DNA from: Galbibacter orientalis DSM 19592
GTDB lineage: Bacteria; Bacteroidota; Bacteroidia; Flavobacteriales; Flavobacteriaceae
Direction of reading: 5' to 3'
Assembly: GCF_000260115.1 (NCBI RefSeq)
Contig: NZ_JH651379.1
Coordinates: forward strand, 2,273,466-2,337,465
Length of the DNA: 64,000 nucleotides
Position numbers and translations under genes: made by a program. Shown piece by piece: positions 1 to 64,000 of the stretch. Positions within the stretch are counted from its first letter, which is position 1. Each line of letters begins with the position of its first letter. The notes below the pieces were generated by a model. It was not told where the DNA came from. It made no database searches and saw only the letters and a list, made by a program, of their open reading frames with translations.

Positions 1-572
1 GGTGCAAATATAGAAACTTATTTAACCATTATCCAAACCTTTTTTTAAGTATTTTTAAAACTATTTCTTAACCGCCTTAGAACTCGTAGGTTAAGCAGTA
101 AAAAAAGTACTTTGTATTTAGTATTAAGTACAAAGAGTTGATTGCTATTCAGTAGGCAGTCTTCTGTTTGCAGTAAGTTTATGGTTAATGGTTAATGGTT
201 AATGGTTAATGGCAAACTACAAATTCTATAAAGAATGCAAAATCTATATGCTCTTCTCTTTATTCTTGTCTCCTTTTCTACTTCAAACTTCCGACTCCTG
301 ACTTCGGTCTTCGGACTTCTTTCAATAAGCAGTTAGTTTGCAGTTAATGGTTAATGGTTAATGGTTAATGGCAAACTACAAATTCAATAAAGAATACAAA
401 ATCTATATGCTCTTGTCTTTATTCTTGCCTCTCCCCTTATACTTCCGGCTTCGGTCTTCGGACTTCTGACTTCTTCAATCTTTCAATTATTAAAAAATAA
501 ACATACTTATATATAGTGTTGTATGCGTGAAGACTTCGACTTATCTTTGCAAACTGAAAAACAACATATATA
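1..572. repeat. AT-rich intergenic region with duplicated heptamer-repeat block
   Basis: No gene is seen here. Four perfect GGTTAAT units (183-210) are followed by a unique tail reading GGCAAACTACAAATTC. About 160 bp later three GGTTAAT units (349-369) are followed by nearly the same tail, including the shared text CTTCGGTCTTCGGACTTCT. The whole block of about 140 bp (roughly 170-320 and 335-475) is therefore a direct duplication. An inverted repeat CTTTGTA/TACAAAG lies near 110-135. The thrS promoter is at the right edge. Such repeats are common in flavobacterial intergenic DNA; no function is claimed. Confidence 0.8.
519..549 (+). promoter_or_regulatory. thrS promoter, Bacteroidetes type
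   Basis: TTG at 519-521, 20 bp spacer, then TATCTTTG at 542-549. This matches the Bacteroidetes housekeeping promoter (-33 TTG, -7 TAnnTTTG). The start codon lies 23 bp after the -7 element, so the leader is very short. Confidence 0.7.
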
Positions 573-2513
573 ATGATTAAGATTACTTTACCCGATGGAT
601 CGGTTAAGGAGTTTGAAAAAAACACAACTCCAATGGATGTTGCCAAAAGCATTAGCGAAGGCCTAGCCCGCAATGTTATTTCGGCTAATTTTAATGGTAC
701 AAAAGTTGAAACGGTTACCCCTTTAACCACCGATGGGAGTCTTATATTATATACATGGAATGATGACGAAGGGAAACAGTCTTTTTGGCATTCTACTTCT
801 CATATTATGGCGCAGGCGCTTGAGGAACTTTATCCTGGAGTAAAACTTACTATTGGACCTTCTATAGATAACGGGTTTTATTACGATGTTGATTTAGGGG
901 AGCAAAGTATTTCCGAAAAAGATTTTCCTACTATTGAAGCTAAAATGCTTGAAATAGCTCGTGGAAAACACGATTATAAAATGCGTGCTGTTACTAAAAC
1001 AGAGGCTTTAGACTTTTATAAAAAGCAAGGAAATGAATTTAAGGTTGAACTAATAGAAAACCTTGAAGACGGAACCATTACTTTTTGCGACCATGATACG
1101 TTTACCGATTTATGTCGTGGTGGCCATATCCCAAATACTGGAATAGTAAAGGCTGTAAAATTATTGTCGGTTGCTGGAGCTTATTGGAGAGGTGATGAAA
1201 ACAAACCACAACTTACACGTATCTATGGGATCTCGTTTCCGAAGCAAAAAGAACTAAAAGAATATTTAGAACTTTTAGAAGAAGCAAAAAAGAGAGATCA
1301 TAGAAAGCTTGGGAAGGAGCTTGAGCTATTTACTTTTTCGCAAAAAGTAGGGCAAGGATTGCCATTATGGCTTCCTAAAGGTGCTGCACTAAGGGAACGC
1401 TTAGAGAACTTTTTGAAAAAAGCACAAAAGAAAGCTGGATACGAACAAGTAGTTTCTCCACATATTGGACAGAAAGAATTATATGTTACTTCTGGCCATT
1501 ATGCTAAATATGGAGAAGACAGCTTCCAGCCTATTCGAACTCCTAAAATGGATGAAGAGTTTTTGTTGAAACCTATGAACTGTCCGCATCATTGCGAAAT
1601 ATATAATAGTAGACCTTGGAGCTATAAAGAACTACCAAAGCGTTATGCAGAATTTGGTACCGTATATAGATATGAACAAAGTGGAGAACTACATGGTTTA
1701 ACTCGCGTTCGTGGTTTTACTCAAGATGATGCGCATATATTTTGTACACCAGACCAATTAGACGAAGAGTTCAAGAAGGTAATCGATTTAGTACTTTATG
1801 TATTTGGTTCTTTAGGATTTGAAAACTTTACTGCACAAGTATCTTTACGCGATCCAGATAATCCAGAAAAATATATTGGTAGCGATGAGAATTGGGAAAA
1901 AGCGGAAACTGCTATTATTAATGCCGCTAATGAAAAAGAGCTTAATTATGTAATAGAAACTGGAGAAGCTGCCTTTTATGGTCCGAAGTTAGATTTTATG
2001 GTGAAAGATGCTTTAGGTAGAAGCTGGCAACTAGGAACTATACAAGTAGATTATAATTTACCAGAGCGTTTTGACCTTAATTACAAAGGAAGTGATGACA
2101 AATTACACAGACCTGTAATGATACATCGAGCGCCTTTTGGAAGTTTGGAACGTTTTATTGCAATTTTATTAGAGCACACAGCAGGGAACTTCCCTCTGTG
2201 GCTAATGCCTGAGCAGGCTATTATATTGTCTATCAGTGAGAAATATGAAAAATATGCCGAAAAAGTTTTAAATTTATTGGAAAATGCCGAAATTCGCGCC
2301 CTTGTAGATAATAGAAACGAAACAATTGGCAAGAAAATACGAGATGCAGAAATGCAAAAAACTCCGTATATGCTAATTATAGGCGAGCAAGAAGAGAAAG
2401 ACGGTACGGTTTCTGTAAGGAAACATGGTGAGGGCGACATAGGTACTATAACAATAAATGAGTTCTCAGATTTGATAAATTCAGAAATCAATCGTACATT
2501 AAAGAAGTTTTAA
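573..2513 (+). CDS. thrS: threonyl-tRNA synthetase
   Basis: Charges tRNA-Thr with threonine in the cytoplasm. The 646-residue product has the full bacterial layout: an N-terminal TGS domain (about residues 1-60), the editing/SAD domain with the HSTSH motif near residue 73, the class II catalytic core with the zinc-site motif [10 protein letters not shown], motif 2 around [18 protein letters not shown], motif 3 with [11 protein letters not shown], and a C-terminal anticodon-binding domain. The length is normal for the family. It is the first gene of the conserved order thrS-infC-rpmI-rplT, and the ATG is placed just behind a good promoter. Confidence 0.98.
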
Positions 2514-2541
2514 AATAAAGTTTAATTAAAAATTATAAGCC

Positions 2542-3096
2542 ATAGCAATTAAAAGATTTAACAGAAACGCTCAAAGAAGAGAGATTAAAAATCCGCACAG
2601 AACCAATAGAGAGATTCGTGTACCAGAAGTAAGATTGGTAGGCGATAATATTGAAATGGGTGTATATCCAACCAAAGATGCTTTAGTAAAAGCTGAGGAA
2701 TTAGGTTTGGATCTTGTTGAGATTTCACCAAATGCCAAGCCTCCTGTTTGTAAAATAATGGACTATAAAAAGTTCTTATACGAGCAAAAAAAGAGAGAAA
2801 AGGTAATGAAGGCGAAAGCCTCTAAAGTGGTTGTAAAAGAAATTCGTTTTGGTCCGAATACAGACGACCATGATTACGATTTCAAAAAGAAACACGCAGA
2901 GAAATTCTTAAAAGAAGGAGCCAAATTAAAGGCTTATGTATTCTTTAAAGGACGTTCTATTGTTTATAAGGATAAAGGAGAAATTTTGTTGCTTAAGTTA
3001 GCATCAGAATTAGAAGATATTGGAAAAGTAGAACAAATGCCTAAATTGGAAGGGAAACGTATGACTATGTTCATTGCTCCTAAGAAAACCAAATAA
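2542..3096 (+). CDS. infC: translation initiation factor IF-3, apparent ATA start
   Basis: IF-3 binds the 30S subunit and checks start codon and initiator tRNA. The internal motif [20 protein letters not shown] is diagnostic. The conventional start (TTG at 2635) would remove about 31 conserved N-terminal residues. The frame stays open upstream to a TAA at 2536-2538, and the residues (M)[12 protein letters not shown], then [16 protein letters not shown], match the usual IF-3 N-terminus. Between that TAA and 2635 there is no ATG, GTG or TTG; the codon at the homologous start is ATA (2542-2544). This gives 184 residues, normal for the family. E. coli infC also uses a rare start (ATT) for autoregulation; the ATA use here is inferred. 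Confidence 0.9.
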
Positions 3097-3167
3097 GGTA
3101 AAAGTTTTATACTTTCCAAAGGAATAAAAAAAATAATAAGCGGAACAATTAAATAAATATTAGGATT

Positions 3168-3365
3168 ATGCCTAAAATGAAAACTAAATCCAGTGCTAAG
3201 AAGCGTTTTAAGCTTACAGGTACAGGTAAAATTAAAAGAAAGCACGCTTTTAAAAGTCACATCTTAACAAAGAAGTCTAAAAAGCGTAAGCTTGCATTAA
3301 CTCATTCTGGTTTAGTAGATAAAGCAGATGAGAATAATATCAAAGAACAATTACGTTTAAAGTAA
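3168..3365 (+). CDS. rpmI: 50S ribosomal protein L35
   Basis: Small, very basic 65-residue ribosomal protein of the large subunit. The N-terminus [20 protein letters not shown] and the later stretch rich in K and R are typical of L35. It sits between infC and rplT, as in most bacteria, and is presumably co-transcribed with them. The gap to rplT (about 118 bp) contains several TTCTGAA direct repeats (3419-3452). Confidence 0.97.
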
Positions 3366-3483
3366 ATTGTTCTTTCGGTTCAATTAAAATTGTTTAACCC
3401 TGGAGTTAGGCTTTTAAAAGAATTCTGAATTCTGAATTTATGTTCTGAATTATAGAATCGCCTGCTACAAAAAATTAAAAATT

Positions 3484-3828
3484 ATGCCAAGATCAGTAAA
3501 TTCAGTAGCTTCAAGAGCACGAAGAAAAAAAGTGTTGAAGCAAGCAAAAGGCTACTACGGTAGACGTAAAAACGTTTGGACGGTTGCCAAGAATGCGGTT
3601 GAGAAAGCAATGTCTTACTCATACAGAGACCGTAGAAATAAGAAAAGAACTTTCCGCGCTTTGTGGATTACTCGTATTAATGCGGGTGCTAGATTACACG
3701 GAATGTCTTATTCTCAGTTTATGGGGAAAGTAAAAGCTAACGATATCGAACTTAACCGTAAGGTTTTAGCCGATTTAGCTATGAACCACCCAGAGGCTTT
3801 CAAAGCAATTGTTGAAAAAGTAAAGTAA
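3484..3828 (+). CDS. rplT: 50S ribosomal protein L20
   Basis: Large-subunit assembly protein that binds 23S rRNA; in other bacteria it also represses its own operon by binding the leader. The 114-residue product starts [20 protein letters not shown] and keeps the family motif [20 protein letters not shown]. It is the last gene of the operon and is followed by a strong terminator. Confidence 0.98.
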
Positions 3829-3863
3829 ACGTTTAACAACATATTTTTCCGCTTATTATAAAA

Positions 3864-3896
3864 AATCCAGTCTTTGAAAAGACTGGATTTTTTTAT
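3864..3896 (+). terminator. intrinsic terminator of the thrS-rplT operon
   Basis: An 11-bp stem, AATCCAGTCTT (3864-3874) with AAGACTGGATT (3879-3889), a 4-nt loop, then a run of T. It lies 35 bp after the rplT stop. Confidence 0.9.
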
Positions 3897-3976
3897 GTTT
3901 AATTTTCTTCAACAAGGCATTTATAAAATTCCTTTAAACTAATGCTGTTCTGAGTTCATACTTAAGCAAGCATACA

Positions 3977-5086
3977 TTACTCTACAATAGTTGGCAACTC
4001 AGCTACAAAAGCATTATGAACTGCTTCTGGGCTTAAAATATGTCCCTTTTTTTGAGCACTCTGCGCAAGTAAGTATCCACGGTGAGCGGCATCCATTCTT
4101 TGTAAAGGAGTACCATGATGACCATCTGCTTCAAAACCACAATCTCCGATGTTAAAAAATAAGTCAAAAAACGCTTCTACACGCTTCCAATTGTATGTAG
4201 CTCCTCTTTTATGTGTCATAAAATAAGCAGCAAAGAAATCGGCTTCTAATTCTGTTGAACGGGTAGCCTCTGGTATATTTCCTGCTTCTGTTGGATAGCC
4301 CCAAGTATTATTAAATTGGATTTGGTGCCCCCACTCGTGTGCTAAAATTCCAGTCCATACTATATCAGCATCTATTCCTGCCTTTTCCATAACAGAAACT
4401 ATTCCGTCACTAATAACAATAATATCTCCTTGTCCTTTACCAAAGAAGTTATCAATATTGATTGCAAAACCATCAAAAGAAACATAAGGATTTTCTATTA
4501 AAAAAGTACTTTCTTCATTAATAGCAGAAATCTCAGCAATTAACGCATCTATATCTGCGGTAGGTCCATATAGAAAAGGAAGTGTTTCTCTCAGCAAACT
4601 TTCATTTTCAAAATTACTGTTATGCTGCCCTTTTACTGCTACCTCATTAGGCATATCCCAAAATTTCTCATGTTCTCTTACTCGTTTTTTCATCAAGTTT
4701 GTATACCTCCCATTCTCTCCAAAATATTGAGGACTTGTATCTACCAATGACATATAAAAATTAATATCGCTATAAATACTATAGAATTCCGCTCCTAATT
4801 GATCTAGATTTTCTGCTATAGTTTCATTAATTGCCGCATCAAAATCTGTTGTACTACACTCAGAGGGCGCAACTGCACGAGATAAATCGTCATAGAATGC
4901 AAAATCATTTACGCTCAAATCTAAATTTACACTCCTATCTTGTATTAATTCAGAATACTTATTGGCTGAAGAAGTTGTAGCATACACGGCATTTAATTCG
5001 TCTTCAACATAAGTTTCTTCTTTTGAGCATGATACAAGAATTACATTTACTAAAATAATACTTGCTAAAAATTGGATTTTTTTCAT
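3977..5086 (-). CDS. lipoprotein, putative neutral zinc metallopeptidase
   Basis: The 369-residue protein has a lipoprotein signal peptide with the lipobox ending at Cys20 (LVSC), so it is probably anchored in the cell envelope. The zincin motif HEWGH (residues 250-254) is followed about 25 residues later by STELEADFFAAYFM, which supplies the acidic third zinc ligand. This is the arrangement of YpfJ-type neutral zinc metallopeptidases. The region before the motif has no family signature I recognise, and the substrate is unknown. It is monocistronic and convergent with rplT. The enzyme class is well supported; the physiological role is not. Confidence 0.75.
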   Translation of the reverse strand: MKKIQFLASIILVNVILVSCSKEETYVEDELNAVYATTSSANKYSELIQDRSVNLDLSVNDFAFYDDLSRAVAPSECSTTDFDAAINETIAENLDQLGAEFYSIYSDINFYMSLVDTSPQYFGENGRYTNLMKKRVREHEKFWDMPNEVAVKGQHNSNFENESLLRETLPFLYGPTADIDALIAEISAINEESTFLIENPYVSFDGFAINIDNFFGKGQGDIIVISDGIVSVMEKAGIDADIVWTGILAHEWGHQIQFNNTWGYPTEAGNIPEATRSTELEADFFAAYFMTHKRGATYNWKRVEAFFDLFFNIGDCGFEADGHHGTPLQRMDAAHRGYLLAQSAQKKGHILSPEAVHNAFVAELPTIVE

Positions 5087-5250
5087 AATAGCTGGTTTTA
5101 GATTATAATCCTATGAATATAGAGAAAACACCTTTGTAAAGCAATTTTTACCGATGAAATACATGTTTGCAGAGAAAATATAATTCCTAACAAACTATTA
5201 ACTTACAGTTGGACAAGAAACCCTATTTTTGCATCTTATAATTATAGCAT

Positions 5251-6084
5251 ATGGATTTATCTAAAGTAAGATTAGTAGTAACAGACATGGATGGAACTCT
5301 TTTAAATAGCAAAGGGGAGGTTAGCAACACCTTTTTTGACTTATTTAAAAAATTTAAAGAAAACGACATCCATTTTGTTGCCGCAAGCGGAAGACAATAT
5401 AATAGCATTACTAATAAATTAAATTCTATTGTTGACGATATTACTATTATTGCTGAAAATGGAGGAATTGCAAAACAAGGTACCGAAGAATTATTGGTTA
5501 CCAATTTACCCGAAGAAAGTACCAATGAAATTATTGAGCTTTTAAGAGGAATTGAAGATGTATTTGTTGTTTTATGCGGAAAGAAATCGTCTTATATTGA
5601 AACCAAAGATGCTACTTTTACAAAATTATTTAACGAATATTACGCTGCTTATGAAGTAGTAGATGATTTAACAAAAGTTAGCAAAGATGATTTTGTAAAG
5701 ATTGCAGTATATCATTTTGAAAGTTCTGAAGATCATATTTACCCATCTGTAAAACATTTGGAAAACAATTTACAAGTAAAAGTATCTGGGAAAAACTGGT
5801 TAGATTTATCCCATCCAAATGCAAATAAAGGATATGCATTAAAAATGCTTCAAGATAGATTAGGAATTTCAAAGGCAGAAACGATGGTTTTTGGAGATTA
5901 CAACAACGACCTTGAGATGTTGGCACTTGCTGATTTTAGTTTTTCTATGGAAAACGCACATCCAAATGTAACAAAGGCTGCCAATTATCAAACAAAAAGT
6001 AATGATGAGAATGGTGTTGAGTATATTTTAGATAAGTTAATTGTTGCCAAACAAAAAATTCAAAATCAACTACCTAAGGGCTAG
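5251..6084 (+). CDS. Cof-type HAD-superfamily phosphatase
   Basis: Probable sugar-phosphate or nucleotide phosphatase of the IIB (Cof/YidA) HAD subfamily. HAD motif I is DMDGT (nucleophile Asp12 and Asp14), motif II lies around VAASGRQ, Lys193 sits in ANKGYALKML, and motif IV is FGDYNNDLEML (Asp216, Asp220). A large cap domain fills residues 80-180, as in Cof proteins. The 277-residue length is normal. A -7 promoter element TATTTTTG is at 5224-5231, 19 bp before the ATG. The true substrate cannot be read from sequence. Confidence 0.88.
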   Translation: MDLSKVRLVVTDMDGTLLNSKGEVSNTFFDLFKKFKENDIHFVAASGRQYNSITNKLNSIVDDITIIAENGGIAKQGTEELLVTNLPEESTNEIIELLRGIEDVFVVLCGKKSSYIETKDATFTKLFNEYYAAYEVVDDLTKVSKDDFVKIAVYHFESSEDHIYPSVKHLENNLQVKVSGKNWLDLSHPNANKGYALKMLQDRLGISKAETMVFGDYNNDLEMLALADFSFSMENAHPNVTKAANYQTKSNDENGVEYILDKLIVAKQKIQNQLPKG

Positions 6085-6143
6085 CCTCATGAGGTATTCA
6101 AAAAAAAACAATTCATTTCAACGCAAAACGTCGGTCAATTGAA

Positions 6144-6156
6144 CCCTCTATGAGGG
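6144..6156 (-). other. post-stop hairpin of yjbQ-like gene
   Basis: CCCTC/GAGGG stem with a 3-nt TAT loop. On the minus strand it begins directly after the stop codon at 6158. A near-identical element follows purM (35447-35459). There is no long T run, so it is a weak terminator or an mRNA 3'-end element. Confidence 0.45.
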
Positions 6157-6157
6157 A

Positions 6158-6580
6158 TTAATTTCCGAAAGCAGTAATGACCACAGATCTTGAGCCGCCA
6201 AAATCTCGATGTTCGCATAAATAAATTCCTTGCCAAATACCGAGATTTAAGCGTCCATTAGAAATAGGAATTTGTACAGAAGCTCCCATTAAAGATGCTT
6301 TTATATGTGCTGGCATATCATCGGCACCCTCATAAGTATGGATATAATAAGGTGCATTTTCTGGCACCATTTTATTAATATGACTTTCAAAATCTGTCCG
6401 TACGGAAGGATCGGCATTTTCATTTATAGTTAAACTAGCAGACGTATGTTTTATAAACACCTGTAATTGTCCGATATTAACTTTTTTTATGTCTGGAATT
6501 GCCTGTAAAACCTCATCAGTAATAATATGAAAACCTCTTTTTCTAGCTTTCAATTTTATTTCAGTTTGTAAAAAAATCAT
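6158..6580 (-). CDS. YjbQ-family protein (UPF0047), secondary thiamine-phosphate synthase type
   Basis: The 140-residue protein matches the compact UPF0047/YjbQ fold. Family landmarks are FIKHTSASLTINENADPSV, the histidines in SHINKMVP and ADDMPAHIKASLMG, and the C-terminal LGIWQGIYLCEHRDFGG. E. coli YjbQ has weak thiamine-phosphate synthase activity, but the true role of the family is not settled. It lies 11 bp downstream of the next minus-strand gene and is probably co-transcribed with it. Confidence 0.85.
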   Translation of the reverse strand: MIFLQTEIKLKARKRGFHIITDEVLQAIPDIKKVNIGQLQVFIKHTSASLTINENADPSVRTDFESHINKMVPENAPYYIHTYEGADDMPAHIKASLMGASVQIPISNGRLNLGIWQGIYLCEHRDFGGSRSVVITAFGN

Positions 6581-6591
6581 GAAGTAGATAA

Positions 6592-7920
6592 TTATGTTTT
6601 TTGCTTTTTCTTTTTTGCTGCTGGAAACAAAACATTGTTTAAAATAAGTCGGTAACCAGGAGAGTTGGGATGTAATTCCAATTCCGTCTTAGGGTCTCCT
6701 ACTCTATGTTGATAATCTTCTGGATCATGACCTCCATAGAAAGTAAAAAAGCCTTTTCCTTTTATTCCATGAATGTATCGAGCCTCTCCATTTACCTTAT
6801 TTTCTGCTAAAGTTAAAACTGTAGAACGGATTGTATTTGGGTCATAAGCAGTAGTTTGCCCCATAAAACCTTTTACCAGCGCGGTATGATTTTGACAAAG
6901 CATGGTAGGAATAGGATCCCATTTTGCTGAAAACTCCATCAATGTAAAATAGTCTGTTTCCTTCTGAACAGTTTTTCTTTTTGCGGTCATATCAATTGAT
7001 GAAAACTCGTATTCCAAAGGATTTCTTTCCAAGATAAAATCTCGAAAAGCAAAGGTTTTAGAAAAATCGAGATGCGATTGATAATTTGGTGCGGAAGGGT
7101 CGCCATCAAACATAGGTTCACAAATATCGGTATCTGAAGCTGCCAAAGCAATATCAAAACTATCGGTAGCAGAACACATTGCAAACATAAAGCCCCCCCC
7201 AATAACATAATCGCTTATACTGGTAGCTACCGCCAATTTTTCTTTAGAAACTTTTTCATAACCTAGCTTAGCAGCCAAGGCTTCAGCTTCTTTTTTGTCG
7301 TTAATATACCAAGGTGTAGCGCGGTAAGCACCATAAAATTTCCCAAACTGTCCAGTAAAATCTTCATGGTGTAAATGCAACCAATCATACAGCAAAAGCT
7401 CCCCTTCAAGTACCTCAGTGTCATAAACAACATCATAAGGAATTTCTGCATAGGTAAGTACCATTGTTACGGCATCATCCCATGGCTGACTCCCTTTTGG
7501 GGAATATACTGCAATTTTAGGGGCTTTTTCTAAAATAACCGCCTCTTGGTTTTTAGAGGGACTACTAATTTCATCTAAAATTTGCGCTGTTTTAGCATCA
7601 GAAAGAACTTCAAAAGAAACCCCTCGAATTTGACATTCTTTTCTTATTTCTTCTGAATCCTTTAGTAAAAAAGAACCTCCACGATAATTTAGTAGCCAAT
7701 TTACTTTTTCATTTTTTGCCAATACCCAATAGGTTATTCCGTAGGCTTTTAAATGATTTTCTTGAGTTTCTACATCCATTGGGATTAGAATATAGGACGC
7801 AAAGGAAAATTGTATAGTAAATAGCAACAAAAAAAAGAGCACCCATTTCTGAATGGAATACTCTTTTTTGGTTTTATATATTTTAAATTTAGGTAATACC
7901 ATTAAATCTTTCAGTTTCAT
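6592..7920 (-). CDS. conserved Bacteroidetes exported protein (labelled asparagine synthetase B in databases)
   Basis: The 442-residue protein has a hydrophobic segment at about residues 27-44 (signal anchor or signal peptide) before SYILIPMDVETQENHLKAYG. I recall relatives annotated as asparagine synthetase B, but neither the N-terminal Cys2 glutaminase domain nor the SGGxDS ATP-pyrophosphatase motif of AsnB is visible. The middle (about residues 140-260) has features of a class I glutamine-amidotransferase-like or periplasmic sensor fold (VIGGGFMFAMCSATDSFDIA). It ends with a lysine tail. The ATG is chosen because a -7 element lies 24 bp upstream (7944-7951). The function is unknown. Confidence 0.6.
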   Translation of the reverse strand: MKLKDLMVLPKFKIYKTKKEYSIQKWVLFFLLLFTIQFSFASYILIPMDVETQENHLKAYGITYWVLAKNEKVNWLLNYRGGSFLLKDSEEIRKECQIRGVSFEVLSDAKTAQILDEISSPSKNQEAVILEKAPKIAVYSPKGSQPWDDAVTMVLTYAEIPYDVVYDTEVLEGELLLYDWLHLHHEDFTGQFGKFYGAYRATPWYINDKKEAEALAAKLGYEKVSKEKLAVATSISDYVIGGGFMFAMCSATDSFDIALAASDTDICEPMFDGDPSAPNYQSHLDFSKTFAFRDFILERNPLEYEFSSIDMTAKRKTVQKETDYFTLMEFSAKWDPIPTMLCQNHTALVKGFMGQTTAYDPNTIRSTVLTLAENKVNGEARYIHGIKGKGFFTFYGGHDPEDYQHRVGDPKTELELHPNSPGYRLILNNVLFPAAKKKKQKT

Positions 7921-7937
7921 ATAAACATTCTGTAATG

Positions 7938-7982
7938 TCTAGACAAAGATACAAGACCACTTCGCTGTAAGAAAAAAAAGGA
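7938..7982 (-). repeat. dispersed 45-bp element carrying a promoter motif, copy 1
   Basis: Nearly identical, in inverted orientation, to 28150-28197: both share AGACAAAGATA, AAGACC, CTTCGCTGTAAGAAAAAA. On the minus strand it contains TATCTTTG (complement of 7944-7951), a perfect Bacteroidetes -7 element 24 bp before the ATG of the 6592-7920 gene. It probably acts as that gene's promoter. Confidence 0.7.
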
Positions 7983-8186
7983 AAGACTATATTGTAATTA
8001 CCATAAAATCTTTAGCTCATAGAGAACCACTTTTTAAATTATGCTTTCCGTTTCTATTTTTTATATAACAGAGGGATTCCTAAAAATGTCTTATAATCCT
8101 TAAAATTAGTATACTTTTCAGTATTTATACTCATTTTTATCGGACTATAATGATAAACATTACCATATTCTAACTGAAAAATACAA

Positions 8187-9458
8187 TTATAAATCGAAAC
8201 CTAAGTCTTTTCTGTAGTTCATTTTATCGAAAGCTATTTTCTCCATGCTTTTGTAAGAAGTTTTCAAGGCTTCTTTAAAATCATTTCCGAAAGAAGTTAC
8301 AGCCAACACACGCCCACCAGACGAAACAACCTCATCATCCTTCAACTGAGTTCCTGCATGAAAAACTATTGAATCTTCAACATTTTCAAAACCTGTAATT
8401 ACTTTTCCTTTTTCGTATGCTTCAGGATATCCACCAGAAACTGCTACAATTGTAGTTGCAGTTCTATCGTCTAAATCTAACTTAATAGTATTTAAAGTTC
8501 CATTTGCTGTAGCTTGTAGAAGCTCCACCATATCATTCTTTACACGAGGTAAAACCACCTCGGTTTCTGGATCCCCCATACGTACATTATACTCAATAAC
8601 ATAGGGTTCCTCCCCTACTTTTATGAGTCCGATAAATACAAAACCTTTGTACGGTATTTCGTCTTTTTGAAAACCTTCAATAGTAGGTTTTACAATACGG
8701 TCTTCTATCTTTTGCATAAAGGTAGCATCTGCAAACGGCACTGGTGAGATTGCTCCCATTCCACCCGTGTTTAAACCAGTATCTCCTTCCCCTATACGCT
8801 TATAATCTTTTGCTGTAGGAAGTGTTATATAATTCTTACCGTCTGTTAAAACAAAAACACTAAGCTCTATCCCGCTTAAAAATTCTTCAATAACCACTTT
8901 AGCACTAGCATTTCCGAATTTAGCATCTACCAACATGCTTTTAAGTTCTGCTTTTGCTTCTTCTATATCGTCTAAAATTAAAACCCCTTTCCCAGCGGCT
9001 AATCCATCTGCTTTTAAAACATACGGCGGATTTAAAGTTTCTAAGAAAGCATATCCTGCTTCTAAACTCTCGGAAGTAAAACTTTGATAAGCTGCAGTAG
9101 GTACATTATGGCGCGCCATAAATTCTTTAGCAAACTCTTTGCTTCCTTCTAGAATAGCTCCTTTTTTTTCTGGGCCTATTACAGGAATATTTTTTAATTC
9201 ATCATCTTTCAAGAAAAAGTCATGAACCCCTTGTACTAATGGATCTTCTGGGCCTACTACTACCATTTCAATATTCTCCGCCAGCACTAATTTTTTAATA
9301 GCGGGAAAATCGGTTACCGAAATTTCCACATTGGTAGCTATTTTAGCGGTTCCAGCATTACCTGGAGCCACAAAAAGATTAGTTAGTTTTTTGCTTTGCG
9401 CAATTTTCCATGCGAATGTATGTTCTCTACCGCCAGAACCGAGTATAAGGATGTTCAT
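8187..9458 (-). CDS. purD: phosphoribosylamine-glycine ligase (GARS)
   Basis: Second step of de novo purine synthesis: ATP-dependent joining of phosphoribosylamine and glycine. The 423-residue protein has the N-terminal NILILGSGGREH nucleotide-binding start, the ATP-grasp core (PYVLKADGLAAGKGVLIL, EEFLSGIELSVFVLTDG), the catalytic GDTGLNTGGMGAISP, and YVIEYNVRMGDPETEVVLPR. The length is normal. A -7-like TACCTTTG is present on the minus strand (complement of 9494-9501). Other purine genes in the window (purU, purM, apt) are not adjacent. Confidence 0.97.
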   Translation of the reverse strand: MNILILGSGGREHTFAWKIAQSKKLTNLFVAPGNAGTAKIATNVEISVTDFPAIKKLVLAENIEMVVVGPEDPLVQGVHDFFLKDDELKNIPVIGPEKKGAILEGSKEFAKEFMARHNVPTAAYQSFTSESLEAGYAFLETLNPPYVLKADGLAAGKGVLILDDIEEAKAELKSMLVDAKFGNASAKVVIEEFLSGIELSVFVLTDGKNYITLPTAKDYKRIGEGDTGLNTGGMGAISPVPFADATFMQKIEDRIVKPTIEGFQKDEIPYKGFVFIGLIKVGEEPYVIEYNVRMGDPETEVVLPRVKNDMVELLQATANGTLNTIKLDLDDRTATTIVAVSGGYPEAYEKGKVITGFENVEDSIVFHAGTQLKDDEVVSSGGRVLAVTSFGNDFKEALKTSYKSMEKIAFDKMNYRKDLGFDL

Positions 9459-9764
9459 TTTTACTGAATTTAATAGTCTTTGTATTAAAGTTCCAAAGGT
9501 ACATTCAGTAGAGGCAAAAACATAATTTATGAATGAAAAGTTTATTTGTTTTTTACAAAAGCTAAAACGCTACGTTCTTTGTTCTTTAGCTTCTTCTATG
9601 GTTGTACTTTTACTTTTTAACAATAACTTCCTAAATAACTCTTGCTATTCATCTTTTTTATCGATAAAAAACGTTCAAACTACAACTTAAGAATGCTAAA
9701 AATAGGATAGTCCATGAAATATTGAAACCCAAATTACGGAAACCCATAATAACTTATAACAAAA

Positions 9765-9787
9765 AAGTCAATTCTAATAATTGACTT
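9765..9787 (-). terminator. intrinsic terminator on the minus strand behind a gene relic
   Basis: A 9-bp stem AAGTCAATT (9765-9773) with AATTGACTT (9779-9787) and a 5-nt loop. On the minus strand it runs into a T run (A run at 9761-9766). It lies 10 bp beyond the stop codon of the relic at 9798-9932, which suggests the relic was once a real gene. Confidence 0.75.
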
Positions 9788-9797
9788 GCTTTTAAGA

Positions 9798-9932
9798 TCA
9801 CTTCTTTTTCAAATTATCTTCGATCCCTTCAAATAGCTCACTGACCTTAATTTCAGGCTGTTCAGTCCATAGCTTGGTAACATATACATTCGGACTAATC
9901 TGCCGATAAAAATGGATTCGCCTGCCTTTCCG
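9798..9932 (-). pseudogene. C-terminal relic of an unidentified gene
   Basis: An open frame of 44 codons on the minus strand encodes a protein-like tail containing ISPNVYVTKLWTEQPEIKVS, then ELFEGIEDNLKKK, and a stop. It is interrupted upstream by an in-frame TAG (9933-9935); another frame further upstream reads NSGKAGESIFIG, which suggests a frameshift. No start codon fits. Its terminator is intact just downstream. I do not recognise the family. It marks the left edge of the accessory region. Confidence 0.4.
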
Positions 9933-10157
9933 CTATTTAATCGTTTTATATATTCTCTAATATCTTTTCTGCCATTTTAGAATTTAATAAAAAATATTTA
10001 ATGAGGCTTTTTCTTCCTTGTAGGAAGAAAACTTTTGTACTGTTACAAATAAGTTTTTTTAAAAGAATTAAACAAAAACTTCCTAAAGGTAATATTTTTT
10101 AACTCCTAAACTCCTATCATTATTTTATGCGCGAGTGTATTAAGTCAAATAGACAAA

Positions 10158-10589
10158 CTAATGCTTTGATATTATCCTCAAAAACTTATTTTTTTCATTT
10201 GACGCAGTGTATTCGGAAATTTCTTTATCGCTCATAGCCTTTATGGAAATAATCTTCATATTTTTAACAGGCTTTCCGTTTTCGTCCTTTTCTTTCCTTT
10301 TATTTATTTTTAATAGTTTCAATCTGATTTTCACAAGGTCATTAGTGACTATTTCTTCAGGTAATAACTCTAAATAAGATTTTATTTCAAGAGCTTTAGC
10401 CACTCTTGCAAACATTCTCATATTGAGTTTTTGTGGTTGTTTAGGGTTTTCTATATTCCCAAAAAAACTTTCCGAAACACCAACCTTCGCAGATAGGTCT
10501 TCTTGAGTTAAATCCTCTAAAATTCTTTTTTCTCTTAATTTTCGAATTACTTTAAAATCAAATTCGGAAATAATGATTTCAATAACCAT
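10158..10589 (-). CDS. XRE-family helix-turn-helix regulator
   Basis: The 143-residue protein has a Cro/CI-type HTH at about residues 15-75 (KLREKRILEDLTQEDLSAKV, then GVSESFFGNIENPKQ), followed by a lysine-rich C-terminal extension with no recognised domain. The SFFGNIENPK variant is typical of Bacteroidetes XRE proteins. It is transcribed away from susC, and the 822-bp non-coding region between them may contain its operators. The DNA targets are unknown. A regulatory link to the susCD operon is suggested only by position. Confidence 0.8.
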   Translation of the reverse strand: MVIEIIISEFDFKVIRKLREKRILEDLTQEDLSAKVGVSESFFGNIENPKQPQKLNMRMFARVAKALEIKSYLELLPEEIVTNDLVKIRLKLLKINKRKEKDENGKPVKNMKIISIKAMSDKEISEYTASNEKNKFLRIISKH

Positions 10590-10686
10590 ACCTTGTTAAA
10601 TTGGCATGTAAGGAATGAAATATTATAATTTTTATCACATACCTATAAGAGTGTAATAATAATTTACTATATTTGTTTATATAACA

Positions 10687-10694
10687 TATATTTG
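10687..10694 (+). promoter_or_regulatory. possible -7 element for the structured leader RNA
   Basis: TATATTTG followed by C matches the -7 consensus. A second TATATTTG lies at 10668-10675. No clear TTG is found 20 bp upstream of either. If active, transcription would start about 40 bp before the large hairpin at 10740-10846. Confidence 0.35.
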
Positions 10695-10739
10695 CAATTC
10701 TTCAAATAGAAAAATATTAGAAGCAATTGCTTTGAGTCT

Positions 10740-10846
10740 CGACTAGAAAACTGGTAATTTTTATGCAACGAGATAATAAGCAGAATGCTCACGGCCGCGG
10801 ACGTGGGCTCTCTTATTGTTGCGTGGTATACCAGTACCTCTAGTCG
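10740..10846 (+). ncRNA. candidate structured RNA: four-tier hairpin
   Basis: One 107-nt element folds into nested stems. CGACTAGA (10740-10747) pairs with TCTAGTCG (10839-10846). ACTGGTA (10750-10756) pairs with TACCAGT (10829-10835). GCAAC (10765-10769) pairs with GTTGC (10818-10822), and AATAAG (10775-10780) with CTTATT (10812-10817). GCTCACG (10787-10793) pairs with CGTGGGC (10802-10808, one G-U) around the GC-rich loop GCCGCGGA. A T run follows at 10866-10872. The pairing is far beyond chance for AT-rich intergenic DNA. I do not recognise a known RNA family; it could also act as a DNA cruciform. Confidence 0.55.
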
Positions 10847-10943
10847 ATAAGTTGAGCTCTACGTCCTTTTTTATACAGTAGTCTTTTCAACTTTTCTTAG
10901 CATTGGTTTCTTCATTTTAATTGGATTGTTGCAATTAGATAAA

Positions 10944-11025
10944 AAATAGGATGAAGCACCAACCAAAAAACTTGATTATCAAGGCGCAGTATAATGTTGC
11001 GTTTACGGTGTATTTTATCCTATTT
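10944..11025 (+). ncRNA. candidate structured RNA: branched fold
   Basis: The outer stem AAATAGGAT (10944-10952) pairs perfectly with ATCCTATTT (11017-11025). The next stem, GCACC (10956-10960), pairs with GGTGT (11007-11011). Inside it are two hairpins: CTTGAT/ATCAAG (10971-10983) and GCGCA/TGCGT (10984-11002). The result is a three-way-junction RNA of 82 nt. It lacks tRNA features (no T-loop, no CCA). It is part of the susC leader or a separate transcript. Confidence 0.45.
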
Positions 11026-11039
11026 CCTAAAAAACCAAA

Positions 11040-11371
11040 ATGTCCAATTTAGGACATTATTGTTATGGGAGTGACGATATAATTTAGGCTCAGTAGTCGC
11101 TTGCCAAAACTTATTATCAATAATAAGTGGCTAAGCGATGCGGATGCCTCGGTACTTCAATACTTTTTTCTCTCATAATTAACGACTACACATGATCATG
11201 GCATCCGGCCATGTAACGAAACGATGGTTTAGACCTTAAGGCTGTTCTTACCATAGAACCTGTCTTACCAATAATTTTATTATGGGTAATGGCTATAGGC
11301 ATATCTATGCGTAAGGGTAAGCGTGAATTTCAAAAAGACCCCTTAGAAATATAGAGAAGATAAAGGGTCTA
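11040..11371 (+). promoter_or_regulatory. hairpin cluster in the susC upstream region
   Basis: At least five further hairpins are visible: ATGTCC/GGACAT (11040-11057); a long one with TCGCTT/AAGCGA, GCCA/TGGC and CTTATTA/TAATAAG (11097-11138); CATGGC/GCCATG (11197-11213); TTACC plus ATAAT with ATTAT plus GGTAA (11265-11289); and AGACCC/GGGTCT (11336-11371). CGGATGCC (11141-11148) can also pair with GGCATCCG (11200-11207), which excludes the 11197-11213 hairpin. No protein-coding frame is convincing. An RNA leader controlling susC is plausible but unproven. Confidence 0.45.
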
Positions 11372-11411
11372 TTCTAACAAAACCGAAGTTTTATTATAAC
11401 AACTCAAAATT

Positions 11412-14400
11412 ATGCAAAAAAGATATATTATAAGAGATAAGTGTATCCTATTATTTACCCTGCTTATCTTTTCTATTGGAACGTATTCCTTGTTTGGGAA
11501 TGTCAGGGGTGTTAATTTTTTTGATTTAGCTGCTTATCAACATCGGATTAAGGGAGTGGTTACTGATTCGGACGGAACTCCGGTTCAGGGAGCTTCGGTT
11601 CGTTTAAAAGGCACTTCAACCGGAACTTTCACAAACAATGAGGGTGTCTTTTATCTGGAGGCCACTCCTACCGATGTTTTGATATTAAGCTATATCGGAT
11701 TTAAGAAACTAGAGGTTATAGTGGGAAGCTCGGAGGAACTTTCCCTTGTATTAGAGGAAGATGTGACTGATCTTGGAGCGGTGACGGTCAATGCAGGATA
11801 TTATTCTGTAAAGGAGCGAGAGCGCACTGGAAGTATTTCAAGCATCTCTGCTGCTGATATTGAAGAGCAACCCGTTACCAATGTTCTTGCTACTATGCAA
11901 GGACGAATGCCGGGAGTGTATATCACACAAGACTCGGGGGTACCTGGTAGTGGTTTTCAAATTCAGATAAGGGGGCAAAATAGCTTGCGATCGGATGGGA
12001 ATATGCCTTTGTATATTGTGGATGGTGTTCCTTTTACAACCCAGTCTATGGAGAGTTTCTATACCGGAGAGGCAGTACCTGGAATTATTAACCCTTTAAA
12101 TAATATCGACCCTACGTCCATAGCAAGTATCGAGGTGTTAAAAGATGCCGATGCTACGGCTATTTATGGCTCACGTGGAGCGAATGGGGTGGTATTAATT
12201 ACAACAAAAAAAGGAGTTGCTGGTAAAACCCGGTTTCAGATAGGATACACCTATGGATTGGGAAGGGTTGCTAATTTCATGGACCTTATGGATACCAATA
12301 CCTATCTGGAGATGAGACGGGAAGCTTATGCCAATGATGGTATAATAACATATCCTGCCAATGCTTACGATGTAAATGGAACATGGGATCAAAACCGTTA
12401 TACGGACTGGCAAGAAGTATTAATAGGGGGAACCTCTGATATTATAGATGCGACAGGTTCCGTGTCAGGGGGGAGTGAGCACACTCAATTTTTAGTGAAT
12501 GGGAATTACCATAAGGAAACCACTGTATATCCAGGAGATTATGCGTATAATAAGTTTGGACTTAACAGTAGTATCAATCACAGTACCCGTGATGAAAAGT
12601 TTAAGGTACATTTAACTGCTGGTTATACAATTCAAAATAACAACTTACCGGGGTTGTCATTTATGACAGACATCTACCAATTAGCTCCTAATGCTCCGGC
12701 ATTGTATCAGGAGGATGGGACTCTGAATTGGGAAAATAGTAGTTGGGAGAATCCATATAGTGTATTTGAAACCTCCTATGAATCAAAAACGAATAGCCTT
12801 ATATCAAATCTGTTACTTTCTTATGAACCTATTGATGGGTTGGAGTTTAAAACCAGTTTGGGTTATACTAATAATCAGTTTTTTGATCAAATGCTTCGCC
12901 CATCTACTGTATATGATCCAGCATATGAAATTACCAGTGAGTTTTCGAATGCCTACAAAAATCAGGTACATTTTAATTCTTGGATTGTCGAACCACAAGT
13001 ATCTTATAAAAAAGAATTTTCGGCATTTAAAACGCAGTTATTAGTTGGAGGGACATTTCAAAAACAAGTTTCTTCACAATTAGTGCATAGTACTAGTGGG
13101 TATGCCAGTAACAGCCTATTAGGAAATATGACTGCTGCTTCGTTTATTAATATTGCCACGGATGATCAGACTAAATATAAATACAATGCCATATTTGGAC
13201 GATTGAATACTTCCCTTTTTAATCGTTATTTTATAAACATAACAGGGAGACGAGATGGATCTTCTCGTTTTGGTCCTGGTCGCCAATTTGCCAATTTTGG
13301 TGCAATAGGTATTGCATGGTTGTTTTCAGAGGAATCCTGGTTAGAAAACTTAAATTTTTTAAGTTATGGAAAATTAAGAGCGAGCTATGGGACAACAGGA
13401 AATGATCAGATAGGTGATTATCAGTATTTGGATACGTATACCATTAGCGGAAATAGTTACAATGGAATAGCCGTTATGGAACCCTCAAGGCTTTTTAATC
13501 CTTCTTTTAGCTGGGAAGAAAACAAAAAGTTAGAGGTAGCCATGGAAACAGGATTTATAAAAGATCGACTCTTTTTAACGGTTGCTTATTTTAAGAACCG
13601 TTCTTCGAATCAGTTGGTAGGAATACCACTTCCGGGAACAACAGGTTTTTCTTCTATTCAGGCTAATTTAAATGCTACTATAGAAAATAAAGGATGGGAG
13701 TTTACATTACGTTCCGAACAATTTAAAAACGAAGATTTTTCATGGAGTACTACATTTAATCTAAGTGTTAACCGTAACCGACTGGTCTCTTTTCCAGGAT
13801 TAGAAACCTCCACCTATAGCAATAGCTATGTTATAGGAGAACCTTTAAATATCAGTAAGGTATATCAGTATGAGGGCTTGGACTCTCAAACGGGACTGTA
13901 TCAATTTAAAGATTTTAACGACGATGATTTATTAACACGTGAAAATGATCGGGAAGCTATCATACGATTTGATCCTGACTTTTTTGGTGGAATCCAAAAT
14001 AGTATTCGTTATAAAGGATTATCCGTAGACTTTCTTTTTCAATTTGTTAAACAAGATCGTTATACCGGTGAACATTCAATGGGAATGGCTGGAAGAATGG
14101 GGAATCAATTAAACCTATTACAGGATCGTTGGAAGCAACCAGGAGACATCGCAACCTTTCAGCCCTATTCTTCAGGGGCTAATTCTGAACTTAGATCAAG
14201 GTATTTGAATTATTCCCAAAGTAATGCTGTATTGGATGATGCCTCCTTTATTAGACTTAAGAACATAGCTATTTCTTATCAATTACCGAGGAATATCTTG
14301 CATGGGGTTACTTGCAGTATTGTTTTAAAGGGACAAAATCTATTGACTTTTACAGATTATGAGGGATTAGATCCAGAAGCTAATTTCACAAATAGTTTAC

Positions 14401-14444
14401 CACCATTACAAGCACTCACCACAGGGATACAACTCCATTTTTAA
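11412..14444 (+). CDS. SusC/RagA-family TonB-dependent outer-membrane transporter
   Basis: A 22-stranded barrel importer that works with the downstream SusD lipoprotein. The 1010-residue protein has an N-terminal hydrophobic signal region (about residues 12-30) and a carboxypeptidase-regulatory-like beta domain (KGVVTDSDGTPVQGASVRLK, then LSYIGFKKLEV). The plug holds VTNVLATMQGRMPGVYI, QIQIRGQNSLRSDGNMPLYI, VDGVPF and ADATAIYGSRGANGVVLITT. It ends in an aromatic barrel terminus (TGIQLHF). It is the first gene of a three-gene operon with susD and an S9 peptidase, and the peptidase partner points to a peptide rather than a glycan substrate (inference). No enzyme for polysaccharides is nearby. 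Confidence 0.93.
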   Translation: MQKRYIIRDKCILLFTLLIFSIGTYSLFGNVRGVNFFDLAAYQHRIKGVVTDSDGTPVQGASVRLKGTSTGTFTNNEGVFYLEATPTDVLILSYIGFKKLEVIVGSSEELSLVLEEDVTDLGAVTVNAGYYSVKERERTGSISSISAADIEEQPVTNVLATMQGRMPGVYITQDSGVPGSGFQIQIRGQNSLRSDGNMPLYIVDGVPFTTQSMESFYTGEAVPGIINPLNNIDPTSIASIEVLKDADATAIYGSRGANGVVLITTKKGVAGKTRFQIGYTYGLGRVANFMDLMDTNTYLEMRREAYANDGIITYPANAYDVNGTWDQNRYTDWQEVLIGGTSDIIDATGSVSGGSEHTQFLVNGNYHKETTVYPGDYAYNKFGLNSSINHSTRDEKFKVHLTAGYTIQNNNLPGLSFMTDIYQLAPNAPALYQEDGTLNWENSSWENPYSVFETSYESKTNSLISNLLLSYEPIDGLEFKTSLGYTNNQFFDQMLRPSTVYDPAYEITSEFSNAYKNQVHFNSWIVEPQVSYKKEFSAFKTQLLVGGTFQKQVSSQLVHSTSGYASNSLLGNMTAASFINIATDDQTKYKYNAIFGRLNTSLFNRYFINITGRRDGSSRFGPGRQFANFGAIGIAWLFSEESWLENLNFLSYGKLRASYGTTGNDQIGDYQYLDTYTISGNSYNGIAVMEPSRLFNPSFSWEENKKLEVAMETGFIKDRLFLTVAYFKNRSSNQLVGIPLPGTTGFSSIQANLNATIENKGWEFTLRSEQFKNEDFSWSTTFNLSVNRNRLVSFPGLETSTYSNSYVIGEPLNISKVYQYEGLDSQTGLYQFKDFNDDDLLTRENDREAIIRFDPDFFGGIQNSIRYKGLSVDFLFQFVKQDRYTGEHSMGMAGRMGNQLNLLQDRWKQPGDIATFQPYSSGANSELRSRYLNYSQSNAVLDDASFIRLKNIAISYQLPRNILHGVTCSIVLKGQNLLTFTDYEGLDPEANFTNSLPPLQALTTGIQLHF

Positions 14445-14456
14445 ATTAATAAAATC

Positions 14457-15869
14457 ATGAAAAAATATATAACAACAGTTTTAAAAAATAAAAAAACAAA
14501 TGGGAATCTTTGGTTTCGAAGCCTGCTAATATTTGTATGCTGCAGTACATTTTTGCTGTCTTGTTCAGATTTTGTGGAGGTAGAACTTCCTTCATCGCAA
14601 CTCAATGCTGATGATATCTTTACCGATATTTCTTCTGCTAATGCAGCCATGGCTTCCATATATGCTGAAATGCGTGATGGTAGTATGGTAAGTGATTTAA
14701 GTTATCAGATGGGGAATTATGCAGATGAATTGGATTATTACGGTAGTATGGCTTCTGACACCGAGGATTTTAATAAAAATACGGTAATTTCTTCCAATGG
14801 TACCATCAAAAGCTGGTGGAATACTGCCTATAATTTAATTTATAGTGCAAACTCAATTCTAGAACGTGTTGAGAATTCAAAACAACTTTCTACAAGTGAT
14901 TGCAATCAGTTAAAAGGGGAAGCTTTATTTGTAAGAGCATACCTTCATTTTTACTTGGCGCAACTTTATGGAGCAGTCCCTTATGTAACGACCACTAATT
15001 ATTCAGAGAATGCTAAGGTGGTTAAAATTCCTGTTGATCAGTTGTATTTAAATGTACTGGAGGATTTAAAAGTAGCTGAAGGCTTATTAGGTTTGGAATA
15101 TGTAAATCCAAATCGTACCCGTCCAAATAGAGGCGTAGTTAAAGCACTTATGGCAAGAATATATTTATATACAGATCAATGGGAGGCTGCTGCTCAGGCA
15201 GCTTCGTATTGCATAAACAATACAGGTACATATACATGGAACACAAATTTAAATACCTTGTTTTTAAAAGATAATACTACAACTATTTGGCAATGGTCTC
15301 CTGAATTTGAAGGACAAAACACCAATGAAGGGCAAGCTTTTATATTCTTTTCAGTACCTCCGGGAAACGTAGCCTTGAATCCTGAGCTTGTAGCCAGTTT
15401 TGAAGCTAATGATTTGAGATTGGATGGTTGGATTAAGGGATTATCGGATGGGGAAACTACTTGGTATTATGCATATAAATATAAAGAGCAAGGTGGGACG
15501 GATGTCTCAAGAGAGTATAGTGTCATTTTTCGATTGGCTGAACAATATTTGATAAGGAGCGAAGCACGTGTACAAAACGGCGACATAGAGGGAGGGGTGT
15601 CTGACCTAAATAAAATAAGAAATCGCGCAGGACTTTCCGAAGTTGGTGTTACTGATAAAGCTACCTTATTGAAACTTATCTTAGAGGAACGTAGGCATGA
15701 ATACTTTACAGAATTAGGACATCGCTTTTTTGATTTAAAGCGTATAGAACAGCTGGATACTGTTTTAGGAGTTAAACCAGGTTGGAATACAACAGACAGA
15801 ATATTACCATTACCAGAGGATGAACTCTTGATAAATCCAAATTTAGAACCGCAAAATAAAGGATATTGA
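14457..15869 (+). CDS. SusD/RagB-family nutrient-binding lipoprotein
   Basis: Surface lipoprotein that captures ligand and forms the lid over its SusC partner. The 470-residue protein has a long N-terminus ending in the lipobox LLSC at about Cys36, then the SusD fold with TPR-like helices (NLIYSANSILERVEN, LKGEALFVRAYLHFYLAQLY, and the C-terminal LRSEAR-like segment YLIRSEARVQNGDIEGGVSD). It ends with LEERRHEYFTELGHRFFDLK and LPLPEDELLINPNL, typical of the family. It begins 12 bp after susC and its stop overlaps the next start, so the three genes are one transcript. Confidence 0.93.
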   Translation: MKKYITTVLKNKKTNGNLWFRSLLIFVCCSTFLLSCSDFVEVELPSSQLNADDIFTDISSANAAMASIYAEMRDGSMVSDLSYQMGNYADELDYYGSMASDTEDFNKNTVISSNGTIKSWWNTAYNLIYSANSILERVENSKQLSTSDCNQLKGEALFVRAYLHFYLAQLYGAVPYVTTTNYSENAKVVKIPVDQLYLNVLEDLKVAEGLLGLEYVNPNRTRPNRGVVKALMARIYLYTDQWEAAAQAASYCINNTGTYTWNTNLNTLFLKDNTTTIWQWSPEFEGQNTNEGQAFIFFSVPPGNVALNPELVASFEANDLRLDGWIKGLSDGETTWYYAYKYKEQGGTDVSREYSVIFRLAEQYLIRSEARVQNGDIEGGVSDLNKIRNRAGLSEVGVTDKATLLKLILEERRHEYFTELGHRFFDLKRIEQLDTVLGVKPGWNTTDRILPLPEDELLINPNLEPQNKGY

Positions 15870-18472
15870 TGAGAAGACTAAATATAAAATCGATCAATTT
15901 CTTTCATCATAATTGCAACCTTTTATGGGGTTTAGTATGGATAGGACTTCTTTGTGTTATGCCTTTATGTGCACAAAGTAATCGTAAAACCATGACCCCA
16001 AAAGATTATGATAAATGGTATCGTTTTAACTCTTTAGGATTTGCTTCAGAGGGGAAATGGGTATTATTTAAAAAGTCTTATACAGATCAACCAGATTCAT
16101 TATTTGTAAAAGAAATAATGGGAGATAGGCTTTACGCAATTGAAGATTGCGGTCAGTTAGCTTATGTTGGAAATAAGATAGTTATTGGACATTGTGCGAA
16201 TGGGAGGTATCAAATACTACATCTGGCATCGGGAAGAATGGAAAAAATGAATGCAGATAAAGTAGAAGTAAGTTTAAATGAGGATTACCTTATGATGTAT
16301 CATAAACAAAAGAAGGAACTGATTATTAGAAATCTTTCAAATGGTAAAAACGCATTTTTTTTTAATGTTTATGACTATTCCCATAATCCAAAATCCAATG
16401 CCATTGCAATTATGAGCCGTGAATCTACAGAGAATCAACTAACCTTGATATTTTTAAACAAAACGCTTAAAGAGGTTGTCTTATTGGAGAATTCTTCTCG
16501 CAAAGTTGTCGAACTCACATGGAATGCAGCGGGAGATGGTGTGGCCTTTTCGATGGCTTCTAGTGAATCAGAAGGAGAATATGGAGATGCAGGGGAGCTA
16601 TGCTTCTATAAGATAACTAAGGAAAAGATGATGCGTATAGATTTGAACAATTGGGGTGGTTTTCCAAGTGATAAGAAGTTGGTAAGCACATGGGTTTTGC
16701 CGCTAAGGATTACCCCAGATGACAATAGGATATTATTTGCTTTTAAACGCAAACAACCTGTCGAAATGAAGGAGCTTCCAGAGGTCTGGAAAGCCGGTGA
16801 TCCATATATCTATAAAGGGATGACTTATAGGATGCATTGGCAAAATACAGCCAAGTTAGGGATATGGGATTTAAAAACCAATCGTTTTATTAAGGTTACT
16901 GATACACTTTATCCTCAGTCGCTTATTAATAAAGATGCATCTTTAGCCTTGCTGTACAATCCGGCAACTTATCAACCTCAATCCATGTCGAAGCCACCCA
17001 TTGACCTTTATATAGCAGATTTGAAAAAGGAGAGGAAAACATTGTTTTTAAAACGTCAGCTGCATGAAACATCAAAAGTTTCCTTTAGCCCCTCTGGACG
17101 TTATATTCAATACTTCAGAGAAAAGGGGTGGTGGCTTTACGATTCTAAAACAGATGTTCATGTTAATTTATGTAAGAAATTTGAAAATACTCAATTAATT
17201 GATTATGATGAATTAACTCCGTTATTATGGAGCAAAGATGAAGATGCTTTATTTATGCAGGGAAGTTACGATTTGTGGGAAGTTCCTATTGGAAATGGAG
17301 AGGTGAAGTCTTTAACGAATGGGAGGAAAAAGGGAGTTCATTATCATGTACTTACCAAGCCTACTGTTTACCAAAAACGACCTCAATCATTATATTTTAA
17401 TCGACAAACTCAATCGTTGATATTCTCTGTAAAAAAAGGGGATAGTATGGGTTATGCGATATTAAGACCGCAAAAAAAACTACAAGATATAAGTCTTAGT
17501 GAAAATTATGTTCGTGATCCATTTCTATCTGAAGATGAACGATACTTTAGTTTTAGAATGGAGCGTAACGACCAGCCCTCTAAATTAATGATTTATGACC
17601 TGAGTTCAGATCGTTTACAAACATTGTTTCAGAGCAATCCTCATTATAAGAATTATAAACAAGGGCGCTCCAAAAAGATTTTTTATCGCAATAAGGATGG
17701 TGTCTTACTCTCAGGAATTCTTCGTTTTCCGACGGACTATAAGAAGGATTCACTATATCCCATGATTGTACGTGTTTATGAAAAACAGGGATATAAGCGT
17801 TTTCAATATGTAAATCCTACCATGTACAATGGCTCAGGATTTAATAGTAAAAATTATGTTAACAATGGTTATTTTGTATTTCTACCAGATATTTCTTATA
17901 CCATAGGGGAACCTGGCTTTTCAGCAGCAGATTGTATTATATCAGGTACCAAAGCTGCATTGAAGGAAGCTTCTATTGATCCTGATAGAATTGGGTTGAT
18001 AGGACACTCATATGGAGGGTTTGAAACGTTGTTTACCATAACTCAAACTGATTTTTTTGCTACTGCTATTGCCAGTGCTGGTGTAACCGATATGGTACGG
18101 GGGTATTTAGGTCTTCAGGATCGGATTCTACTTAGTTATGATATGTATGAACATTTTCAACACCGCATGGGAGTTTCTTTATTTGAGGATTACCAAGGAT
18201 ATTTGGATAACTCTCCTATATATCATGCCACCAAAATTCATACACCTTTTTTATTGTGGTCGGGTAAAGAGGATTATCATGTGAATTACCATCAGAGTAT
18301 ATCCTTTCATTTGGCCATGAAAAGGCTAGGAAAACCAAACAGTTTACTTTTATACCCTCAAGAAGGGCACGTCCTAGGGCGTCCTGAAAGTCAAAAAGAT
18401 ATTACTATAAAGACCGAGCAATGGTTTGCATATTATTTGAAAGATGGGATAAAATACGATTGGATGCCGTAA
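15869..18472 (+). CDS. secreted S9-family (prolyl oligopeptidase-like) peptidase
   Basis: Serine peptidase of the DPP-IV/prolyl-oligopeptidase clan, probably periplasmic or surface exposed. A signal-like hydrophobic stretch (LLWGLVWIGLLCVMPLCAQ) precedes a beta-propeller region (about residues 40-560) and an alpha/beta-hydrolase domain. That domain has the nucleophile in GHSYGGFE (near residue 713), a likely Asp in SGKEDYHVNY and a likely His in PQEGHVLGRP. The ATG at 15869 overlaps the susD stop (TGATG), which indicates coupled translation. Fusion of peptide cleavage and SusCD uptake in one operon suggests processing of peptides before or during import. The substrate is unknown. Confidence 0.88.
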   Translation: MRRLNIKSINFFHHNCNLLWGLVWIGLLCVMPLCAQSNRKTMTPKDYDKWYRFNSLGFASEGKWVLFKKSYTDQPDSLFVKEIMGDRLYAIEDCGQLAYVGNKIVIGHCANGRYQILHLASGRMEKMNADKVEVSLNEDYLMMYHKQKKELIIRNLSNGKNAFFFNVYDYSHNPKSNAIAIMSRESTENQLTLIFLNKTLKEVVLLENSSRKVVELTWNAAGDGVAFSMASSESEGEYGDAGELCFYKITKEKMMRIDLNNWGGFPSDKKLVSTWVLPLRITPDDNRILFAFKRKQPVEMKELPEVWKAGDPYIYKGMTYRMHWQNTAKLGIWDLKTNRFIKVTDTLYPQSLINKDASLALLYNPATYQPQSMSKPPIDLYIADLKKERKTLFLKRQLHETSKVSFSPSGRYIQYFREKGWWLYDSKTDVHVNLCKKFENTQLIDYDELTPLLWSKDEDALFMQGSYDLWEVPIGNGEVKSLTNGRKKGVHYHVLTKPTVYQKRPQSLYFNRQTQSLIFSVKKGDSMGYAILRPQKKLQDISLSENYVRDPFLSEDERYFSFRMERNDQPSKLMIYDLSSDRLQTLFQSNPHYKNYKQGRSKKIFYRNKDGVLLSGILRFPTDYKKDSLYPMIVRVYEKQGYKRFQYVNPTMYNGSGFNSKNYVNNGYFVFLPDISYTIGEPGFSAADCIISGTKAALKEASIDPDRIGLIGHSYGGFETLFTITQTDFFATAIASAGVTDMVRGYLGLQDRILLSYDMYEHFQHRMGVSLFEDYQGYLDNSPIYHATKIHTPFLLWSGKEDYHVNYHQSISFHLAMKRLGKPNSLLLYPQEGHVLGRPESQKDITIKTEQWFAYYLKDGIKYDWMP

Positions 18473-18487
18473 GTGATGAATTAAAGT

Positions 18488-18526
18488 AAATAGGGTGGCT
18501 CATTTTAGAGCCACCCTATTTTTTTT
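18488..18526. terminator. bidirectional terminator between S9 peptidase and DUF6520 genes
   Basis: A perfect 14-bp stem AAATAGGGTGGCTC (18488-18501) with its complement (18508-18521), a 6-nt loop, and T runs on both strands. It serves the convergent plus and minus transcripts. Confidence 0.92.
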
Positions 18527-18531
18527 AGAAT

Positions 18532-18816
18532 CTATGGTTGTTCAGGTCTATAAAGTTGAACAGTACATTGATTCCCCTCTTCTAAAAATAGTGGGGTACC
18601 ATCTTCTTCATAATTGACTGTACAAATATAATCTGTTTCTACAGTTGAACAATCATCTGCTTGTTGGCATGATGTTCCTGCGGGATTTAATTTAATATGC
18701 CCCTGAACAATTGCTGCGTCTTTAGCCTTTAAACTCATTGCATGTGTTGAAAAGGCTCCGATGGTTGCTATGGCAAAAATAAAAGCCGGCAACCATTTTC
18801 TTGAAATTGTTTTCAT
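18532..18816 (-). CDS. DUF6520-type small secreted four-cysteine peptide
   Basis: The 94-residue protein begins with a signal peptide (MKTISRKWLPAFIFAIATIG, cleavage probably after STHA at about residue 26). The mature part is acidic, with four cysteines (50, 56, 65, 84) and the C-terminal motif LYRPEQP. This layout matches my memory of the flavobacterial DUF6520 family, whose function is unknown. Two disulfides are likely. The gene follows the MauE-like gene by 59 bp on the same strand, and MauE-type proteins support disulfide formation in other systems. I infer a secreted, oxidised peptide, possibly a signal, bacteriocin-like factor or carrier. The assignment is by pattern, not by alignment. 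Confidence 0.7.
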   Translation of the reverse strand: MKTISRKWLPAFIFAIATIGAFSTHAMSLKAKDAAIVQGHIKLNPAGTSCQQADDCSTVETDYICTVNYEEDGTPLFLEEGNQCTVQLYRPEQP

Positions 18817-18875
18817 ATTTTTTGTATTTAAAGTTATGATCTACTCTTTTTTACAGGTTTTCGATCTTACCCCTG

Positions 18876-20387
18876 TCATCGCGATATATTTGTATGTGTA
18901 TCTCCATGAAGCATATTTTTAAGGTCATATTGGACTAATTTATTCCCGATAAAACCATAAAAAATAGATTCCTTTATGAAAAAATGTCTTAGGGGTTTCC
19001 CTTGTTCTTTATAGATGTAAAAACTGGTTTGATAATTTCCATTTAAGATGTTGTATACATCTATTGTTTGAGTTTGCTTCCATGTCTTTTCTGCCTCATA
19101 TCTTCCTTTGATTTGAGAACGTATATATAAAAAGCCATTATAAGTATAGCTTGCAGGATTAACCATCATGGAGGCAATCAATTTTAGTTGTTGAGGATTC
19201 GATGTGGAGTCTATAATTAAGTTGGGCTTAGAAATGGTGTCAATTGTATGAGCTGTTATAATGTTGTTAAGTTTCTCACTCATTACCAAAAATTTATTTT
19301 TATAGAAATAAGTATAAGATACGTGATTAGTAAGACCATCGTATGCAATACTACCATCGGCATTAAATATTTCGTCAGACTCATTATTCAAAAGGTGCGG
19401 TACAATTTGATAGGGTAGTGAATCCTTTATATAGAGGTAGCCAAGGTCACTTTTCTGGGATTGAGGATTCAAGGTTTTAAATAGTAATGTGTTATCATTA
19501 GTTAGTTGGTAATTTGAAAAGTTGATATTACCTTGGTATTGCGAGTCTACTTCCCAATTCGTTGTAGTTCCTTTTAATATCATAGAAATTTGACCATCTA
19601 TTAAAAAGAAATAAGGAGGCTGGACTCTGACTTGAGCTGCAATGGATGGTAAATTATTATTACTGATTTGAATCTTAATGGTTTTCACAGTAGCTGTTTG
19701 TAGGTTTATTCGTTTTACAATGAGTGGACTACTATAATTTCCCAGATAAATATGTTGCTTACTTGAACCAGCAAAATAAAAAGCATCTCCGTTTAAATTT
19801 ATATTAGCAATCTTTGGAATATTATATGAGTATCGACGAATAAAAGGATTTTCTTCGTATATAATTCGCTCTGAGGTTAGAAATAACATGGTGACCGTAC
19901 CAACACTTAGAAGTGAGATTACGGAAGCTATTACATAAAAAGCATACTTGTTCTTGCTTTTAGAATCTCTTTTTTTGTGAAAATGAATGGCTAAAAGAGC
20001 AAATAAGGTAAATACTATATTAAAAATAAGGTGCGCCTTCCATCCCATTTTTTCCAGCACACCACCACAGGAACAGGGGATATTAGAAGCGTGGTTTAAA
20101 ATGATATAAATATAGGTGCTAAACATGACCATTAAGGCTAATGATGCCAACAGACCTATATAACGTGTGTTTTTATATAGAAGTAGAAGAGCCGTTAAAA
20201 TTTCAGATATAGGAACAATCCACACTAGCCAACCGGCATAGGCACTCAGCATCGGTGCTTGTCCAATTTGAATACGGAAATTTTCAAAATCCAACAGTTT
20301 AGTGAGTGCTGCATATACAAAAAGGAGTATAAACAGATAACTGATGATCTCCGTAATTAAACCTGTATGTTTTTGATACCATTTCAT
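18876..20387 (-). CDS. MauE/DoxX-type redox-associated membrane protein with large extracytoplasmic domain
   Basis: The 503-residue protein has an N-terminal four-helix membrane domain (about residues 10-135) like MauE/DoxX proteins. The signature SNIPCSCGGVLEKMGW has Cys105 and Cys107 facing the outside. A fifth membrane helix (about 150-170) follows, then about 330 residues rich in beta strands and N/Y/T, probably periplasmic and perhaps a propeller. MauE proteins help make disulfides in methylamine dehydrogenase; here the likely client is the neighbouring four-cysteine peptide (inference). The C-terminal domain is not part of classic MauE and could bind the peptide or its importer. Confidence 0.75.
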   Translation of the reverse strand: MKWYQKHTGLITEIISYLFILLFVYAALTKLLDFENFRIQIGQAPMLSAYAGWLVWIVPISEILTALLLLYKNTRYIGLLASLALMVMFSTYIYIILNHASNIPCSCGGVLEKMGWKAHLIFNIVFTLFALLAIHFHKKRDSKSKNKYAFYVIASVISLLSVGTVTMLFLTSERIIYEENPFIRRYSYNIPKIANINLNGDAFYFAGSSKQHIYLGNYSSPLIVKRINLQTATVKTIKIQISNNNLPSIAAQVRVQPPYFFLIDGQISMILKGTTTNWEVDSQYQGNINFSNYQLTNDNTLLFKTLNPQSQKSDLGYLYIKDSLPYQIVPHLLNNESDEIFNADGSIAYDGLTNHVSYTYFYKNKFLVMSEKLNNIITAHTIDTISKPNLIIDSTSNPQQLKLIASMMVNPASYTYNGFLYIRSQIKGRYEAEKTWKQTQTIDVYNILNGNYQTSFYIYKEQGKPLRHFFIKESIFYGFIGNKLVQYDLKNMLHGDTHTNISR

Positions 20388-20547
20388 ATCATTTGTATTT
20401 ATTTGGTATTAAATGCTATAAATCTGCGCACTAATGGCTCTGCCAAATAAAGGTAAATGATTATAAAAGTGGACTTTGGTGGATTTACCTTATTTTTTTA
20501 CGGTATTTCCGCATTTAACATTTTATTTAAAGGGAAAACTAGTCTTT

Positions 20548-21204
20548 TTAGATAAAACCTTCTTCTTTAGCCCTTTTAATAAGCTCTGAGCTTTTTTCTA
20601 CACCAAAGAGATCCTTAAGACGTCGTTTCCTCTTTTCTAAAGCAGATAAGGATAGTGTCATTTTTTTAGTGATCATTTTCATGGTATAAAAGCGTGAGAG
20701 CAGGTATAGCAACAGATGATTCTCTTCATCCAGCAGGTAAGTGTTAGCTCCTTGTTCGGTCAGGTATCCTACGACTGTCCTGCTGTAATATGGGGTGTTG
20801 TCTATAAGACGGTATAGGGCTGTGGTCATCTCCTTATAACACATCTCTTTTTTAATTACAAAACCCATAGGATGAAGGTTCTTGAACATGTAACGGATAT
20901 GGAAATGGTCTGTATAACTCGAAAAGATTACTACCCCAATCCTAGGGGGACGTTCATGTAACTTCTTCACCAAAGTATTCCTTGACAACCCCTCCCAATC
21001 CGTAGCGGGGAATATAAAAACATCCAGAAAAACCAAATCAATGGAACCGTCATCCATAAAGCTGAGAGCTTGCCCCAGAGTATAGGCCTTGCTTATCTGG
21101 AATTGAATCTCTTTTTCCCTTTTAACTTCACGGATTACTCTTTCAAATGTTTCCATTACATGCCAAGGAACATTAATATATAATATGTGGTAACTCTTTC
21201 TCAT
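20548..21204 (-). CDS. orphan response-regulator-like protein with C-terminal HTH
   Basis: The 218-residue protein has a receiver-like domain (residues 1-130) with the probable phosphoacceptor Asp61 in IDLVFLDVFIF, a Ser/Thr site in VVIFSSYT and the conserved Lys in GFVIKKEM. A C-terminal LuxR-like HTH follows (LLSRFYTMKMITKKMTLSLS, ALEKRKRRLKDLFGVEKSSE). The acidic pair expected after the first strand is missing (LYINVPWHV), so Mg2+ binding and phosphorylation may be weak or absent. No histidine kinase is adjacent. It lies 160 bp upstream of the MauE-like gene on the same strand and may regulate this cluster (inference). Confidence 0.72.
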   Translation of the reverse strand: MRKSYHILYINVPWHVMETFERVIREVKREKEIQFQISKAYTLGQALSFMDDGSIDLVFLDVFIFPATDWEGLSRNTLVKKLHERPPRIGVVIFSSYTDHFHIRYMFKNLHPMGFVIKKEMCYKEMTTALYRLIDNTPYYSRTVVGYLTEQGANTYLLDEENHLLLYLLSRFYTMKMITKKMTLSLSALEKRKRRLKDLFGVEKSSELIKRAKEEGFI

Positions 21205-21441
21205 ATCCCACCTTTCTATTGACTTTATATTTTATAGAATAGTAAAATTTAAAATTAATAAGTCCGAACGCAGCCCAGGTAGCCGTTATGGATAAAAAAA
21301 GTATACATTTAGTCTACTTTGAAAGACTCCGTTTATACCTTCAGTGATCTTCATATTTACTTCTTTCCATTTTGAGGCATTTCAGTATGACAGAAACCGT
21401 TTCCCTTGTAAAGTGCGGTCTGGGGCTCAAAAAGGGGCATA

Positions 21442-21645
21442 TCAATGACCTATCCATACCACTCTTTTATACATGTACCCTTTGATCCAGTGGTTCTCTA
21501 AAGCGTTATTCATAGCATCAAAATTTAACATATGGTATGTTATATTTTTATAGGTCGGGGGCATAATGCCCATTCCCTGTTCTTGGGCTAATGAAAAAAT
21601 CGTAAAGGGTGCATTCCATATATCAAATGGAACAATTCCAGATAG
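21442..21645 (-). pseudogene. truncated relic of an unidentified gene
   Basis: An open frame of 67 codons on the minus strand reads like a folded protein fragment: GIVPFDIWNAPFTIFSLAQE, then MPPTYKNITYHMLNFDAMNN, then HWIKGYMYKRVVWIGH and a stop. It is cut upstream by an in-frame TAG (complement of 21646-21648), and a normal start is absent (the first Met is 25 or more residues in). I do not recognise the family. It is probably the C-terminal end of a degraded gene, consistent with rearrangement at this edge. Confidence 0.4.
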
Positions 21646-21677
21646 CTAATATGTTTAATTTTCATCAAATACTAAAT

Positions 21678-21730
21678 GTCAAAATCTGGCTATTTTTTAT
21701 AAAAATCTGGAATTTTGACCGTACCCCATT
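21678..21730. repeat. possible IS-end relic
   Basis: The inverted repeat GTCAAAAT (21678-21685) / ATTTTGAC (21712-21719) flanks two direct copies of AAAATCTGG (21681-21689 and 21702-21710), followed by CGTACCCC. Repeated internal motifs of this type resemble ends of IS21-like elements, but no transposase is present. Confidence 0.3.
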
Positions 21731-21960
21731 ATTTAAAGTTGCATCAGATCCGTTTGGATATCTGCACTTCACTGGATTTCAATGATAAAATTAAGGAGGT
21801 AAACATGTCTGTAAGGGATTAAAATGTATCTGAGAGGGATTATTTTAATCAAATTCATGAAAAATTCATGGCTTTTTGGTATCATACCAAAATGTATAAA
21901 ATATTGGCTGCAAATACTTACCTGAATCTTTAAAAGCATTAATTTTTTATAGGAATGAAA

Positions 21961-22953
21961 TTACCCTTTTGTGTGACTCCTAAAGTCGCGATGTTCTTTT
22001 TTATAAAGTTCTGCTTCAGGCAAATTTTTAAAATAATCATAGGTAATTTTCATCCCTTCTGTTCTTGAAGTTTTTGGCTCCCATTCTAATACTTCTCTTG
22101 CTTTGGTAATATCTGGTCGCCGTTGTAGTGGATCGTCTGTAGGTAAAGGCTTATATACTATTTTTTGATCTGTTCCTGTAAGTTTTATAATTTCTTCAGC
22201 AAAATCTTTAATAGAAATTTCAGTAGGGTTTCCAATATTTACTGGCTCGTGATAAGTACTCATTAAAAGTTTATAAATTCCTTCTATTTGGTCGTTCACA
22301 AAACAGAAAGAGCGTGTCTGACTTCCATCTCCAAAAACGGTTAAATCTTCTCCTCTCAATGCTTGTCCTATAAAAGCTGGAATTACGCGTCCGTCATTAA
22401 GACGCATTCTTGGTCCATAAGTGTTAAAAATACGGGCAATACGCGTATCCACTCCATGAAAACGATGATATGCCATTGTGATTGATTCCATAAAGCGTTT
22501 TGCCTCATCATAAACACCACGAGGTCCTACGGGACTCACATTTCCGTAATATTCTTCTGTTTGGGGGTGCACCAATGGATCTCCATACACTTCGGAAGTC
22601 GATGCTACCAGAATTCTAGCTTCTTTATCCTTGGCTAATCCTAATAAATTATGTGTTCCTAGAGCTCCTACTTTTAATGTTTGAATTGGAATTTTTAAAT
22701 AGTCAATGGGGCTAGCAGGAGAAGCAAAATGTAAAATAAAATCTAAAGTTCCAGAAATATCAACATATTTAGTTATATCATGATGGATAAACTCAAAATA
22801 CTCACTGCTTCTTAAATGTTCTATATTTTTTAAATCGCCAGTAATTAAATTATCCATTCCAATAACATACATGCCTTCGGCAAGAAACCGATCGCAAAGA
22901 TGAGATCCTAAGAAACCTGCTGCTCCAGTAATTAAAATTCGCTTCTTTTCCAA
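21961..22953 (-). CDS. UDP-glucuronate decarboxylase-like NAD-dependent epimerase/dehydratase
   Basis: Extended SDR enzyme that probably turns UDP-glucuronate into UDP-xylose or acts in related nucleotide-sugar steps. The NAD motif is [19 protein letters not shown]. The catalytic Ser lies in [11 protein letters not shown] and the Tyr148/Lys152 pair in GVYDEAKRF, and the region [17 protein letters not shown] is characteristic of UXS-type decarboxylases. [10 protein letters not shown] and [13 protein letters not shown] are also conserved. At 330 residues it is full length for the bacterial soluble form. No glycan cluster is nearby, so the precise pathway is not clear. Confidence 0.85.
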
Positions 22954-23084
22954 TTCTATTATTTTGCAGACGAAGATACTTAAAAAATTGTTTCTTTTTA
23001 ATTGGGGTTTCTTGATATATAGCCCCTCTTTAAAGAAAAGAAATTGTCTAAAAGTATCTATAGTATAATCTATACGTCATCCTG

Positions 23085-23137
23085 AGCTTGTTGAAGGATT
23101 ATTTTGATTATATGTTGTTTAAAAACTTCAACAAGCT
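23085..23137. repeat. inverted copies of a dispersed repeat
   Basis: AGCTTGTTGAAG (23085-23096) and CTTCAACAAGCT (23126-23137) form a perfect 12-bp inverted repeat. They belong to the same family as the CTTCGACAAGCTCAG units at 29839-29853 and 32130-32215. The element lies downstream of icmF and upstream of the epimerase gene (both minus). Confidence 0.65.
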
Positions 23138-23222
23138 CCTTTAGACAAGTACAGATTGCTTTTTAGAGAGCCTCTTTTCCTAGCTTAAATCTTATAATTC
23201 TATACTTGTAATGTATATCAGT

Positions 23223-26200
23223 TTACATATTTCTTCTATACTGCCCTCCTACTTCAAACAATGCTTGTGTTATTTGTCCTAATGAACACACTTTAGTTGC
23301 TTCCATCAAAGCTTCAAATACATTTTTATTCTGAATAGCCGCTGCTTGTATTTTAGCAATCGCATCTTTTGATTCTTCACTATAAATGCTATGAAGCTTT
23401 TCTAAAGTAGCTATTTGTAATTGTTTTTCCGTCTCTGTTGCACGGATTACTTCCGAAGGAATTACTGTAGGAGAACCTTTACTACTTAAAAAAGTATTCA
23501 CTCCAATAATTGGGTATTCTCCTGTATGCTTCAAGGTTTCATAATACAAGCTTTCTTCTTGAATTTTTGACCTTTGGTACATGGTTTCCATTGCTCCTAA
23601 TACGCCTCCACGTTCTGTAATTCTGTCAAATTCTTTTAACACAGCTTCTTCCACCAAATCGGTTAATTCTTCTATAATAAAGCTCCCTTGAATAGGATTT
23701 TCATTTTTTGCTAAGCCTAATTCTTTATTGATAATAAGCTGAATTGCCATTGCACGGCGCACAGAATCTTCTGTAGGTGTGGTTATTGCCTCATCGTATG
23801 CATTGGTATGTAATGAATTACAATTGTCGTAAATAGCGTACAGTGCTTGAAGCGTTGTTCGGATATCATTGAAATCGATTTCCTGCGCATGTAAAGACCT
23901 ACCTGAAGTTTGGATATGGTATTTTAACATCTGTGAACGTGCATCGGCACCATACTTTTCTTTTAATGCTTTTGACCAAATTTTACGAGCTACTCTTCCA
24001 ATTACGGCATATTCTGGGTCAACTCCATTGGAGAAGAAGAAAGATAAATTAGGCCCAAACTTATTAATATCCATTCCTCTACTCAAATAATACTCCACAT
24101 AGGTAAATCCGTTTGCTAAAGTAAATGCTAATTGGGTAATAGGATTAGCGCCAGCTTCCGCAATATGGTAACCAGAAATTGATACGGAATAAAAGTTACG
24201 AACATTGTTTTCTATAAAGTATTCTTGCACATCTCCCATTAATCGCAATGCAAATTCGGTAGAGAAAATACAGGTATTTTGCGCTTGATCTTCTTTTAAA
24301 ATATCGGCTTGAACCGTTCCACGAACATGTGCTATAGTTTTTTCTTTAATTTCTTGATACACATGTTTTGGAAGCACCATATCTCCAGTAACCCCTAAAA
24401 GCATGAGTCCGAGTCCGTCGTTTCCTTCTGGCAATCCTACTTCATCTGCGCCTTCATTACGAGAAAAACTCTGATATTTTGGGGGTTCACTATTTTTTTG
24501 CTGATAAATTGCCTTGATTTTCGCTTTAACCTCTTTTTCTAAACCATTTTCTTTGATATAGATTTCACACTGCTGATCTATGGCTGCATTCATAAAAAAG
24601 CCTAATAACATCGGCGCAGGTCCGTTAATAGTCATACTTACCGAAGTCATAGCATCTGCTAAATTAAAGCCAGAATACAATTTTTTGGCATCGTCTAAGC
24701 AGCAAATGGAAACGCCTGCATTCCCTATTTTTCCGTATATATCTGGACGATGGTCGGGATCGTTCCCATATAAGGTAACAGAATCAAAAGCAGTGGACAA
24801 ACGTTTTGCAGGCATTCCTAAACTTACGTAATGGAAACGTCTATTGGTTCGTTCTGGTCCTCCTTCTCCAGCAAACATCCGTGTAGGATCTTCCCCTGTA
24901 CGTTTGAAAGGGTATAAACCTGAAGAATACGGAAATTCCCCCGGCACATTTTCTTGTAAAACCCAACGTAAAATATCGCCCCAAGCTTGGTATTTTGGCA
25001 ATGCTACTTTTGGAATTTGCGTGTGAGATAACGACTCGGTATGCGTTTGCATACTAATTTCTTTGTTTCTAACTTTAAAAGTATATAATGGTGCTTTGTA
25101 CTTGGCAACCTTATCTTTCCAACTTAAAATTGTCTCCCAATGATGAGGGTCTAAATTAAGCTTTACCCTATCAAATTCGCCTACCAAAAGTTTAACAAAT
25201 TCGGATTGCTTATTATCTTCCGAAGAAATTTCAACTCCATGCTTCGATAAGCTCAAATTTGTATTGGTTACGCTACATAAGGTTTGATAAATGCCATATA
25301 GCTTTTGAGCCACTTCTACCTGCTCATCCACTTTCTTGTCGTAAGCGCGATTATTCTCAGCAATTTCCGATAAATACCTAGTTCTATTTGGAGGAATTAC
25401 AAATACTTTTTCACTCATTTCTGAAGAAATCTCAAAACTCGATTTTAAACGAGCGTCAGTTTTTTCTTCAATCTTTTTCATTATTTCTTTGTAAAGTGTA
25501 TTCATACCGGGGTCGTTAAACTGCGCGGCTATGGTACCAAATACAGGAATATCATCTGCTTTAGCTTCCCACATTCCATGATTGCGCTGGTATTGTTTCT
25601 TTACATCTCTGAGTGCATCTAGCGCCCCACGTTTATCAAATTTATTGATGGCCACCAAATCGGCAAAATCGAGCATATCAATTTTTTCTAACTGCGTGGC
25701 TGCACCAAATTCTGGAGTCATTACATATAAGGATACATCCGAATGATCTAGAATTTCGGTATCGCTTTGTCCTATTCCAGATGTCTCCAATATGATTAAA
25801 TCGTATTCAGCAGCTTTTAAAACCTCTACAGCTTCAGCAACATGTCTCGACAGCGCTAGATTTGATTGCCTCGTTGCCAAGCTACGCATATATACTCGTG
25901 GATTATTAATGGCATTCATCCGAATACGATCTCCTAACAAAGCGCCTCCAGTTTTTCTTTTGGAGGGATCTACAGAAATAATTCCAATTTTTTTATCATC
26001 AAAATCGTTTAAAAATCTACGTACCACCTCATCTACCAAACTACTTTTCCCAGCACCACCAGTACCTGTAATTCCTAAGACAGGGATAGCCCCTCCTGAC
26101 CTCCCCGAAGGAGAGGAATTCTTCATTTTTTCAAATTCTTTAAGAAATATATCGTGGTTATTTTCAGCTAGTGTAATAAGTCTTGCTATAGTATTGATAT

Positions 26201-26696
26201 TTTTTTCCTTTAATGCTTCTTCTATTCCCTTCCCCTCGGGAAGGGTTAGGGATGGGTTTGCATAATCAGAATTTTCCACCAAATGATCTATCATTCCTTG
26301 TAATCCTAATTCCCTTCCATCATCTGGAGAATAAATCTTAGATACACCATAATCCATTAATTCTTTTATTTCCTCCGGAAGAATAACACCACCGCCACCA
26401 CCAAAAATCTTGATATGCGAAGCACCACGCTCTTGAAGCAAATCGTGCATATATTTAAAATACTCATTATGTCCTCCTTGATAAGAAGTCAACGCTATAG
26501 CATTTGCATCTTCTTGGATAGCAGTATTTACCACTTCCTCAACACTTCTGTCGTGTCCTAAATGGATTACTTCCACTCCAGTTGCTTGGATAATACGGCG
26601 CATAATATTTATGGTAGCATCATGACCGTCAAAGAGGGAAGCTGCAGTTACAATTCTTATTTTATTCTTAGGTATATATGAGTTTGATTGCTTCAT
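23223..26696 (-). CDS. icmF: fused B12-dependent acyl-CoA mutase (IcmF type)
   Basis: One 1157-residue chain joins the parts that are separate in other mutases. An N-terminal cobalamin-binding domain (1-140) has [14 protein letters not shown] with the lower-ligand His25 and [11 protein letters not shown] MeaB-like G-protein chaperone domain has the Walker A motif GTGGAGKS (211-218), and a large C-terminal TIM-barrel mutase subunit follows (about 560-1100, with [20 protein letters not shown]). IcmF proteins interconvert isobutyryl-CoA and n-butyryl-CoA, sometimes isovaleryl/pivalyl-CoA. The linker at residues 148-157 and 194-203 is coded by REP-like palindromic DNA (see repeats). It is monocistronic and divergent from purU. 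Confidence 0.93.
26088..26117 (-). repeat. REP-like palindrome inside icmF, copy A
   Basis: On the minus strand this reads CCTCTCCTTCGGGGAGGTCA and then GGAGGGG. It is translated in frame as [10 protein letters not shown] (residues 194-203), directly before the P-loop domain. GC-rich sequence of this form is usually intergenic in Bacteroidetes. Confidence 0.55.
26226..26255 (-). repeat. REP-like palindrome inside icmF, copy B
   Basis: An 8-bp perfect stem CCCTTCCC (26227-26234) / GGGAAGGG (26238-26245) with a CTC loop is followed by TTAGGGATGGG. It is translated in frame as [10 protein letters not shown] (residues 148-157), just after the B12 domain. It is inverted relative to copy A. Confidence 0.6.
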
Positions 26697-27009
26697 TTGT
26701 AATAAGATGTGTTTTATACGTACGCAATTTACAGAATTTGCATAAAAAAGGGGCTTATTTTAAGAATAAGTTAATCCTATTTTCTTACGTTGTTATTCTA
26801 CTCAAACTTAAGGAAAATCCTAAAGTCTTTTTATAACATTTTTCAACAATAAGTAACTATAAAACTTAAGAAACCATATGCATAATAATCTAAAAGCTAT
26901 TATTTTTGAAAGAAAAAGATACTCAGTGCATTACGTCTGAATATTACAAATAATAAATTAACCAAACACCTGGTAGCACGTCCATTTTTGGAAAGCTATT
27001 TTTAAAAAT
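26697..27009. other. divergent icmF/purU control region
   Basis: 313 bp, AT-rich. A plus-strand -7 element TATTTTTG is at 26901-26908, about 100 bp before purU. No hairpin or riboswitch is recognised; in particular no B12-box sequence is seen upstream of icmF. Confidence 0.45.
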
Positions 27010-27864
27010 ATGGCAAAAATAACAATACTCATTCACTGTAAAGATACATCGGGAATTATAGCATCGGTAACCAACTTTATCCATAAAAACCATGGAAATA
27101 TTGTCTATATCGACCAACATGTAGATAGACAGAACACTACTTTTTTTATGCGATGCGAAAGCGTATTCAACCCAAAAACCTTTCATTACGAAAATTTTAA
27201 ATCGGTTTTCCAAGAGTTGATTGCAGAAAAATATGAAATGGAATGGCAGGCATATACAGATGACTACAAACCTAAAATGGCAATTTTTGTCTCGAAATAC
27301 GATCATTGTTTGTACGATATTTTAGGTCGCTATAATGCTGGCGAACTCAATGTTGAAATTCCATTTATTATTAGCAACCATCCCGATTTAAAGCATATAG
27401 CCGAGAGTTTTAAAATCCCTTTTTACCATGTTCCAGTAACAAAAAATACTAAAGAAATTGCCGAGCAACAGCAATTAAAACTATTAGAAGAACACGGAAT
27501 TGATTTTATAGTATTGGCAAGGTATATGCAAATAGTATCAGAAAAACTTATTGAACGTTATCAAAATAAAATTATCAATATTCACCACTCCTTCTTACCT
27601 GCTTTTGTAGGTGCAAAACCTTACCATTCCGCCTATAAACGCGGGGTTAAAATTATAGGAGCTACTAGCCATTATGTAACCGAGGAATTAGATGCAGGCC
27701 CTATTATAGAACAAGATGTTGCACGTGTTACACATGCCCATTCTATAGACGATTTAGTTATGAAAGGGAGAGATTTGGAAAAAATAGTTTTGGCACGGGG
27801 AATTAAACTTCATATCGATAGAAAAACGATGGTTTTTAATAACAAAACAATCATTTTTAGCTGA
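27010..27864 (+). CDS. purU: formyltetrahydrofolate deformylase
   Basis: Hydrolyses 10-formyl-THF to formate and THF, balancing one-carbon units and supplying formate for purine synthesis. The 284-residue protein has an N-terminal ACT domain (about 1-85, ITILIHCKDTSGIIASVTNF) and a formyltransferase-fold domain with VLARYMQIVSEKLIERYQNK, the catalytic INIHHSFLPAFVGAKPYHSA, and GATSHYVTEELDAGPIIEQD. These features separate PurU from PurN. The length is normal. Confidence 0.96.
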   Translation: MAKITILIHCKDTSGIIASVTNFIHKNHGNIVYIDQHVDRQNTTFFMRCESVFNPKTFHYENFKSVFQELIAEKYEMEWQAYTDDYKPKMAIFVSKYDHCLYDILGRYNAGELNVEIPFIISNHPDLKHIAESFKIPFYHVPVTKNTKEIAEQQQLKLLEEHGIDFIVLARYMQIVSEKLIERYQNKIINIHHSFLPAFVGAKPYHSAYKRGVKIIGATSHYVTEELDAGPIIEQDVARVTHAHSIDDLVMKGRDLEKIVLARGIKLHIDRKTMVFNNKTIIFS

Positions 27865-28035
27865 TTCTCAAAGCAGACTCTTCTAGCGCAACAATTCTAA
27901 ACAAAATTACCTTCAACTTAATATTTTGGTAATTTCTAGTTAACACTATTTCCTTTCTGTTTATGCAACTTTGTACCATCAAAATGAGTTTCATACTTGA
28001 ATAGTTTGAGTTAGCAGTTAGTTAGTTTAGAAAGG
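27865..28035 (+). other. purU 3' region
   Basis: No gene is seen. The stretch between the purU stop and the terminator could hold a short RNA, since a weak -7-like CAACTTTG lies near 27968, but the evidence is thin. Confidence 0.25.
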
Positions 28036-28060
28036 CCGATTTTTCCGAATCGGTTTTTTT
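28036..28060 (+). terminator. intrinsic terminator downstream of purU
   Basis: CCGATT (28036-28041) pairs with AATCGG (28048-28053), then a run of seven T. It is about 170 bp beyond the purU stop. Confidence 0.8.
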
Positions 28061-28149
28061 ATGCTTTAAAGTTATTTCCCATTATCCAATAAAATGTTTT
28101 CAAACACTGAAAAGCATCCTAATATTAAGGGTTAAAAGACATTTTTGAA

Positions 28150-28197
28150 ATATTTTCTCTTTTTTCTTACAGCGAAGCGGTCTTATATCTTTGTCTA
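28150..28197 (+). repeat. dispersed 45-bp element carrying a promoter motif, copy 2
   Basis: An inverted near-copy of 7938-7982. On the plus strand it has TTTTTTCTTACAGCGAAG, then GGTCTTATATCTTTGTCTA, with the -7 motif TATCTTTG at 28186-28193. It points into the 3' end of the minus-strand gene at 28198, so any transcript would be antisense. Confidence 0.65.
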
Positions 28198-28983
28198 TTA
28201 TATTTTTTTATACAAACTCTCAAAGTACTTAAATGCATTTTGGAGTCGAGAGCCATACCATGAAAAGTATTCGCCATCCACTAAAATAATTTTTACAGAA
28301 GGAAGCTCTCGTTGAATTTCATCAATATGTTTTTGCTTAAACGGAAAAGGCTCAGATGACAATAATATGTAATCTAAATCTTCCATCATTTTTAATTCTG
28401 AAAGCAATACTTCTGGATAGCGAGCTTTCTCTCCAAATGCATTTATAAACCTATTCTCTTTCAGCAAAAAATCAATAAAAGTATTATTACCAGCCACCAT
28501 CCATGGTTTTCTCCAAATAAAATAAGCCACTTTTTTTTCTGAAGCATCCTTAACAAAAGCTTTAAAACTTTTCCATTCGCTCGTAATGGTTGTAATTAAA
28601 TTTTCTGCGGAATTTTCTGCGGAAAATAATTCTCCATATTGTTTAATAAGTGCTAAACTGTCTTGGAGCGTGTAAATATCTGAAACATGAACTGTTGAAA
28701 TCTTCTCTAAAGTCGACACTATTTCCTTAGTATTTTCTTCTTTATTACAAAGAATAACATCTGGCTTAAGCGATTGTATAAGTTCGTATTTTACATCTTT
28801 TGTTCCTCCAACAACCGTTTTATTCACAAGGGCTCGTTTGGGATGCACGCAAAATTTTGTAACTCCAATAATACGTTCTTCCAAACCCAAATCGTATAAC
28901 AATTCGGTTTGCGAAGGCACTAAAGATATAATTCTTTGTGGAGTACTTTTTAGATTAATATGTCGCCCTAATTGATCTTTCAA
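28198..28983 (-). CDS. helical-backbone metal-receptor protein (BtuF-like)
   Basis: The 261-residue protein matches the class III periplasmic-binding fold used for cobalamin, haem and siderophores: PQRIISLVPSQTELLYDLGL at the start, KPDVILCNKEEN in the middle and a C-terminal lobe with LLLSSEPFPF-like text. No signal peptide is visible, unlike true BtuF, so it may be cytoplasmic or the start may lie elsewhere. No ABC permease is adjacent. With icmF and nrdJ in the same stretch, cobalamin or a corrinoid is a reasonable ligand (inference). It precedes pyrF's end by only 9 bp and follows it in transcription. Confidence 0.7.
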   Translation of the reverse strand: MKDQLGRHINLKSTPQRIISLVPSQTELLYDLGLEERIIGVTKFCVHPKRALVNKTVVGGTKDVKYELIQSLKPDVILCNKEENTKEIVSTLEKISTVHVSDIYTLQDSLALIKQYGELFSAENSAENLITTITSEWKSFKAFVKDASEKKVAYFIWRKPWMVAGNNTFIDFLLKENRFINAFGEKARYPEVLLSELKMMEDLDYILLSSEPFPFKQKHIDEIQRELPSVKIILVDGEYFSWYGSRLQNAFKYFESLYKKI

Positions 28984-28992
28984 ATTACAGCT

Positions 28993-29802
28993 TTATAAAA
29001 AAGAAGCCATTTGTTGCTGCATTTCTAACGCTTTTTCTTTTGCTTTGTCTGCAAAATCTTCTCCATTAGAAGCATATATAATTCCTCGAGAAGAGTTTAT
29101 TAACAAGCCAATATTTTCTGTCATCCCATATTTACAAACATCTTCCAGACTTCCTCCTTGAGCTCCTACTCCAGGAACAAGTAAAAAACTTTCAGGAACA
29201 ATTTGTCGAATTTCTTTTAAATATTCCGCTTTTGTAGCGCCCACTACATACATTAAATTTTCTGAGTTTTTGTAAGATTTAGAGGTCTCCAATACTTTTT
29301 GATATAAAGGAACTTCTCCTACTTTTAATGTCTGAAAATCAAATGCTCCTTCATTAGAAGTAAGTGCTAAAAGAATGGTATGCTTATCTTTAAAAGCTAA
29401 GAACGGCTCTACAGAATCCTTCCCCATATAAGGCGCTATGGTAACAGAATCAAACTCCATATCTTCAAAAAAAGCTTTTGCATACATGGTAGAAGTATTC
29501 CCAATATCTCCTCGTTTTGCATCGGCAATGGTAAACAATTCTGGGTAATTCTCATTGATATAATTAATTGTCTTTTTCAAAGCTTCCCATCCTTTAATTC
29601 CAAAAGCTTCGTAAAATGCAATATTAGGTTTATAAGCCACAGCCAAATGGTGGGTAGCATCAATAATAGCTTTATTAAACTCAAAAATAGGATCTGTTTC
29701 CTTCAATAAATGATTCGGTATTTTTTTGATATCAACATCTAAGCCGATACATAAAAATGATTTTTTAGTTCTTATTTGTTGAATTAATTGTTCTGTTTGC
29801 AT
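28993..29802 (-). CDS. pyrF: orotidine-5'-phosphate decarboxylase, type 2
   Basis: Last step of UMP synthesis. Key motifs are [18 protein letters not shown], the catalytic [18 protein letters not shown] (Lys-Asp-Lys-Asp type centre), and [20 protein letters not shown] near the phosphate site. I set the start at the ATG 29800-29802 ([10 protein letters not shown]). The longer frame starts with a TTG at 29830-29832 inside a dispersed repeat and adds ten non-conserved residues. The product of 269 residues fits the subfamily. It is co-directional with, and 9 bp from, the BtuF-like gene. Confidence 0.93.
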
Positions 29803-29831
29803 TTGTTTTATTTCTGATATAAAAAATGCCA

Positions 29832-29860
29832 AACTTCGACAAGCTCAGCATGACATTCTT
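29832..29860. repeat. dispersed CTTCGACAAGCTCAG repeat
   Basis: ACTTCGACAAGCTCAGCATG followed by ACATTCTT; the same core recurs at 32130-32215 and, diverged, at 23085-23137. It lies just upstream of the true pyrF start. Confidence 0.65.
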
Positions 29861-29901
29861 CATTTAAAATTTATCATTTAAAATTCAAAATAACATCCAA
29901 T

Positions 29902-30978
29902 TTACATTGTTTCACTAGCTTCTTTAAGCTTCTCTGTATTTTCTGTCATTTTAAGTTCTTCCACAATTTTCTGAATATCGCCATTCATAATATTCGATAA
30001 ATCGTAAAGGTTTAATCCAATTCTATGATCTGTTACACGCCCCTGCGGATAATTATAAGTTCTAATTTTAGCACTTCTATCTCCACTTGAAACCATACTC
30101 TTACGTCTTGCAGAATCCTCCTCTTGCTTTTTAGCCAATTCACGCTCATACAAACGTGAACGAAGTACTTTTATAGCCTTTTCTAAGTTTTTATGTTGCG
30201 ATTTTTCATCCTGACAACGCACTTCTATCCCTGTAGGTAAATGCTGTAATTGGATAGCAGAATATGTGGTGTTAACCGACTGCCCTCCAGGCCCTGTAGA
30301 AGTTGTTCTGATAATTTTTACATCTCCCATATCAAGCTCTACATCAAACTCTTCAGCTTCTGGCAACACCATTACTGTAGCCGCAGACGTATGCACACGA
30401 CCTTGGGTTTCTGTTTGAGGTACCCGTTGCACACGGTGTACCCCCGATTCAAATTTTAAAGTTCCGTAGACATTCTCTCCATTAACCTCAAAAATAATTT
30501 CTTTATAGCCTCCAGAAGTTCCTTCATTAAAATCTACCACATTAACTTTCCATCCTCTGCTTTCGCAGTATTTAGTGTACATTCTATGTAGGTCTCCTGC
30601 AAAAATACTAGCTTCATCTCCTCCAGTACCTGCACGAATTTCCATCATTACATTCTTAGAATCTTCTGGGTCTTTAGGTATTAATAAAAACTTGATTTCG
30701 TCTTCTAATGGCCCAAGTTTCTCTTTAGCTTCTTCCAACTGCATTTTAGCCATTTCGACCATTTCAGCATCACTTCCATCAGCAATTATCTCTTCGGCTT
30801 CTTCAATATTACTTGTAACCTCTACATACTCATCTCGCTTTTGTACAAGTTCATTGAGTTCTTTATACTCTTTATTTAATTGTACATAACGCTTTTGATC
30901 GGCAATTACATCTGGTTGGATGATTAAATCCGATACTTCATCAAAACGTTGTCTTACAATATTTAATTTATCTAACAT
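29902..30978 (-). CDS. prfA: peptide chain release factor 1
   Basis: Terminates translation at UAA and UAG. The 358-residue protein has the coiled-coil domain 1, the codon-reading domain, the GGQ loop in [19 protein letters not shown] and the C-terminal [20 protein letters not shown]. The RF1-specific PxT-type region is expected around residue 185 ([19 protein letters not shown]). The length is normal. Confidence 0.96.
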
Positions 30979-31152
30979 AATTATTCTCTAATTCGAAATG
31001 CAAATTTACGATTATTTTTGTTGTTTTTATAGTTAGATGTTATTCAGTTAAAATTTCCTTTATTATAAGCATTTATCTATAAAAAATAATACTTTTACTC
31101 TCATTGAGAGATTTATAATGACTAAAATCATCCCTGTTCTAAATTTATTCGT

Positions 31153-31440
31153 GTGAAATCCCTATTCTTAATTTTCAACTTTTATAAAAGCTACCTTCTA
31201 ATTTCTGTTTTTATACAGTTTGTTTTACTATTTATAAAATTTCCCATTCCTGCTATTTTATTTACAAAAACCCTTTTCTTTAGTGCTTTATTTTTTACTA
31301 CAGCCAAAATTGGGAATGACAATAAATTTACATTTTATCAAAATCTTTCTGTTTCCATCCCAAAATTATTTGTCGGAGTTTTATTTACAGATTTCGTTGT
31401 AAGCATTGTTATGTATTCTTTTTTAAACCCACTATTTTGA
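31153..31440 (+). CDS. small multi-pass membrane protein paired with an ABC ATPase
   Basis: The 95-residue protein has two or three hydrophobic helices (about 10-30, 33-50, 70-90) and no recognised domain. Its TGA stop overlaps the TTG start of the ABC ATPase gene by four bases, which implies co-expression and probably a complex. It is far too small for a standard ABC permease, so it may be a half-type subunit or an accessory factor. The start is GTG. I do not recognise the family. Confidence 0.6.
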   Translation: MKSLFLIFNFYKSYLLISVFIQFVLLFIKFPIPAILFTKTLFFSALFFTTAKIGNDNKFTFYQNLSVSIPKLFVGVLFTDFVVSIVMYSFLNPLF

Positions 31441-32087
31441 AATTAGAAATTGATAATATCGAGCTTTCTTATGCTGATAAAAAAATATTGGCTGGTATTT
31501 ATTTTAAGAATGATATAGGAAAAGTAACAGGAGTATTAGGAAGAAATGGCTGCGGAAAAAGTAGTCTTTTAAAAATCATCTTCGGAAGTCTGCAACCAAA
31601 ATATAAACTTCTTCGCTTAGATGAAAAGCCCCTATTAAAAGCATTCTATAAAACAGGTTTAGTTAAATATTTACCACAACACCAAATGCTTCCTAACAAC
31701 ATAAAATTAAAGGATGCCTTTTTTCTGATGAGTGTAAATTGGAACGATTTTGTAAAAGTTTTTCCGAGTTTTGAAACTCATAAAACTGCAAAGCCAAAAG
31801 AAGTATCTGGAGGAGAATTACGAGTTATAGAGACCTATCTTATATTAAAATCGGAAGCAAAATTTGTACTTTTAGACGAGCCCTTTTCTCATATTGCTCC
31901 ACTCTATATTGAAAAAATTATAGAAATTATTGATGAAGAAAAAGATCAAAAAGGAATTATTATTACAGATCATTTATATGAACATGTAATAGATATATGT
32001 GATGATTTATACCTCTTAAGAAACGGACATACAAAGCAGGTTTCTTCTCGGCAAGATTTAGTAAACGAACATTATTTGGTAAGTTAG
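31437..32087 (+). CDS. ABC transporter ATP-binding protein
   Basis: The 216-residue nucleotide-binding protein has Walker A GRNGCGKSS, a Q-loop region LPQHQMLPNN, the variant signature SGGELRVIE (instead of LSGGQ), Walker B KFVLLDEPFSH and the H-loop IITDHLYEH. The start is TTG, overlapping the upstream stop (four bases). No full-length permease is adjacent; the only partner is the 95-residue membrane protein. The variant signature resembles ABC ATPases of the LptB/lipoprotein type. The cargo cannot be inferred. Confidence 0.85.
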   Translation: MKLEIDNIELSYADKKILAGIYFKNDIGKVTGVLGRNGCGKSSLLKIIFGSLQPKYKLLRLDEKPLLKAFYKTGLVKYLPQHQMLPNNIKLKDAFFLMSVNWNDFVKVFPSFETHKTAKPKEVSGGELRVIETYLILKSEAKFVLLDEPFSHIAPLYIEKIIEIIDEEKDQKGIIITDHLYEHVIDICDDLYLLRNGHTKQVSSRQDLVNEHYLVS

Positions 32088-32127
32088 TTCTTCAAGAAAA
32101 TACGCCTTTTGAAGTTCTTCAGAATGA

Positions 32128-32226
32128 CCCCTTCGACAAGCTCAGGGTGACAAACTCACGGTGACATCCTCATGATGAAAAGCTCCACAGCAAAAAGATC
32201 AGGGCGACAAGCTCAGGGTGACATCA
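32128..32226. repeat. cluster of CGACAAGCTCAGGGTGACA repeats
   Basis: TTCGACAAGCTCAGGGTGAC at about 32133, a degenerate ACTCACGGTGACATCCTCATG, then GCGACAAGCTCAGGGTGACA at about 32202 and CATCATGATGAAA. Imperfect tandem copies of the dispersed family, with CATCATGATG linkers. Confidence 0.7.
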
Positions 32227-32266
32227 TCATGATGAAAGTAAAAAGCTTTGGGTGAAGAATTCAAGA

Positions 32267-32315
32267 AAAAAAACCTCAGAGCTTACTTTTTCAAGTAAAT
32301 TCTGAGGTTTTTTAT
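32267..32315. terminator. bidirectional terminator between ABC pair and nrdJ
   Basis: AAAAACCTCAGA pairs with TCTGAGGTTTTT around an inner TTACTT/AAGTAA stem, with A and T runs on both flanks. It serves the convergent genes. Confidence 0.85.
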
Positions 32316-32422
32316 ATAGCATTTGTATACCTTTAAAATATTTAAATTTTCTGCGTAAGCCCTACGCCCTACCGAAAATTCAGGAAAAGCTTTTGAGTAT
32401 TCAAATATTAATTATTTAGCAA

Positions 32423-34975
32423 TTATCCACATTTAGAAGATCCACAATCTTTACAAGTTAAGCAACCTTCTTGGTATACCAAATTATCTCCTTCACAGTT
32501 GCTGCATTTCTGCCCTTTTGCCGCTGTTCCATCCTGAACATATCGCTTTAAAGCTCTTGCCACACCATTTTTCCATGTGTTAATCGACTCAGAATCTAAT
32601 TGTAAACTGTTAATTAAATTCACTACTCTTTCAATCTCCATTCCATGTCGAAGTGTACTCGAAATTAGTTTAGCATAGTTCCAGAATTCAGGATTGAATT
32701 TATGAGACAACCCTTCAATAGTAGTTTTATACCCTCTCTTGTTTTTATATTGAAAATCATAACGAGAGGTTCCATCTTCATTTCTATTCTTAATAATTAC
32801 CCCATCTTCAACCCAACGCGGAATTAAAATTCCGTCTTCATCGTCTGCTAATCCTGTAAAAATCTCATAAGGCTCTCCGTCAATCAAACCAATAAAGGCA
32901 ATCCATTTTTCCTTACTATTTTGAAAACGCACCACATCGGCTTCTAAAACCTGAGGTCGTTTTGTGGTTAATACTTTCTTTTCTGTAGTTTCTTCTTCTT
33001 TCTTTTCTTCATTAGAAATTAAAACCCCACTACGAGAACCATCTCTATACACGGTAACACCTTTACATCCTACCTTCCATGCTTCTAAATACAATTGTCC
33101 TACTAATTCTTCTGTGGCATCATTTGGCAAGTTTATGGTTACACTTATTGAGTGGTCTATCCATTTTTGCACAGCTCCTTGCAATTGTACTTTACTCAAC
33201 CAATCTACATCATTAGAAGTAGCTTTATAGTAAGGCGACTTTTGGATGAGCTCATCAATTTCTTCCTGACTATAATTTTTTGAAGTATCAATTCCGTTTA
33301 TTTGCATCCACTCTTTAAATCGGTGGTGAAAAACAACATATTCTTCCCATGAATCTCCTACTTCATCAATAAAATCTACACGTACATTTTTATCATTTGG
33401 ATTTACTTTTCTTCTTCTTTTATATACTGGTAAAAATACAGGCTCAATTCCAGAAGTAGTTTGCGTCATTAAACTTGTAGTTCCAGTAGGAGCAATAGTT
33501 AATAGCGCAATGTTTCTTCTCCCGTACTCCAACATTTCGTAATACAGCTTATCATCTGCTTCTTTTAGACGAAGTATAAAAGGATTATCTTTCTCACGGT
33601 CGGCATCAAAAATACTAAAAGCTCCACGTTCTTTAGCCATTTCAACCGAAGCTCGGTATGCTGCCAAAGCTATTGTTTTATGTACATTTACTGAAAACTC
33701 ATTAGCTTCTTCAGTTCCATATCTATAACCTAGCGCTGCCAACATATCTCCTTCCGCAGTGATTCCAACTCCAGTTCTTCTTCCTTCATATGCTTTTTTA
33801 CGGATATTAAGCCAAAGGTTTTTCTCAACCAATTTTACATCATCTCCTTCTGGATCTGCATCTATTTTAGCTAAAATATTATCAATCTTTTCTAATTCAA
33901 GGTCGATAATATCGTCCATAATACGTTGTGCTAAACCAACATGCTTTTTGAATAAATCAAAATTAAAACTCGCTTTGTCTGTAAACGGATTTTCAACATA
34001 CGAATAAAGGTTGATTGCCAACAATCTACAAGAATCGTACGGACATAACGGAATTTCACCACATGGATTTGTAGAAACTGTTTTATATCCTAAATCGGCA
34101 TAACAATCTGGAACAGATTCTCTAGAAATAGTGTCCCAAAATAGAATTCCTGGTTCGGCAGACTTCCATGCGTTGTGCACAATTTTATCCCACAATTTAG
34201 AGGCTTCAATCTCCTTTTCTACTTTAGGAGTCTGACTATGAATAGGGTACTTTTGTGTGTAATTTAATTTCCCATCAACCGCTTTCATAAAATCGTCATC
34301 AATACGCACCGATACATTTGCTCCAGTAACTTTTCCTTGTTCCATTTTTGCATCAATAAAATCTTCAGCATCTGGATGGTTTATAGAAACAGAAAGCATC
34401 AAGGCTCCACGACGCCCATCTTGCGCCACCTCACGAGTAGAGTTAGAATAACGCTCCATAAACGGTACAATTCCGGTAGATGTTAATGCCGAATTTTTTA
34501 CTTCCGATCCTTTTGGACGGATGTGAGATAAATCGTGACCCACACCTCCACGACGTTTCATTAGTTGCACTTGCTCTTGGTCAATCTTCATGACTCCACC
34601 ATAGGAATCAGAATTTCCATCATTACCAATTACAAAACAATTTGATAATGACCCTACTTGGTATGGGTTTCCAATTCCTGCCATCGGACTTCCTTGAGGT
34701 ACTATATATTTAAAGTCTTTTATCAAATCGAACACCTCTTCTTCTGTCATTGAATTAACATACTTTTCCTCTATTCTTGCAATTTCTTTTGCAATTCTAC
34801 GATGCATATCGTTTGGAGTAGCCTCATAAATATTCCCTTGAGAATCTTTAAGCGCATATTTATTTACCCAAACCGTTGCTGCTAAATCGTCTCCTTTAAA
34901 ATATTCTAAAGAGGCTTTTATAGCTTCTTCCTGTGTATATATTTTTTTCAAATTAGAAGTCTCTATTTTTTGCAT
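32423..34975 (-). CDS. nrdJ: adenosylcobalamin-dependent (class II) ribonucleotide reductase
   Basis: Makes deoxyribonucleotides using a B12-generated radical and needs no oxygen. The 850-residue protein shows the class II layout: GSLSNCFVIGNDGNSDSYGG and LMKRRGGVGHDLSHIRPKGS near the front, the active-site STNPCGEIPLCPYDSCRLLA, then TIAPTGTTSLMTQTTSGIEP, VTINLPNDATEE and KVGCKGVTVYRDGSRSG. The C-terminal zinc-ribbon tail has CSNCEGDN and CLTCKDCGSSKCG. No NrdB/NrdF partner is needed. No cobalamin riboswitch could be identified upstream. Confidence 0.95.
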   Translation of the reverse strand: MQKIETSNLKKIYTQEEAIKASLEYFKGDDLAATVWVNKYALKDSQGNIYEATPNDMHRRIAKEIARIEEKYVNSMTEEEVFDLIKDFKYIVPQGSPMAGIGNPYQVGSLSNCFVIGNDGNSDSYGGVMKIDQEQVQLMKRRGGVGHDLSHIRPKGSEVKNSALTSTGIVPFMERYSNSTREVAQDGRRGALMLSVSINHPDAEDFIDAKMEQGKVTGANVSVRIDDDFMKAVDGKLNYTQKYPIHSQTPKVEKEIEASKLWDKIVHNAWKSAEPGILFWDTISRESVPDCYADLGYKTVSTNPCGEIPLCPYDSCRLLAINLYSYVENPFTDKASFNFDLFKKHVGLAQRIMDDIIDLELEKIDNILAKIDADPEGDDVKLVEKNLWLNIRKKAYEGRRTGVGITAEGDMLAALGYRYGTEEANEFSVNVHKTIALAAYRASVEMAKERGAFSIFDADREKDNPFILRLKEADDKLYYEMLEYGRRNIALLTIAPTGTTSLMTQTTSGIEPVFLPVYKRRRKVNPNDKNVRVDFIDEVGDSWEEYVVFHHRFKEWMQINGIDTSKNYSQEEIDELIQKSPYYKATSNDVDWLSKVQLQGAVQKWIDHSISVTINLPNDATEELVGQLYLEAWKVGCKGVTVYRDGSRSGVLISNEEKKEEETTEKKVLTTKRPQVLEADVVRFQNSKEKWIAFIGLIDGEPYEIFTGLADDEDGILIPRWVEDGVIIKNRNEDGTSRYDFQYKNKRGYKTTIEGLSHKFNPEFWNYAKLISSTLRHGMEIERVVNLINSLQLDSESINTWKNGVARALKRYVQDGTAAKGQKCSNCEGDNLVYQEGCLTCKDCGSSKCG

Positions 34976-35446
34976 TTTTATAATGATTTTGTGTGGATAC
35001 TTAAACTGTATAGGGGAATGTTCAACAACTTACAAAACATCTAAGCTGTCAACACCACAAAACTAATTAAAATTAAAACACGAATTAAAATTATTTTAAA
35101 AAAGTTTACAAGAAAAAACACTTAAACACCTAATTATTAATATTTTATAATTTTACTAACAATGAAAAGTTTACAACTTTTTTAATTGTAAGGAAATTTA
35201 ATTTATTAAAAATCAATATTTTATTCGATTAAAACCTTATGATTATCTCAAAGAAAATGCTAGTTTTTTGGATAAAAAACTATGAATTAGATACCTATTT
35301 TAACAAAAGTATATAGGCTTATTCTTACTTTTATTTTCAACAAAAATTAAATCAACTACATCGGGGTAGCCCATAGGATTTCCAAACGAAACAATCTTAT
35401 TTCGGCGCAGAGTTCTTCAACTCCGGACAGGCTCTAGGGAATAAAA
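34976..35446. other. AT-rich intergenic region upstream of nrdJ
   Basis: About 490 bp between nrdJ and purM. It is very AT-rich with poly-A/T tracts, probably holding the nrdJ promoter. No gene, riboswitch or strong hairpin is visible except the purM 3' hairpin at its right end. Confidence 0.5.
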
Positions 35447-35459
35447 CCCTTTATGAGGG
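35447..35459 (-). other. post-stop hairpin of purM
   Basis: CCCTT (35447-35451) pairs with GAGGG (35455-35459) using one T-G pair, around a TAT loop, then GATTAATT reaching the purM stop. It is almost the same sequence as the element after the yjbQ-like gene (6144-6156). Confidence 0.45.
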
Positions 35460-35464
35460 ATTAA

Positions 35465-36643
35465 TTAATATTCAAAAGTACCGTATGTACTTTTTATGGT
35501 AAGTTTTTTAGTTTCTGAAGCTTCTACTCTACCTATTATCTGTGCCTCTACATTGAAAGATTTAGAAATAGCTATTATATCTTGCGCAATACTTTCGTCT
35601 ACATACAACTCCATTCTATGTCCACAATTAAAAACTTGATACATTTCCTTCCAAGAAGTTTTAGACTGCTCTTGAATTAATTTAAAAAGAGGTGGCACAT
35701 CAAACATAGTGTCTTTTACAACGTGTACATTATCTACAAAATGAAGTATTTTAGTCTGCGCTCCTCCACTACAGTGAACCATTCCATTAATTTTTTCTGA
35801 AGAATAGGTATTTAATATTTTCTGAATTATTGGCGCATAGGTTCTTGTTGGAGATAGCACTAATTTTCCTGCATCTATTGGAGAATTCTCTACTTTATCT
35901 GTCAACTTTACTTTTCCAGAATACACTAATTCAGAAGGAACAGCATGATCAAAACTCTCAGGAAATTTTTCAGCCAAATACTTATCAAAAACATCATGGC
36001 GAGCAGATGTGAGTCCGTTACTCCCCATTCCACCATTATATTCGGTTTCATAGGTAGCCTGACCAAAAGATGCTAAACCTACAATTACATTTCCAGGTTT
36101 AATATTTGCGTTATCAATTACATCGCTACGTTTCATCCGTGCTGTTACGGTAGAATCTACAATAATAGTACGTACTAAATCTCCTACATCGGCAGTTTCA
36201 CCTCCAGTAGAATGAATTTCAACACCAAATTTTTTCAATTCAGCAATTAGCTCTTCGGTTCCATTTATGATAGCAGAAATAACTTCTCCAGGAATTAAAT
36301 TTTTATTTCTCCCGATAGTTGAAGAAAGCATAATGTTTTGAGTAGCTCCAACACAAAGAAGGTCGTCTATATTCATAATCAACGCATCTTGAGCAATTCC
36401 TTTCCAAACGGAAACATCTCCAGTTTCCTTCCAATACATATATGCTAAAGAGGATTTTGTACCTGCCCCATCGGCATGCATAATAATACAATGGTCGTTA
36501 CTTCCCGTAAGATAATCGGGTACGATTTTACAAAAGGCCTGTGGAAATAATCCTTTATCTACATTTTTTATAGCGTTATGAACATCTTCTTTAGATGCTG
36601 AAACACCTCTTTGTGCATACCTTTTGCTAATCTCTGAACTCAT
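35465..36643 (-). CDS. purM: phosphoribosylformylglycinamidine cyclo-ligase (AIR synthetase)
   Basis: Fifth step of purine synthesis: ATP-dependent closure of FGAM to AIR. The 392-residue protein starts RYAQRGVSASKEDVHNAIKN, and has HADGAGTKSSLAYMYWKETG for ATP binding, IAQDALIMNIDDLLCVGA, STGGETADVGDLVRTIIVDS and VHCSGGAQTKILHFVDNVHV. It is slightly longer than the E. coli enzyme (345), as is usual in Bacteroidetes. It has a well-formed promoter (36660-36691). Confidence 0.95.
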   Translation of the reverse strand: MSSEISKRYAQRGVSASKEDVHNAIKNVDKGLFPQAFCKIVPDYLTGSNDHCIIMHADGAGTKSSLAYMYWKETGDVSVWKGIAQDALIMNIDDLLCVGATQNIMLSSTIGRNKNLIPGEVISAIINGTEELIAELKKFGVEIHSTGGETADVGDLVRTIIVDSTVTARMKRSDVIDNANIKPGNVIVGLASFGQATYETEYNGGMGSNGLTSARHDVFDKYLAEKFPESFDHAVPSELVYSGKVKLTDKVENSPIDAGKLVLSPTRTYAPIIQKILNTYSSEKINGMVHCSGGAQTKILHFVDNVHVVKDTMFDVPPLFKLIQEQSKTSWKEMYQVFNCGHRMELYVDESIAQDIIAISKSFNVEAQIIGRVEASETKKLTIKSTYGTFEY

Positions 36644-36659
36644 GTATCAATATTTTGTG

Positions 36660-36691
36660 CAAAAATAGCCTATTAATAAAAAGCACACAAA
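36660..36691 (-). promoter_or_regulatory. purM promoter, Bacteroidetes type
   Basis: On the minus strand TTTG (complement of 36688-36691), a 20-bp spacer, then TATTTTTG (complement of 36660-36667). The ATG follows 16 bp later. Confidence 0.75.
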
Positions 36692-36746
36692 CAAAAGTTG
36701 TATGTTCTAGCCTGTAAAATTTCTAAGCTGTTAATATTGTTGAATT

Positions 36747-36798
36747 GCTAAACTGTGAAAATTTTCAAATTAGCAGTTTTGCGTTTTCACAGTTTAGC
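36747..36798. repeat. 15-bp perfect inverted repeat between glnN and purM
   Basis: GCTAAACTGTGAAAA (36747-36761) and its exact complement (36784-36798) are separated by 22 bp. It could end the minus-strand glnN transcript (a T-rich stretch lies on the far side) or be a repeat element. Confidence 0.7.
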
Positions 36799-36814
36799 CC
36801 TTTTAAAAACTCCT

Positions 36815-39001
36815 TTATCTTGTAAATAACAACTCTCTATACTTTGTTAACGGCCAGATATTATCTTCCACCAACAATTCTAATTTATCACAATGGTAGC
36901 GTATTTGTTCAAAATAAGGCAATACTTTATTACAATATGCTTCCGCTTTTAACTGTGCTTTTTCTAACTTATTAGCGCTTTTACGCTCCTCAATCATAAA
37001 TTTAACTTTAGAATTTATTTCTGAAATATGATTAGAAATTTCTTCAATTAAATCTATTTGCTCTGGAGCTAATTTTTTAAAATCGCTTCCAAAGACCTCT
37101 TTTAATCCTTTTACATTCTGAATTAATGTATTTTGATATTTAATAGCGGTTGGAATAACATGATTTCTAGCGATATCTCCTAAAACACGACCTTCAATTT
37201 GCACTTTATGCGCATACTCTTCTAATTCAATTTCTTGACGCGCTATTATTTCTACAGAATTCATCACCCCCATTTCTTCATATAAATCGATTGCTTTTTT
37301 AGAAACCACTGCTTTTAGTGCCTGTGGGGTATTTTTATTATTACTAAGTCCACGCTTCTCAGCTTCCTTTTCCCAAGCCTCGCTATAACCATCTCCTTCA
37401 AATCTAATTTTCTTAGAAGCTTTGATATATTCTCTCAATACATTAAAAATAGCCTCATCCTTCTTCAATCCTTTTTTATCAATCAAACCATCAACCTCTT
37501 TTTTAAACTCTTTTAACTGTTTTGCTACAATTGTATTTAAAACCGTCATTGGTTTAGCGCAATTAGATTTTGAACCAACCGCTCTAAATTCAAATTTATT
37601 TCCTGTAAAAGCAAAAGAAGAAGTCCGGTTTCTATCGGTATTATCTAAAAGAATTTCAGGAATTTTTCCAACTACATTCAGTTTTAAATCTGTTTTTTCT
37701 TGAGGTGATAACTTCCCTTTAGAAACATCTTCCAATTCATCTAAAACCTTTGTTAACTGAGAACCAATAAATACTGAAATAATTGCTGGCGGTGCTTCTC
37801 CTGCTCCCAAACGATGATCGTTTGTAGCTGAAGCCACCGAAGCTCTAATAAGCTCTTCGTTATCATGAACTGCTTTTATTGTATTAATAAAAAATGTAAG
37901 AAACTGAAGATTTTTTGTAGGTGTAGTCCCTGGACTTAATAGGTTTATTCCATTATTTGTTGCCAACGACCAGTTGTTATGTTTTCCAGAACCATTAACT
38001 CCCACGAAAGGTTTTTCATGAAAAAGCACTTTAAAATTATGCTTATCGGCAGTTTTATCCATTAAATCCATTATAAGAGAATTATGATCTACCGCTAAAT
38101 TAGCTTCTTCAAAAAGTGGCGCTAATTCAAACTGATTTGGTGCTACTTCATTATGACGTGTTTTTACTGGAATTCCCAATTTAACACAATCGTTTTCCAA
38201 TTCTCTCATAAAATTAAGCACTCTATCTGGAATTGAACCAAAGTAATGATCGTCTAATTGCTGACCTTTAGCTGGCGAATGCCCCAAAAGCGTTCTTCCT
38301 GCCAAAACAATATCTGGTCTTGAATATGCTAATGCCTTATCTATTAAGAAATACTCTTGCTCCCAACCTAAAGTTGCATTTACCTTAGAAACACTTTTAT
38401 CAAAATAGCGAGCAACCTCTGTAGCGGCATTATCTACCGCTTGTAAAGCTCTTAAAAGTGGCGCTTTATTATCTAAAGCCTCCCCAGTGTAGGAAACAAA
38501 AACAGTAGGAATACATAATGTTGTACCATAAACAAAAGCTGGAGAAGTTGGATCCCAAGCTGTATAACCACGAGCTTCAAAAGTATTTCTAATTCCACCA
38601 TGCGGAAAACTAGAAGCATCTGGCTCTTGCTGCACTAATTGATCGCCTCCAAATTTTTCTACCGCCTGAGAACTATTTATAGGCTCAAAAAAAGAATCAT
38701 GTTTTTCTGCAGTAGCTCCAGTAAGTGGCTGAAACCAATGTGTATAATGAGTTGCTCCTTTAGTAATTGCCCAATTTTTCATTGCCGATGCAATCTCATC
38801 TGCCAACTTCCTATCAATTTTCAAGCCGCCTTCTATAGCAGAAATTACATTATTGTACGCCTCCTTAGACATAACTTGACGCATTACCATTTCATTAAAA
38901 ACATTGGTTCCAAATATTTCAGAACGTTTACTAGTTACTTCAACTGGTAAAGGTTTGCGTTCAAAAGTTTTATTAATTGCCTTAAATCTAATTGTTGACA
39001 T
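36815..39001 (-). CDS. glnN: glutamine synthetase type III
   Basis: Assimilates ammonium: glutamate plus NH3 plus ATP to glutamine. At 728 residues it is the large GSIII form common in Bacteroidetes and cyanobacteria. Signature parts are NWAITKGATHYTHWFQPLTG and EKHDSFFEP (GSIII marker), GWEQEYFLIDKALAYSRPDI, KTRHNEVAPNQFELAPLFEE, HEKPFVGVNGSGKHNNWSLA and NDHRLGAGEAPPAIISVFIG. The catalytic order is complete. It is transcribed divergently from a GSII-type gene 283 bp away. Confidence 0.96.
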   Translation of the reverse strand: MSTIRFKAINKTFERKPLPVEVTSKRSEIFGTNVFNEMVMRQVMSKEAYNNVISAIEGGLKIDRKLADEIASAMKNWAITKGATHYTHWFQPLTGATAEKHDSFFEPINSSQAVEKFGGDQLVQQEPDASSFPHGGIRNTFEARGYTAWDPTSPAFVYGTTLCIPTVFVSYTGEALDNKAPLLRALQAVDNAATEVARYFDKSVSKVNATLGWEQEYFLIDKALAYSRPDIVLAGRTLLGHSPAKGQQLDDHYFGSIPDRVLNFMRELENDCVKLGIPVKTRHNEVAPNQFELAPLFEEANLAVDHNSLIMDLMDKTADKHNFKVLFHEKPFVGVNGSGKHNNWSLATNNGINLLSPGTTPTKNLQFLTFFINTIKAVHDNEELIRASVASATNDHRLGAGEAPPAIISVFIGSQLTKVLDELEDVSKGKLSPQEKTDLKLNVVGKIPEILLDNTDRNRTSSFAFTGNKFEFRAVGSKSNCAKPMTVLNTIVAKQLKEFKKEVDGLIDKKGLKKDEAIFNVLREYIKASKKIRFEGDGYSEAWEKEAEKRGLSNNKNTPQALKAVVSKKAIDLYEEMGVMNSVEIIARQEIELEEYAHKVQIEGRVLGDIARNHVIPTAIKYQNTLIQNVKGLKEVFGSDFKKLAPEQIDLIEEISNHISEINSKVKFMIEERKSANKLEKAQLKAEAYCNKVLPYFEQIRYHCDKLELLVEDNIWPLTKYRELLFTR

Positions 39002-39148
39002 ATTGCTTCGTTATAAAAAAGTTGATTTTAAATTCTAAATGTTTGATAAATAACAAAAGTGCTATTTAAGCTTTTTATTCGATACCTTTAAGTAAATAAA
39101 ATATTAAATTATTATTAACAAATTTCAGGATATTTATATAAAAAAGAA

Positions 39149-39207
39149 AATACCCCCTACAAAAATAGGGTATTAATAAAAATAGCAAACTTTTTTCAAA
39201 AATACCC
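39149..39207. promoter_or_regulatory. candidate operators in the glnN-glnA divergent region
   Basis: AATACCC (39149-39155) and its complement GGGTATT (39168-39174) form an inverted repeat with 12-bp spacing, and a third AATACCC is at 39201-39207. Such repeated half-sites between two divergent nitrogen genes suggest a shared regulator binding site. Confidence 0.45.
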
Positions 39208-39239
39208 CTTTAATTTTCGGGACAAGAAACAAAATACCA

Positions 39240-39247
39240 TATTTTTG
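39240..39247 (+). promoter_or_regulatory. -7 element of the GSII gene
   Basis: TATTTTTG, 37 bp before the ATG. The -33 element is not clear (TTTTCGG near 39214-39220). Confidence 0.5.
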
Positions 39248-39284
39248 TCTACGAGTAAAGTTCAATTAAAAATTATTATAAGAA

Positions 39285-40298
39285 ATGAGCAAGGCTAAAC
39301 TTGAGTACATTTGGTTAGATGGATATTTTCCAACCCAAAACATGAGAAGTAAAACTAAAGTTGAAGATAATTTCAGCGGTAAACTAGAAGATTGTCCAAT
39401 TTGGTCATTCGATGGTTCTTCTACAAAACAAGCAGAAGGAGGTTCTTCTGACTGTTTATTAAAGCCTGTTTCTATTTTCCCAGATCCAGCAAGAAGAAAT
39501 GGATACTTGGTAATGGCAGAGGTTCTAAATGCCGATGGTACGCCACATGAAACCAACTCGAGAGCTACAATTGATGATGAAAATGATGAAGATTTCTGGT
39601 TTGGTTTCGAACAAGAGTACTTTATTATGGATGCTAAAACACAACTTCCATTAGGATTCCCTGTTGGAGGTTACCCTGGTCCACAAGGATTATATTACTG
39701 TTCGGTTGGTGGTTTAAACACTCACGGAAGAGAAGTTGTTGAAAGACACGCAGATTTATGTATCGACGCAGGATTAAACTTTGAAGGAATTAACCAAGAG
39801 GTTGCATGCGGACAGTGGGAATACCAAATTTTCGCCAAAGGAGGTAAAAGAGCTGGAGACGAAATCTGGATTTCTCGTTATTTATTAGATAGATTATGTG
39901 AAGAATATGGTTACTATATTGAATACCATCCAAAACCAGTTAAAGGAGATTGGAATGGTTCTGGTATGCACGCTAACTTCTCTAATACATTATTGAGAAC
40001 TTGTGGTTCTAAAGATGTTTACGATAAAGTTTGTGAAGCTTTTAGACCAGTAACTAAAGAACATATTGCTGTTTATGGTGAGTTTAACGACGAGCGTTTA
40101 ACTGGAAAACATGAAACTGCTTCTATTACCGATTTTAGTTATGGGGTTTCTGATAGAGGAGCTTCTATCCGTATTCCAATTATTACAGTAGAAAAAGGAT
40201 ACAAAGGATGGTTAGAAGATAGACGTCCTGCTTCTAATGCAGATCCATACAAAGTTGCTTCAAGAATTATTGAAACAGTGAAAGACGTAAAAGCCTAA
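39285..40298 (+). CDS. glutamine synthetase, GSII (eukaryote-like, beta-grasp) type
   Basis: A second, unrelated glutamine synthetase. The 337-residue protein is the short GSII form: LEYIWLDGYFPTQNMRSKTK, PIWSFDGSSTKQAEGGSSDC, FWFGFEQEYFIMD, CGQWEYQIFAKGGKRAGDEI, GDWNGSGMHANFSNTLLRTC and GASIRIPIITVEKGYKGWLE. GSII enzymes are typical of eukaryotes, Rhizobiaceae, Streptomyces and many Bacteroidetes. It is divergent from GSIII and ends in a strong terminator. Two isoforms probably respond to different nitrogen conditions (inference). Confidence 0.95.
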   Translation: MSKAKLEYIWLDGYFPTQNMRSKTKVEDNFSGKLEDCPIWSFDGSSTKQAEGGSSDCLLKPVSIFPDPARRNGYLVMAEVLNADGTPHETNSRATIDDENDEDFWFGFEQEYFIMDAKTQLPLGFPVGGYPGPQGLYYCSVGGLNTHGREVVERHADLCIDAGLNFEGINQEVACGQWEYQIFAKGGKRAGDEIWISRYLLDRLCEEYGYYIEYHPKPVKGDWNGSGMHANFSNTLLRTCGSKDVYDKVCEAFRPVTKEHIAVYGEFNDERLTGKHETASITDFSYGVSDRGASIRIPIITVEKGYKGWLEDRRPASNADPYKVASRIIETVKDVKA

Positions 40299-40320
40299 AC
40301 ACTTTTAAGATTTAATATAT

Positions 40321-40355
40321 AAAAATGCTGTCTATTTTAGGCAGCATTTTTTTTG
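40321..40355 (+). terminator. intrinsic terminator of the GSII gene
   Basis: AAAAATGCTG (40321-40330) pairs with CAGCATTTTT (40342-40351), followed by more T. It is 23 bp past the stop. Confidence 0.9.
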
Positions 40356-40481
40356 TTCTTTTATAGAACACCATAAAAATAGGTCAATAACCACTAGAAG
40401 AAAACTAAAAAAACGGTTCGATATAGCCGTTAAAACAGCAAAACTATTACATCCTACAACCTTGTAAATCAGATACTTAAT

Positions 40482-41417
40482 CTAAAGTATAGTCCAGACA
40501 AAAATACCGTATAGCCCTAATAAAATTATTCCATCACGCCAACCTAATCGTAATCCTCTTGGCAAAAAAACCAATGGTAGGATAATAAATGAGATTCCTA
40601 ACATCCAATAAATATCGTTAGTAAGTAAGCCCTTATCGTTAATTATAATTGGTTGAATAATTGAAGTAACTCCAAGAACCGCCAAAATATTGAACATATT
40701 AGAACCTATTAAGTTTCCTAAAGAGATAGCTTTTTCCTTTTTCATTACTGCTATTATAGAAGCTGCCAATTCGGGCACACTTGTTCCTATAGAAACTACC
40801 GTTACCGCTATTACCCTTTTACTTACTCCATAAAATTCGGCCATTCCAACTGCTCCGCTAATTAGTAATTCCGAACCTCCCCATAAGCAGACTCCTCCTA
40901 AACCTAAGAGAATCCCTGTTTTTAAAACCGATAAAGGCGCTTCCTCCTTTACCTCCAATTCCTCCACAACTGCAGGTTTTTGAACTTTTAAAAGGTAGAT
41001 TAAAAAAATTATTAGAAAGAGCACTAGGATAATCCCTTCATAGCGCTGTAGAGAATTGTCAAAAGCTACAAAACCAAATAACACACAAGAAGAAATCATC
41101 ATTACTGGCCAATCGGTTTTATAAAAGCTTCGTTCCACTTGTATAGGAGATAAAATAATAGTTACGGCCAAAACCAATCCTAAATTTGCCACATTAGAAC
41201 CAACCACATTTCCCATTGCTAAATCTGGAAAACCATTTAAAGCCGATTTTACACTTACAATTAATTCTGGAGCTGATGTGGCAAATGAAACCACCGTCAT
41301 TCCGATTACTATTTTAGGAATATTAAGTCGTAAAGAAATACTAACTGCCGACTTTAACAACCAATTTCCTCCTAATATCAATAAGATTAATCCAGAAACA
41401 ATAAAGAGTAAATTCAT
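40482..41417 (-). CDS. CaCA-family sodium/calcium antiporter (YrbG-like)
   Basis: The 311-residue membrane protein has about ten helices and the two inverted alpha-repeats of the CaCA family: SFATSAPELIVSVKSALNGF with MGNVVGSNVANLGLVLAVT in the first half, and SIGTSVPELAASIIAVMKKE with LGNLIGSNMFNILAVLGVT in the second. It exchanges Na+ or K+ against Ca2+ across the inner membrane. It is monocistronic. Confidence 0.92.
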   Translation of the reverse strand: MNLLFIVSGLILLILGGNWLLKSAVSISLRLNIPKIVIGMTVVSFATSAPELIVSVKSALNGFPDLAMGNVVGSNVANLGLVLAVTIILSPIQVERSFYKTDWPVMMISSCVLFGFVAFDNSLQRYEGIILVLFLIIFLIYLLKVQKPAVVEELEVKEEAPLSVLKTGILLGLGGVCLWGGSELLISGAVGMAEFYGVSKRVIAVTVVSIGTSVPELAASIIAVMKKEKAISLGNLIGSNMFNILAVLGVTSIIQPIIINDKGLLTNDIYWMLGISFIILPLVFLPRGLRLGWRDGIILLGLYGIFVWTIL

Positions 41418-41516
41418 ATAAAAAATTCTTACAAAGTATTTTGCTAAACAAAGATACTTCTTCCTTTAGCAAAACATAACAGTATTTATAAATTACCAAC
41501 AACAAAAACAATAAAC

Positions 41517-41572
41517 AACTACAATAATAGTTTATTAACTATTTTTATAGTTGTATAACTAAAATAATAGTT
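41517..41572. promoter_or_regulatory. three BlaI-type operators, 20 bp apart
   Basis: Three copies of AACTA-N6-TAGTT at 41517-41532 (AACTACAATAATAGTT), 41537-41552 (AACTATTTTTATAGTT) and 41557-41572 (AACTAAAATAATAGTT). The starts are spaced exactly 20 bp, about two helical turns, so three repressor dimers would line up on one DNA face. They sit 40-95 bp before the repressor gene. Fits autorepression by the BlaI-like protein. Confidence 0.75.
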
Positions 41573-41611
41573 ATATATTCGTTTCAACTTAAAAGAAATA
41601 AATTTCTACTC

Positions 41612-41971
41612 ATGCAAAAGCTAACAAATAAAGAAGAAGAAATTATGAAGATTTTATGGAAGCTTGACAAAGCTTTTGTAAAAGAAGTTCAAGCAGAAAT
41701 AAGGGAAGATAAACCCCATTACAACACCCTTTCTACTATTATTAGAAATTTAGAAGAAAAAGGATACGTAGCACATAATGCTTTTGGAAATACACATCAA
41801 TACTACCCTATTATAAAAAAGGAAGCCTACCGAAAAAGATTTGTATCGACAGCAGTTGAAGATTATTTCAACAACTCCTATAAAAACATTGTTTCGTTTT
41901 TTGCTGATGAAAAAAAGATTAGCGTTGCAGAATTAAAAGAAATTATAGAACAAATAGAAAAAAATAACTAA
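41612..41971 (+). CDS. BlaI/MecI/CopY-family repressor
   Basis: The 119-residue winged-helix repressor starts LTNKEEEIMKILWKLDKAFV, with the recognition helix around YNTLSTIIRNLEEKGYVAHN and a C-terminal dimer region VSFFADEKKISVAELKEIIE. In the classic system it is cut when the M56 sensor is triggered. The stop overlaps the start of the M56 gene by one base (TAATG), so the pair is coupled. No beta-lactamase gene is adjacent; Bacteroidetes use such pairs for other envelope signals. Confidence 0.92.
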   Translation: MQKLTNKEEEIMKILWKLDKAFVKEVQAEIREDKPHYNTLSTIIRNLEEKGYVAHNAFGNTHQYYPIIKKEAYRKRFVSTAVEDYFNNSYKNIVSFFADEKKISVAELKEIIEQIEKNN

Positions 41972-43806
41972 TGGAAGTTTTCTTTATACATCTCATTAAA
42001 TCGTCTGGGATTTTGGTATTATTCTGGGCAGTTTACCACCTATTTTTAAAAAAAGAAACTTTTTTTAATTCAACTAGATGGTTTTTAAATTTTGGATTAA
42101 TTGCCTCCATCGTTATCCCTTTTATTTATTTTAAAACTATAAATATTATTGAAGTTCCTACAACCACTCCTACTTCTCTACCTACAATAACAAATGAAAC
42201 AGCACAAGAAATTTCTGTAGCCAGTAAATTACTAACTTATGCTTTCTATGGATATCTATTAGGAATATTATTTTTTAGCACTAAGCTATTAATTCAATTA
42301 GCTTCATTATATCGGTTTATAAAAAAAGGAACTCTCAAGAAAGGTAATTTTAACTATGTGCTAACAAACGAAAATATGAGTCCGTTTTCATTCTTCAACT
42401 ATATAGTTTACAATCCAAACATATATAAAGAGAAGGAATTAGAAGCCATTCTAACCCATGAGCAAATTCATGCAAAGCAGCACCATTCTATTGATGTTAT
42501 TTTTCTTCATATATACACCATTGTATTCTGGATAAACCCAATTGCTTGGTTGTATAAAAAGGAACACACTCAAAACTTAGAGTATATAACAGATCTACAT
42601 ACTTCTAATAAACTCAATACCCAAAAAGAATATCAATATTTACTATTGAAGCAATTAAACGGAATGCAATATTCCATCATCAATCCATTTTATAATTCAT
42701 TAATCAAAAAACGAATCGTTATGTTACAAAAACAAAAATCACACAAAAAGAACCTTTGGAAGTACAGTTTAATCCTCCCGTTATTAGCTGGTTTTATGAT
42801 GCTTTTTAGCTTTAAAACAGTTACTAAGTTTAATCATTTAAATGAAAACACTACCAATCAATACGTAATTACAAAACAAACAACAGATAATGAGCTTGAA
42901 GAATTAAAAAATAAAGTCCAAAAACAGGGCAATAAATTAATCTATAGTAATCTTAAACGTAATTCGTCTGGATTAATAAAAAATATTAAGATTAAGTATA
43001 TTGTAGGAAGCATAAAAGCAGGACCAACGGAATTCAGTAAAGAAGAAGGGATTGGTAATTTATATTTCGGAACAAACAACAACACTGTTTATTTAGATAT
43101 TGAAAAGTCCACAGACAATAACCTACTAACAGAACAGCCCAAAAGCAAACAATTAAATGATCCTATGTATGTGGTAGACGGTAAAATAATGCCGAAAGAT
43201 TTTGATGTAAAGTCAATTGACCCAGAAAGTATTTATAGCATGAATGTTATAAAAGGAGAGAGTGCTATTGAAAAATACGGTGAAAAAGGTAGAAATGGAG
43301 TTGTAGAAATATTCTTAAAAGTTAGTGACCAAATAAACTTAAACAGTAGTGATAGTAAAAATAGTTTTAAAATATCTTCAACTACAATAGATCAAAAAGA
43401 AAAGCCACTTTATGTTTTAGATGGCAAAATTCTCCATGAAGATTTTGATATAAATACGATTGATCCTTCCACAATTAATCATATTAATGTACTCAAAGAT
43501 GCTAAAGCTACTAAAAAATATGGAGATGAAGGTAAAAATGGAGTAATTGAGATTGTTTTGGAAACTAATACTAGTGAAGCAAAGAATAAAAGTACTTCAA
43601 TTCAATTTAAAAAAATTGACCCCAATCAATTAATTATCCTTGATGGAAAAGAAATAAGTCATGAAGAATACTCCAAAATAGATCGAGAAGAAATTAGAGC
43701 TTTTATCATTCTTAAAGATGGAGATGCCGTTGAAAAATATGGTGAAAAAGGTAAAAATGGAGTAATAATAATTCAAACTAAAGGAAGTTCAAAAAATAGT
43801 TTTTAA
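41971..43806 (+). CDS. BlaR1-like M56 peptidase with three TonB-plug-like modules
   Basis: The 611-residue membrane protein has four N-terminal helices (about 5-25, 35-53, 85-110, 260-285) and the zinc motif HEQIH (163-167) of the M56 family. After the last helix the extracytoplasmic part contains three tandem modules at about 398-450, 478-535 and 553-608. Each has a (Y/I)xLDGK-like start, an IDP or IDRE step, an (I/V)LKD or VIKGE segment and a KYGxxGKNGV(V/I)EI end, the form found in TonB-dependent receptor plug domains. The modules probably sense or bind a periplasmic signal. The substrate is presumed to be the BlaI-type repressor. Confidence 0.85.
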   Translation: MEVFFIHLIKSSGILVLFWAVYHLFLKKETFFNSTRWFLNFGLIASIVIPFIYFKTINIIEVPTTTPTSLPTITNETAQEISVASKLLTYAFYGYLLGILFFSTKLLIQLASLYRFIKKGTLKKGNFNYVLTNENMSPFSFFNYIVYNPNIYKEKELEAILTHEQIHAKQHHSIDVIFLHIYTIVFWINPIAWLYKKEHTQNLEYITDLHTSNKLNTQKEYQYLLLKQLNGMQYSIINPFYNSLIKKRIVMLQKQKSHKKNLWKYSLILPLLAGFMMLFSFKTVTKFNHLNENTTNQYVITKQTTDNELEELKNKVQKQGNKLIYSNLKRNSSGLIKNIKIKYIVGSIKAGPTEFSKEEGIGNLYFGTNNNTVYLDIEKSTDNNLLTEQPKSKQLNDPMYVVDGKIMPKDFDVKSIDPESIYSMNVIKGESAIEKYGEKGRNGVVEIFLKVSDQINLNSSDSKNSFKISSTTIDQKEKPLYVLDGKILHEDFDINTIDPSTINHINVLKDAKATKKYGDEGKNGVIEIVLETNTSEAKNKSTSIQFKKIDPNQLIILDGKEISHEEYSKIDREEIRAFIILKDGDAVEKYGEKGKNGVIIIQTKGSSKNSF

Positions 43807-43831
43807 ATTTAATACATCGTATAGCTTATAT

Positions 43832-43872
43832 TAGCTCATTGCATTTATAGAAAAGCAATGAGCTATTTTTTT
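43832..43872 (+). terminator. terminator of the blaI-M56 operon
   Basis: TAGCTCATTGC (43832-43842) pairs with GCAATGAGCTA (43855-43865), followed by seven T. Confidence 0.92.
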
Positions 43873-44036
43873 GAGTAAGGATTCTAACGGCTAGTTTTCG
43901 GTATACTTTTACTGATTTTTTATCAAAAAAAATAAAGAAAAACTTGATTACGGAGCAAAATCCGCCACAAGAGATAAACGACTATACTCCCGATAATTAT
44001 CTCTATATTTTTTACCTTTACAAGAAAAATAACTAT

Positions 44037-44189
44037 ATGAAAAAGAAATTTTTTAAACTGTTAGCAAGAATAAATAAGTTAATCCTCCCTTCTTTTACAA
44101 AAAAAGAACTGGATTTGGCAAAAGCGAGTAAATTCCAATTAGCTATTATTGGCTGGCGTGCCTATGTTACCAAAAATGCTTTGGACTAA
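44037..44189 (+). CDS. small conserved basic protein, 50 residues
   Basis: The protein MKKKFFKLLARINKLILPSF then TKKELDLAKASKFQLAIIGW has a basic amphipathic N-terminal half. An ATG at 44037 is more convincing than the longer TTG-started frame (43944), whose extra residues look like untranslated leader. It overlaps the convergent apt gene by four bases. Similar short proteins occur in Flavobacteriaceae, as far as I recall. The function is unknown. Confidence 0.6.
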   Translation: MKKKFFKLLARINKLILPSFTKKELDLAKASKFQLAIIGWRAYVTKNALD

Positions 44190-44698
44190 TAAGTTATAAC
44201 CGCTTTTACTTCATGATTTTTCAATTTTTCTCTTCCAGAGAGGAAAGATAATTCCATTAAAAAATTACACTGCACCACTTCTCCACCTAGTTTTTCCACT
44301 AATTTACATACCGCTTCGGCAGTTCCACCAGTTGCTAAAACATCGTCATGGATTAGAACTTTATCTCCTTTTTTTATAGCATCGGTATGGATTTCTAACT
44401 TATCTTCTCCATATTCTAAAGCATATATTTGTGAAGTAGTTTCTGCTGGCAACTTATTTGGTTTTCTAACTGGCACAAAACCACATGTTAGCTTTTGAGC
44501 CAATAATGTCCCGAAGAAAAAGCCCCTACTTTCAATTCCAACTACAACATCTATTTTTTTACCCTCTATTTTTTTATACAACTCATCCACCGCCAAATGG
44601 GTTGCTTTAGTACTCAATAACAGTGGTGTAATGTCTTTAAACAAAATCCCTTGCTTTGGAAAGTCTTGTATATCACGAATGTAATCTGAGAGCTGCAT
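44186..44698 (-). CDS. apt: adenine phosphoribosyltransferase
   Basis: Purine salvage: adenine plus PRPP to AMP. The 170-residue protein has the PRPP-binding motif KVLIHDDVLATGGTAEAVCK, the adenine-specific region VVGIESRGFFFGTLLAQKL, and an N-terminal IRDIQDFPKQGILFKDITPL typical of Apt. The length is normal. Confidence 0.97.
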   Translation of the reverse strand: MQLSDYIRDIQDFPKQGILFKDITPLLLSTKATHLAVDELYKKIEGKKIDVVVGIESRGFFFGTLLAQKLTCGFVPVRKPNKLPAETTSQIYALEYGEDKLEIHTDAIKKGDKVLIHDDVLATGGTAEAVCKLVEKLGGEVVQCNFLMELSFLSGREKLKNHEVKAVITY

Positions 44699-44849
44699 AG
44701 GTTGTGCTTTTTTTAATTTTAGCTAATAATACAATAAAAATAACTTAATCTTAAAATTAAAATATTCTGTCGTAAAATTATTTCGTATAACTACTGTTTA
44801 TTCTTACTTTTAGCCAAATCTAAGCTACTAATTCACAGATATCTAAAAT

Positions 44850-47615
44850 TTGAAAGTTCTAAAATTCTTCATACTTACTTTAGGATTGCTCTTAAGCAAT
44901 CAATTATTAGCGCAAAAAGAGTCCGCTTATTGGTATTTTGGCGAAAGAGCAGGTTTAAATTTTAACACAGAACCTCCCACTCCTTTAACAAATGGACAAT
45001 TAAACTCTAGAGAAGGATGCGCTGCTATTTCTGACACTAATGGAAGTTTACTTTTTTATACAGATGGAATATCTGTTTGGGACAGAAACCATACTGAGAT
45101 GCCTAATGGTTATGCTCTTTTAGGAGATAAATCGAGTACACAATCTGCTATTATTATACCTAATCCTGTTAGAAGAGGTTTATATTATATTTTTACGGTT
45201 GATGAGCCTGGCAAACTTCAAGCTGACGCTGGCGATACAATTGAAGGAATTAACTATTCAGAAGTAGATATGACATTAAATGGAGGTTATGGAGATGTTA
45301 TTACTGGTAAAAAGAATATTCATTTAATAACTTATGATACTAACGATGCTATACAAAGGGAATTTAAAGCTTCAGAAAAAATAACTGCTGTTACTAATAA
45401 CGATGGGACTGCCATTTGGGTAATTACTCAATTTGTAAATAAGTTTTACGCTTTTAAAGTTGATGCAAACGGAGTGAATAGCAATCCTGTAATCTCTACA
45501 GTACAACAAACTGTTAACCCAAGATTATATCCTGATGGTGCTAGCAAAGGAGCTAATCCTACGGCTATAGGTTACCTAAAAGTATCTCCTAACGGAAAAA
45601 AGTTAGCAATTGCTCACACTTCTACCAATTTAGGCAACCCGCGAACTGGGCTAAGAAAAAATGGAAAAGTATTATTATACAACTTTGATAATGCTTCAGG
45701 TATGGTAAGCAATCAAGAAACTTTATTAGATAATGAGTACCCATACGGAGTTGAGTTTTCTCCAAACTCTAAGGTCTTGTATATTACTTCCTCTATTTTT
45801 AATTCTAATGATCTATTTGAAAGGGGCTTACTTTACCAATACAATTTGGAAAGTAACAATATAGCAAATAGTAAAACAATAATAGATAATTCATCTACAA
45901 TAACTGGAGCATTACAATTAGCCCTAAATGGAAAAATATACAGAACATCTTATCAATTAAACGATAAAAGAACAAAACTCTCTGTAATTAATACCCCAAA
46001 TCAATTAGGAACTACGTGTGATTATAAACCCGATTATACAGATTTAAATGGCCGGGTAACTGGACAAGGATTGCCAGCTTTTATCCAATCTATTTTCTAC
46101 TATTCTTTTGATTATGAAAATACCTGTTTAGGAGATACTACTGAATTTACAATTACTTCTGAAGACCCATATACAAGTGTAGAATGGGATTTTGGAGATG
46201 GCTCAAATACTAGTACAGTCGAAAACCCAACTCATCAATATACCAACCCTGGCACCTATACGGTATCTCTCCAATTATATACAAATGGAGTAGCATACGA
46301 CCCACTTATTAAACAGGTTACTATTTCTGAAGCTCCAAATGTATATAGCGGAACATTCCCTTTTACGCAATGCGACTCTTTTGATAATAATCCAAATGAC
46401 GGTATTGCTACATTTAATTTAAATAATACAATTCCAGACATTACCTTAAACACTACACAATTTGTGAATGCTAATTTCTATTTAAGTGCCACAGATGCTG
46501 ATGCTGATGTAGATAATACAGATTATATCGATCCTATTTATAGGAATATTACCATGAACCAAATTGTATATGCTAAAGTATACGGAACAAACCCAGAATG
46601 TTATGAAATAGTCCCCATTGAATTGCAAACAAATGCTGCAACTCCAATAACAGCTCCAGATCAATATGGTTGTGATTATGAGAATGATGGTATCGCTATT
46701 TTTGATATCTCATCTATAAGGTCAAATATTGTAAGTAATATTGGACAGTCAGGAGTTATTGTTACCTTACACGAGCATCCTCAAGATGCTGCTATTGGAA
46801 TCAATCCAATTCCTGACAATTATGAGTCTTCTAATACAACAGTATACATTAGAGCTGTTGATGGAAATTCATGCTATGGTGGTGGGTCGATTGAGCTGAT
46901 TACTAAACCATTCCCTCTTATTGAAGATAAAGAAAGTATAGCTTGCGCACAAAACTTCCCTGTCATTATCAGCTCTGGCATAAGTACTACATACGCCTCA
47001 CAATACAATTACCTTTGGAATACTGGAGAAACAACAAATATTATAAGCGCTAACGCTCCAGGTGTCTACCAATTAACAGTTACCGACCCAATAGTAGGCT
47101 GTAGTCAATCTATAAATGTAACGGTAAATGAAGTTGAAGTCCCAGTAATTGAGGAAATTAAAATTGATGATAAAAATATTGAGGTTATAGTAAATTCTAA
47201 TAATGGAGAGGTCGAATACGCTGTAGATAATGAGTTTAGCAATTATCAAGAATCCAATTCTTTTGCAAATTTACCTCCAGGTGAACATACGCTATATGTT
47301 AAAGACACATATAATTGTACAACGGTTTCTCAAGATTTTGCTATAATTGGTTTCCCTAAATTCTTCACTCCTAATAATGATACTATAAATGATTCTTGGA
47401 ATTTGAGTGGCTTAAATCCATCTCTTTATAACCAAGCTTCTTATGTTTCAATTTATAACAGGTACGGTAAATTAATATGTGCTTTTGATCCTTTAAAATC
47501 AATAGGATGGGATGGAAAGTATAATGGAAAACTATTACCTCCAGATGATTACTGGTATTATTTTAAACTTCCCGATGGGAAAGAATACAAAGGTCACTTT
47601 ACTCTAAAATTATAA
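44850..47615 (+). CDS. T9SS type-B sorted surface protein with PKD domain
   Basis: The 921-residue exported protein has a signal peptide (LKFFILTLGLLLSNQLLAQ), a long beta-rich propeller-like region (about 20-420, AYWYFGERAGLNFNTEPPTP at its start), a PKD domain (EWDFGDGSNTSTVENPTHQY, then GTYTVSLQL), further beta repeats, and a C-terminal T9SS type-B domain (TPNNDTINDSWNLSGL, YVSIYNRYGKLICAF, LPPDDYWYYFKL and KGHFTLKL). It is probably secreted through the T9SS and attached to the cell surface or released. The start is TTG (44850), with no in-frame ATG nearby; the signal peptide follows directly. Confidence 0.9.
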   Translation: MKVLKFFILTLGLLLSNQLLAQKESAYWYFGERAGLNFNTEPPTPLTNGQLNSREGCAAISDTNGSLLFYTDGISVWDRNHTEMPNGYALLGDKSSTQSAIIIPNPVRRGLYYIFTVDEPGKLQADAGDTIEGINYSEVDMTLNGGYGDVITGKKNIHLITYDTNDAIQREFKASEKITAVTNNDGTAIWVITQFVNKFYAFKVDANGVNSNPVISTVQQTVNPRLYPDGASKGANPTAIGYLKVSPNGKKLAIAHTSTNLGNPRTGLRKNGKVLLYNFDNASGMVSNQETLLDNEYPYGVEFSPNSKVLYITSSIFNSNDLFERGLLYQYNLESNNIANSKTIIDNSSTITGALQLALNGKIYRTSYQLNDKRTKLSVINTPNQLGTTCDYKPDYTDLNGRVTGQGLPAFIQSIFYYSFDYENTCLGDTTEFTITSEDPYTSVEWDFGDGSNTSTVENPTHQYTNPGTYTVSLQLYTNGVAYDPLIKQVTISEAPNVYSGTFPFTQCDSFDNNPNDGIATFNLNNTIPDITLNTTQFVNANFYLSATDADADVDNTDYIDPIYRNITMNQIVYAKVYGTNPECYEIVPIELQTNAATPITAPDQYGCDYENDGIAIFDISSIRSNIVSNIGQSGVIVTLHEHPQDAAIGINPIPDNYESSNTTVYIRAVDGNSCYGGGSIELITKPFPLIEDKESIACAQNFPVIISSGISTTYASQYNYLWNTGETTNIISANAPGVYQLTVTDPIVGCSQSINVTVNEVEVPVIEEIKIDDKNIEVIVNSNNGEVEYAVDNEFSNYQESNSFANLPPGEHTLYVKDTYNCTTVSQDFAIIGFPKFFTPNNDTINDSWNLSGLNPSLYNQASYVSIYNRYGKLICAFDPLKSIGWDGKYNGKLLPPDDYWYYFKLPDGKEYKGHFTLKL

Positions 47616-47800
47616 TTTTCTTACAATAGTTTACAATTTTATCTTTCATGTTTTGTAATAAAAAAACAATTATCATTTAGATTTTTTTATTACATTTATA
47701 GAATAATAATTACGTATAACATACGTTTTACCCCACAAACATACATACTTTTCCCACCACCAAGCTTACATTTTTTATTATTAACAAATTTCGATAAAAA

Positions 47801-48490
47801 ATGAAAAAACTAATTGCAGAATTTATTGGTACCCTTTGGCTGGTACTTGGTGGTTGTGGTAGCGCCGTGCTTGCTGCTGGATACCCAGAACTAGGAATTG
47901 GATTTGCAGGCGTTGCTTTAGCCTTTGGTTTAACAGTCCTCACCATGGCTTATGCTATTGGGCATATTTCTGGTTGCCATTTAAACCCAGCTGTTTCAAT
48001 CGGTTTATGGGTTGGTGGACGTTTTGACGGTAAAGACCTTTTACCATACATCATCGCTCAAGTTCTTGGAGGTATCGCTGGAGCAGGTATCTTATATTTA
48101 ATTGCTACTGGTAAAGACGGGGCTTCTATAGGGAGTTTTGCTGCCAATGGTTATGGAGCACACTCTCCAGATGGTTATAATTTAACAGCTGCACTGGTTA
48201 CAGAAATTGTGATGACATTTATGTTTTTAATTATCATCTTAGGAGTTACCCACAAAAATGCTTCTAGTGGATTTGCTGGAATAGCTATTGGATTAGGCTT
48301 AACTTTAATTCATCTTATTAGTATTCCCGTTACCAATACTTCTGTTAACCCTGCTCGTAGTACAAGTCAGGCTCTATTTGTTGGAGATTGGGCTATGGGA
48401 CAACTTTGGTTGTTTTGGGTTGCACCTATTATTGGTGCTGCAATTGCTGGTATTGTTTACAAAATTATAGCTCCAAACACCGAAGAATAA
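47801..48490 (+). CDS. aqpZ: aquaporin Z
   Basis: Water channel of the inner membrane. The 229-residue protein has six helices and the two NPA-type motifs HLNPAVS and SVNPARS, plus the AqpZ-like N-terminus [20 protein letters not shown]. The selectivity-filter region around TNTSVNPAR agrees with water rather than glycerol. It ends in a terminator. Confidence 0.95.
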
Positions 48491-48513
48491 CATTCAAAAA
48501 ATAATACTATATG

Positions 48514-48546
48514 AAGTCCCTCTTTTTAAAATTGGGACTTTTTTTT
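48514..48546 (+). terminator. terminator of aqpZ
   Basis: AAGTCCC (48514-48520) pairs with GGGACTT (48534-48540) with further A/T pairing inside, then a T run. Confidence 0.85.
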
Positions 48547-48721
48547 ATTAGTTTAATGTAGTATCTTAGTACTTTACACACTATTCCTCCTTATTACTAC
48601 AAATTATATTTTCTATTTATTTATATAAATGAGACCGTTTTACAATAGGTTTTATTCATCTTATTAATTAAATAAATTAGATGCCTAACATGTCTTTTAA
48701 AAAAGTAATAAAGATAAACAC

Positions 48722-49450
48722 ATGAAAAAAATTGTAATAGCATTATGCTTTTTGTGCGGAATTTCAAGCTTTGCACAAAATAATCAATCGGTAATAGATT
48801 CTGCTGCCATTAATATTATTGACAACATGGGGGCATACATAGGCTCCATAGATGCCTGCACCCTTACTCTTGAACGTTCCACAGACTATGATGGCTATTA
48901 TGGATTAGAAAAACACTTTTATACGGATAATATTAGTATGATTGGTCCAAATAAAATGCTAGTGCAAACAAGAGGCACACAACATAATAAAGACTATTAC
49001 TACAACGGAACAAAGTTTGTTTACTATTCTGTAGATGAAAACAATTATTCTGTCTTAGATGCCCCAGATAATATTATTAAACTCATTGATGGGTTTCATA
49101 AAAAATTTGATATCCGTTTTCCAGCTGCCGATATATTCTACCCCAGCTTAACAGATGATATGATTGAAAATTTTAGTAATATAATTTATATGGGGAATGA
49201 TTATATAGACAATGTGTTGTGCTATCATGTGCTAGCTTCAAATAATAAATTGAATGTTCAATTATGGATTGAAAATGATGAAGACCCACTCCCAAAAAAA
49301 ATGGTAATAATTCATAAAGATGGCAACCACAACCAATACGAAGTAACCTTTAAAGATTGGGTTATCAATCCTGAAATTGATGATACTATTTTTAATTTCT
49401 ATCCGCCAGAAAATTCTAGAAACATAGATATTATGGCTAAAGCTGAATAA
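48722..49450 (+). CDS. DUF2092 exported protein
   Basis: The 242-residue protein has a signal peptide (KKIVIALCFLCGISSFAQ) and a beta-rich LolA/LppX-like region with QTRGTQHNKDYYYNGTKFVY, YYSVDENNYSVLDAPDNI, and IIYMGNDYIDNVLCYHVLAS. The pattern fits DUF2092, a family of probable periplasmic lipid-handling proteins. It is 33 bp upstream of the DUF6515 gene, and the two are often neighbours. Confidence 0.75.
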   Translation: MKKIVIALCFLCGISSFAQNNQSVIDSAAINIIDNMGAYIGSIDACTLTLERSTDYDGYYGLEKHFYTDNISMIGPNKMLVQTRGTQHNKDYYYNGTKFVYYSVDENNYSVLDAPDNIIKLIDGFHKKFDIRFPAADIFYPSLTDDMIENFSNIIYMGNDYIDNVLCYHVLASNNKLNVQLWIENDEDPLPKKMVIIHKDGNHNQYEVTFKDWVINPEIDDTIFNFYPPENSRNIDIMAKAE

Positions 49451-49483
49451 TTCATTCTTTATACAACACTAAAGTTAAAACAC

Positions 49484-50464
49484 ATGAAAATTCAAATAAA
49501 ACATATAAATTATAGCAAAATAGCTTTCTTTGCTTTATTGCTAATCTTCCCAATAACAATAGAAGCTCAACGCTTTGGTCATGCCGCAAGTATGAGTCGC
49601 CCACACACTGCATCTCGCCCTTCGGCAGGGAGACAACCTATTAACGGTGGGTTTCATAAACAACCTAGTAGAAACATCCCTAGTACCAGACCCGCTACTA
49701 GACCTAGTAGACCAACAACTACGTCTCGCCCATCTACCAGACCTTCAACTGGCAACAGCTCTAGATCTACGGTAAACAGGCCTAACAACAACAATTCAAG
49801 ACCTAATCATAATGGAAACTTATCAAATTCAAATGTTGTTAACAGACCGCATAATAACAATAATAATAATGTAAACATCAATGTAAATCGTAATAATAAC
49901 GTTCACATTAACAACCGTCATACAGTAGTAAGACCAAATCCTAGACCTTATTACAGGCCACCATATTCCTACGGAGGTTTTCATTATTATGCATACCACC
50001 CATATTATTACCATCCATTTACCCCTTTTTACTGGGGACCTATTTGGCATCCATGGGGATTTTTCGTAGCCTCATTAGCAACAACTGCTATTATTATTTC
50101 TGTTGAAAATGAACAATATCACTATGATCAAGGGAATTACTATGTTAAAGAAAAAGATGGTTATACTGTTGTACAAGCCCCGGTAGGTGCTACTATAAAA
50201 GTTCTTCCAGATGGTTATGAAACTGTAAGTACTGGAGATAGCACAAACAATTATTATTACGGTGGGGCTTATTACGAAAAAGATAGTGATGGTTATACTG
50301 TTGTTCCTCCAACTGCTGGAACAGTAGTAGAAAACTTACCAGAAGGCGCAGAAGAAGTAAGAATTGGAGATCAAACCTATGTAAAATATGGAGAAACTTA
50401 CTATCAACCTGTAAAAATTGATGGTAAGAATCAATACGAAGTTGCAGAAGTTAAAGAAGAATAG
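49484..50464 (+). CDS. DUF6515 surface protein with low-complexity region
   Basis: The 326-residue protein has a signal peptide (ALLLIFPITIEAQ), then a low-complexity stretch rich in R, S, P, T, N and H (about 30-150, e.g. RPTTTSRPSTRPST, NNNNNVNINVN) and a Y/P/H/W-rich segment (about 150-200). One hydrophobic helix (about 192-206) and two repeats of the type YYxKEKDGYTVVQAP and YYEKDSDGYTVVPPT follow. This matches DUF6515. It is probably envelope-associated, and the function is unknown. It is coded downstream of DUF2092. Confidence 0.78.
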   Translation: MKIQIKHINYSKIAFFALLLIFPITIEAQRFGHAASMSRPHTASRPSAGRQPINGGFHKQPSRNIPSTRPATRPSRPTTTSRPSTRPSTGNSSRSTVNRPNNNNSRPNHNGNLSNSNVVNRPHNNNNNNVNINVNRNNNVHINNRHTVVRPNPRPYYRPPYSYGGFHYYAYHPYYYHPFTPFYWGPIWHPWGFFVASLATTAIIISVENEQYHYDQGNYYVKEKDGYTVVQAPVGATIKVLPDGYETVSTGDSTNNYYYGGAYYEKDSDGYTVVPPTAGTVVENLPEGAEEVRIGDQTYVKYGETYYQPVKIDGKNQYEVAEVKEE

Positions 50465-50486
50465 TCTTAATAATTTCTTTATTTTT

Positions 50487-50526
50487 ATTGCCTCGTGGAT
50501 AGTATATCACGAGGCAATATTTTTTT
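50487..50526 (+). terminator. terminator of the DUF2092-DUF6515 operon
   Basis: ATTGCCTCGTG (50487-50497) pairs with CACGAGGCAAT (50508-50518), then seven T. It ends seven bases before the next start codon. Confidence 0.92.
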
Positions 50527-50532
50527 AATATT

Positions 50533-50859
50533 ATGAATTGGATACTCTTAATTATAGCAGGACTTTTTGAGGTTGGATTTGCTACATGCTTAGGAAAGGC
50601 AAAAAATAGTACTGGGAATGAAGCTAGCTATTGGTATCTCGGGTTTTTAGTGTGCCTAACAATTAGCATGCTTTTATTAATGAAGGCTACCCAAACACTC
50701 CCCATAGGAACAGCCTACGCCGTTTGGACAGGAATTGGAGCGGTAGGAACCGTATTAGCTGGGGTTTTTCTTTTCAATGAACCTGTTGATTTCTGGCGCT
50801 TATTCTTTATTTCAACTCTAATTATTTCTTTAGTAGGTTTAAAATTTGTTTCGCATTAA
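50533..50859 (+). CDS. small multidrug-resistance (SMR) family transporter, SugE/Gdx-like
   Basis: The 108-residue protein has four helices and the essential Glu13 in LIIAGLFEVGFATCLGKAKN. The sequence TLPIGTAYAVWTGIGAVGTV is the SMR signature. A Glu-Val-Gly-Phe context points to the SugE/Gdx (guanidinium) branch rather than EmrE, although no guanidine riboswitch is seen. The terminator of the preceding operon ends seven bases before the ATG. Confidence 0.85.
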   Translation: MNWILLIIAGLFEVGFATCLGKAKNSTGNEASYWYLGFLVCLTISMLLLMKATQTLPIGTAYAVWTGIGAVGTVLAGVFLFNEPVDFWRLFFISTLIISLVGLKFVSH

Positions 50860-50901
50860 ATCCCATTTTTGTAACTTCGGAAAAAAGAAAATTTATCCAA
50901 A

Positions 50902-51279
50902 ATGAAAAAACTATTTTTACTACTTACTTTCCTAACAACACTTGCTATAACAAGTTGCAATTCCTCATCAAATAAAGATATGATTACACATACTGTGTTC
51001 TTTAAATTGAAGCATCCAAAAGGATCTGAAGCTGAAAAGATTTTTATCGAAAAAGCAGTAGCACTTAAATCCATTCCAACCGTTTTAAATATGACAAGCG
51101 TTAAGGAAATTGGTAAAAAGAACGATTTTGAATGGGGCTTAACTATGCAATTTAAAAGTCAAGCAGATTATGACACCTATAGCAATCATCCAGACCATGT
51201 AGCATTTGTAGAAAATGTATGGAAAAAAGAGGTTGTAGATTTTATGGAGATTGATTATGTAGTTAACATAATAAAATAA
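50902..51279 (+). CDS. Dabb-family (stress-responsive barrel) lipoprotein
   Basis: The 125-residue protein has a lipoprotein signal with lipobox ITSC (Cys19), then a Dabb domain (MITHTVFFKLKHPKGSEAEK, then FEWGLTMQFKSQADYDTYSN, HPDHVAFVENVWK). Dabb proteins form dimeric alpha/beta barrels; the substrate is unknown. It is 42 bp from the SMR gene and convergent with rimO. Confidence 0.85.
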   Translation: MKKLFLLLTFLTTLAITSCNSSSNKDMITHTVFFKLKHPKGSEAEKIFIEKAVALKSIPTVLNMTSVKEIGKKNDFEWGLTMQFKSQADYDTYSNHPDHVAFVENVWKKEVVDFMEIDYVVNIIK

Positions 51280-51295
51280 ACTAAAACAAACTCAT

Positions 51296-51337
51296 AAAAA
51301 AGGAGGCTACATTTTTAAAAATGTAGCCTCCTTTTTT
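51296..51337. terminator. bidirectional terminator between Dabb gene and rimO
   Basis: AAAAAAGGAGGCTAC (51296-51310) with its exact complement (51323-51337) around a short A/T-paired loop. T runs are on both sides. Confidence 0.92.
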
Positions 51338-51349
51338 ATATTTTTAAAA

Positions 51350-52654
51350 TTACACTGCTGGCTTACCATACAAGTCAAAATCTCCCGCTTCTTCTACCAA
51401 AATATCAACATATTCCCCAGTTTTTAAATAATACTGAGACGCATCTATTAACACCTCATTATCTACATCTGGAGAATCAAACTCCGTACGTCCTACAAAA
51501 TAATTCCCTTCTTTTCTATCAATTACACATCGGAAAGTTTTCCCTACTTTCTCTTGGTTTAACTCCCATGAGATTTGCGATTGGATATCCATTATTTCTG
51601 AAGCTCTTTGTTGCTTTACCTCTTCAGGAACGTCATCTTCTAAATTATACGCATGCGTATTCTCTTCATGACTGTAAGTAAAGCAGCCTAAACGCTCAAA
51701 ACGCATTTCGCTAACCCATTGTTTTAAAGTCTGAAAATCTTCTTCTGTCTCTCCAGGATACCCAACAATTAATGTTGTTCTTATAGCCATTTCTGGAACA
51801 GCGGCTCTAAAATCTTGAAGCAACTTTGTTGTTTTCTCCTTTGTAGTTCCTCGTCGCATCGACTTTAAAATAGGATCGGCAATATGTTGTAAAGGAATAT
51901 CTATGTAATTACAAATCTTAGGTTCGTTTTTCATTACTTCCAAAACATCCATTGGAAATCCTGTAGGAAACGCATAATGTAAACGAATCCATTCAATCCC
52001 TTCTACTTTAACCAACTCCTTTAACAAGTCTGCTAAAGCTCTTTTTTTATATAAATCTAAACCATAGTAAGTTAAATCTTGCGCTATTAGCACTAACTCC
52101 TTAACCCCATTGGCAGCTAAATTGTTGGCTTCTTTGACCAAATTTTCAATCGGAGTACTTATATGTTTTCCTCTCATTAAAGGAATAGCACAAAAACTAC
52201 AAGGACGGTCGCAACCTTCAGCAATTTTTAAATAAGCATAATTTTTAGGAGTTGTAGTCATACGTTCCCCAATAAGCTCATGCTTATAATCTGCTCCAAG
52301 TGCTTTTAACAGACTTGGCAATTCTGTAGTACCAAAATACTGATCTACATCTGGAATTTCTTTTTCTAAATCTGGCTTGTAACGCTCACTCAAACACCCT
52401 GTAACAAACACTTTATCTACTTCTCCTTCCTGTTTTTTTTCTAAGTACTCAAGGATTGTATTTACACTTTCCTCTTTTGCATTATTTATAAATCCACAGG
52501 TATTTATCACTACAATATTCCCTTCCTCTTCATGAACAACCTCTTTTCCTCCTGCCTTAAGTTGCCCCATAAGTACTTCACTATCATATACATTTTTAGA
52601 GCATCCTAAAGTCACAACATTAATCTTATTCTTCTTCAATGATTTTGTTCTCAT
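51350..52654 (-). CDS. rimO: ribosomal protein S12 methylthiotransferase
   Basis: Radical-SAM enzyme that adds a methylthio group to Asp89 of S12. The 434-residue protein has the MTTase N-terminal domain (NVVTLGCSKNVYDSEVLMGQ and the later cysteines in INTCGFIN and TGCLSERYK), the radical-SAM triad in ISEGCDRPCSFCAIPLMRGK-like text (AEGCDRPCSFCAIP), and a C-terminal TRAM domain. YFGTTELP and IDIPLQH fit RimO rather than MiaB. A -7 element TAATTTTG lies at the complement of 52754-52761. Confidence 0.95.
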   Translation of the reverse strand: MRTKSLKKNKINVVTLGCSKNVYDSEVLMGQLKAGGKEVVHEEEGNIVVINTCGFINNAKEESVNTILEYLEKKQEGEVDKVFVTGCLSERYKPDLEKEIPDVDQYFGTTELPSLLKALGADYKHELIGERMTTTPKNYAYLKIAEGCDRPCSFCAIPLMRGKHISTPIENLVKEANNLAANGVKELVLIAQDLTYYGLDLYKKRALADLLKELVKVEGIEWIRLHYAFPTGFPMDVLEVMKNEPKICNYIDIPLQHIADPILKSMRRGTTKEKTTKLLQDFRAAVPEMAIRTTLIVGYPGETEEDFQTLKQWVSEMRFERLGCFTYSHEENTHAYNLEDDVPEEVKQQRASEIMDIQSQISWELNQEKVGKTFRCVIDRKEGNYFVGRTEFDSPDVDNEVLIDASQYYLKTGEYVDILVEEAGDFDLYGKPAV

Positions 52655-52753
52655 AACAACCGATTTCTTATTTAAATTGAAAGATTTTCTTTAATAGATA
52701 CATCATCTAAAAACAAAAAATCCATCATAAAATGCTTATTTTAAAACAGTGGG

Positions 52754-52761
52754 CAAAATTA
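52754..52761 (-). promoter_or_regulatory. -7 element upstream of rimO
   Basis: TAATTTTG on the minus strand, about 100 bp before the rimO ATG. The -33 element is weak. Confidence 0.4.
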
Positions 52762-52808
52762 CAACTTGGAAGTGTATAAAACGAAGATAATTCGAGTTAA
52801 TATTAATT

Positions 52809-53084
52809 TTAACCTAAAACTTCTTGTAAATACGGGATTAAAGTAGGCTCATAATAGCGTAATGCAGAAAGAAGAACTACACAAACCACCAAATAATACC
52901 AATTATACTTTTCAGTTTTCATAATCCAAAAACCTATAAAAGCGATAATAGCTAAAAAGATTCCTACAATTAAATTTGGAAAAAGCCACATCCCATTTAT
53001 AATAGCATAACATTTAACTGCAGCATAAAACATACAGTAATAAGCTATTATTTTGGTAACGGTTACAAGCGTTCTATTTGGCAT
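52809..53084 (-). CDS. small three-helix membrane protein
   Basis: The 91-residue protein has hydrophobic helices at about 9-28, 32-50 and 60-78. No domain is recognised. It lies six bases after ftsY on the same strand and may be co-transcribed with it. Its neighbour ftsY acts in membrane protein targeting, but any functional link is only positional. Confidence 0.6.
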   Translation of the reverse strand: MPNRTLVTVTKIIAYYCMFYAAVKCYAIINGMWLFPNLIVGIFLAIIAFIGFWIMKTEKYNWYYLVVCVVLLSALRYYEPTLIPYLQEVLG

Positions 53085-53090
53085 TAAATT

Positions 53091-54047
53091 TTATTGCTTA
53101 AAAAATGAATCGACAAATTCATACTTATTAAAAACTTGTAAGTCTTCAATACCTTCTCCTACACCAATATATTTTACAGGAATTTTAAATTCATCGGAGA
53201 TTCCAATAACAACGCCACCTTTTGCAGTACCATCTAATTTGGTTACTGCCAGAGAAGTAACTTCGGTTGCTTTTGTAAACTGTTTGGCTTGCTCAAAGGC
53301 ATTTTGTCCTGTAGAGCCATCTAAAACCAAGAGAACATCATGAGGAGCATCTCCAACCACTTTCTGCATAACGCGCTTAACTTTTGTAAGCTCGTTCATT
53401 AAATTTATTTTATTATGAAGTCTTCCTGCTGTATCGATAATTACAACATCTGCATCTTGATTTACGGCAGATTTTAAGGTATCAAAAGCTACAGAAGCAG
53501 GATCGCTCCCCATTTGTTGCTTTACAATAGGCACCTCTACTCTATCTGCCCAAACTTGCAATTGGTCTATAGCGGCAGCTCTAAAAGTATCGGCAGCTCC
53601 TAAAACCACCTTTTTTCCTTGCTTTTTAAATTGATACGCTAATTTCCCTATCGTTGTGGTTTTTCCTACGCCATTTACCCCTACTACCATCAACACATAA
53701 GGTTTTTTATTTGCAGGAATAACAAATTCTTTTTCTTCTCCCGAATTAGTTTCCGATAATAATCCAGCTATTTCTTCTCTCAGAATAAGATTCAACTCTT
53801 CTGTACCAAGATATTTATCTTTAGAAACACGAGCTTCAATACGCTCAATAACTTTAAGTGTAGTATTAACTCCTACATCACTTGTAACCAAAACCTCCTC
53901 AAGATTATCTAGCACTTCGTCATCTACTTTTGACTTCCCTGCTACTGCTTTTCCTAACTTGGAAAGAAAACTTGATTTAGATTTCTCTAGGCCTTTGTCT
54001 AAAGTTTCCTTCTTTTCTGATGAAAATATTTTCTTAAAAAAACTCAT
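53091..54047 (-). CDS. ftsY: signal recognition particle receptor FtsY
   Basis: GTPase that docks SRP-bound ribosomes at the membrane. The 318-residue protein has a short basic N-terminal segment (FFKKIFSSEKKETLDKGLEK), the N domain and the G domain with GVNGVGKTTTIGKLA (P-loop), AADTFRAAAIDQLQVW, VIIDTAGRLHNKINLMNELT and VTKLDGTAKGGVVIGI. It lacks the long acidic A domain of E. coli, as is usual in this phylum. Confidence 0.96.
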   Translation of the reverse strand: MSFFKKIFSSEKKETLDKGLEKSKSSFLSKLGKAVAGKSKVDDEVLDNLEEVLVTSDVGVNTTLKVIERIEARVSKDKYLGTEELNLILREEIAGLLSETNSGEEKEFVIPANKKPYVLMVVGVNGVGKTTTIGKLAYQFKKQGKKVVLGAADTFRAAAIDQLQVWADRVEVPIVKQQMGSDPASVAFDTLKSAVNQDADVVIIDTAGRLHNKINLMNELTKVKRVMQKVVGDAPHDVLLVLDGSTGQNAFEQAKQFTKATEVTSLAVTKLDGTAKGGVVIGISDEFKIPVKYIGVGEGIEDLQVFNKYEFVDSFFKQ

Positions 54048-54120
54048 TTTACAACGTATACGTTAGTTGACGGACTATAACCAACCCTTTTGGTTATGAA
54101 CTCCAAAGATATAAAAACAA

Positions 54121-54149
54121 AAGGCTACTTTCTATACGAAAGTAGCCTT
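54121..54149 (-). terminator. terminator of the rpmB-rpmG-DUF4295 operon
   Basis: AAGGCTACTTT (54121-54131) pairs with AAAGTAGCCTT (54139-54149), with T-rich sequence on the minus-strand side. It lies directly upstream of the ftsY promoter region (TATCTTTG at the complement of 54104-54111). Confidence 0.85.
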
Positions 54150-54173
54150 AATATATAATAAGTTGTGAACTTC

Positions 54174-54326
54174 TTATTTTGAATTTAACCAGTCATTAAC
54201 TGCTTCTGGAGTCATTACAGCTTCTACAAAAGTGTAAGCGCCAGTTTTCGGAGACTTAACCATTTTAATTGCTTTGGTTAATCTTTTTGAACTTGTCTGT
54301 AAGGATGCTACTGTCTTCTTTGCCAT
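54174..54326 (-). CDS. DUF4295 small basic protein
   Basis: A 50-residue protein: MAKKTVASLQTSSKRLTKAI, then KMVKSPKTGAYTFVEAVMTP, then EAVNDWLNSK. It begins with ATG at 54324-54326, six bases after rpmG. The order rpmB-rpmG-DUF4295 is conserved in Bacteroidetes, and the basic composition suggests a ribosome-associated protein; the function is not established. Confidence 0.88.
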   Translation of the reverse strand: MAKKTVASLQTSSKRLTKAIKMVKSPKTGAYTFVEAVMTPEAVNDWLNSK

Positions 54327-54332
54327 GGCTTA

Positions 54333-54515
54333 TTATTTTATTTCTTTATGAACAGTCATTTTCTTAAGAATAGGATTAAATTTTTTAATCTCTAATCTAT
54401 CTGGTGTATTCTTTTTATTTTTCGTAGTAATGTAACGAGATGTTCCTGGTTGCCCAGAAGTTTTATGCTCGGTACATTCTAAAATAACCTGTATTCTATT
54501 ACCTTTCTTTGCCAT
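54333..54515 (-). CDS. rpmG: 50S ribosomal protein L33
   Basis: The 60-residue L33 has [20 protein letters not shown] and [20 protein letters not shown]. The zinc-binding cysteine pairs are largely absent (only one Cys), so it is the zinc-independent (C-) form. It lies between rpmB and DUF4295. Confidence 0.96.
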
Positions 54516-54542
54516 CTTTATATCTTTTTAACGGATTATTAA

Positions 54543-54779
54543 TTACTTAATAAACCCTTTTTCTTTAGCTTCTTTTAAAACCGCAGTAATACCTTTCTTG
54601 TTAATAGTTTTTAACGCAGATGTAGATATTTTAAGCGTAACCCAACGATCCTCTTCAGGAAGGAAGAAACGTTTTTTGATAAGATTCGCATCAAATTTAC
54701 GCTTGGTTTTGTTCATTGCGTGAGAAACATTATTTCCCACCATCGCTTTCTTTCCAGTAAGTTCACAAACTCTTGACAT
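54543..54779 (-). CDS. rpmB: 50S ribosomal protein L28
   Basis: The 78-residue L28 starts [20 protein letters not shown] and contains [20 protein letters not shown]. The first cysteine is kept but no second pair is seen. It leads the rpmB-rpmG-DUF4295 operon on the minus strand. Confidence 0.96.
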
Positions 54780-54854
54780 TCTTCTAAAACTTTATGTTAT
54801 TTAAAAACAGGGTGCAAATTAACGAATTTTTCACTTGTAAGACAAGTAAATATG

Positions 54855-56102
54855 CTATTTTTTTAAAATTTCTTTGCAAAGAATTTCAAAAGCCTTGTTA
54901 ACTGCCTTATTTATTACCTTCTCCCGATGATTCCCAAAATTAAATTCTTCTGAAATCACTCCTTTTGGAGTAGCAATTGCTATAAAAACTGTTCCTACTT
55001 CTGCATTAGAATCGCCTTTTGTAGGCCCTGCATTTCCTGTAGTGGCAATTGCATAGGTAGATTTAAAAAGTTTTTGCGCACTCAATGCCATTGCCTCAGC
55101 AACTTGCTTACTTACAACAGAATGGCGTTCTACCAAAGCTTTATCCACATGCAAAACATCTATCTTTGCTTGCGTGGCATAACTTACTACACTCCCCTTA
55201 AAATAAGCGGAAGAACCAGGGATTGCTGTAAAAGTTTCTGCTATTTTTCCTCCTGTACAACTTTCGGCTGTAGCAACGGTTTCATTATTTTGTTTCAGTA
55301 ATTTCCCTGCTACTATTTCCAATACACTATCCTCCTCCATTCCGAAGAAAATATCATTTATCAACGGATTTAATTTTTCAATTTGGCTCTTTACTTCAGA
55401 ATCTAAAATATCTTTATCCGTTCCTTTGGCTGTAAGTCGTAATCTTACCTTTCCTAAATTCGGCAAATAAGCCAATCTTATAAATGGAGGGAGATTATCT
55501 TCCCAGGCCTCTATTCGTTCTGCTAAAGCACTTTCTCCTAACCCATAAGTAATTATAGTTTTATGTAAAATATAGGGGCGCTCATATTTTTCTTGGATAT
55601 TCGGAATTACAGCTCCCGTAATCAACGCTTCCATTTCATAAGGCACTCCAGGTAGAGATATAAAGGTTTTACTCCCCTTTTCCAACCACATTCCAGGCGC
55701 AGTTCCAAAGTTATTTTTTAGCACTCTTGCTTTAGAAGGAACTAAGGCTTGCTTTCTATTTAAATCGGAAATTGGGGTAGAGATATATTTTTTAAACAAA
55801 TGCTCCACATGCGCTAACACAGTAGCATCTTCTACCAACTCATCATCAAAATATTCGCAAATGGTATGTTTTGTAATATCATCTTTTGTAGGTCCTAATC
55901 CGCCAGTAATTATAATAATATCCGCTCTTTCTTCCGCTTCTTTTAAAGCCTCTAGAATATGCTTTTTATCATCTTGAATAGAGGTGATTTGATATACAGA
56001 AACTCCAATAAGATTTAATTGCTTAGCTATAAAAGCTGAATTGGTATCTATAATCTGACCTATGAGAATCTCATCGCCAATTGTAATTATCTCTGCAAAC
56101 AT
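54855..56102 (-). CDS. cinA: CinA-family protein (nicotinamide-nucleotide amidohydrolase)
   Basis: The 415-residue protein has an N-terminal MoCF-like domain ([49 protein letters not shown]) and a C-terminal PncC-type NMN amidohydrolase domain ([20 protein letters not shown], then [20 protein letters not shown]). It belongs to the competence/damage-inducible CinA group, which recycles pyridine nucleotides. It follows an HPt gene by two bases. Confidence 0.95.
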
Positions 56103-56104
56103 GA

Positions 56105-56440
56105 CTATCTTAAATACGCTTTGAACTCAGAAAATGCATTTTGTAATTCTGATTCCGCTTCTTTTAAAAGACTGTTTATTGCATCAATATCTTTATCTCC
56201 TCGCGCATGCCCTTCCATTGCCAACATATGCTCTCTCACAGTTTCAATTCCTAATAAATCTGCATTAGGCTTTATTTTGTGCGCAAATTGGTAAATTAAG
56301 TCAAACTCTTTATTACTTACAGATTTTTGCAATTTTGCTAGGTCTTCGGGGGTTTCCAACAAAAAAGTCTCTATCACGGAGGCATTAAACTCATTGTCTC
56401 CACCAGATAGTTCGTTTAGTTTGTCTAAGCTGTATTTCAT
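56105..56440 (-). CDS. HPt-domain protein
   Basis: The 111-residue four-helix HPt module has the phosphorylatable His54 in [20 protein letters not shown]. It could relay phosphate from a hybrid kinase; none is in the window. It is directly upstream of cinA (2-bp gap), and 49 bp from the FAH gene. Confidence 0.88.
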
Positions 56441-56489
56441 TAGTTATTATTGTTTCTTTATATAGATATCAAAGCGAATTAATTATACA

Positions 56490-57101
56490 TTATTTCACTT
56501 TTATTGAAAACATTTTTTGTTGGTTTAAAAAGCCTTCTAACTTATCATTTGATGCAACTTTTCCTACTCCAGCAGGAGTTCCAGTAAAAATAATATCTCC
56601 AATTTTAAGTGTAAAATACGTGGAAATATACGAAATTAACTCATCTACTTTCCATAACATTAAAGAAGTATTTGCATTTTGAGCTACTTCTTCGTTCTTT
56701 ATTAAGCTAAAATCAATATTATTAATAGAAGGTAGTTTCGTTTTATCAATCCATTTTCCAATTACAGAAGCGCCATCAAAACCTTTTGCCTTTTCCCAAG
56801 GCAATCCTTTTTCTTTCAATTTAGCTTGTACATCGCGAGCTGTAAAATCTATCCCCAAGCCTACTTCCTCGTAATATTTATGTGCAAATTTCTGCTCGAT
56901 AAACTTTCCTACCTTGTTAATTTTCACCAACACTTCTACCTCATAATGTACATCATCTGAAAAATCTGGAATATAAAAATCATGACCATTTTTCAATACA
57001 GAGCTATCCGGTTTTATAAAAATTACTGGATCTGTTGGTTTTTCATTCTTCAACTCTTCAATATGGTCGGTATAATTTCTACCAATACAAATAATCTTCA
57101 T
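56490..57101 (-). CDS. fumarylacetoacetate hydrolase family protein
   Basis: The 203-residue single-domain FAH-fold protein has KIICIGRNYTDHIEELKNEK at the start, VHYEVEVLVKINKVGKFIEQ for metal binding and TLKIGDIIFTGTPAGVGKVA near the end. The family includes acylpyruvases and oxaloacetate decarboxylases. The substrate is not clear from sequence. Confidence 0.9.
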   Translation of the reverse strand: MKIICIGRNYTDHIEELKNEKPTDPVIFIKPDSSVLKNGHDFYIPDFSDDVHYEVEVLVKINKVGKFIEQKFAHKYYEEVGLGIDFTARDVQAKLKEKGLPWEKAKGFDGASVIGKWIDKTKLPSINNIDFSLIKNEEVAQNANTSLMLWKVDELISYISTYFTLKIGDIIFTGTPAGVGKVASNDKLEGFLNQQKMFSIKVK

Positions 57102-57112
57102 TCTTAAGACTA

Positions 57113-57892
57113 CTAATTTAATTTATTATTTAGCTTACGCAATTTTATAGCTGTGAGTACTTTTTTGGTATACAAAGGAAAATCTGCATTTAGGAGCCAG
57201 CCAAAATAACCTGGTTCTTGTTCCATAACATCTTCCACTCTTTTACCTTTATGCTTCCCAAAAGAAAAAGCCTCTTCTCCATCTTCATTAAAGATAATAA
57301 ATCCAGCAAAATCTGCGGTTTGTTTCCTAGTAGTAAACTCACTTAAAAACTTCATATTATTCTCTAAATCATCTTTATAACGATCCAATTGCGATTTTAG
57401 AACCTCATAGGTTGCATTGGTATCTGCTTCTGCTGTATGCGCATCTTCTAAACTCTTACCACAGTAAAATTTATAGGCAGCAGATAGGGTACGTTGTTCC
57501 ATTTTATGAAAAATAGTTTGCACATCTACCGCAACCCGACTTCCCATATCAAAATCGATATCCGAACGTAATAATTCTTCTGCCAATACAGGAATATCAA
57601 ATCTATTAGAATTATAACCCGCCAAATCGCTATCCTTAATCATATTATAAATAGTTTTAGATAACTCTTTAAAAGTAGGCTCATTAGCTACCTTTTCATC
57701 GGTAATTCCATGAATTGCAGACGATGCTGGTGGAATTGGCATCTCTGGATTGACCAGCCAAGTTTTACTTTCTTTATTTCCGTTTGGAAATACTTTTAAT
57801 ATTGATATTTCTACGACTCTATCTCTAGCTACATCAATTCCTGTAGTTTCCAAATCGAAAAAACAGATAGGTTTAGATAAATTTAATTCCAT
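57113..57892 (-). CDS. DnaQ-like 3'-5' exonuclease
   Basis: The 259-residue protein has the DEDD motifs: FFDLETTGID (Asp13, Glu15), NSNRFDIPVLAEELLR and HTAEADTNATYEVL, which is a DEDDh type with His. A C-terminal part (about 195-255, FSFGKHKGKRVEDVMEQEPG, FGWLLNADFP) resembles DUF3820/exonuclease-accessory domains of Bacteroidetes exonucleases. It may act on DNA or small RNA. It is 11 bp from the FAH gene. Confidence 0.88.
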   Translation of the reverse strand: MELNLSKPICFFDLETTGIDVARDRVVEISILKVFPNGNKESKTWLVNPEMPIPPASSAIHGITDEKVANEPTFKELSKTIYNMIKDSDLAGYNSNRFDIPVLAEELLRSDIDFDMGSRVAVDVQTIFHKMEQRTLSAAYKFYCGKSLEDAHTAEADTNATYEVLKSQLDRYKDDLENNMKFLSEFTTRKQTADFAGFIIFNEDGEEAFSFGKHKGKRVEDVMEQEPGYFGWLLNADFPLYTKKVLTAIKLRKLNNKLN

Positions 57893-57927
57893 GATTTTAT
57901 TTTGAAATTATAAAATTAGGGATTGAA

Positions 57928-57961
57928 AAAATAAAACCCTGAGTTTTCAGGGTTTTATTTT
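57928..57961. terminator. bidirectional terminator after the E2 gene
   Basis: AAAATAAAACCCTGA (57928-57942) with its exact complement (57947-57961) and a 4-nt GTTT loop. It works for the minus-strand E2 transcript. Confidence 0.9.
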
Positions 57962-57979
57962 TTCAAAAGTTTATTTTCT

Positions 57980-59353
57980 TTATATTTCTTTATCGCCATC
58001 CCAAGCTTCGAGATACTCAGCAACTCTTTGTATGAATTGTCCTCCTAAAGCTCCATTTACTACACGATGGTCGTAACTATGAGACAAGAACATTTTATGT
58101 CTTATTCCTATAAAATCGCCTTCTGGAGTTTCAATAACTGCTGGTACTTTTCTAATGGCACCCAACGCTAAAATAGCAACTTGAGGTTGATTAATAATAG
58201 GAGTTCCCATTACGCTTCCAAAAGTCCCAACATTGGTTACTGTATAAGTTCCACCTTGGATTTCGTCTGGCTTAAGCTGATTTACACGTGCACGCCCTGC
58301 AAGGTCGTTTACACGCTTTGCCATTCCAACTAAATTTAACTGGTCTGCATTCTTAATTACTGGAACAATTAAATTCCCGTCTGGAAGCGCAGCCGCCATT
58401 CCTAAATTAATATTTTTCTTTTTGATGATTTTATCGCCATCAACAGAAATATTAATTAGCGGAAAATCTTTGATGGTTTTAGCAATTATTTGCATAAAAA
58501 TTGGCGTAAAAGTAAGCTTCTCTCCTTCTCTTTTCTGAAACTCATTTTTTACTTTGTTTCTCCAATTCCAAATATTTGTTACATCTACCTCAATAAAGCT
58601 CTGTACATGTGCAGAAGTTTGAACACTCTGCACCATATGATGCGAAATTAATTTCCCCATTCGAGTCATCTCAATTACCTCATCTTGCCCATTTACAGAA
58701 ACTGGAGATGCTTGTACTGTTTGTCCTACTGGAGGTGTAGGCTTGCTTTGCGACTCTACTTTTTTAGTAGGTTCTGGAGCTACAGATACTGGTTTAGTAC
58801 TTGAAGCTGAGCCTCTATTTTCTAAATACTTTAAAATATCGTCTTTAGTAACTCGCCCATCCTTTCCTGTACCGCTAATAGTTTCTAATTCTCCTAGACT
58901 TATATTTTCTTCTTTAGCAATATTTTTCACCAAAGGAGAATAAAATCTTTCAGAATCATTAAAATCTGCTACTGGTGCAGAAACACTTTCTTTTATTGCT
59001 GAAATATTGTCTTCTAATTCATTAACAGACGTTCCATTCACTTCTTCTTTTTCTGTTTCTACAGCTGTTGAAGCGCTTTCCTCTGAAGCTTCTTTAACAT
59101 CTTCATTCTCTCCTTCTGTTTCAATAATAGCCAGGACATCTCCAACTTTCGCAACAGCATCTACTTCAAAAAACTTCTCTACTAAAACTCCATCTACTTC
59201 ACTTGGAACTTCAGAATCTACTTTATCGGTTGCAATTTCTAGTACCGCCTCATCTGCTTCAATGGTATCACCTACTTCTTTTAACCAAGAAGTTACCGTT
59301 GCTTCTGCGACACTTTCCCCCATTTGTGGGAGTTTTAATTCAATTCTTGCCAT
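57980..59353 (-). CDS. dihydrolipoamide acyltransferase (E2), branched-chain/2-oxoacid dehydrogenase type
   Basis: The 457-residue E2 has a lipoyl domain (1-78) with the lipoyl-lysine in EIATDKVDSEVPS, an acidic linker, a peripheral subunit-binding domain at about 135-175 (YSPLVKNIAKEENISLGELE, GTGKDGRVTKDDILKYL), a second linker rich in P/V/S, and the catalytic domain ending in HSYDHRVVNGALGGQFIQRV. One lipoyl domain only. No E1 or E3 gene is adjacent, so which 2-oxoacid complex it belongs to is open; branched-chain is the usual annotation in relatives. Confidence 0.9.
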   Translation of the reverse strand: MARIELKLPQMGESVAEATVTSWLKEVGDTIEADEAVLEIATDKVDSEVPSEVDGVLVEKFFEVDAVAKVGDVLAIIETEGENEDVKEASEESASTAVETEKEEVNGTSVNELEDNISAIKESVSAPVADFNDSERFYSPLVKNIAKEENISLGELETISGTGKDGRVTKDDILKYLENRGSASSTKPVSVAPEPTKKVESQSKPTPPVGQTVQASPVSVNGQDEVIEMTRMGKLISHHMVQSVQTSAHVQSFIEVDVTNIWNWRNKVKNEFQKREGEKLTFTPIFMQIIAKTIKDFPLINISVDGDKIIKKKNINLGMAAALPDGNLIVPVIKNADQLNLVGMAKRVNDLAGRARVNQLKPDEIQGGTYTVTNVGTFGSVMGTPIINQPQVAILALGAIRKVPAVIETPEGDFIGIRHKMFLSHSYDHRVVNGALGGQFIQRVAEYLEAWDGDKEI

Positions 59354-59453
59354 ATCAATAATTTGTAGCTATTTTAAGTTGCTTATTTTGCGAAAATAAT
59401 AAAAAATAAGCTTTTTCGTTATTAATTTTTCTTTATAATATCATAATTCTACG

Positions 59454-60074
59454 TTAATCACTTTTTAAAGAATTTTCAAAAGGTATTCTATGTAAAATAC
59501 TTCTTCCTAAAGTAACCTCATCTGCATATTCCAATTCATCTCCAACCGCAATACCTCGCGCAATTGTAGATGTTACCACTTTATAAGGTTCCAACTGTTT
59601 AAAGATATAAAAATTGGTAGTATCTCCCTCCATTGTCGAGCTTAAAGCAAAAATTATTTCATCTACTTTTCCTTCTTTTACTTTTTCCACAAGGGTAGCA
59701 ATATTCAAATCTAAAGGACCAATTCCGTCCATTGGAGATATTTTACCTCCCAAAACATGATAAATTCCACGGTATTGCCCTGTATTTTCAATAGCCATAA
59801 CATCTCGGATATCTTCTACCACACACACCAATTTTTCTTGTCGCTTTGGGTTGGCACAAATTTCACATAATTCTACATCAGAAATATTATGACAGCTCTT
59901 ACAAAACTTTACTTCTGTTTTAAGGGTTAAAAGTGAGGATGCCAAATTGGTAGTCTGACTTTCGGGTTGGCGCAATAAATGCAGTACTAAGCGAAGCGCA
60001 GTACGCTTTCCTATGCCTGGAAGCTGAGAAACTTCATAAACGGCACTTTCTAATAATTTAGATGAAAATTCCAT
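59454..60074 (-). CDS. recR: recombination protein RecR
   Basis: Works with RecO and RecF in single-strand gap repair. The 206-residue protein has the helix-hairpin-helix start [17 protein letters not shown], the zinc finger [20 protein letters not shown], and the Toprim domain [20 protein letters not shown]. It is full length. It is divergent from the sodium symporter gene. Confidence 0.96.
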
Positions 60075-60153
60075 TGTTGCGAAATTACAATTTTAAGTGT
60101 CATAAATAAATTTTATAACATAGTTTTGTATATTCATTTCAGAAAAAAATTAC

Positions 60154-61635
60154 ATGAAGCCTATTTATATCCTCCTAATCATTGCTGCTTACTTCGGAAT
60201 TTTAATCTTAGTCTCCTTCTTAACAAGCAAAGATGAAGAAAGTAATGATAACTTTTTTAAAGCAAACCGACAATCGCCTTGGTATATTGTAGCCTTTGGG
60301 ATGATTGGCGCCTCTCTTAGTGGGGTTACTTTTATTTCTGTACCCGGCTGGGTTGAAGAGTCTAAGTTTGGTTATATGCAGGTTGTTTTTGGCTATATTG
60401 TTGGGTATCTAATTATTGGAACTGTATTATTACCCCTATATTATAAACTAAACCTCACCTCTATTTACACGTATCTAGAAAAGAGATTTGGAAATAATAG
60501 CTATAAAACCGGCGCTTCTTTCTTTTTACTTTCTAGAATTGTTGGAGCTAGCTTTAGATTATTCCTTGTAGCCAATGTCTTACAAGTAATTATTTTTAAT
60601 GAAATGGGCGTGCCTTTTTGGGCTACCGTAACGCTAACCATTATACTTATTTGGCTTTATACTTTTAAAAGCGGCATCAAAACTATTGTTTGGACCGATA
60701 CGCTGCAAACTCTTTTTATGTTGATAGCATTAGGGGTTGCCATTGTTACTGTTTACAACGATTTAAATATTAGTGGCGAGACCATGGCAAATTATATTGC
60801 CTCAAGCGACTTATCTAAAATGTTCTTTTTTGACGATTTTAAAAGCGGAAATTACTTCTGGAAACAGTTTATTTCTGGAGCATTTATTTCTGTAGTAATG
60901 ACAGGACTTGACCAAGATATGATGCAAAAAAATCTTACTTGTCGTTCTCTTAAAGATGCTCAAAAAAATATGTTCTGGTTCACAATTGTACTAACAGTAG
61001 TAAATTTTATTTTTTTATGTTTAGGATTGTTAATGACCGTTTACGCGCAACAGCTAGGTATTGATGCTCATAAAGACGATTTATTTGCTGTACTTGCTAA
61101 AGACTATCTAGGAATTGGCGTGTTTATATTTTTCTTAATTGGACTTATTGCAGCGGCATACAGTAGCGCAGACAGTGCTCTTACCTCTCTTACCACTTCA
61201 TTTAGTGTTGATATTTTAAATATTGAAAAAAAATACAATGCTAAGAAACAGATTAGAATCAGAAAAAATATCCATGTTCTGTTTTCATTGGTTTTAATTC
61301 TAGTAATCATTGCCTTTAAATATATTATAAAAGACGAAAGCGTTATTGCTAAACTCTTTGTTTTTACTGGTTATACCTACGGTCCACTCCTGGGACTTTA
61401 TAGCTTTGGACTTTTCACAAAACTTAAAGCAAACGATAAATGGGTGCCTTTTATAGCTATTTTATCTCCAATTTTAGCTTATGTAATAAGCACCTGGAGT
61501 AATACTCAGTTTGGATTTGATTTTGGTTTTTTTGTATTAATTCTCAATGGAGCTCTAACTTTTATAGGATTACTTCTTATCTCTAGTAAACCAACTTCAG
61601 CAGAAAAAGAAATTCTATTTAATACTGCCCAATAG
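60154..61635 (+). CDS. sodium/solute symporter (SSS family)
   Basis: The 493-residue protein has about 13 helices. The N-terminus runs IYILLIIAAYFGILILVSF, then FFKANRQSPWYIVAFGMIGA and SLSGVTFISVPGWVEE (sodium-site core), and later YSSADSALTSLTTSFSVDIL. The substrate cannot be set; relatives carry sugars, amino acids or sialic acid. A -7 element TAGTTTTG is at 60121-60128. The 3' end overlaps the convergent CoA-binding gene by 17 bp. Confidence 0.92.
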   Translation: MKPIYILLIIAAYFGILILVSFLTSKDEESNDNFFKANRQSPWYIVAFGMIGASLSGVTFISVPGWVEESKFGYMQVVFGYIVGYLIIGTVLLPLYYKLNLTSIYTYLEKRFGNNSYKTGASFFLLSRIVGASFRLFLVANVLQVIIFNEMGVPFWATVTLTIILIWLYTFKSGIKTIVWTDTLQTLFMLIALGVAIVTVYNDLNISGETMANYIASSDLSKMFFFDDFKSGNYFWKQFISGAFISVVMTGLDQDMMQKNLTCRSLKDAQKNMFWFTIVLTVVNFIFLCLGLLMTVYAQQLGIDAHKDDLFAVLAKDYLGIGVFIFFLIGLIAAAYSSADSALTSLTTSFSVDILNIEKKYNAKKQIRIRKNIHVLFSLVLILVIIAFKYIIKDESVIAKLFVFTGYTYGPLLGLYSFGLFTKLKANDKWVPFIAILSPILAYVISTWSNTQFGFDFGFFVLILNGALTFIGLLLISSKPTSAEKEILFNTAQ

Positions 61636-61978
61636 AAAGCAAAACTAACGTACAAGCCACCTCATAATCAATATTATTTTTACGAAGCATTGCGTAAAAA
61701 TCGGGGTTTTCTGTACCTGGATTAAAAATAATTCGGCTTGGATTTAAACCAATTATATACTCGTAATACTGTTCTTGATTTTTTGGATTTAAGTATAACG
61801 TAACGGTATCAATATTTTTATATTTTAAAAGCGCTGTATCTATTTCCACTCCTGCCACTTCTCCTTTTCTTAAACCAAATGCAACAACCTCATTACCAGC
61901 CGAAACCAATCTGTTTATCGCAATATTACTATATCTACTAGGCTTTAAAGAAGCGCCCATTACTAGTGTTTTCTTCAT
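61619..61978 (-). CDS. CoA-binding-domain protein (YccU-like)
   Basis: The 119-residue Rossmann-type CoA-binding protein has KKTLVMGASLKPSRYSNIAI at the start, NEVVAFGLRKGEVAGVEIDT in the middle and LNPSRIIFNPGTENPDFYAM near the end. The function of such single-domain proteins is not known. It overlaps the symporter gene by 17 bp tail to tail. Confidence 0.85.
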   Translation of the reverse strand: MKKTLVMGASLKPSRYSNIAINRLVSAGNEVVAFGLRKGEVAGVEIDTALLKYKNIDTVTLYLNPKNQEQYYEYIIGLNPSRIIFNPGTENPDFYAMLRKNNIDYEVACTLVLLSIGQY

Positions 61979-62093
61979 TTGTTAAATAATGTTAAAGATT
62001 TAATAAAGCTGTAACAGCTTGCTTAAACAGTCGTCAATTAGGTAACAGCTTAAATGAAATTAAACAAAAATCATCAATCAAAAAAATCAATCA

Positions 62094-64000
62094 ATGAAAC
62101 AATTCATTCTATGTTGCATGATAGCCTTATCAACTATCTTAAATGCACAAAACAGCGCTCCCAATACAAATTTTGCTAAGCTTGGGAGCGTTTCAGGAAC
62201 TGTAATCGACAAATCACTTCAACAACCAATTCCATATGCTACTGTAGTTATAAAAAAAGAAGGAAATACAATTGTTGGAGGCATTACAAACGACGATGGT
62301 ACTTTTGAACTTTCCAATATTGAAGAAGGATCCTATTTATTTGAAGTACAATTTATAGGATACAACACTTTTAGTAAAGCAATAACAATTTCAAAAGAAA
62401 ATAGAAAAGTAGCCCTTGGAACTATTACTCTTGAAGAAAATATTACTGAGCTTGAAGGCGTAGATGTGGTTGCAGAACGCTCTAGTATTGAACAGAAAAT
62501 TGACCGTAAAGTTATTAATGTTGGAAAAGATTTAACCACACAAGGAGCTACCGCTAGTGATATTATGAATAATATTCCATCACTAAATGTGGATCAACAA
62601 ACAGGCGATTTATCTATGCGAGGAAATTCTAATGTTCGGGTTATGGTAGACGGAAAATTATCCAACGTCCCTGTTGCACAATTATTAAAACAAATCCCGT
62701 CAACATCTATCAAAAAGATAGAATTAATTACAAATCCTTCAGCAAAATATAACCCTGAGGGGATGAGCGGACTTATTAATATTGTATTGTATAAAGATGC
62801 TAATATTGGTTTTAATGGAAATTTAAATCTAGGGTTGTCTTATCAAGAGGAAGCTAAATTTAATAGTTCTATAGATTTAAATTACCGACGTGGAAAATTT
62901 AACTTTTACGGGAATTACGGAAACAATATTGGGAAATATGTGAACGATGGAAGAATAGAACGTTTTGACGATGAAGCATCTGCTAATTTTAATGAAAACC
63001 AGATTCAAAATTTTAATTTTTTCAATAATAACAAATCGCATTTATACAAATTAGGAGTTGACTTTTTCTTAGATGACAACAATACTATTTCTGTTTTTAC
63101 AAATCAGAATATCTACGATGGAAAAGGCTCTGGAGACACAAGAATTACAAATATAGACCCATCGGTTGGAGACACACAACAATTATTTATAAGCAATAAT
63201 TCCAACCAAAACGAACAATATAATTTTGATTATAAAAGAGATTTTGAGAAAGAAGGTCACAATATTGAATTGGAAGTGGATTACAGTAATTTTTCAGATG
63301 AAGAAAATGCAGATTTCAACTATTCTGGCGCAACAACTCAACCCGATTATTTAGATTTTGTTGATACAAGAAGACAACAGACTATTGCCAATTTAGATTA
63401 TGTAAATCCGCTTTCTGAAAAGTCTAAATTAGAACTTGGAGTTGAAACTCGTAATTTTGAAACCAATGTAGATTACAATTCAACAGGATTTACTTTTAAC
63501 AGTGGCGGACAACTCGTGCCTACCCCAAGTACAGAATTTATCTACGGAATGGATATCTATTCTGGGTATGCTACTTTTGGTCAGAATTTCGAAAAATGGA
63601 GCTATCAAGTTGGAGCTCGCTACGAAAATGTATCGGTTAAGGCAGACACTAATAGCGTTCGTAGTTTCACCGACAATTATTCACAATTATATCCTTCGGC
63701 TTTTGTAACTTATTCTCCTTCAGAAAAAAATCAGTTTCAAGTTAGTTATAGTAAAAGAGTAGATAGACCAGGACTTACACAGGTAAATCCTATTAGAGAA
63801 TGGAGTACCCCAATTATTTCTTCTTATGGAAATGAAAGTCTAAAACCGCAATTTACAAACTCCTTTGAAACAAATTACACACGTAGATTGGAACACGGGA
63901 GTATTACTTTAGGGGTGTATTACAGAGCCATAAAAGACGAAATTAACAGAGCTTTATATATAGACCGATTGGATGTTTCAAAGCAAGTGCTTACCTATGA
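62094..64000 (+). CDS. TonB-dependent receptor (outer-membrane beta-barrel family), partial at window end
   Basis: A 635-codon open frame runs off the window with no stop. It has a signal peptide (MKQFILCCMIALSTILNAQ), a carboxypeptidase-regulatory-like domain (GTVIDKSLQQPIPYATVVIK, then GTFELSNIEEG), a plug (NVGKDLTTQGATASDIMNNI, MVDGKLSNVPVAQLLKQI, NPSAKYNPEGMSGLINI) and barrel strands with the outer-membrane beta-barrel type 3 pattern (YSKRVDRPGLTQVNP). Likely an uptake receptor of the FecA/CirA-like or OMP_b-brl_3 group. The ligand is unknown. Confidence 0.9.
   Translation, partial: MKQFILCCMIALSTILNAQNSAPNTNFAKLGSVSGTVIDKSLQQPIPYATVVIKKEGNTIVGGITNDDGTFELSNIEEGSYLFEVQFIGYNTFSKAITISKENRKVALGTITLEENITELEGVDVVAERSSIEQKIDRKVINVGKDLTTQGATASDIMNNIPSLNVDQQTGDLSMRGNSNVRVMVDGKLSNVPVAQLLKQIPSTSIKKIELITNPSAKYNPEGMSGLINIVLYKDANIGFNGNLNLGLSYQEEAKFNSSIDLNYRRGKFNFYGNYGNNIGKYVNDGRIERFDDEASANFNENQIQNFNFFNNNKSHLYKLGVDFFLDDNNTISVFTNQNIYDGKGSGDTRITNIDPSVGDTQQLFISNNSNQNEQYNFDYKRDFEKEGHNIELEVDYSNFSDEENADFNYSGATTQPDYLDFVDTRRQQTIANLDYVNPLSEKSKLELGVETRNFETNVDYNSTGFTFNSGGQLVPTPSTEFIYGMDIYSGYATFGQNFEKWSYQVGARYENVSVKADTNSVRSFTDNYSQLYPSAFVTYSPSEKNQFQVSYSKRVDRPGLTQVNPIREWSTPIISSYGNESLKPQFTNSFETNYTRRLEHGSITLGVYYRAIKDEINRALYIDRLDVSKQVLTY

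Follow-up and report, generated by a model that had tools for sequence, protein, structure and literature searches.

The window analysed here is a stretch of 64,000 nt from Galbibacter orientalis DSM 19592 (contig NZ_JH651379.1, positions 2,273,466 to 2,337,465). Open reading frame analysis and Pfam and NCBIfam profile scans confirmed every gene and coordinate that the initial annotation had given for positions 10158–21204 of the window, which contain the following features:

10158..10589, minus strand: Cro/C1-type HTH regulator (HTH_3, 23.4 bits, cut-off 23)
11412..14444, plus strand: SusC/RagA-type TonB-linked outer-membrane transporter (TIGR04056, 707.6 bits, cut-off 368, E 3e-212; TIGR04057, E 5e-17)
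14457..15869, plus strand: SusD/RagB-type lipoprotein lid (PF14322, E 9e-31; PF07980, E 3e-19; both above cut-off)
15866..18472, plus strand: exported S9 (prolyl-oligopeptidase family) peptidase (PF00326, 98.4 bits, cut-off 22.6, E 5e-28)
18488..18521, either strand: hairpin terminator with a 14-pair stem, between the convergent transcripts
18532..18816, minus strand: DUF6520 small signal-peptide protein with four cysteines (PF20130, 25.9 bits, cut-off 25.4)
18876..20387, minus strand: MauE domain (CSCGG) with a fifth TM helix and a beta-propeller-like domain (PF07291, 110.1 bits, cut-off 27, E 1e-31)
20548..21204, minus strand: degenerate response-regulator-like protein, optional (PF00072, 20.2 bits, E 7e-4, below the cut-off of 30.2)

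The HTH gene, which the initial annotation had left undescribed, is the first of the interval and lies divergently upstream of the SusC gene, while the S9 reading frame is listed with a TTG start, followed by an ATG at 15869 that overlaps the SusD stop codon. The DUF6520 protein passed the PF20130 cut-off only just (copy B of the locus scored 37.2 bits) and had no NCBIfam match, and the NCBIfam scan of the window proteins gave only 9.5 bits for the BT_3928 family (NF045576, cut-off 250). The terminator had been proposed to serve both transcripts, and its stem was indeed reported for both strands; on the minus strand the T tail is far weaker. A perfect stem of at least 8 pairs was present in 52/71 of the relatives' convergent gaps, versus 1.1% of letter shuffles.

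The same set of genes is found in Flavobacteriaceae and some related bacteria; one such locus (L161) belongs to Flavobacterium johnsoniae strain CI04. The proposal that these genes belong together had named their linkage beforehand as the test that could refute it, and the linkage held in searches anchored on two different genes. The MauE-anchored set consisted of 80 loci in named genomes, the best 80 of 577, with seeds taken from module loci; 79 of these 80 had a complete four-cysteine DUF6520-type gene, and the remaining one was interrupted by a contig end. The order MauE, DUF6520 → ← S9, SusD, SusC was conserved in 68 of the 71 loci with enough sequence (best 80 of 577), and the peptide gene lay between MauE and S9 in all 68 loci with this exact convergent order. 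With S9 as the anchor, 299 family genomes yielded 15 matches in 10 genomes, all 15 in module loci (4 of them already known through other searches), and 16/16 places above the PF20130 cut-off fell in module loci. Four below-cut-off matches (L094, L095, L096 and L207), which covered at most 44 profile positions and lay outside modules, were left out. The arrangement is thus more than chance, since it recurs in the window's own genome, which has three copies of the module, and in other genomes. The five module proteins also co-diversify (Mantel r 0.69–0.92, 0/500 permutations as high), with SusD following SusC most closely (r 0.92, and 0.87 on distant pairs); the peptide gave r 0.72 with SusC (0.49 on distant pairs) and 0.79 with each of MauE and S9, figures that carry the noisier distances of a short protein. 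Mobility genes were located within about 10 kb of the module in 48/80 loci (best 80 of 577), and a search for plasmid carriage gave no PLSDB match for the window MauE at E 1e-20. Taken together, the small cysteine-bearing signal-peptide protein, the MauE-type membrane protein, their own importer pair and either a peptidase or a thioredoxin look like one conserved, often mobile unit.

SusD-type genes are common in the window's genome (34 PF14322 matches at E ≤ 0.001), which could suggest that this SusCD pair is of the usual glycan type and has its neighbours by chance. However, no glycan enzyme was present among the seven window proteins scanned, as had been stated originally, so that the locus does not qualify as a polysaccharide utilisation locus; furthermore, the SusDs of the module group into two clades of their own (support for the clade of the window SusD 100/99). 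With the linkage (68/71 in the best 80 of 577, and 15/15) the chance-neighbour part is already contradicted, and we consider the glycan reading as a whole scarcely credible.

The third gene of the plus-strand set had been described as a processing enzyme, which was borne out, with the enzyme family varying between loci. The window S9 peptidase has the triad Ser715, Asp803 and His835, and this Ser-Asp-His triad was intact in 72/72 S9 homologues of >700 aa, including those of the window and copy B. Across the loci this slot is occupied by S9, M16, a met-zincin, S8 (subtilase) plus thioredoxin, or thioredoxin. The varying enzyme fits dismantling of a peptide, since proteolysis and disulfide reduction both take apart a disulfide-bonded peptide. 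A small cysteine-rich protein adjoining an exported protease could instead inhibit or activate that protease, but the protease is swapped for unrelated families, and in the eight thioredoxin-type loci SusCD adjoins a thioredoxin-like protein, with no match to S9 or M16 proteins, the two peptidase types sought, making such a regulator very unlikely. Lasso peptide loci also combine a peptide, a TonB-dependent receptor and an S9-type isopeptidase, and resemble the module in this respect, but the window S9 scored far below the cut-off of the lasso peptide isopeptidase family (NF033523, 95.4 versus 400 bits), and no lasso maturation gene was detected among the module proteins scanned with Pfam and NCBIfam.

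The CSCGG motif occupies residues 105–109 of the window MauE protein, and PCxC was present in 80/80 MauE proteins (best 80 of 577; one of the two search patterns requires the motif). An AlphaFold2 model of the long MauE protein (pLDDT 82, pTM 0.79) matched propellers in the PDB, the first being 3s9j (DUF4221, E 3.6e-10, TM 0.40 on the query), and the protein is predicted to include a beta-propeller-like domain. Next to this conserved PCxC, the cysteines of the peptide proved conserved: all four were invariant in the 77 aligned peptidase-type DUF6520 members, an alignment that omits ten two-cysteine members, rows nearly identical to others and, from locus L138, two of its five copies, one of which has six cysteines. 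Both copy C, which combines an M16 peptidase with a two-cysteine peptide, and the thioredoxin-type loci belong to the two-cysteine type. A single peptide copy is the rule, and six loci have several, mostly diverged copies next to a single importer: L138 has five, L206 three, and L119, L124, L140 and L162 two each. The mature part is predicted to form a small beta fold (pLDDT ~88, versus 74 for the whole protein) for which a PDB search found no match (best E 5.9). It diverges fast, with a mean identity of 0.29 versus 0.56 for SusC. A RiPP-like conserved leader was rejected, as the leader identity of 0.42 is not special next to that of signal-like N-termini of SusC (0.38), SusD (0.27) and S9 (0.22; 38, 40 and 36 sequences passing a crude filter, respectively).

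The mature peptides have a median net charge of 0 (range -9 to 5), which does not fit a cationic membrane-active peptide. This bears on the possibility of a bacteriocin that harms rivals and is cleared by its producer via SusCD and the peptidase or thioredoxin, for which the mobility genes near 48/80 loci (best 80 of 577), the patchy presence (10/299 genomes) and the tandem peptide variants would speak. We consider it improbable, as the net charge is ≤0 in 46/77 peptides, an importer would be an odd immunity device, and most loci have just one peptide copy.

The export signal of the DUF6520 protein is Sec-like only, and neither an exporter nor an outer-membrane sorting signal was found for it, with no sorting domain in the Pfam or NCBIfam scan. 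A Sec substrate of the ordinary kind would remain periplasmic. The main rival explanation is that SusCD imports foreign peptides which the peptidase degrades, and that the DUF6520 protein is a small periplasmic protein which serves MauE, the peptidase or SusCD as a redox relay, a chaperone or a plug. The Sec-like signal and the near-zero charge are consistent with such an accessory, as are the thioredoxin-type partners in other lineages and the position of the MauE and DUF6520 genes as same-strand neighbours that diverge together (r 0.79). The fast divergence of the mature part and the six loci with several, mostly diverged copies would be unusual for a fixed subunit, and we regard this explanation as possible, if on the unlikely side.

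Regulatory genes are variable members of the module. The Cro/C1-type HTH gene is a recurring optional member: of the 62 loci that extend >2 kb past SusC, 10 have a homologue at the corresponding divergent position, four of them only at E 1.8e-4 to 2.9e-4. Calling the response regulator degenerate was fair, as the sequence, on inspection, lacks the N-terminal acidic pair and keeps the FLD, S and K positions; a 31% identical relative near copy C does pass PF00072. The orphan response regulator did not prove to be a constant partner, and it was rejected as a fixed part: a relative was located just upstream of MauE in only 1/76 loci, versus an AraC-type protein in 27/76 and neither of these in 48/76. 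There is no constant regulator in the module.

Several known systems share parts of this arrangement. RagAB of Porphyromonas gingivalis, a SusCD-type importer of gingipain-made peptides (PMC11817032), likewise places a SusC/SusD-type pair in a peptide-related setting, but the available excerpt of that source mentions neither a DUF6520 peptide nor a MauE partner. MauE/MauD homologues adjoin cysteine-rich precursors in Streptomyces RiPP candidates (decRiPPter, PMC7794033), and the same source calls the role of MauE in disulfide formation speculated. These candidates and the methylamine-utilisation MauE/MauD share with the module a MauE homologue by a small cysteine-rich protein and, in some lineages, a thioredoxin-like partner. 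The module MauE differs in its linkage to SusCD and a peptidase and in often carrying a fused beta-propeller-like domain, and the Streptomyces precursors have at least 8 cysteines, unlike the module peptides. NVEALA (PF14055) peptides of other Bacteroidia, for which a literature search found no publication, are also small signal-peptide proteins, many with cysteines, and lie close to beta-propeller proteins of the 6-bladed type (all four neighbours scanned passed the cut-off of PF15869 or PF17170), but four NVEALA stretches had no match to any module model, and the window's genome had no NVEALA match.

We propose, with a probability of about 40%, that the locus is a mobile self-contained module whose core is an exported, disulfide-stabilised miniprotein, and which also supplies the importer for its putative re-import and the enzyme that would dismantle it. 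The DUF6520 protein would be exported through Sec, and the MauE-propeller protein, with its CSCGG loop and propeller placed in the periplasm, would oxidise or hold it. A product of roughly 60 residues would arrive at the surface or in the medium, alone or with a ligand, and the module's own SusCD pair would retrieve the peptide, or the peptide with its ligand, after which the peptidase, or thioredoxin in other lineages, would dismantle it. The disulfides, release, re-import and processing of the peptide, as well as its purpose, are what we infer. This is our preferred explanation because of the gene linkage, the separate SusD clades, the conserved cysteines, the intact catalytic residues, the changing processing enzyme and the co-diversification; it is supported by the tandem peptide copies adjoining a single importer, and by the RagAB and Streptomyces precedents. 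It is weakened by the lack of an exporter or sorting signal, by the peptide tracking SusC less than SusD does and tracking MauE and S9 slightly better, by the two cysteines instead of four in copy C and the thioredoxin-type loci, and by the absence of a constant regulator. A more specific version, which we regard as doubtful, is an autocrine peptide loop that spreads horizontally in Bacteroidota, with the miniprotein released, recognised by its own SusCD and dismantled inside; the miniprotein might carry a scarce ligand, or it might be a pheromone that the neighbouring AraC-, response-regulator- or HTH-type regulators sense, partly to the benefit of conjugative elements.

The module places a MauE-type protein beside small cysteine-bearing exported proteins in Bacteroidota, as in the Streptomyces RiPP candidates (PMC7794033). 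DUF6520, for which our literature search found no publication, gains a defined gene module, and a group of SusCD importers likely gains a non-glycan task. We know of no secrete-and-recapture peptide system in Bacteroidota, and if the peptide is the cargo, this module would represent one.

The interval at 10158-21204 of the window carries the following genes, in this order:

HTH gene, minus strand
susC, susD and S9 peptidase genes, plus strand
DUF6520 gene, MauE gene (503 residues) and response-regulator-like gene, minus strand

The plus-strand susC-susD-S9 transcript is convergent with the minus-strand set, and a 14-pair hairpin separates the two. Every main gene passed the curated family cut-off, DUF6520 barely so, and the response-regulator-like gene, which is degenerate, scored below that of its family. 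Elsewhere in the window (41971-43806), behind a BlaI-like gene, lies the gene for a 611-residue protein that joins a BlaR1 M56 peptidase domain to a Plug segment of the TonB-receptor type; both scored over cut-off, and we judged the fusion odd.

A survey seeded with nine long MauE proteins (set A2) gave at least 577 related places in named genomes, of which the best 80 were analysed; since every seed came from a module locus, this survey shows how constant the module type is, and not how large a part of all MauE proteins belongs to it. In these and all other fetched loci, genes were called mechanically as ORFs and then scored with HMMs that had themselves been derived from this module type. 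Among the 71 of these best 80 of 577 loci with >8.2 kb downstream, S9, SusD and SusC were convergent in 68, which bears out the linkage of DUF6520, MauE, S9 and SusCD proposed in the initial annotation; the exceptions were an S9 fragment (L128) and two loci with SusCD lacking S9 and with the peptide gene upstream of MauE (L129, L133). The peptide gene lay between MauE and S9 in all 68 convergent loci (67 by filter, L116 by HMM). This filter, which demands four Cys by design, was passed by 78 of the best 80 of 577; the L116 peptide likewise has four Cys, and at L164 the contig ends within the peptide gene, whose start is visible. An HMM of DUF6520, constructed from ten members found earlier, matched all 85 filtered peptides. 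Two of the 80 loci (L157 and L135) share DNA with seed loci, and the peptide of L157 (Flavobacterium sinopsychrotolerans) is identical to that of L079.

Searching 299 genomes of the family with the window S9 (E 1e-80, with no more than three candidates per genome scored) yielded 15 matches in 10 genomes, two being from the window's genome and two already known from another (G065). Neither of the two other same-genus genomes listed had a match. SusD, DUF6520 and MauE flank 14 of the 15, and the fifteenth (L196) forms part of a wider locus (L206), where S9 and SusCD are accompanied by a split MauE, a thioredoxin and three DUF6520 genes. The SusC of this three-peptide locus (L206:3044-17021) has a long N-terminal extension, STN-like by reading, with no Pfam match to the extension. 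DUF6520 itself was matched in 18 of 395 Bacteroidia genomes, at 23 listed places (two from the window's genome). All 16 places over cut-off were in loci with MauE and SusCD, as were three of the seven below it (L091, L092 and L093); the other four (L094, L095, L096 and L207) were not. The partner beside SusD or SusC was S9 in seven of the fetched loci. In L077 it was a met-zincin (DUF4953, DUF5117) and in L089 an S8 subtilase together with a thioredoxin-like protein; all eight others (L086, L090, L091, L092, L078, L084, L087 and L093) had a thioredoxin-like protein there.

Four Cys are invariant in 77 aligned peptidase-type DUF6520 members (75 with exactly four, 2 with five), spaced by 5-10, 7-8 and 11-21 residues, with 7-11 residues beyond the last. 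In 71 of the 77 the C-terminal part fits Cys-x(2-4)-[LVIY]-[YFWTKN]-[RKHV], a pattern picked after viewing the alignment. Two-Cys forms occur in copy C (a further module copy in the window's genome), L089 and eight thioredoxin-type loci. An AlphaFold2 model has four strands (pLDDT ~88 in the mature part, 74 overall; pTM 0.50), and Foldseek gave no PDB match below E 5.9. Six loci have multiple peptide copies, namely five in L138 (two with near-identical mature parts), three in L206 and two each in L119, L124, L140 and L162. Runs of NVEALA-type small proteins with 6-bladed beta-propeller proteins (L189, L190 and L192) are a possible analogue without SusCD.

The window lies on contig C1, and its 4.5 Mb genome has two further module copies. 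Copy B (L042) has SusC, SusD, S9, DUF6520 and MauE in the identical convergent order, and adjoins genes for a type IV coupling protein and a DUF5712 protein. In copy C (L043), the MauE is short and the DUF6520 gene encodes two Cys; these two genes are convergent on M16 peptidase, SusD and SusC. A histidine kinase accompanies a response-regulator relative ~13 kb away. Also beside copy C (L043:253-8575 and L053:6641-10083), a GLPGLI-like gene is paired three times with a gene for a large outer-membrane protein; a scan of one pair put PF09697 over cut-off and CarbopepD_reg_2 slightly short of it, the rest being named by reading alone. Nine PF07291 matches were found in this genome, five over cut-off: three in the window, copy B and copy C loci, L007 (the weakest), and L044, where no module model matched within the 12 kb searched. 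With 34 PF14322 and 25 PF00326 matches, the genome has the majority of its SusD-type and S9-type genes outside module loci.

Mobility-gene clusters, named after their representative sequences, were present within ~10 kb in 48 of the best 80 of 577 MauE-survey loci (relaxase in 27, coupling protein 20, NikA/MobC 14, MobC_2 8, RteC 11, integrase 12), or in 41 of the 80 when integrase is left out of the count. As a rough yardstick, taken from the window's genome alone (three PF03432 matches, none inside the window), PF03432 is expected in ~1% of random 20 kb stretches; the mobility neighbours of copy B indicate that PF03432 misses some mobility loci. An 808-residue aminotransferase-type gene (PF00155; L151:5924-8350), which recurs in 13 of the best 80 of 577, is perhaps a mobile-element passenger.

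The module SusDs formed two clades in a 59-row SusD tree, one of the peptidase type plus L089 (24 rows, 22 different; support 100/99) and one of the thioredoxin type (8 rows; 100/100), with none of 27 other SusDs from the window's genome inside either. The tree left out four weak PF14322 matches, drew on just 10 of the 80 loci from the MauE survey, and has long branches on several non-module rows. Pairwise protein distances correlate across the 68 complete loci, as shared descent alone would also give; the nearest relative by SusC was also nearest by peptide in 39/68 loci and by SusD in 47/68. Four of six same-genome locus pairs differ as much as an average pair does (SusC identity 0.53-0.58 against a mean of 0.56), which fits horizontal spread for most; the other two are closer (0.66 and 0.84). 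Hairpins with a stem of at least 8 were found in 52 of 71 convergent gaps, versus 1.1% of letter shuffles.

The model of the window MauE shows, besides the MauE helices, a long fifth helix and a domain rich in beta structure that matches propellers (top match DUF4221 of Bacteroides vulgatus); our positive-inside-rule reading would place its CSCGG loop and propeller in the periplasm. The halves are encoded as separate genes in L077, L089, L151 and L206. One paper (PMC7794033) describes MauE or MauD homologues near precursors with at least eight Cys, and terms the role of MauE in disulfide formation speculated. The conserved Cys, the MauE partner and the exchange of peptidase for thioredoxin point to a disulfide-bonded peptide that would be made and then taken apart. 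Such a peptide may act as a periplasmic accessory, the main rival reading, which we rate somewhat below recapture; the presence of an importer in the module makes re-uptake attractive, and RagAB is given in PMC11817032 as a SusCD-type pair able to carry peptides. We tentatively favour, at a probability of about 40%, recapture of the peptide, in which a putatively released miniprotein would be brought back by its own SusCD and dismantled by the peptidase or thioredoxin.
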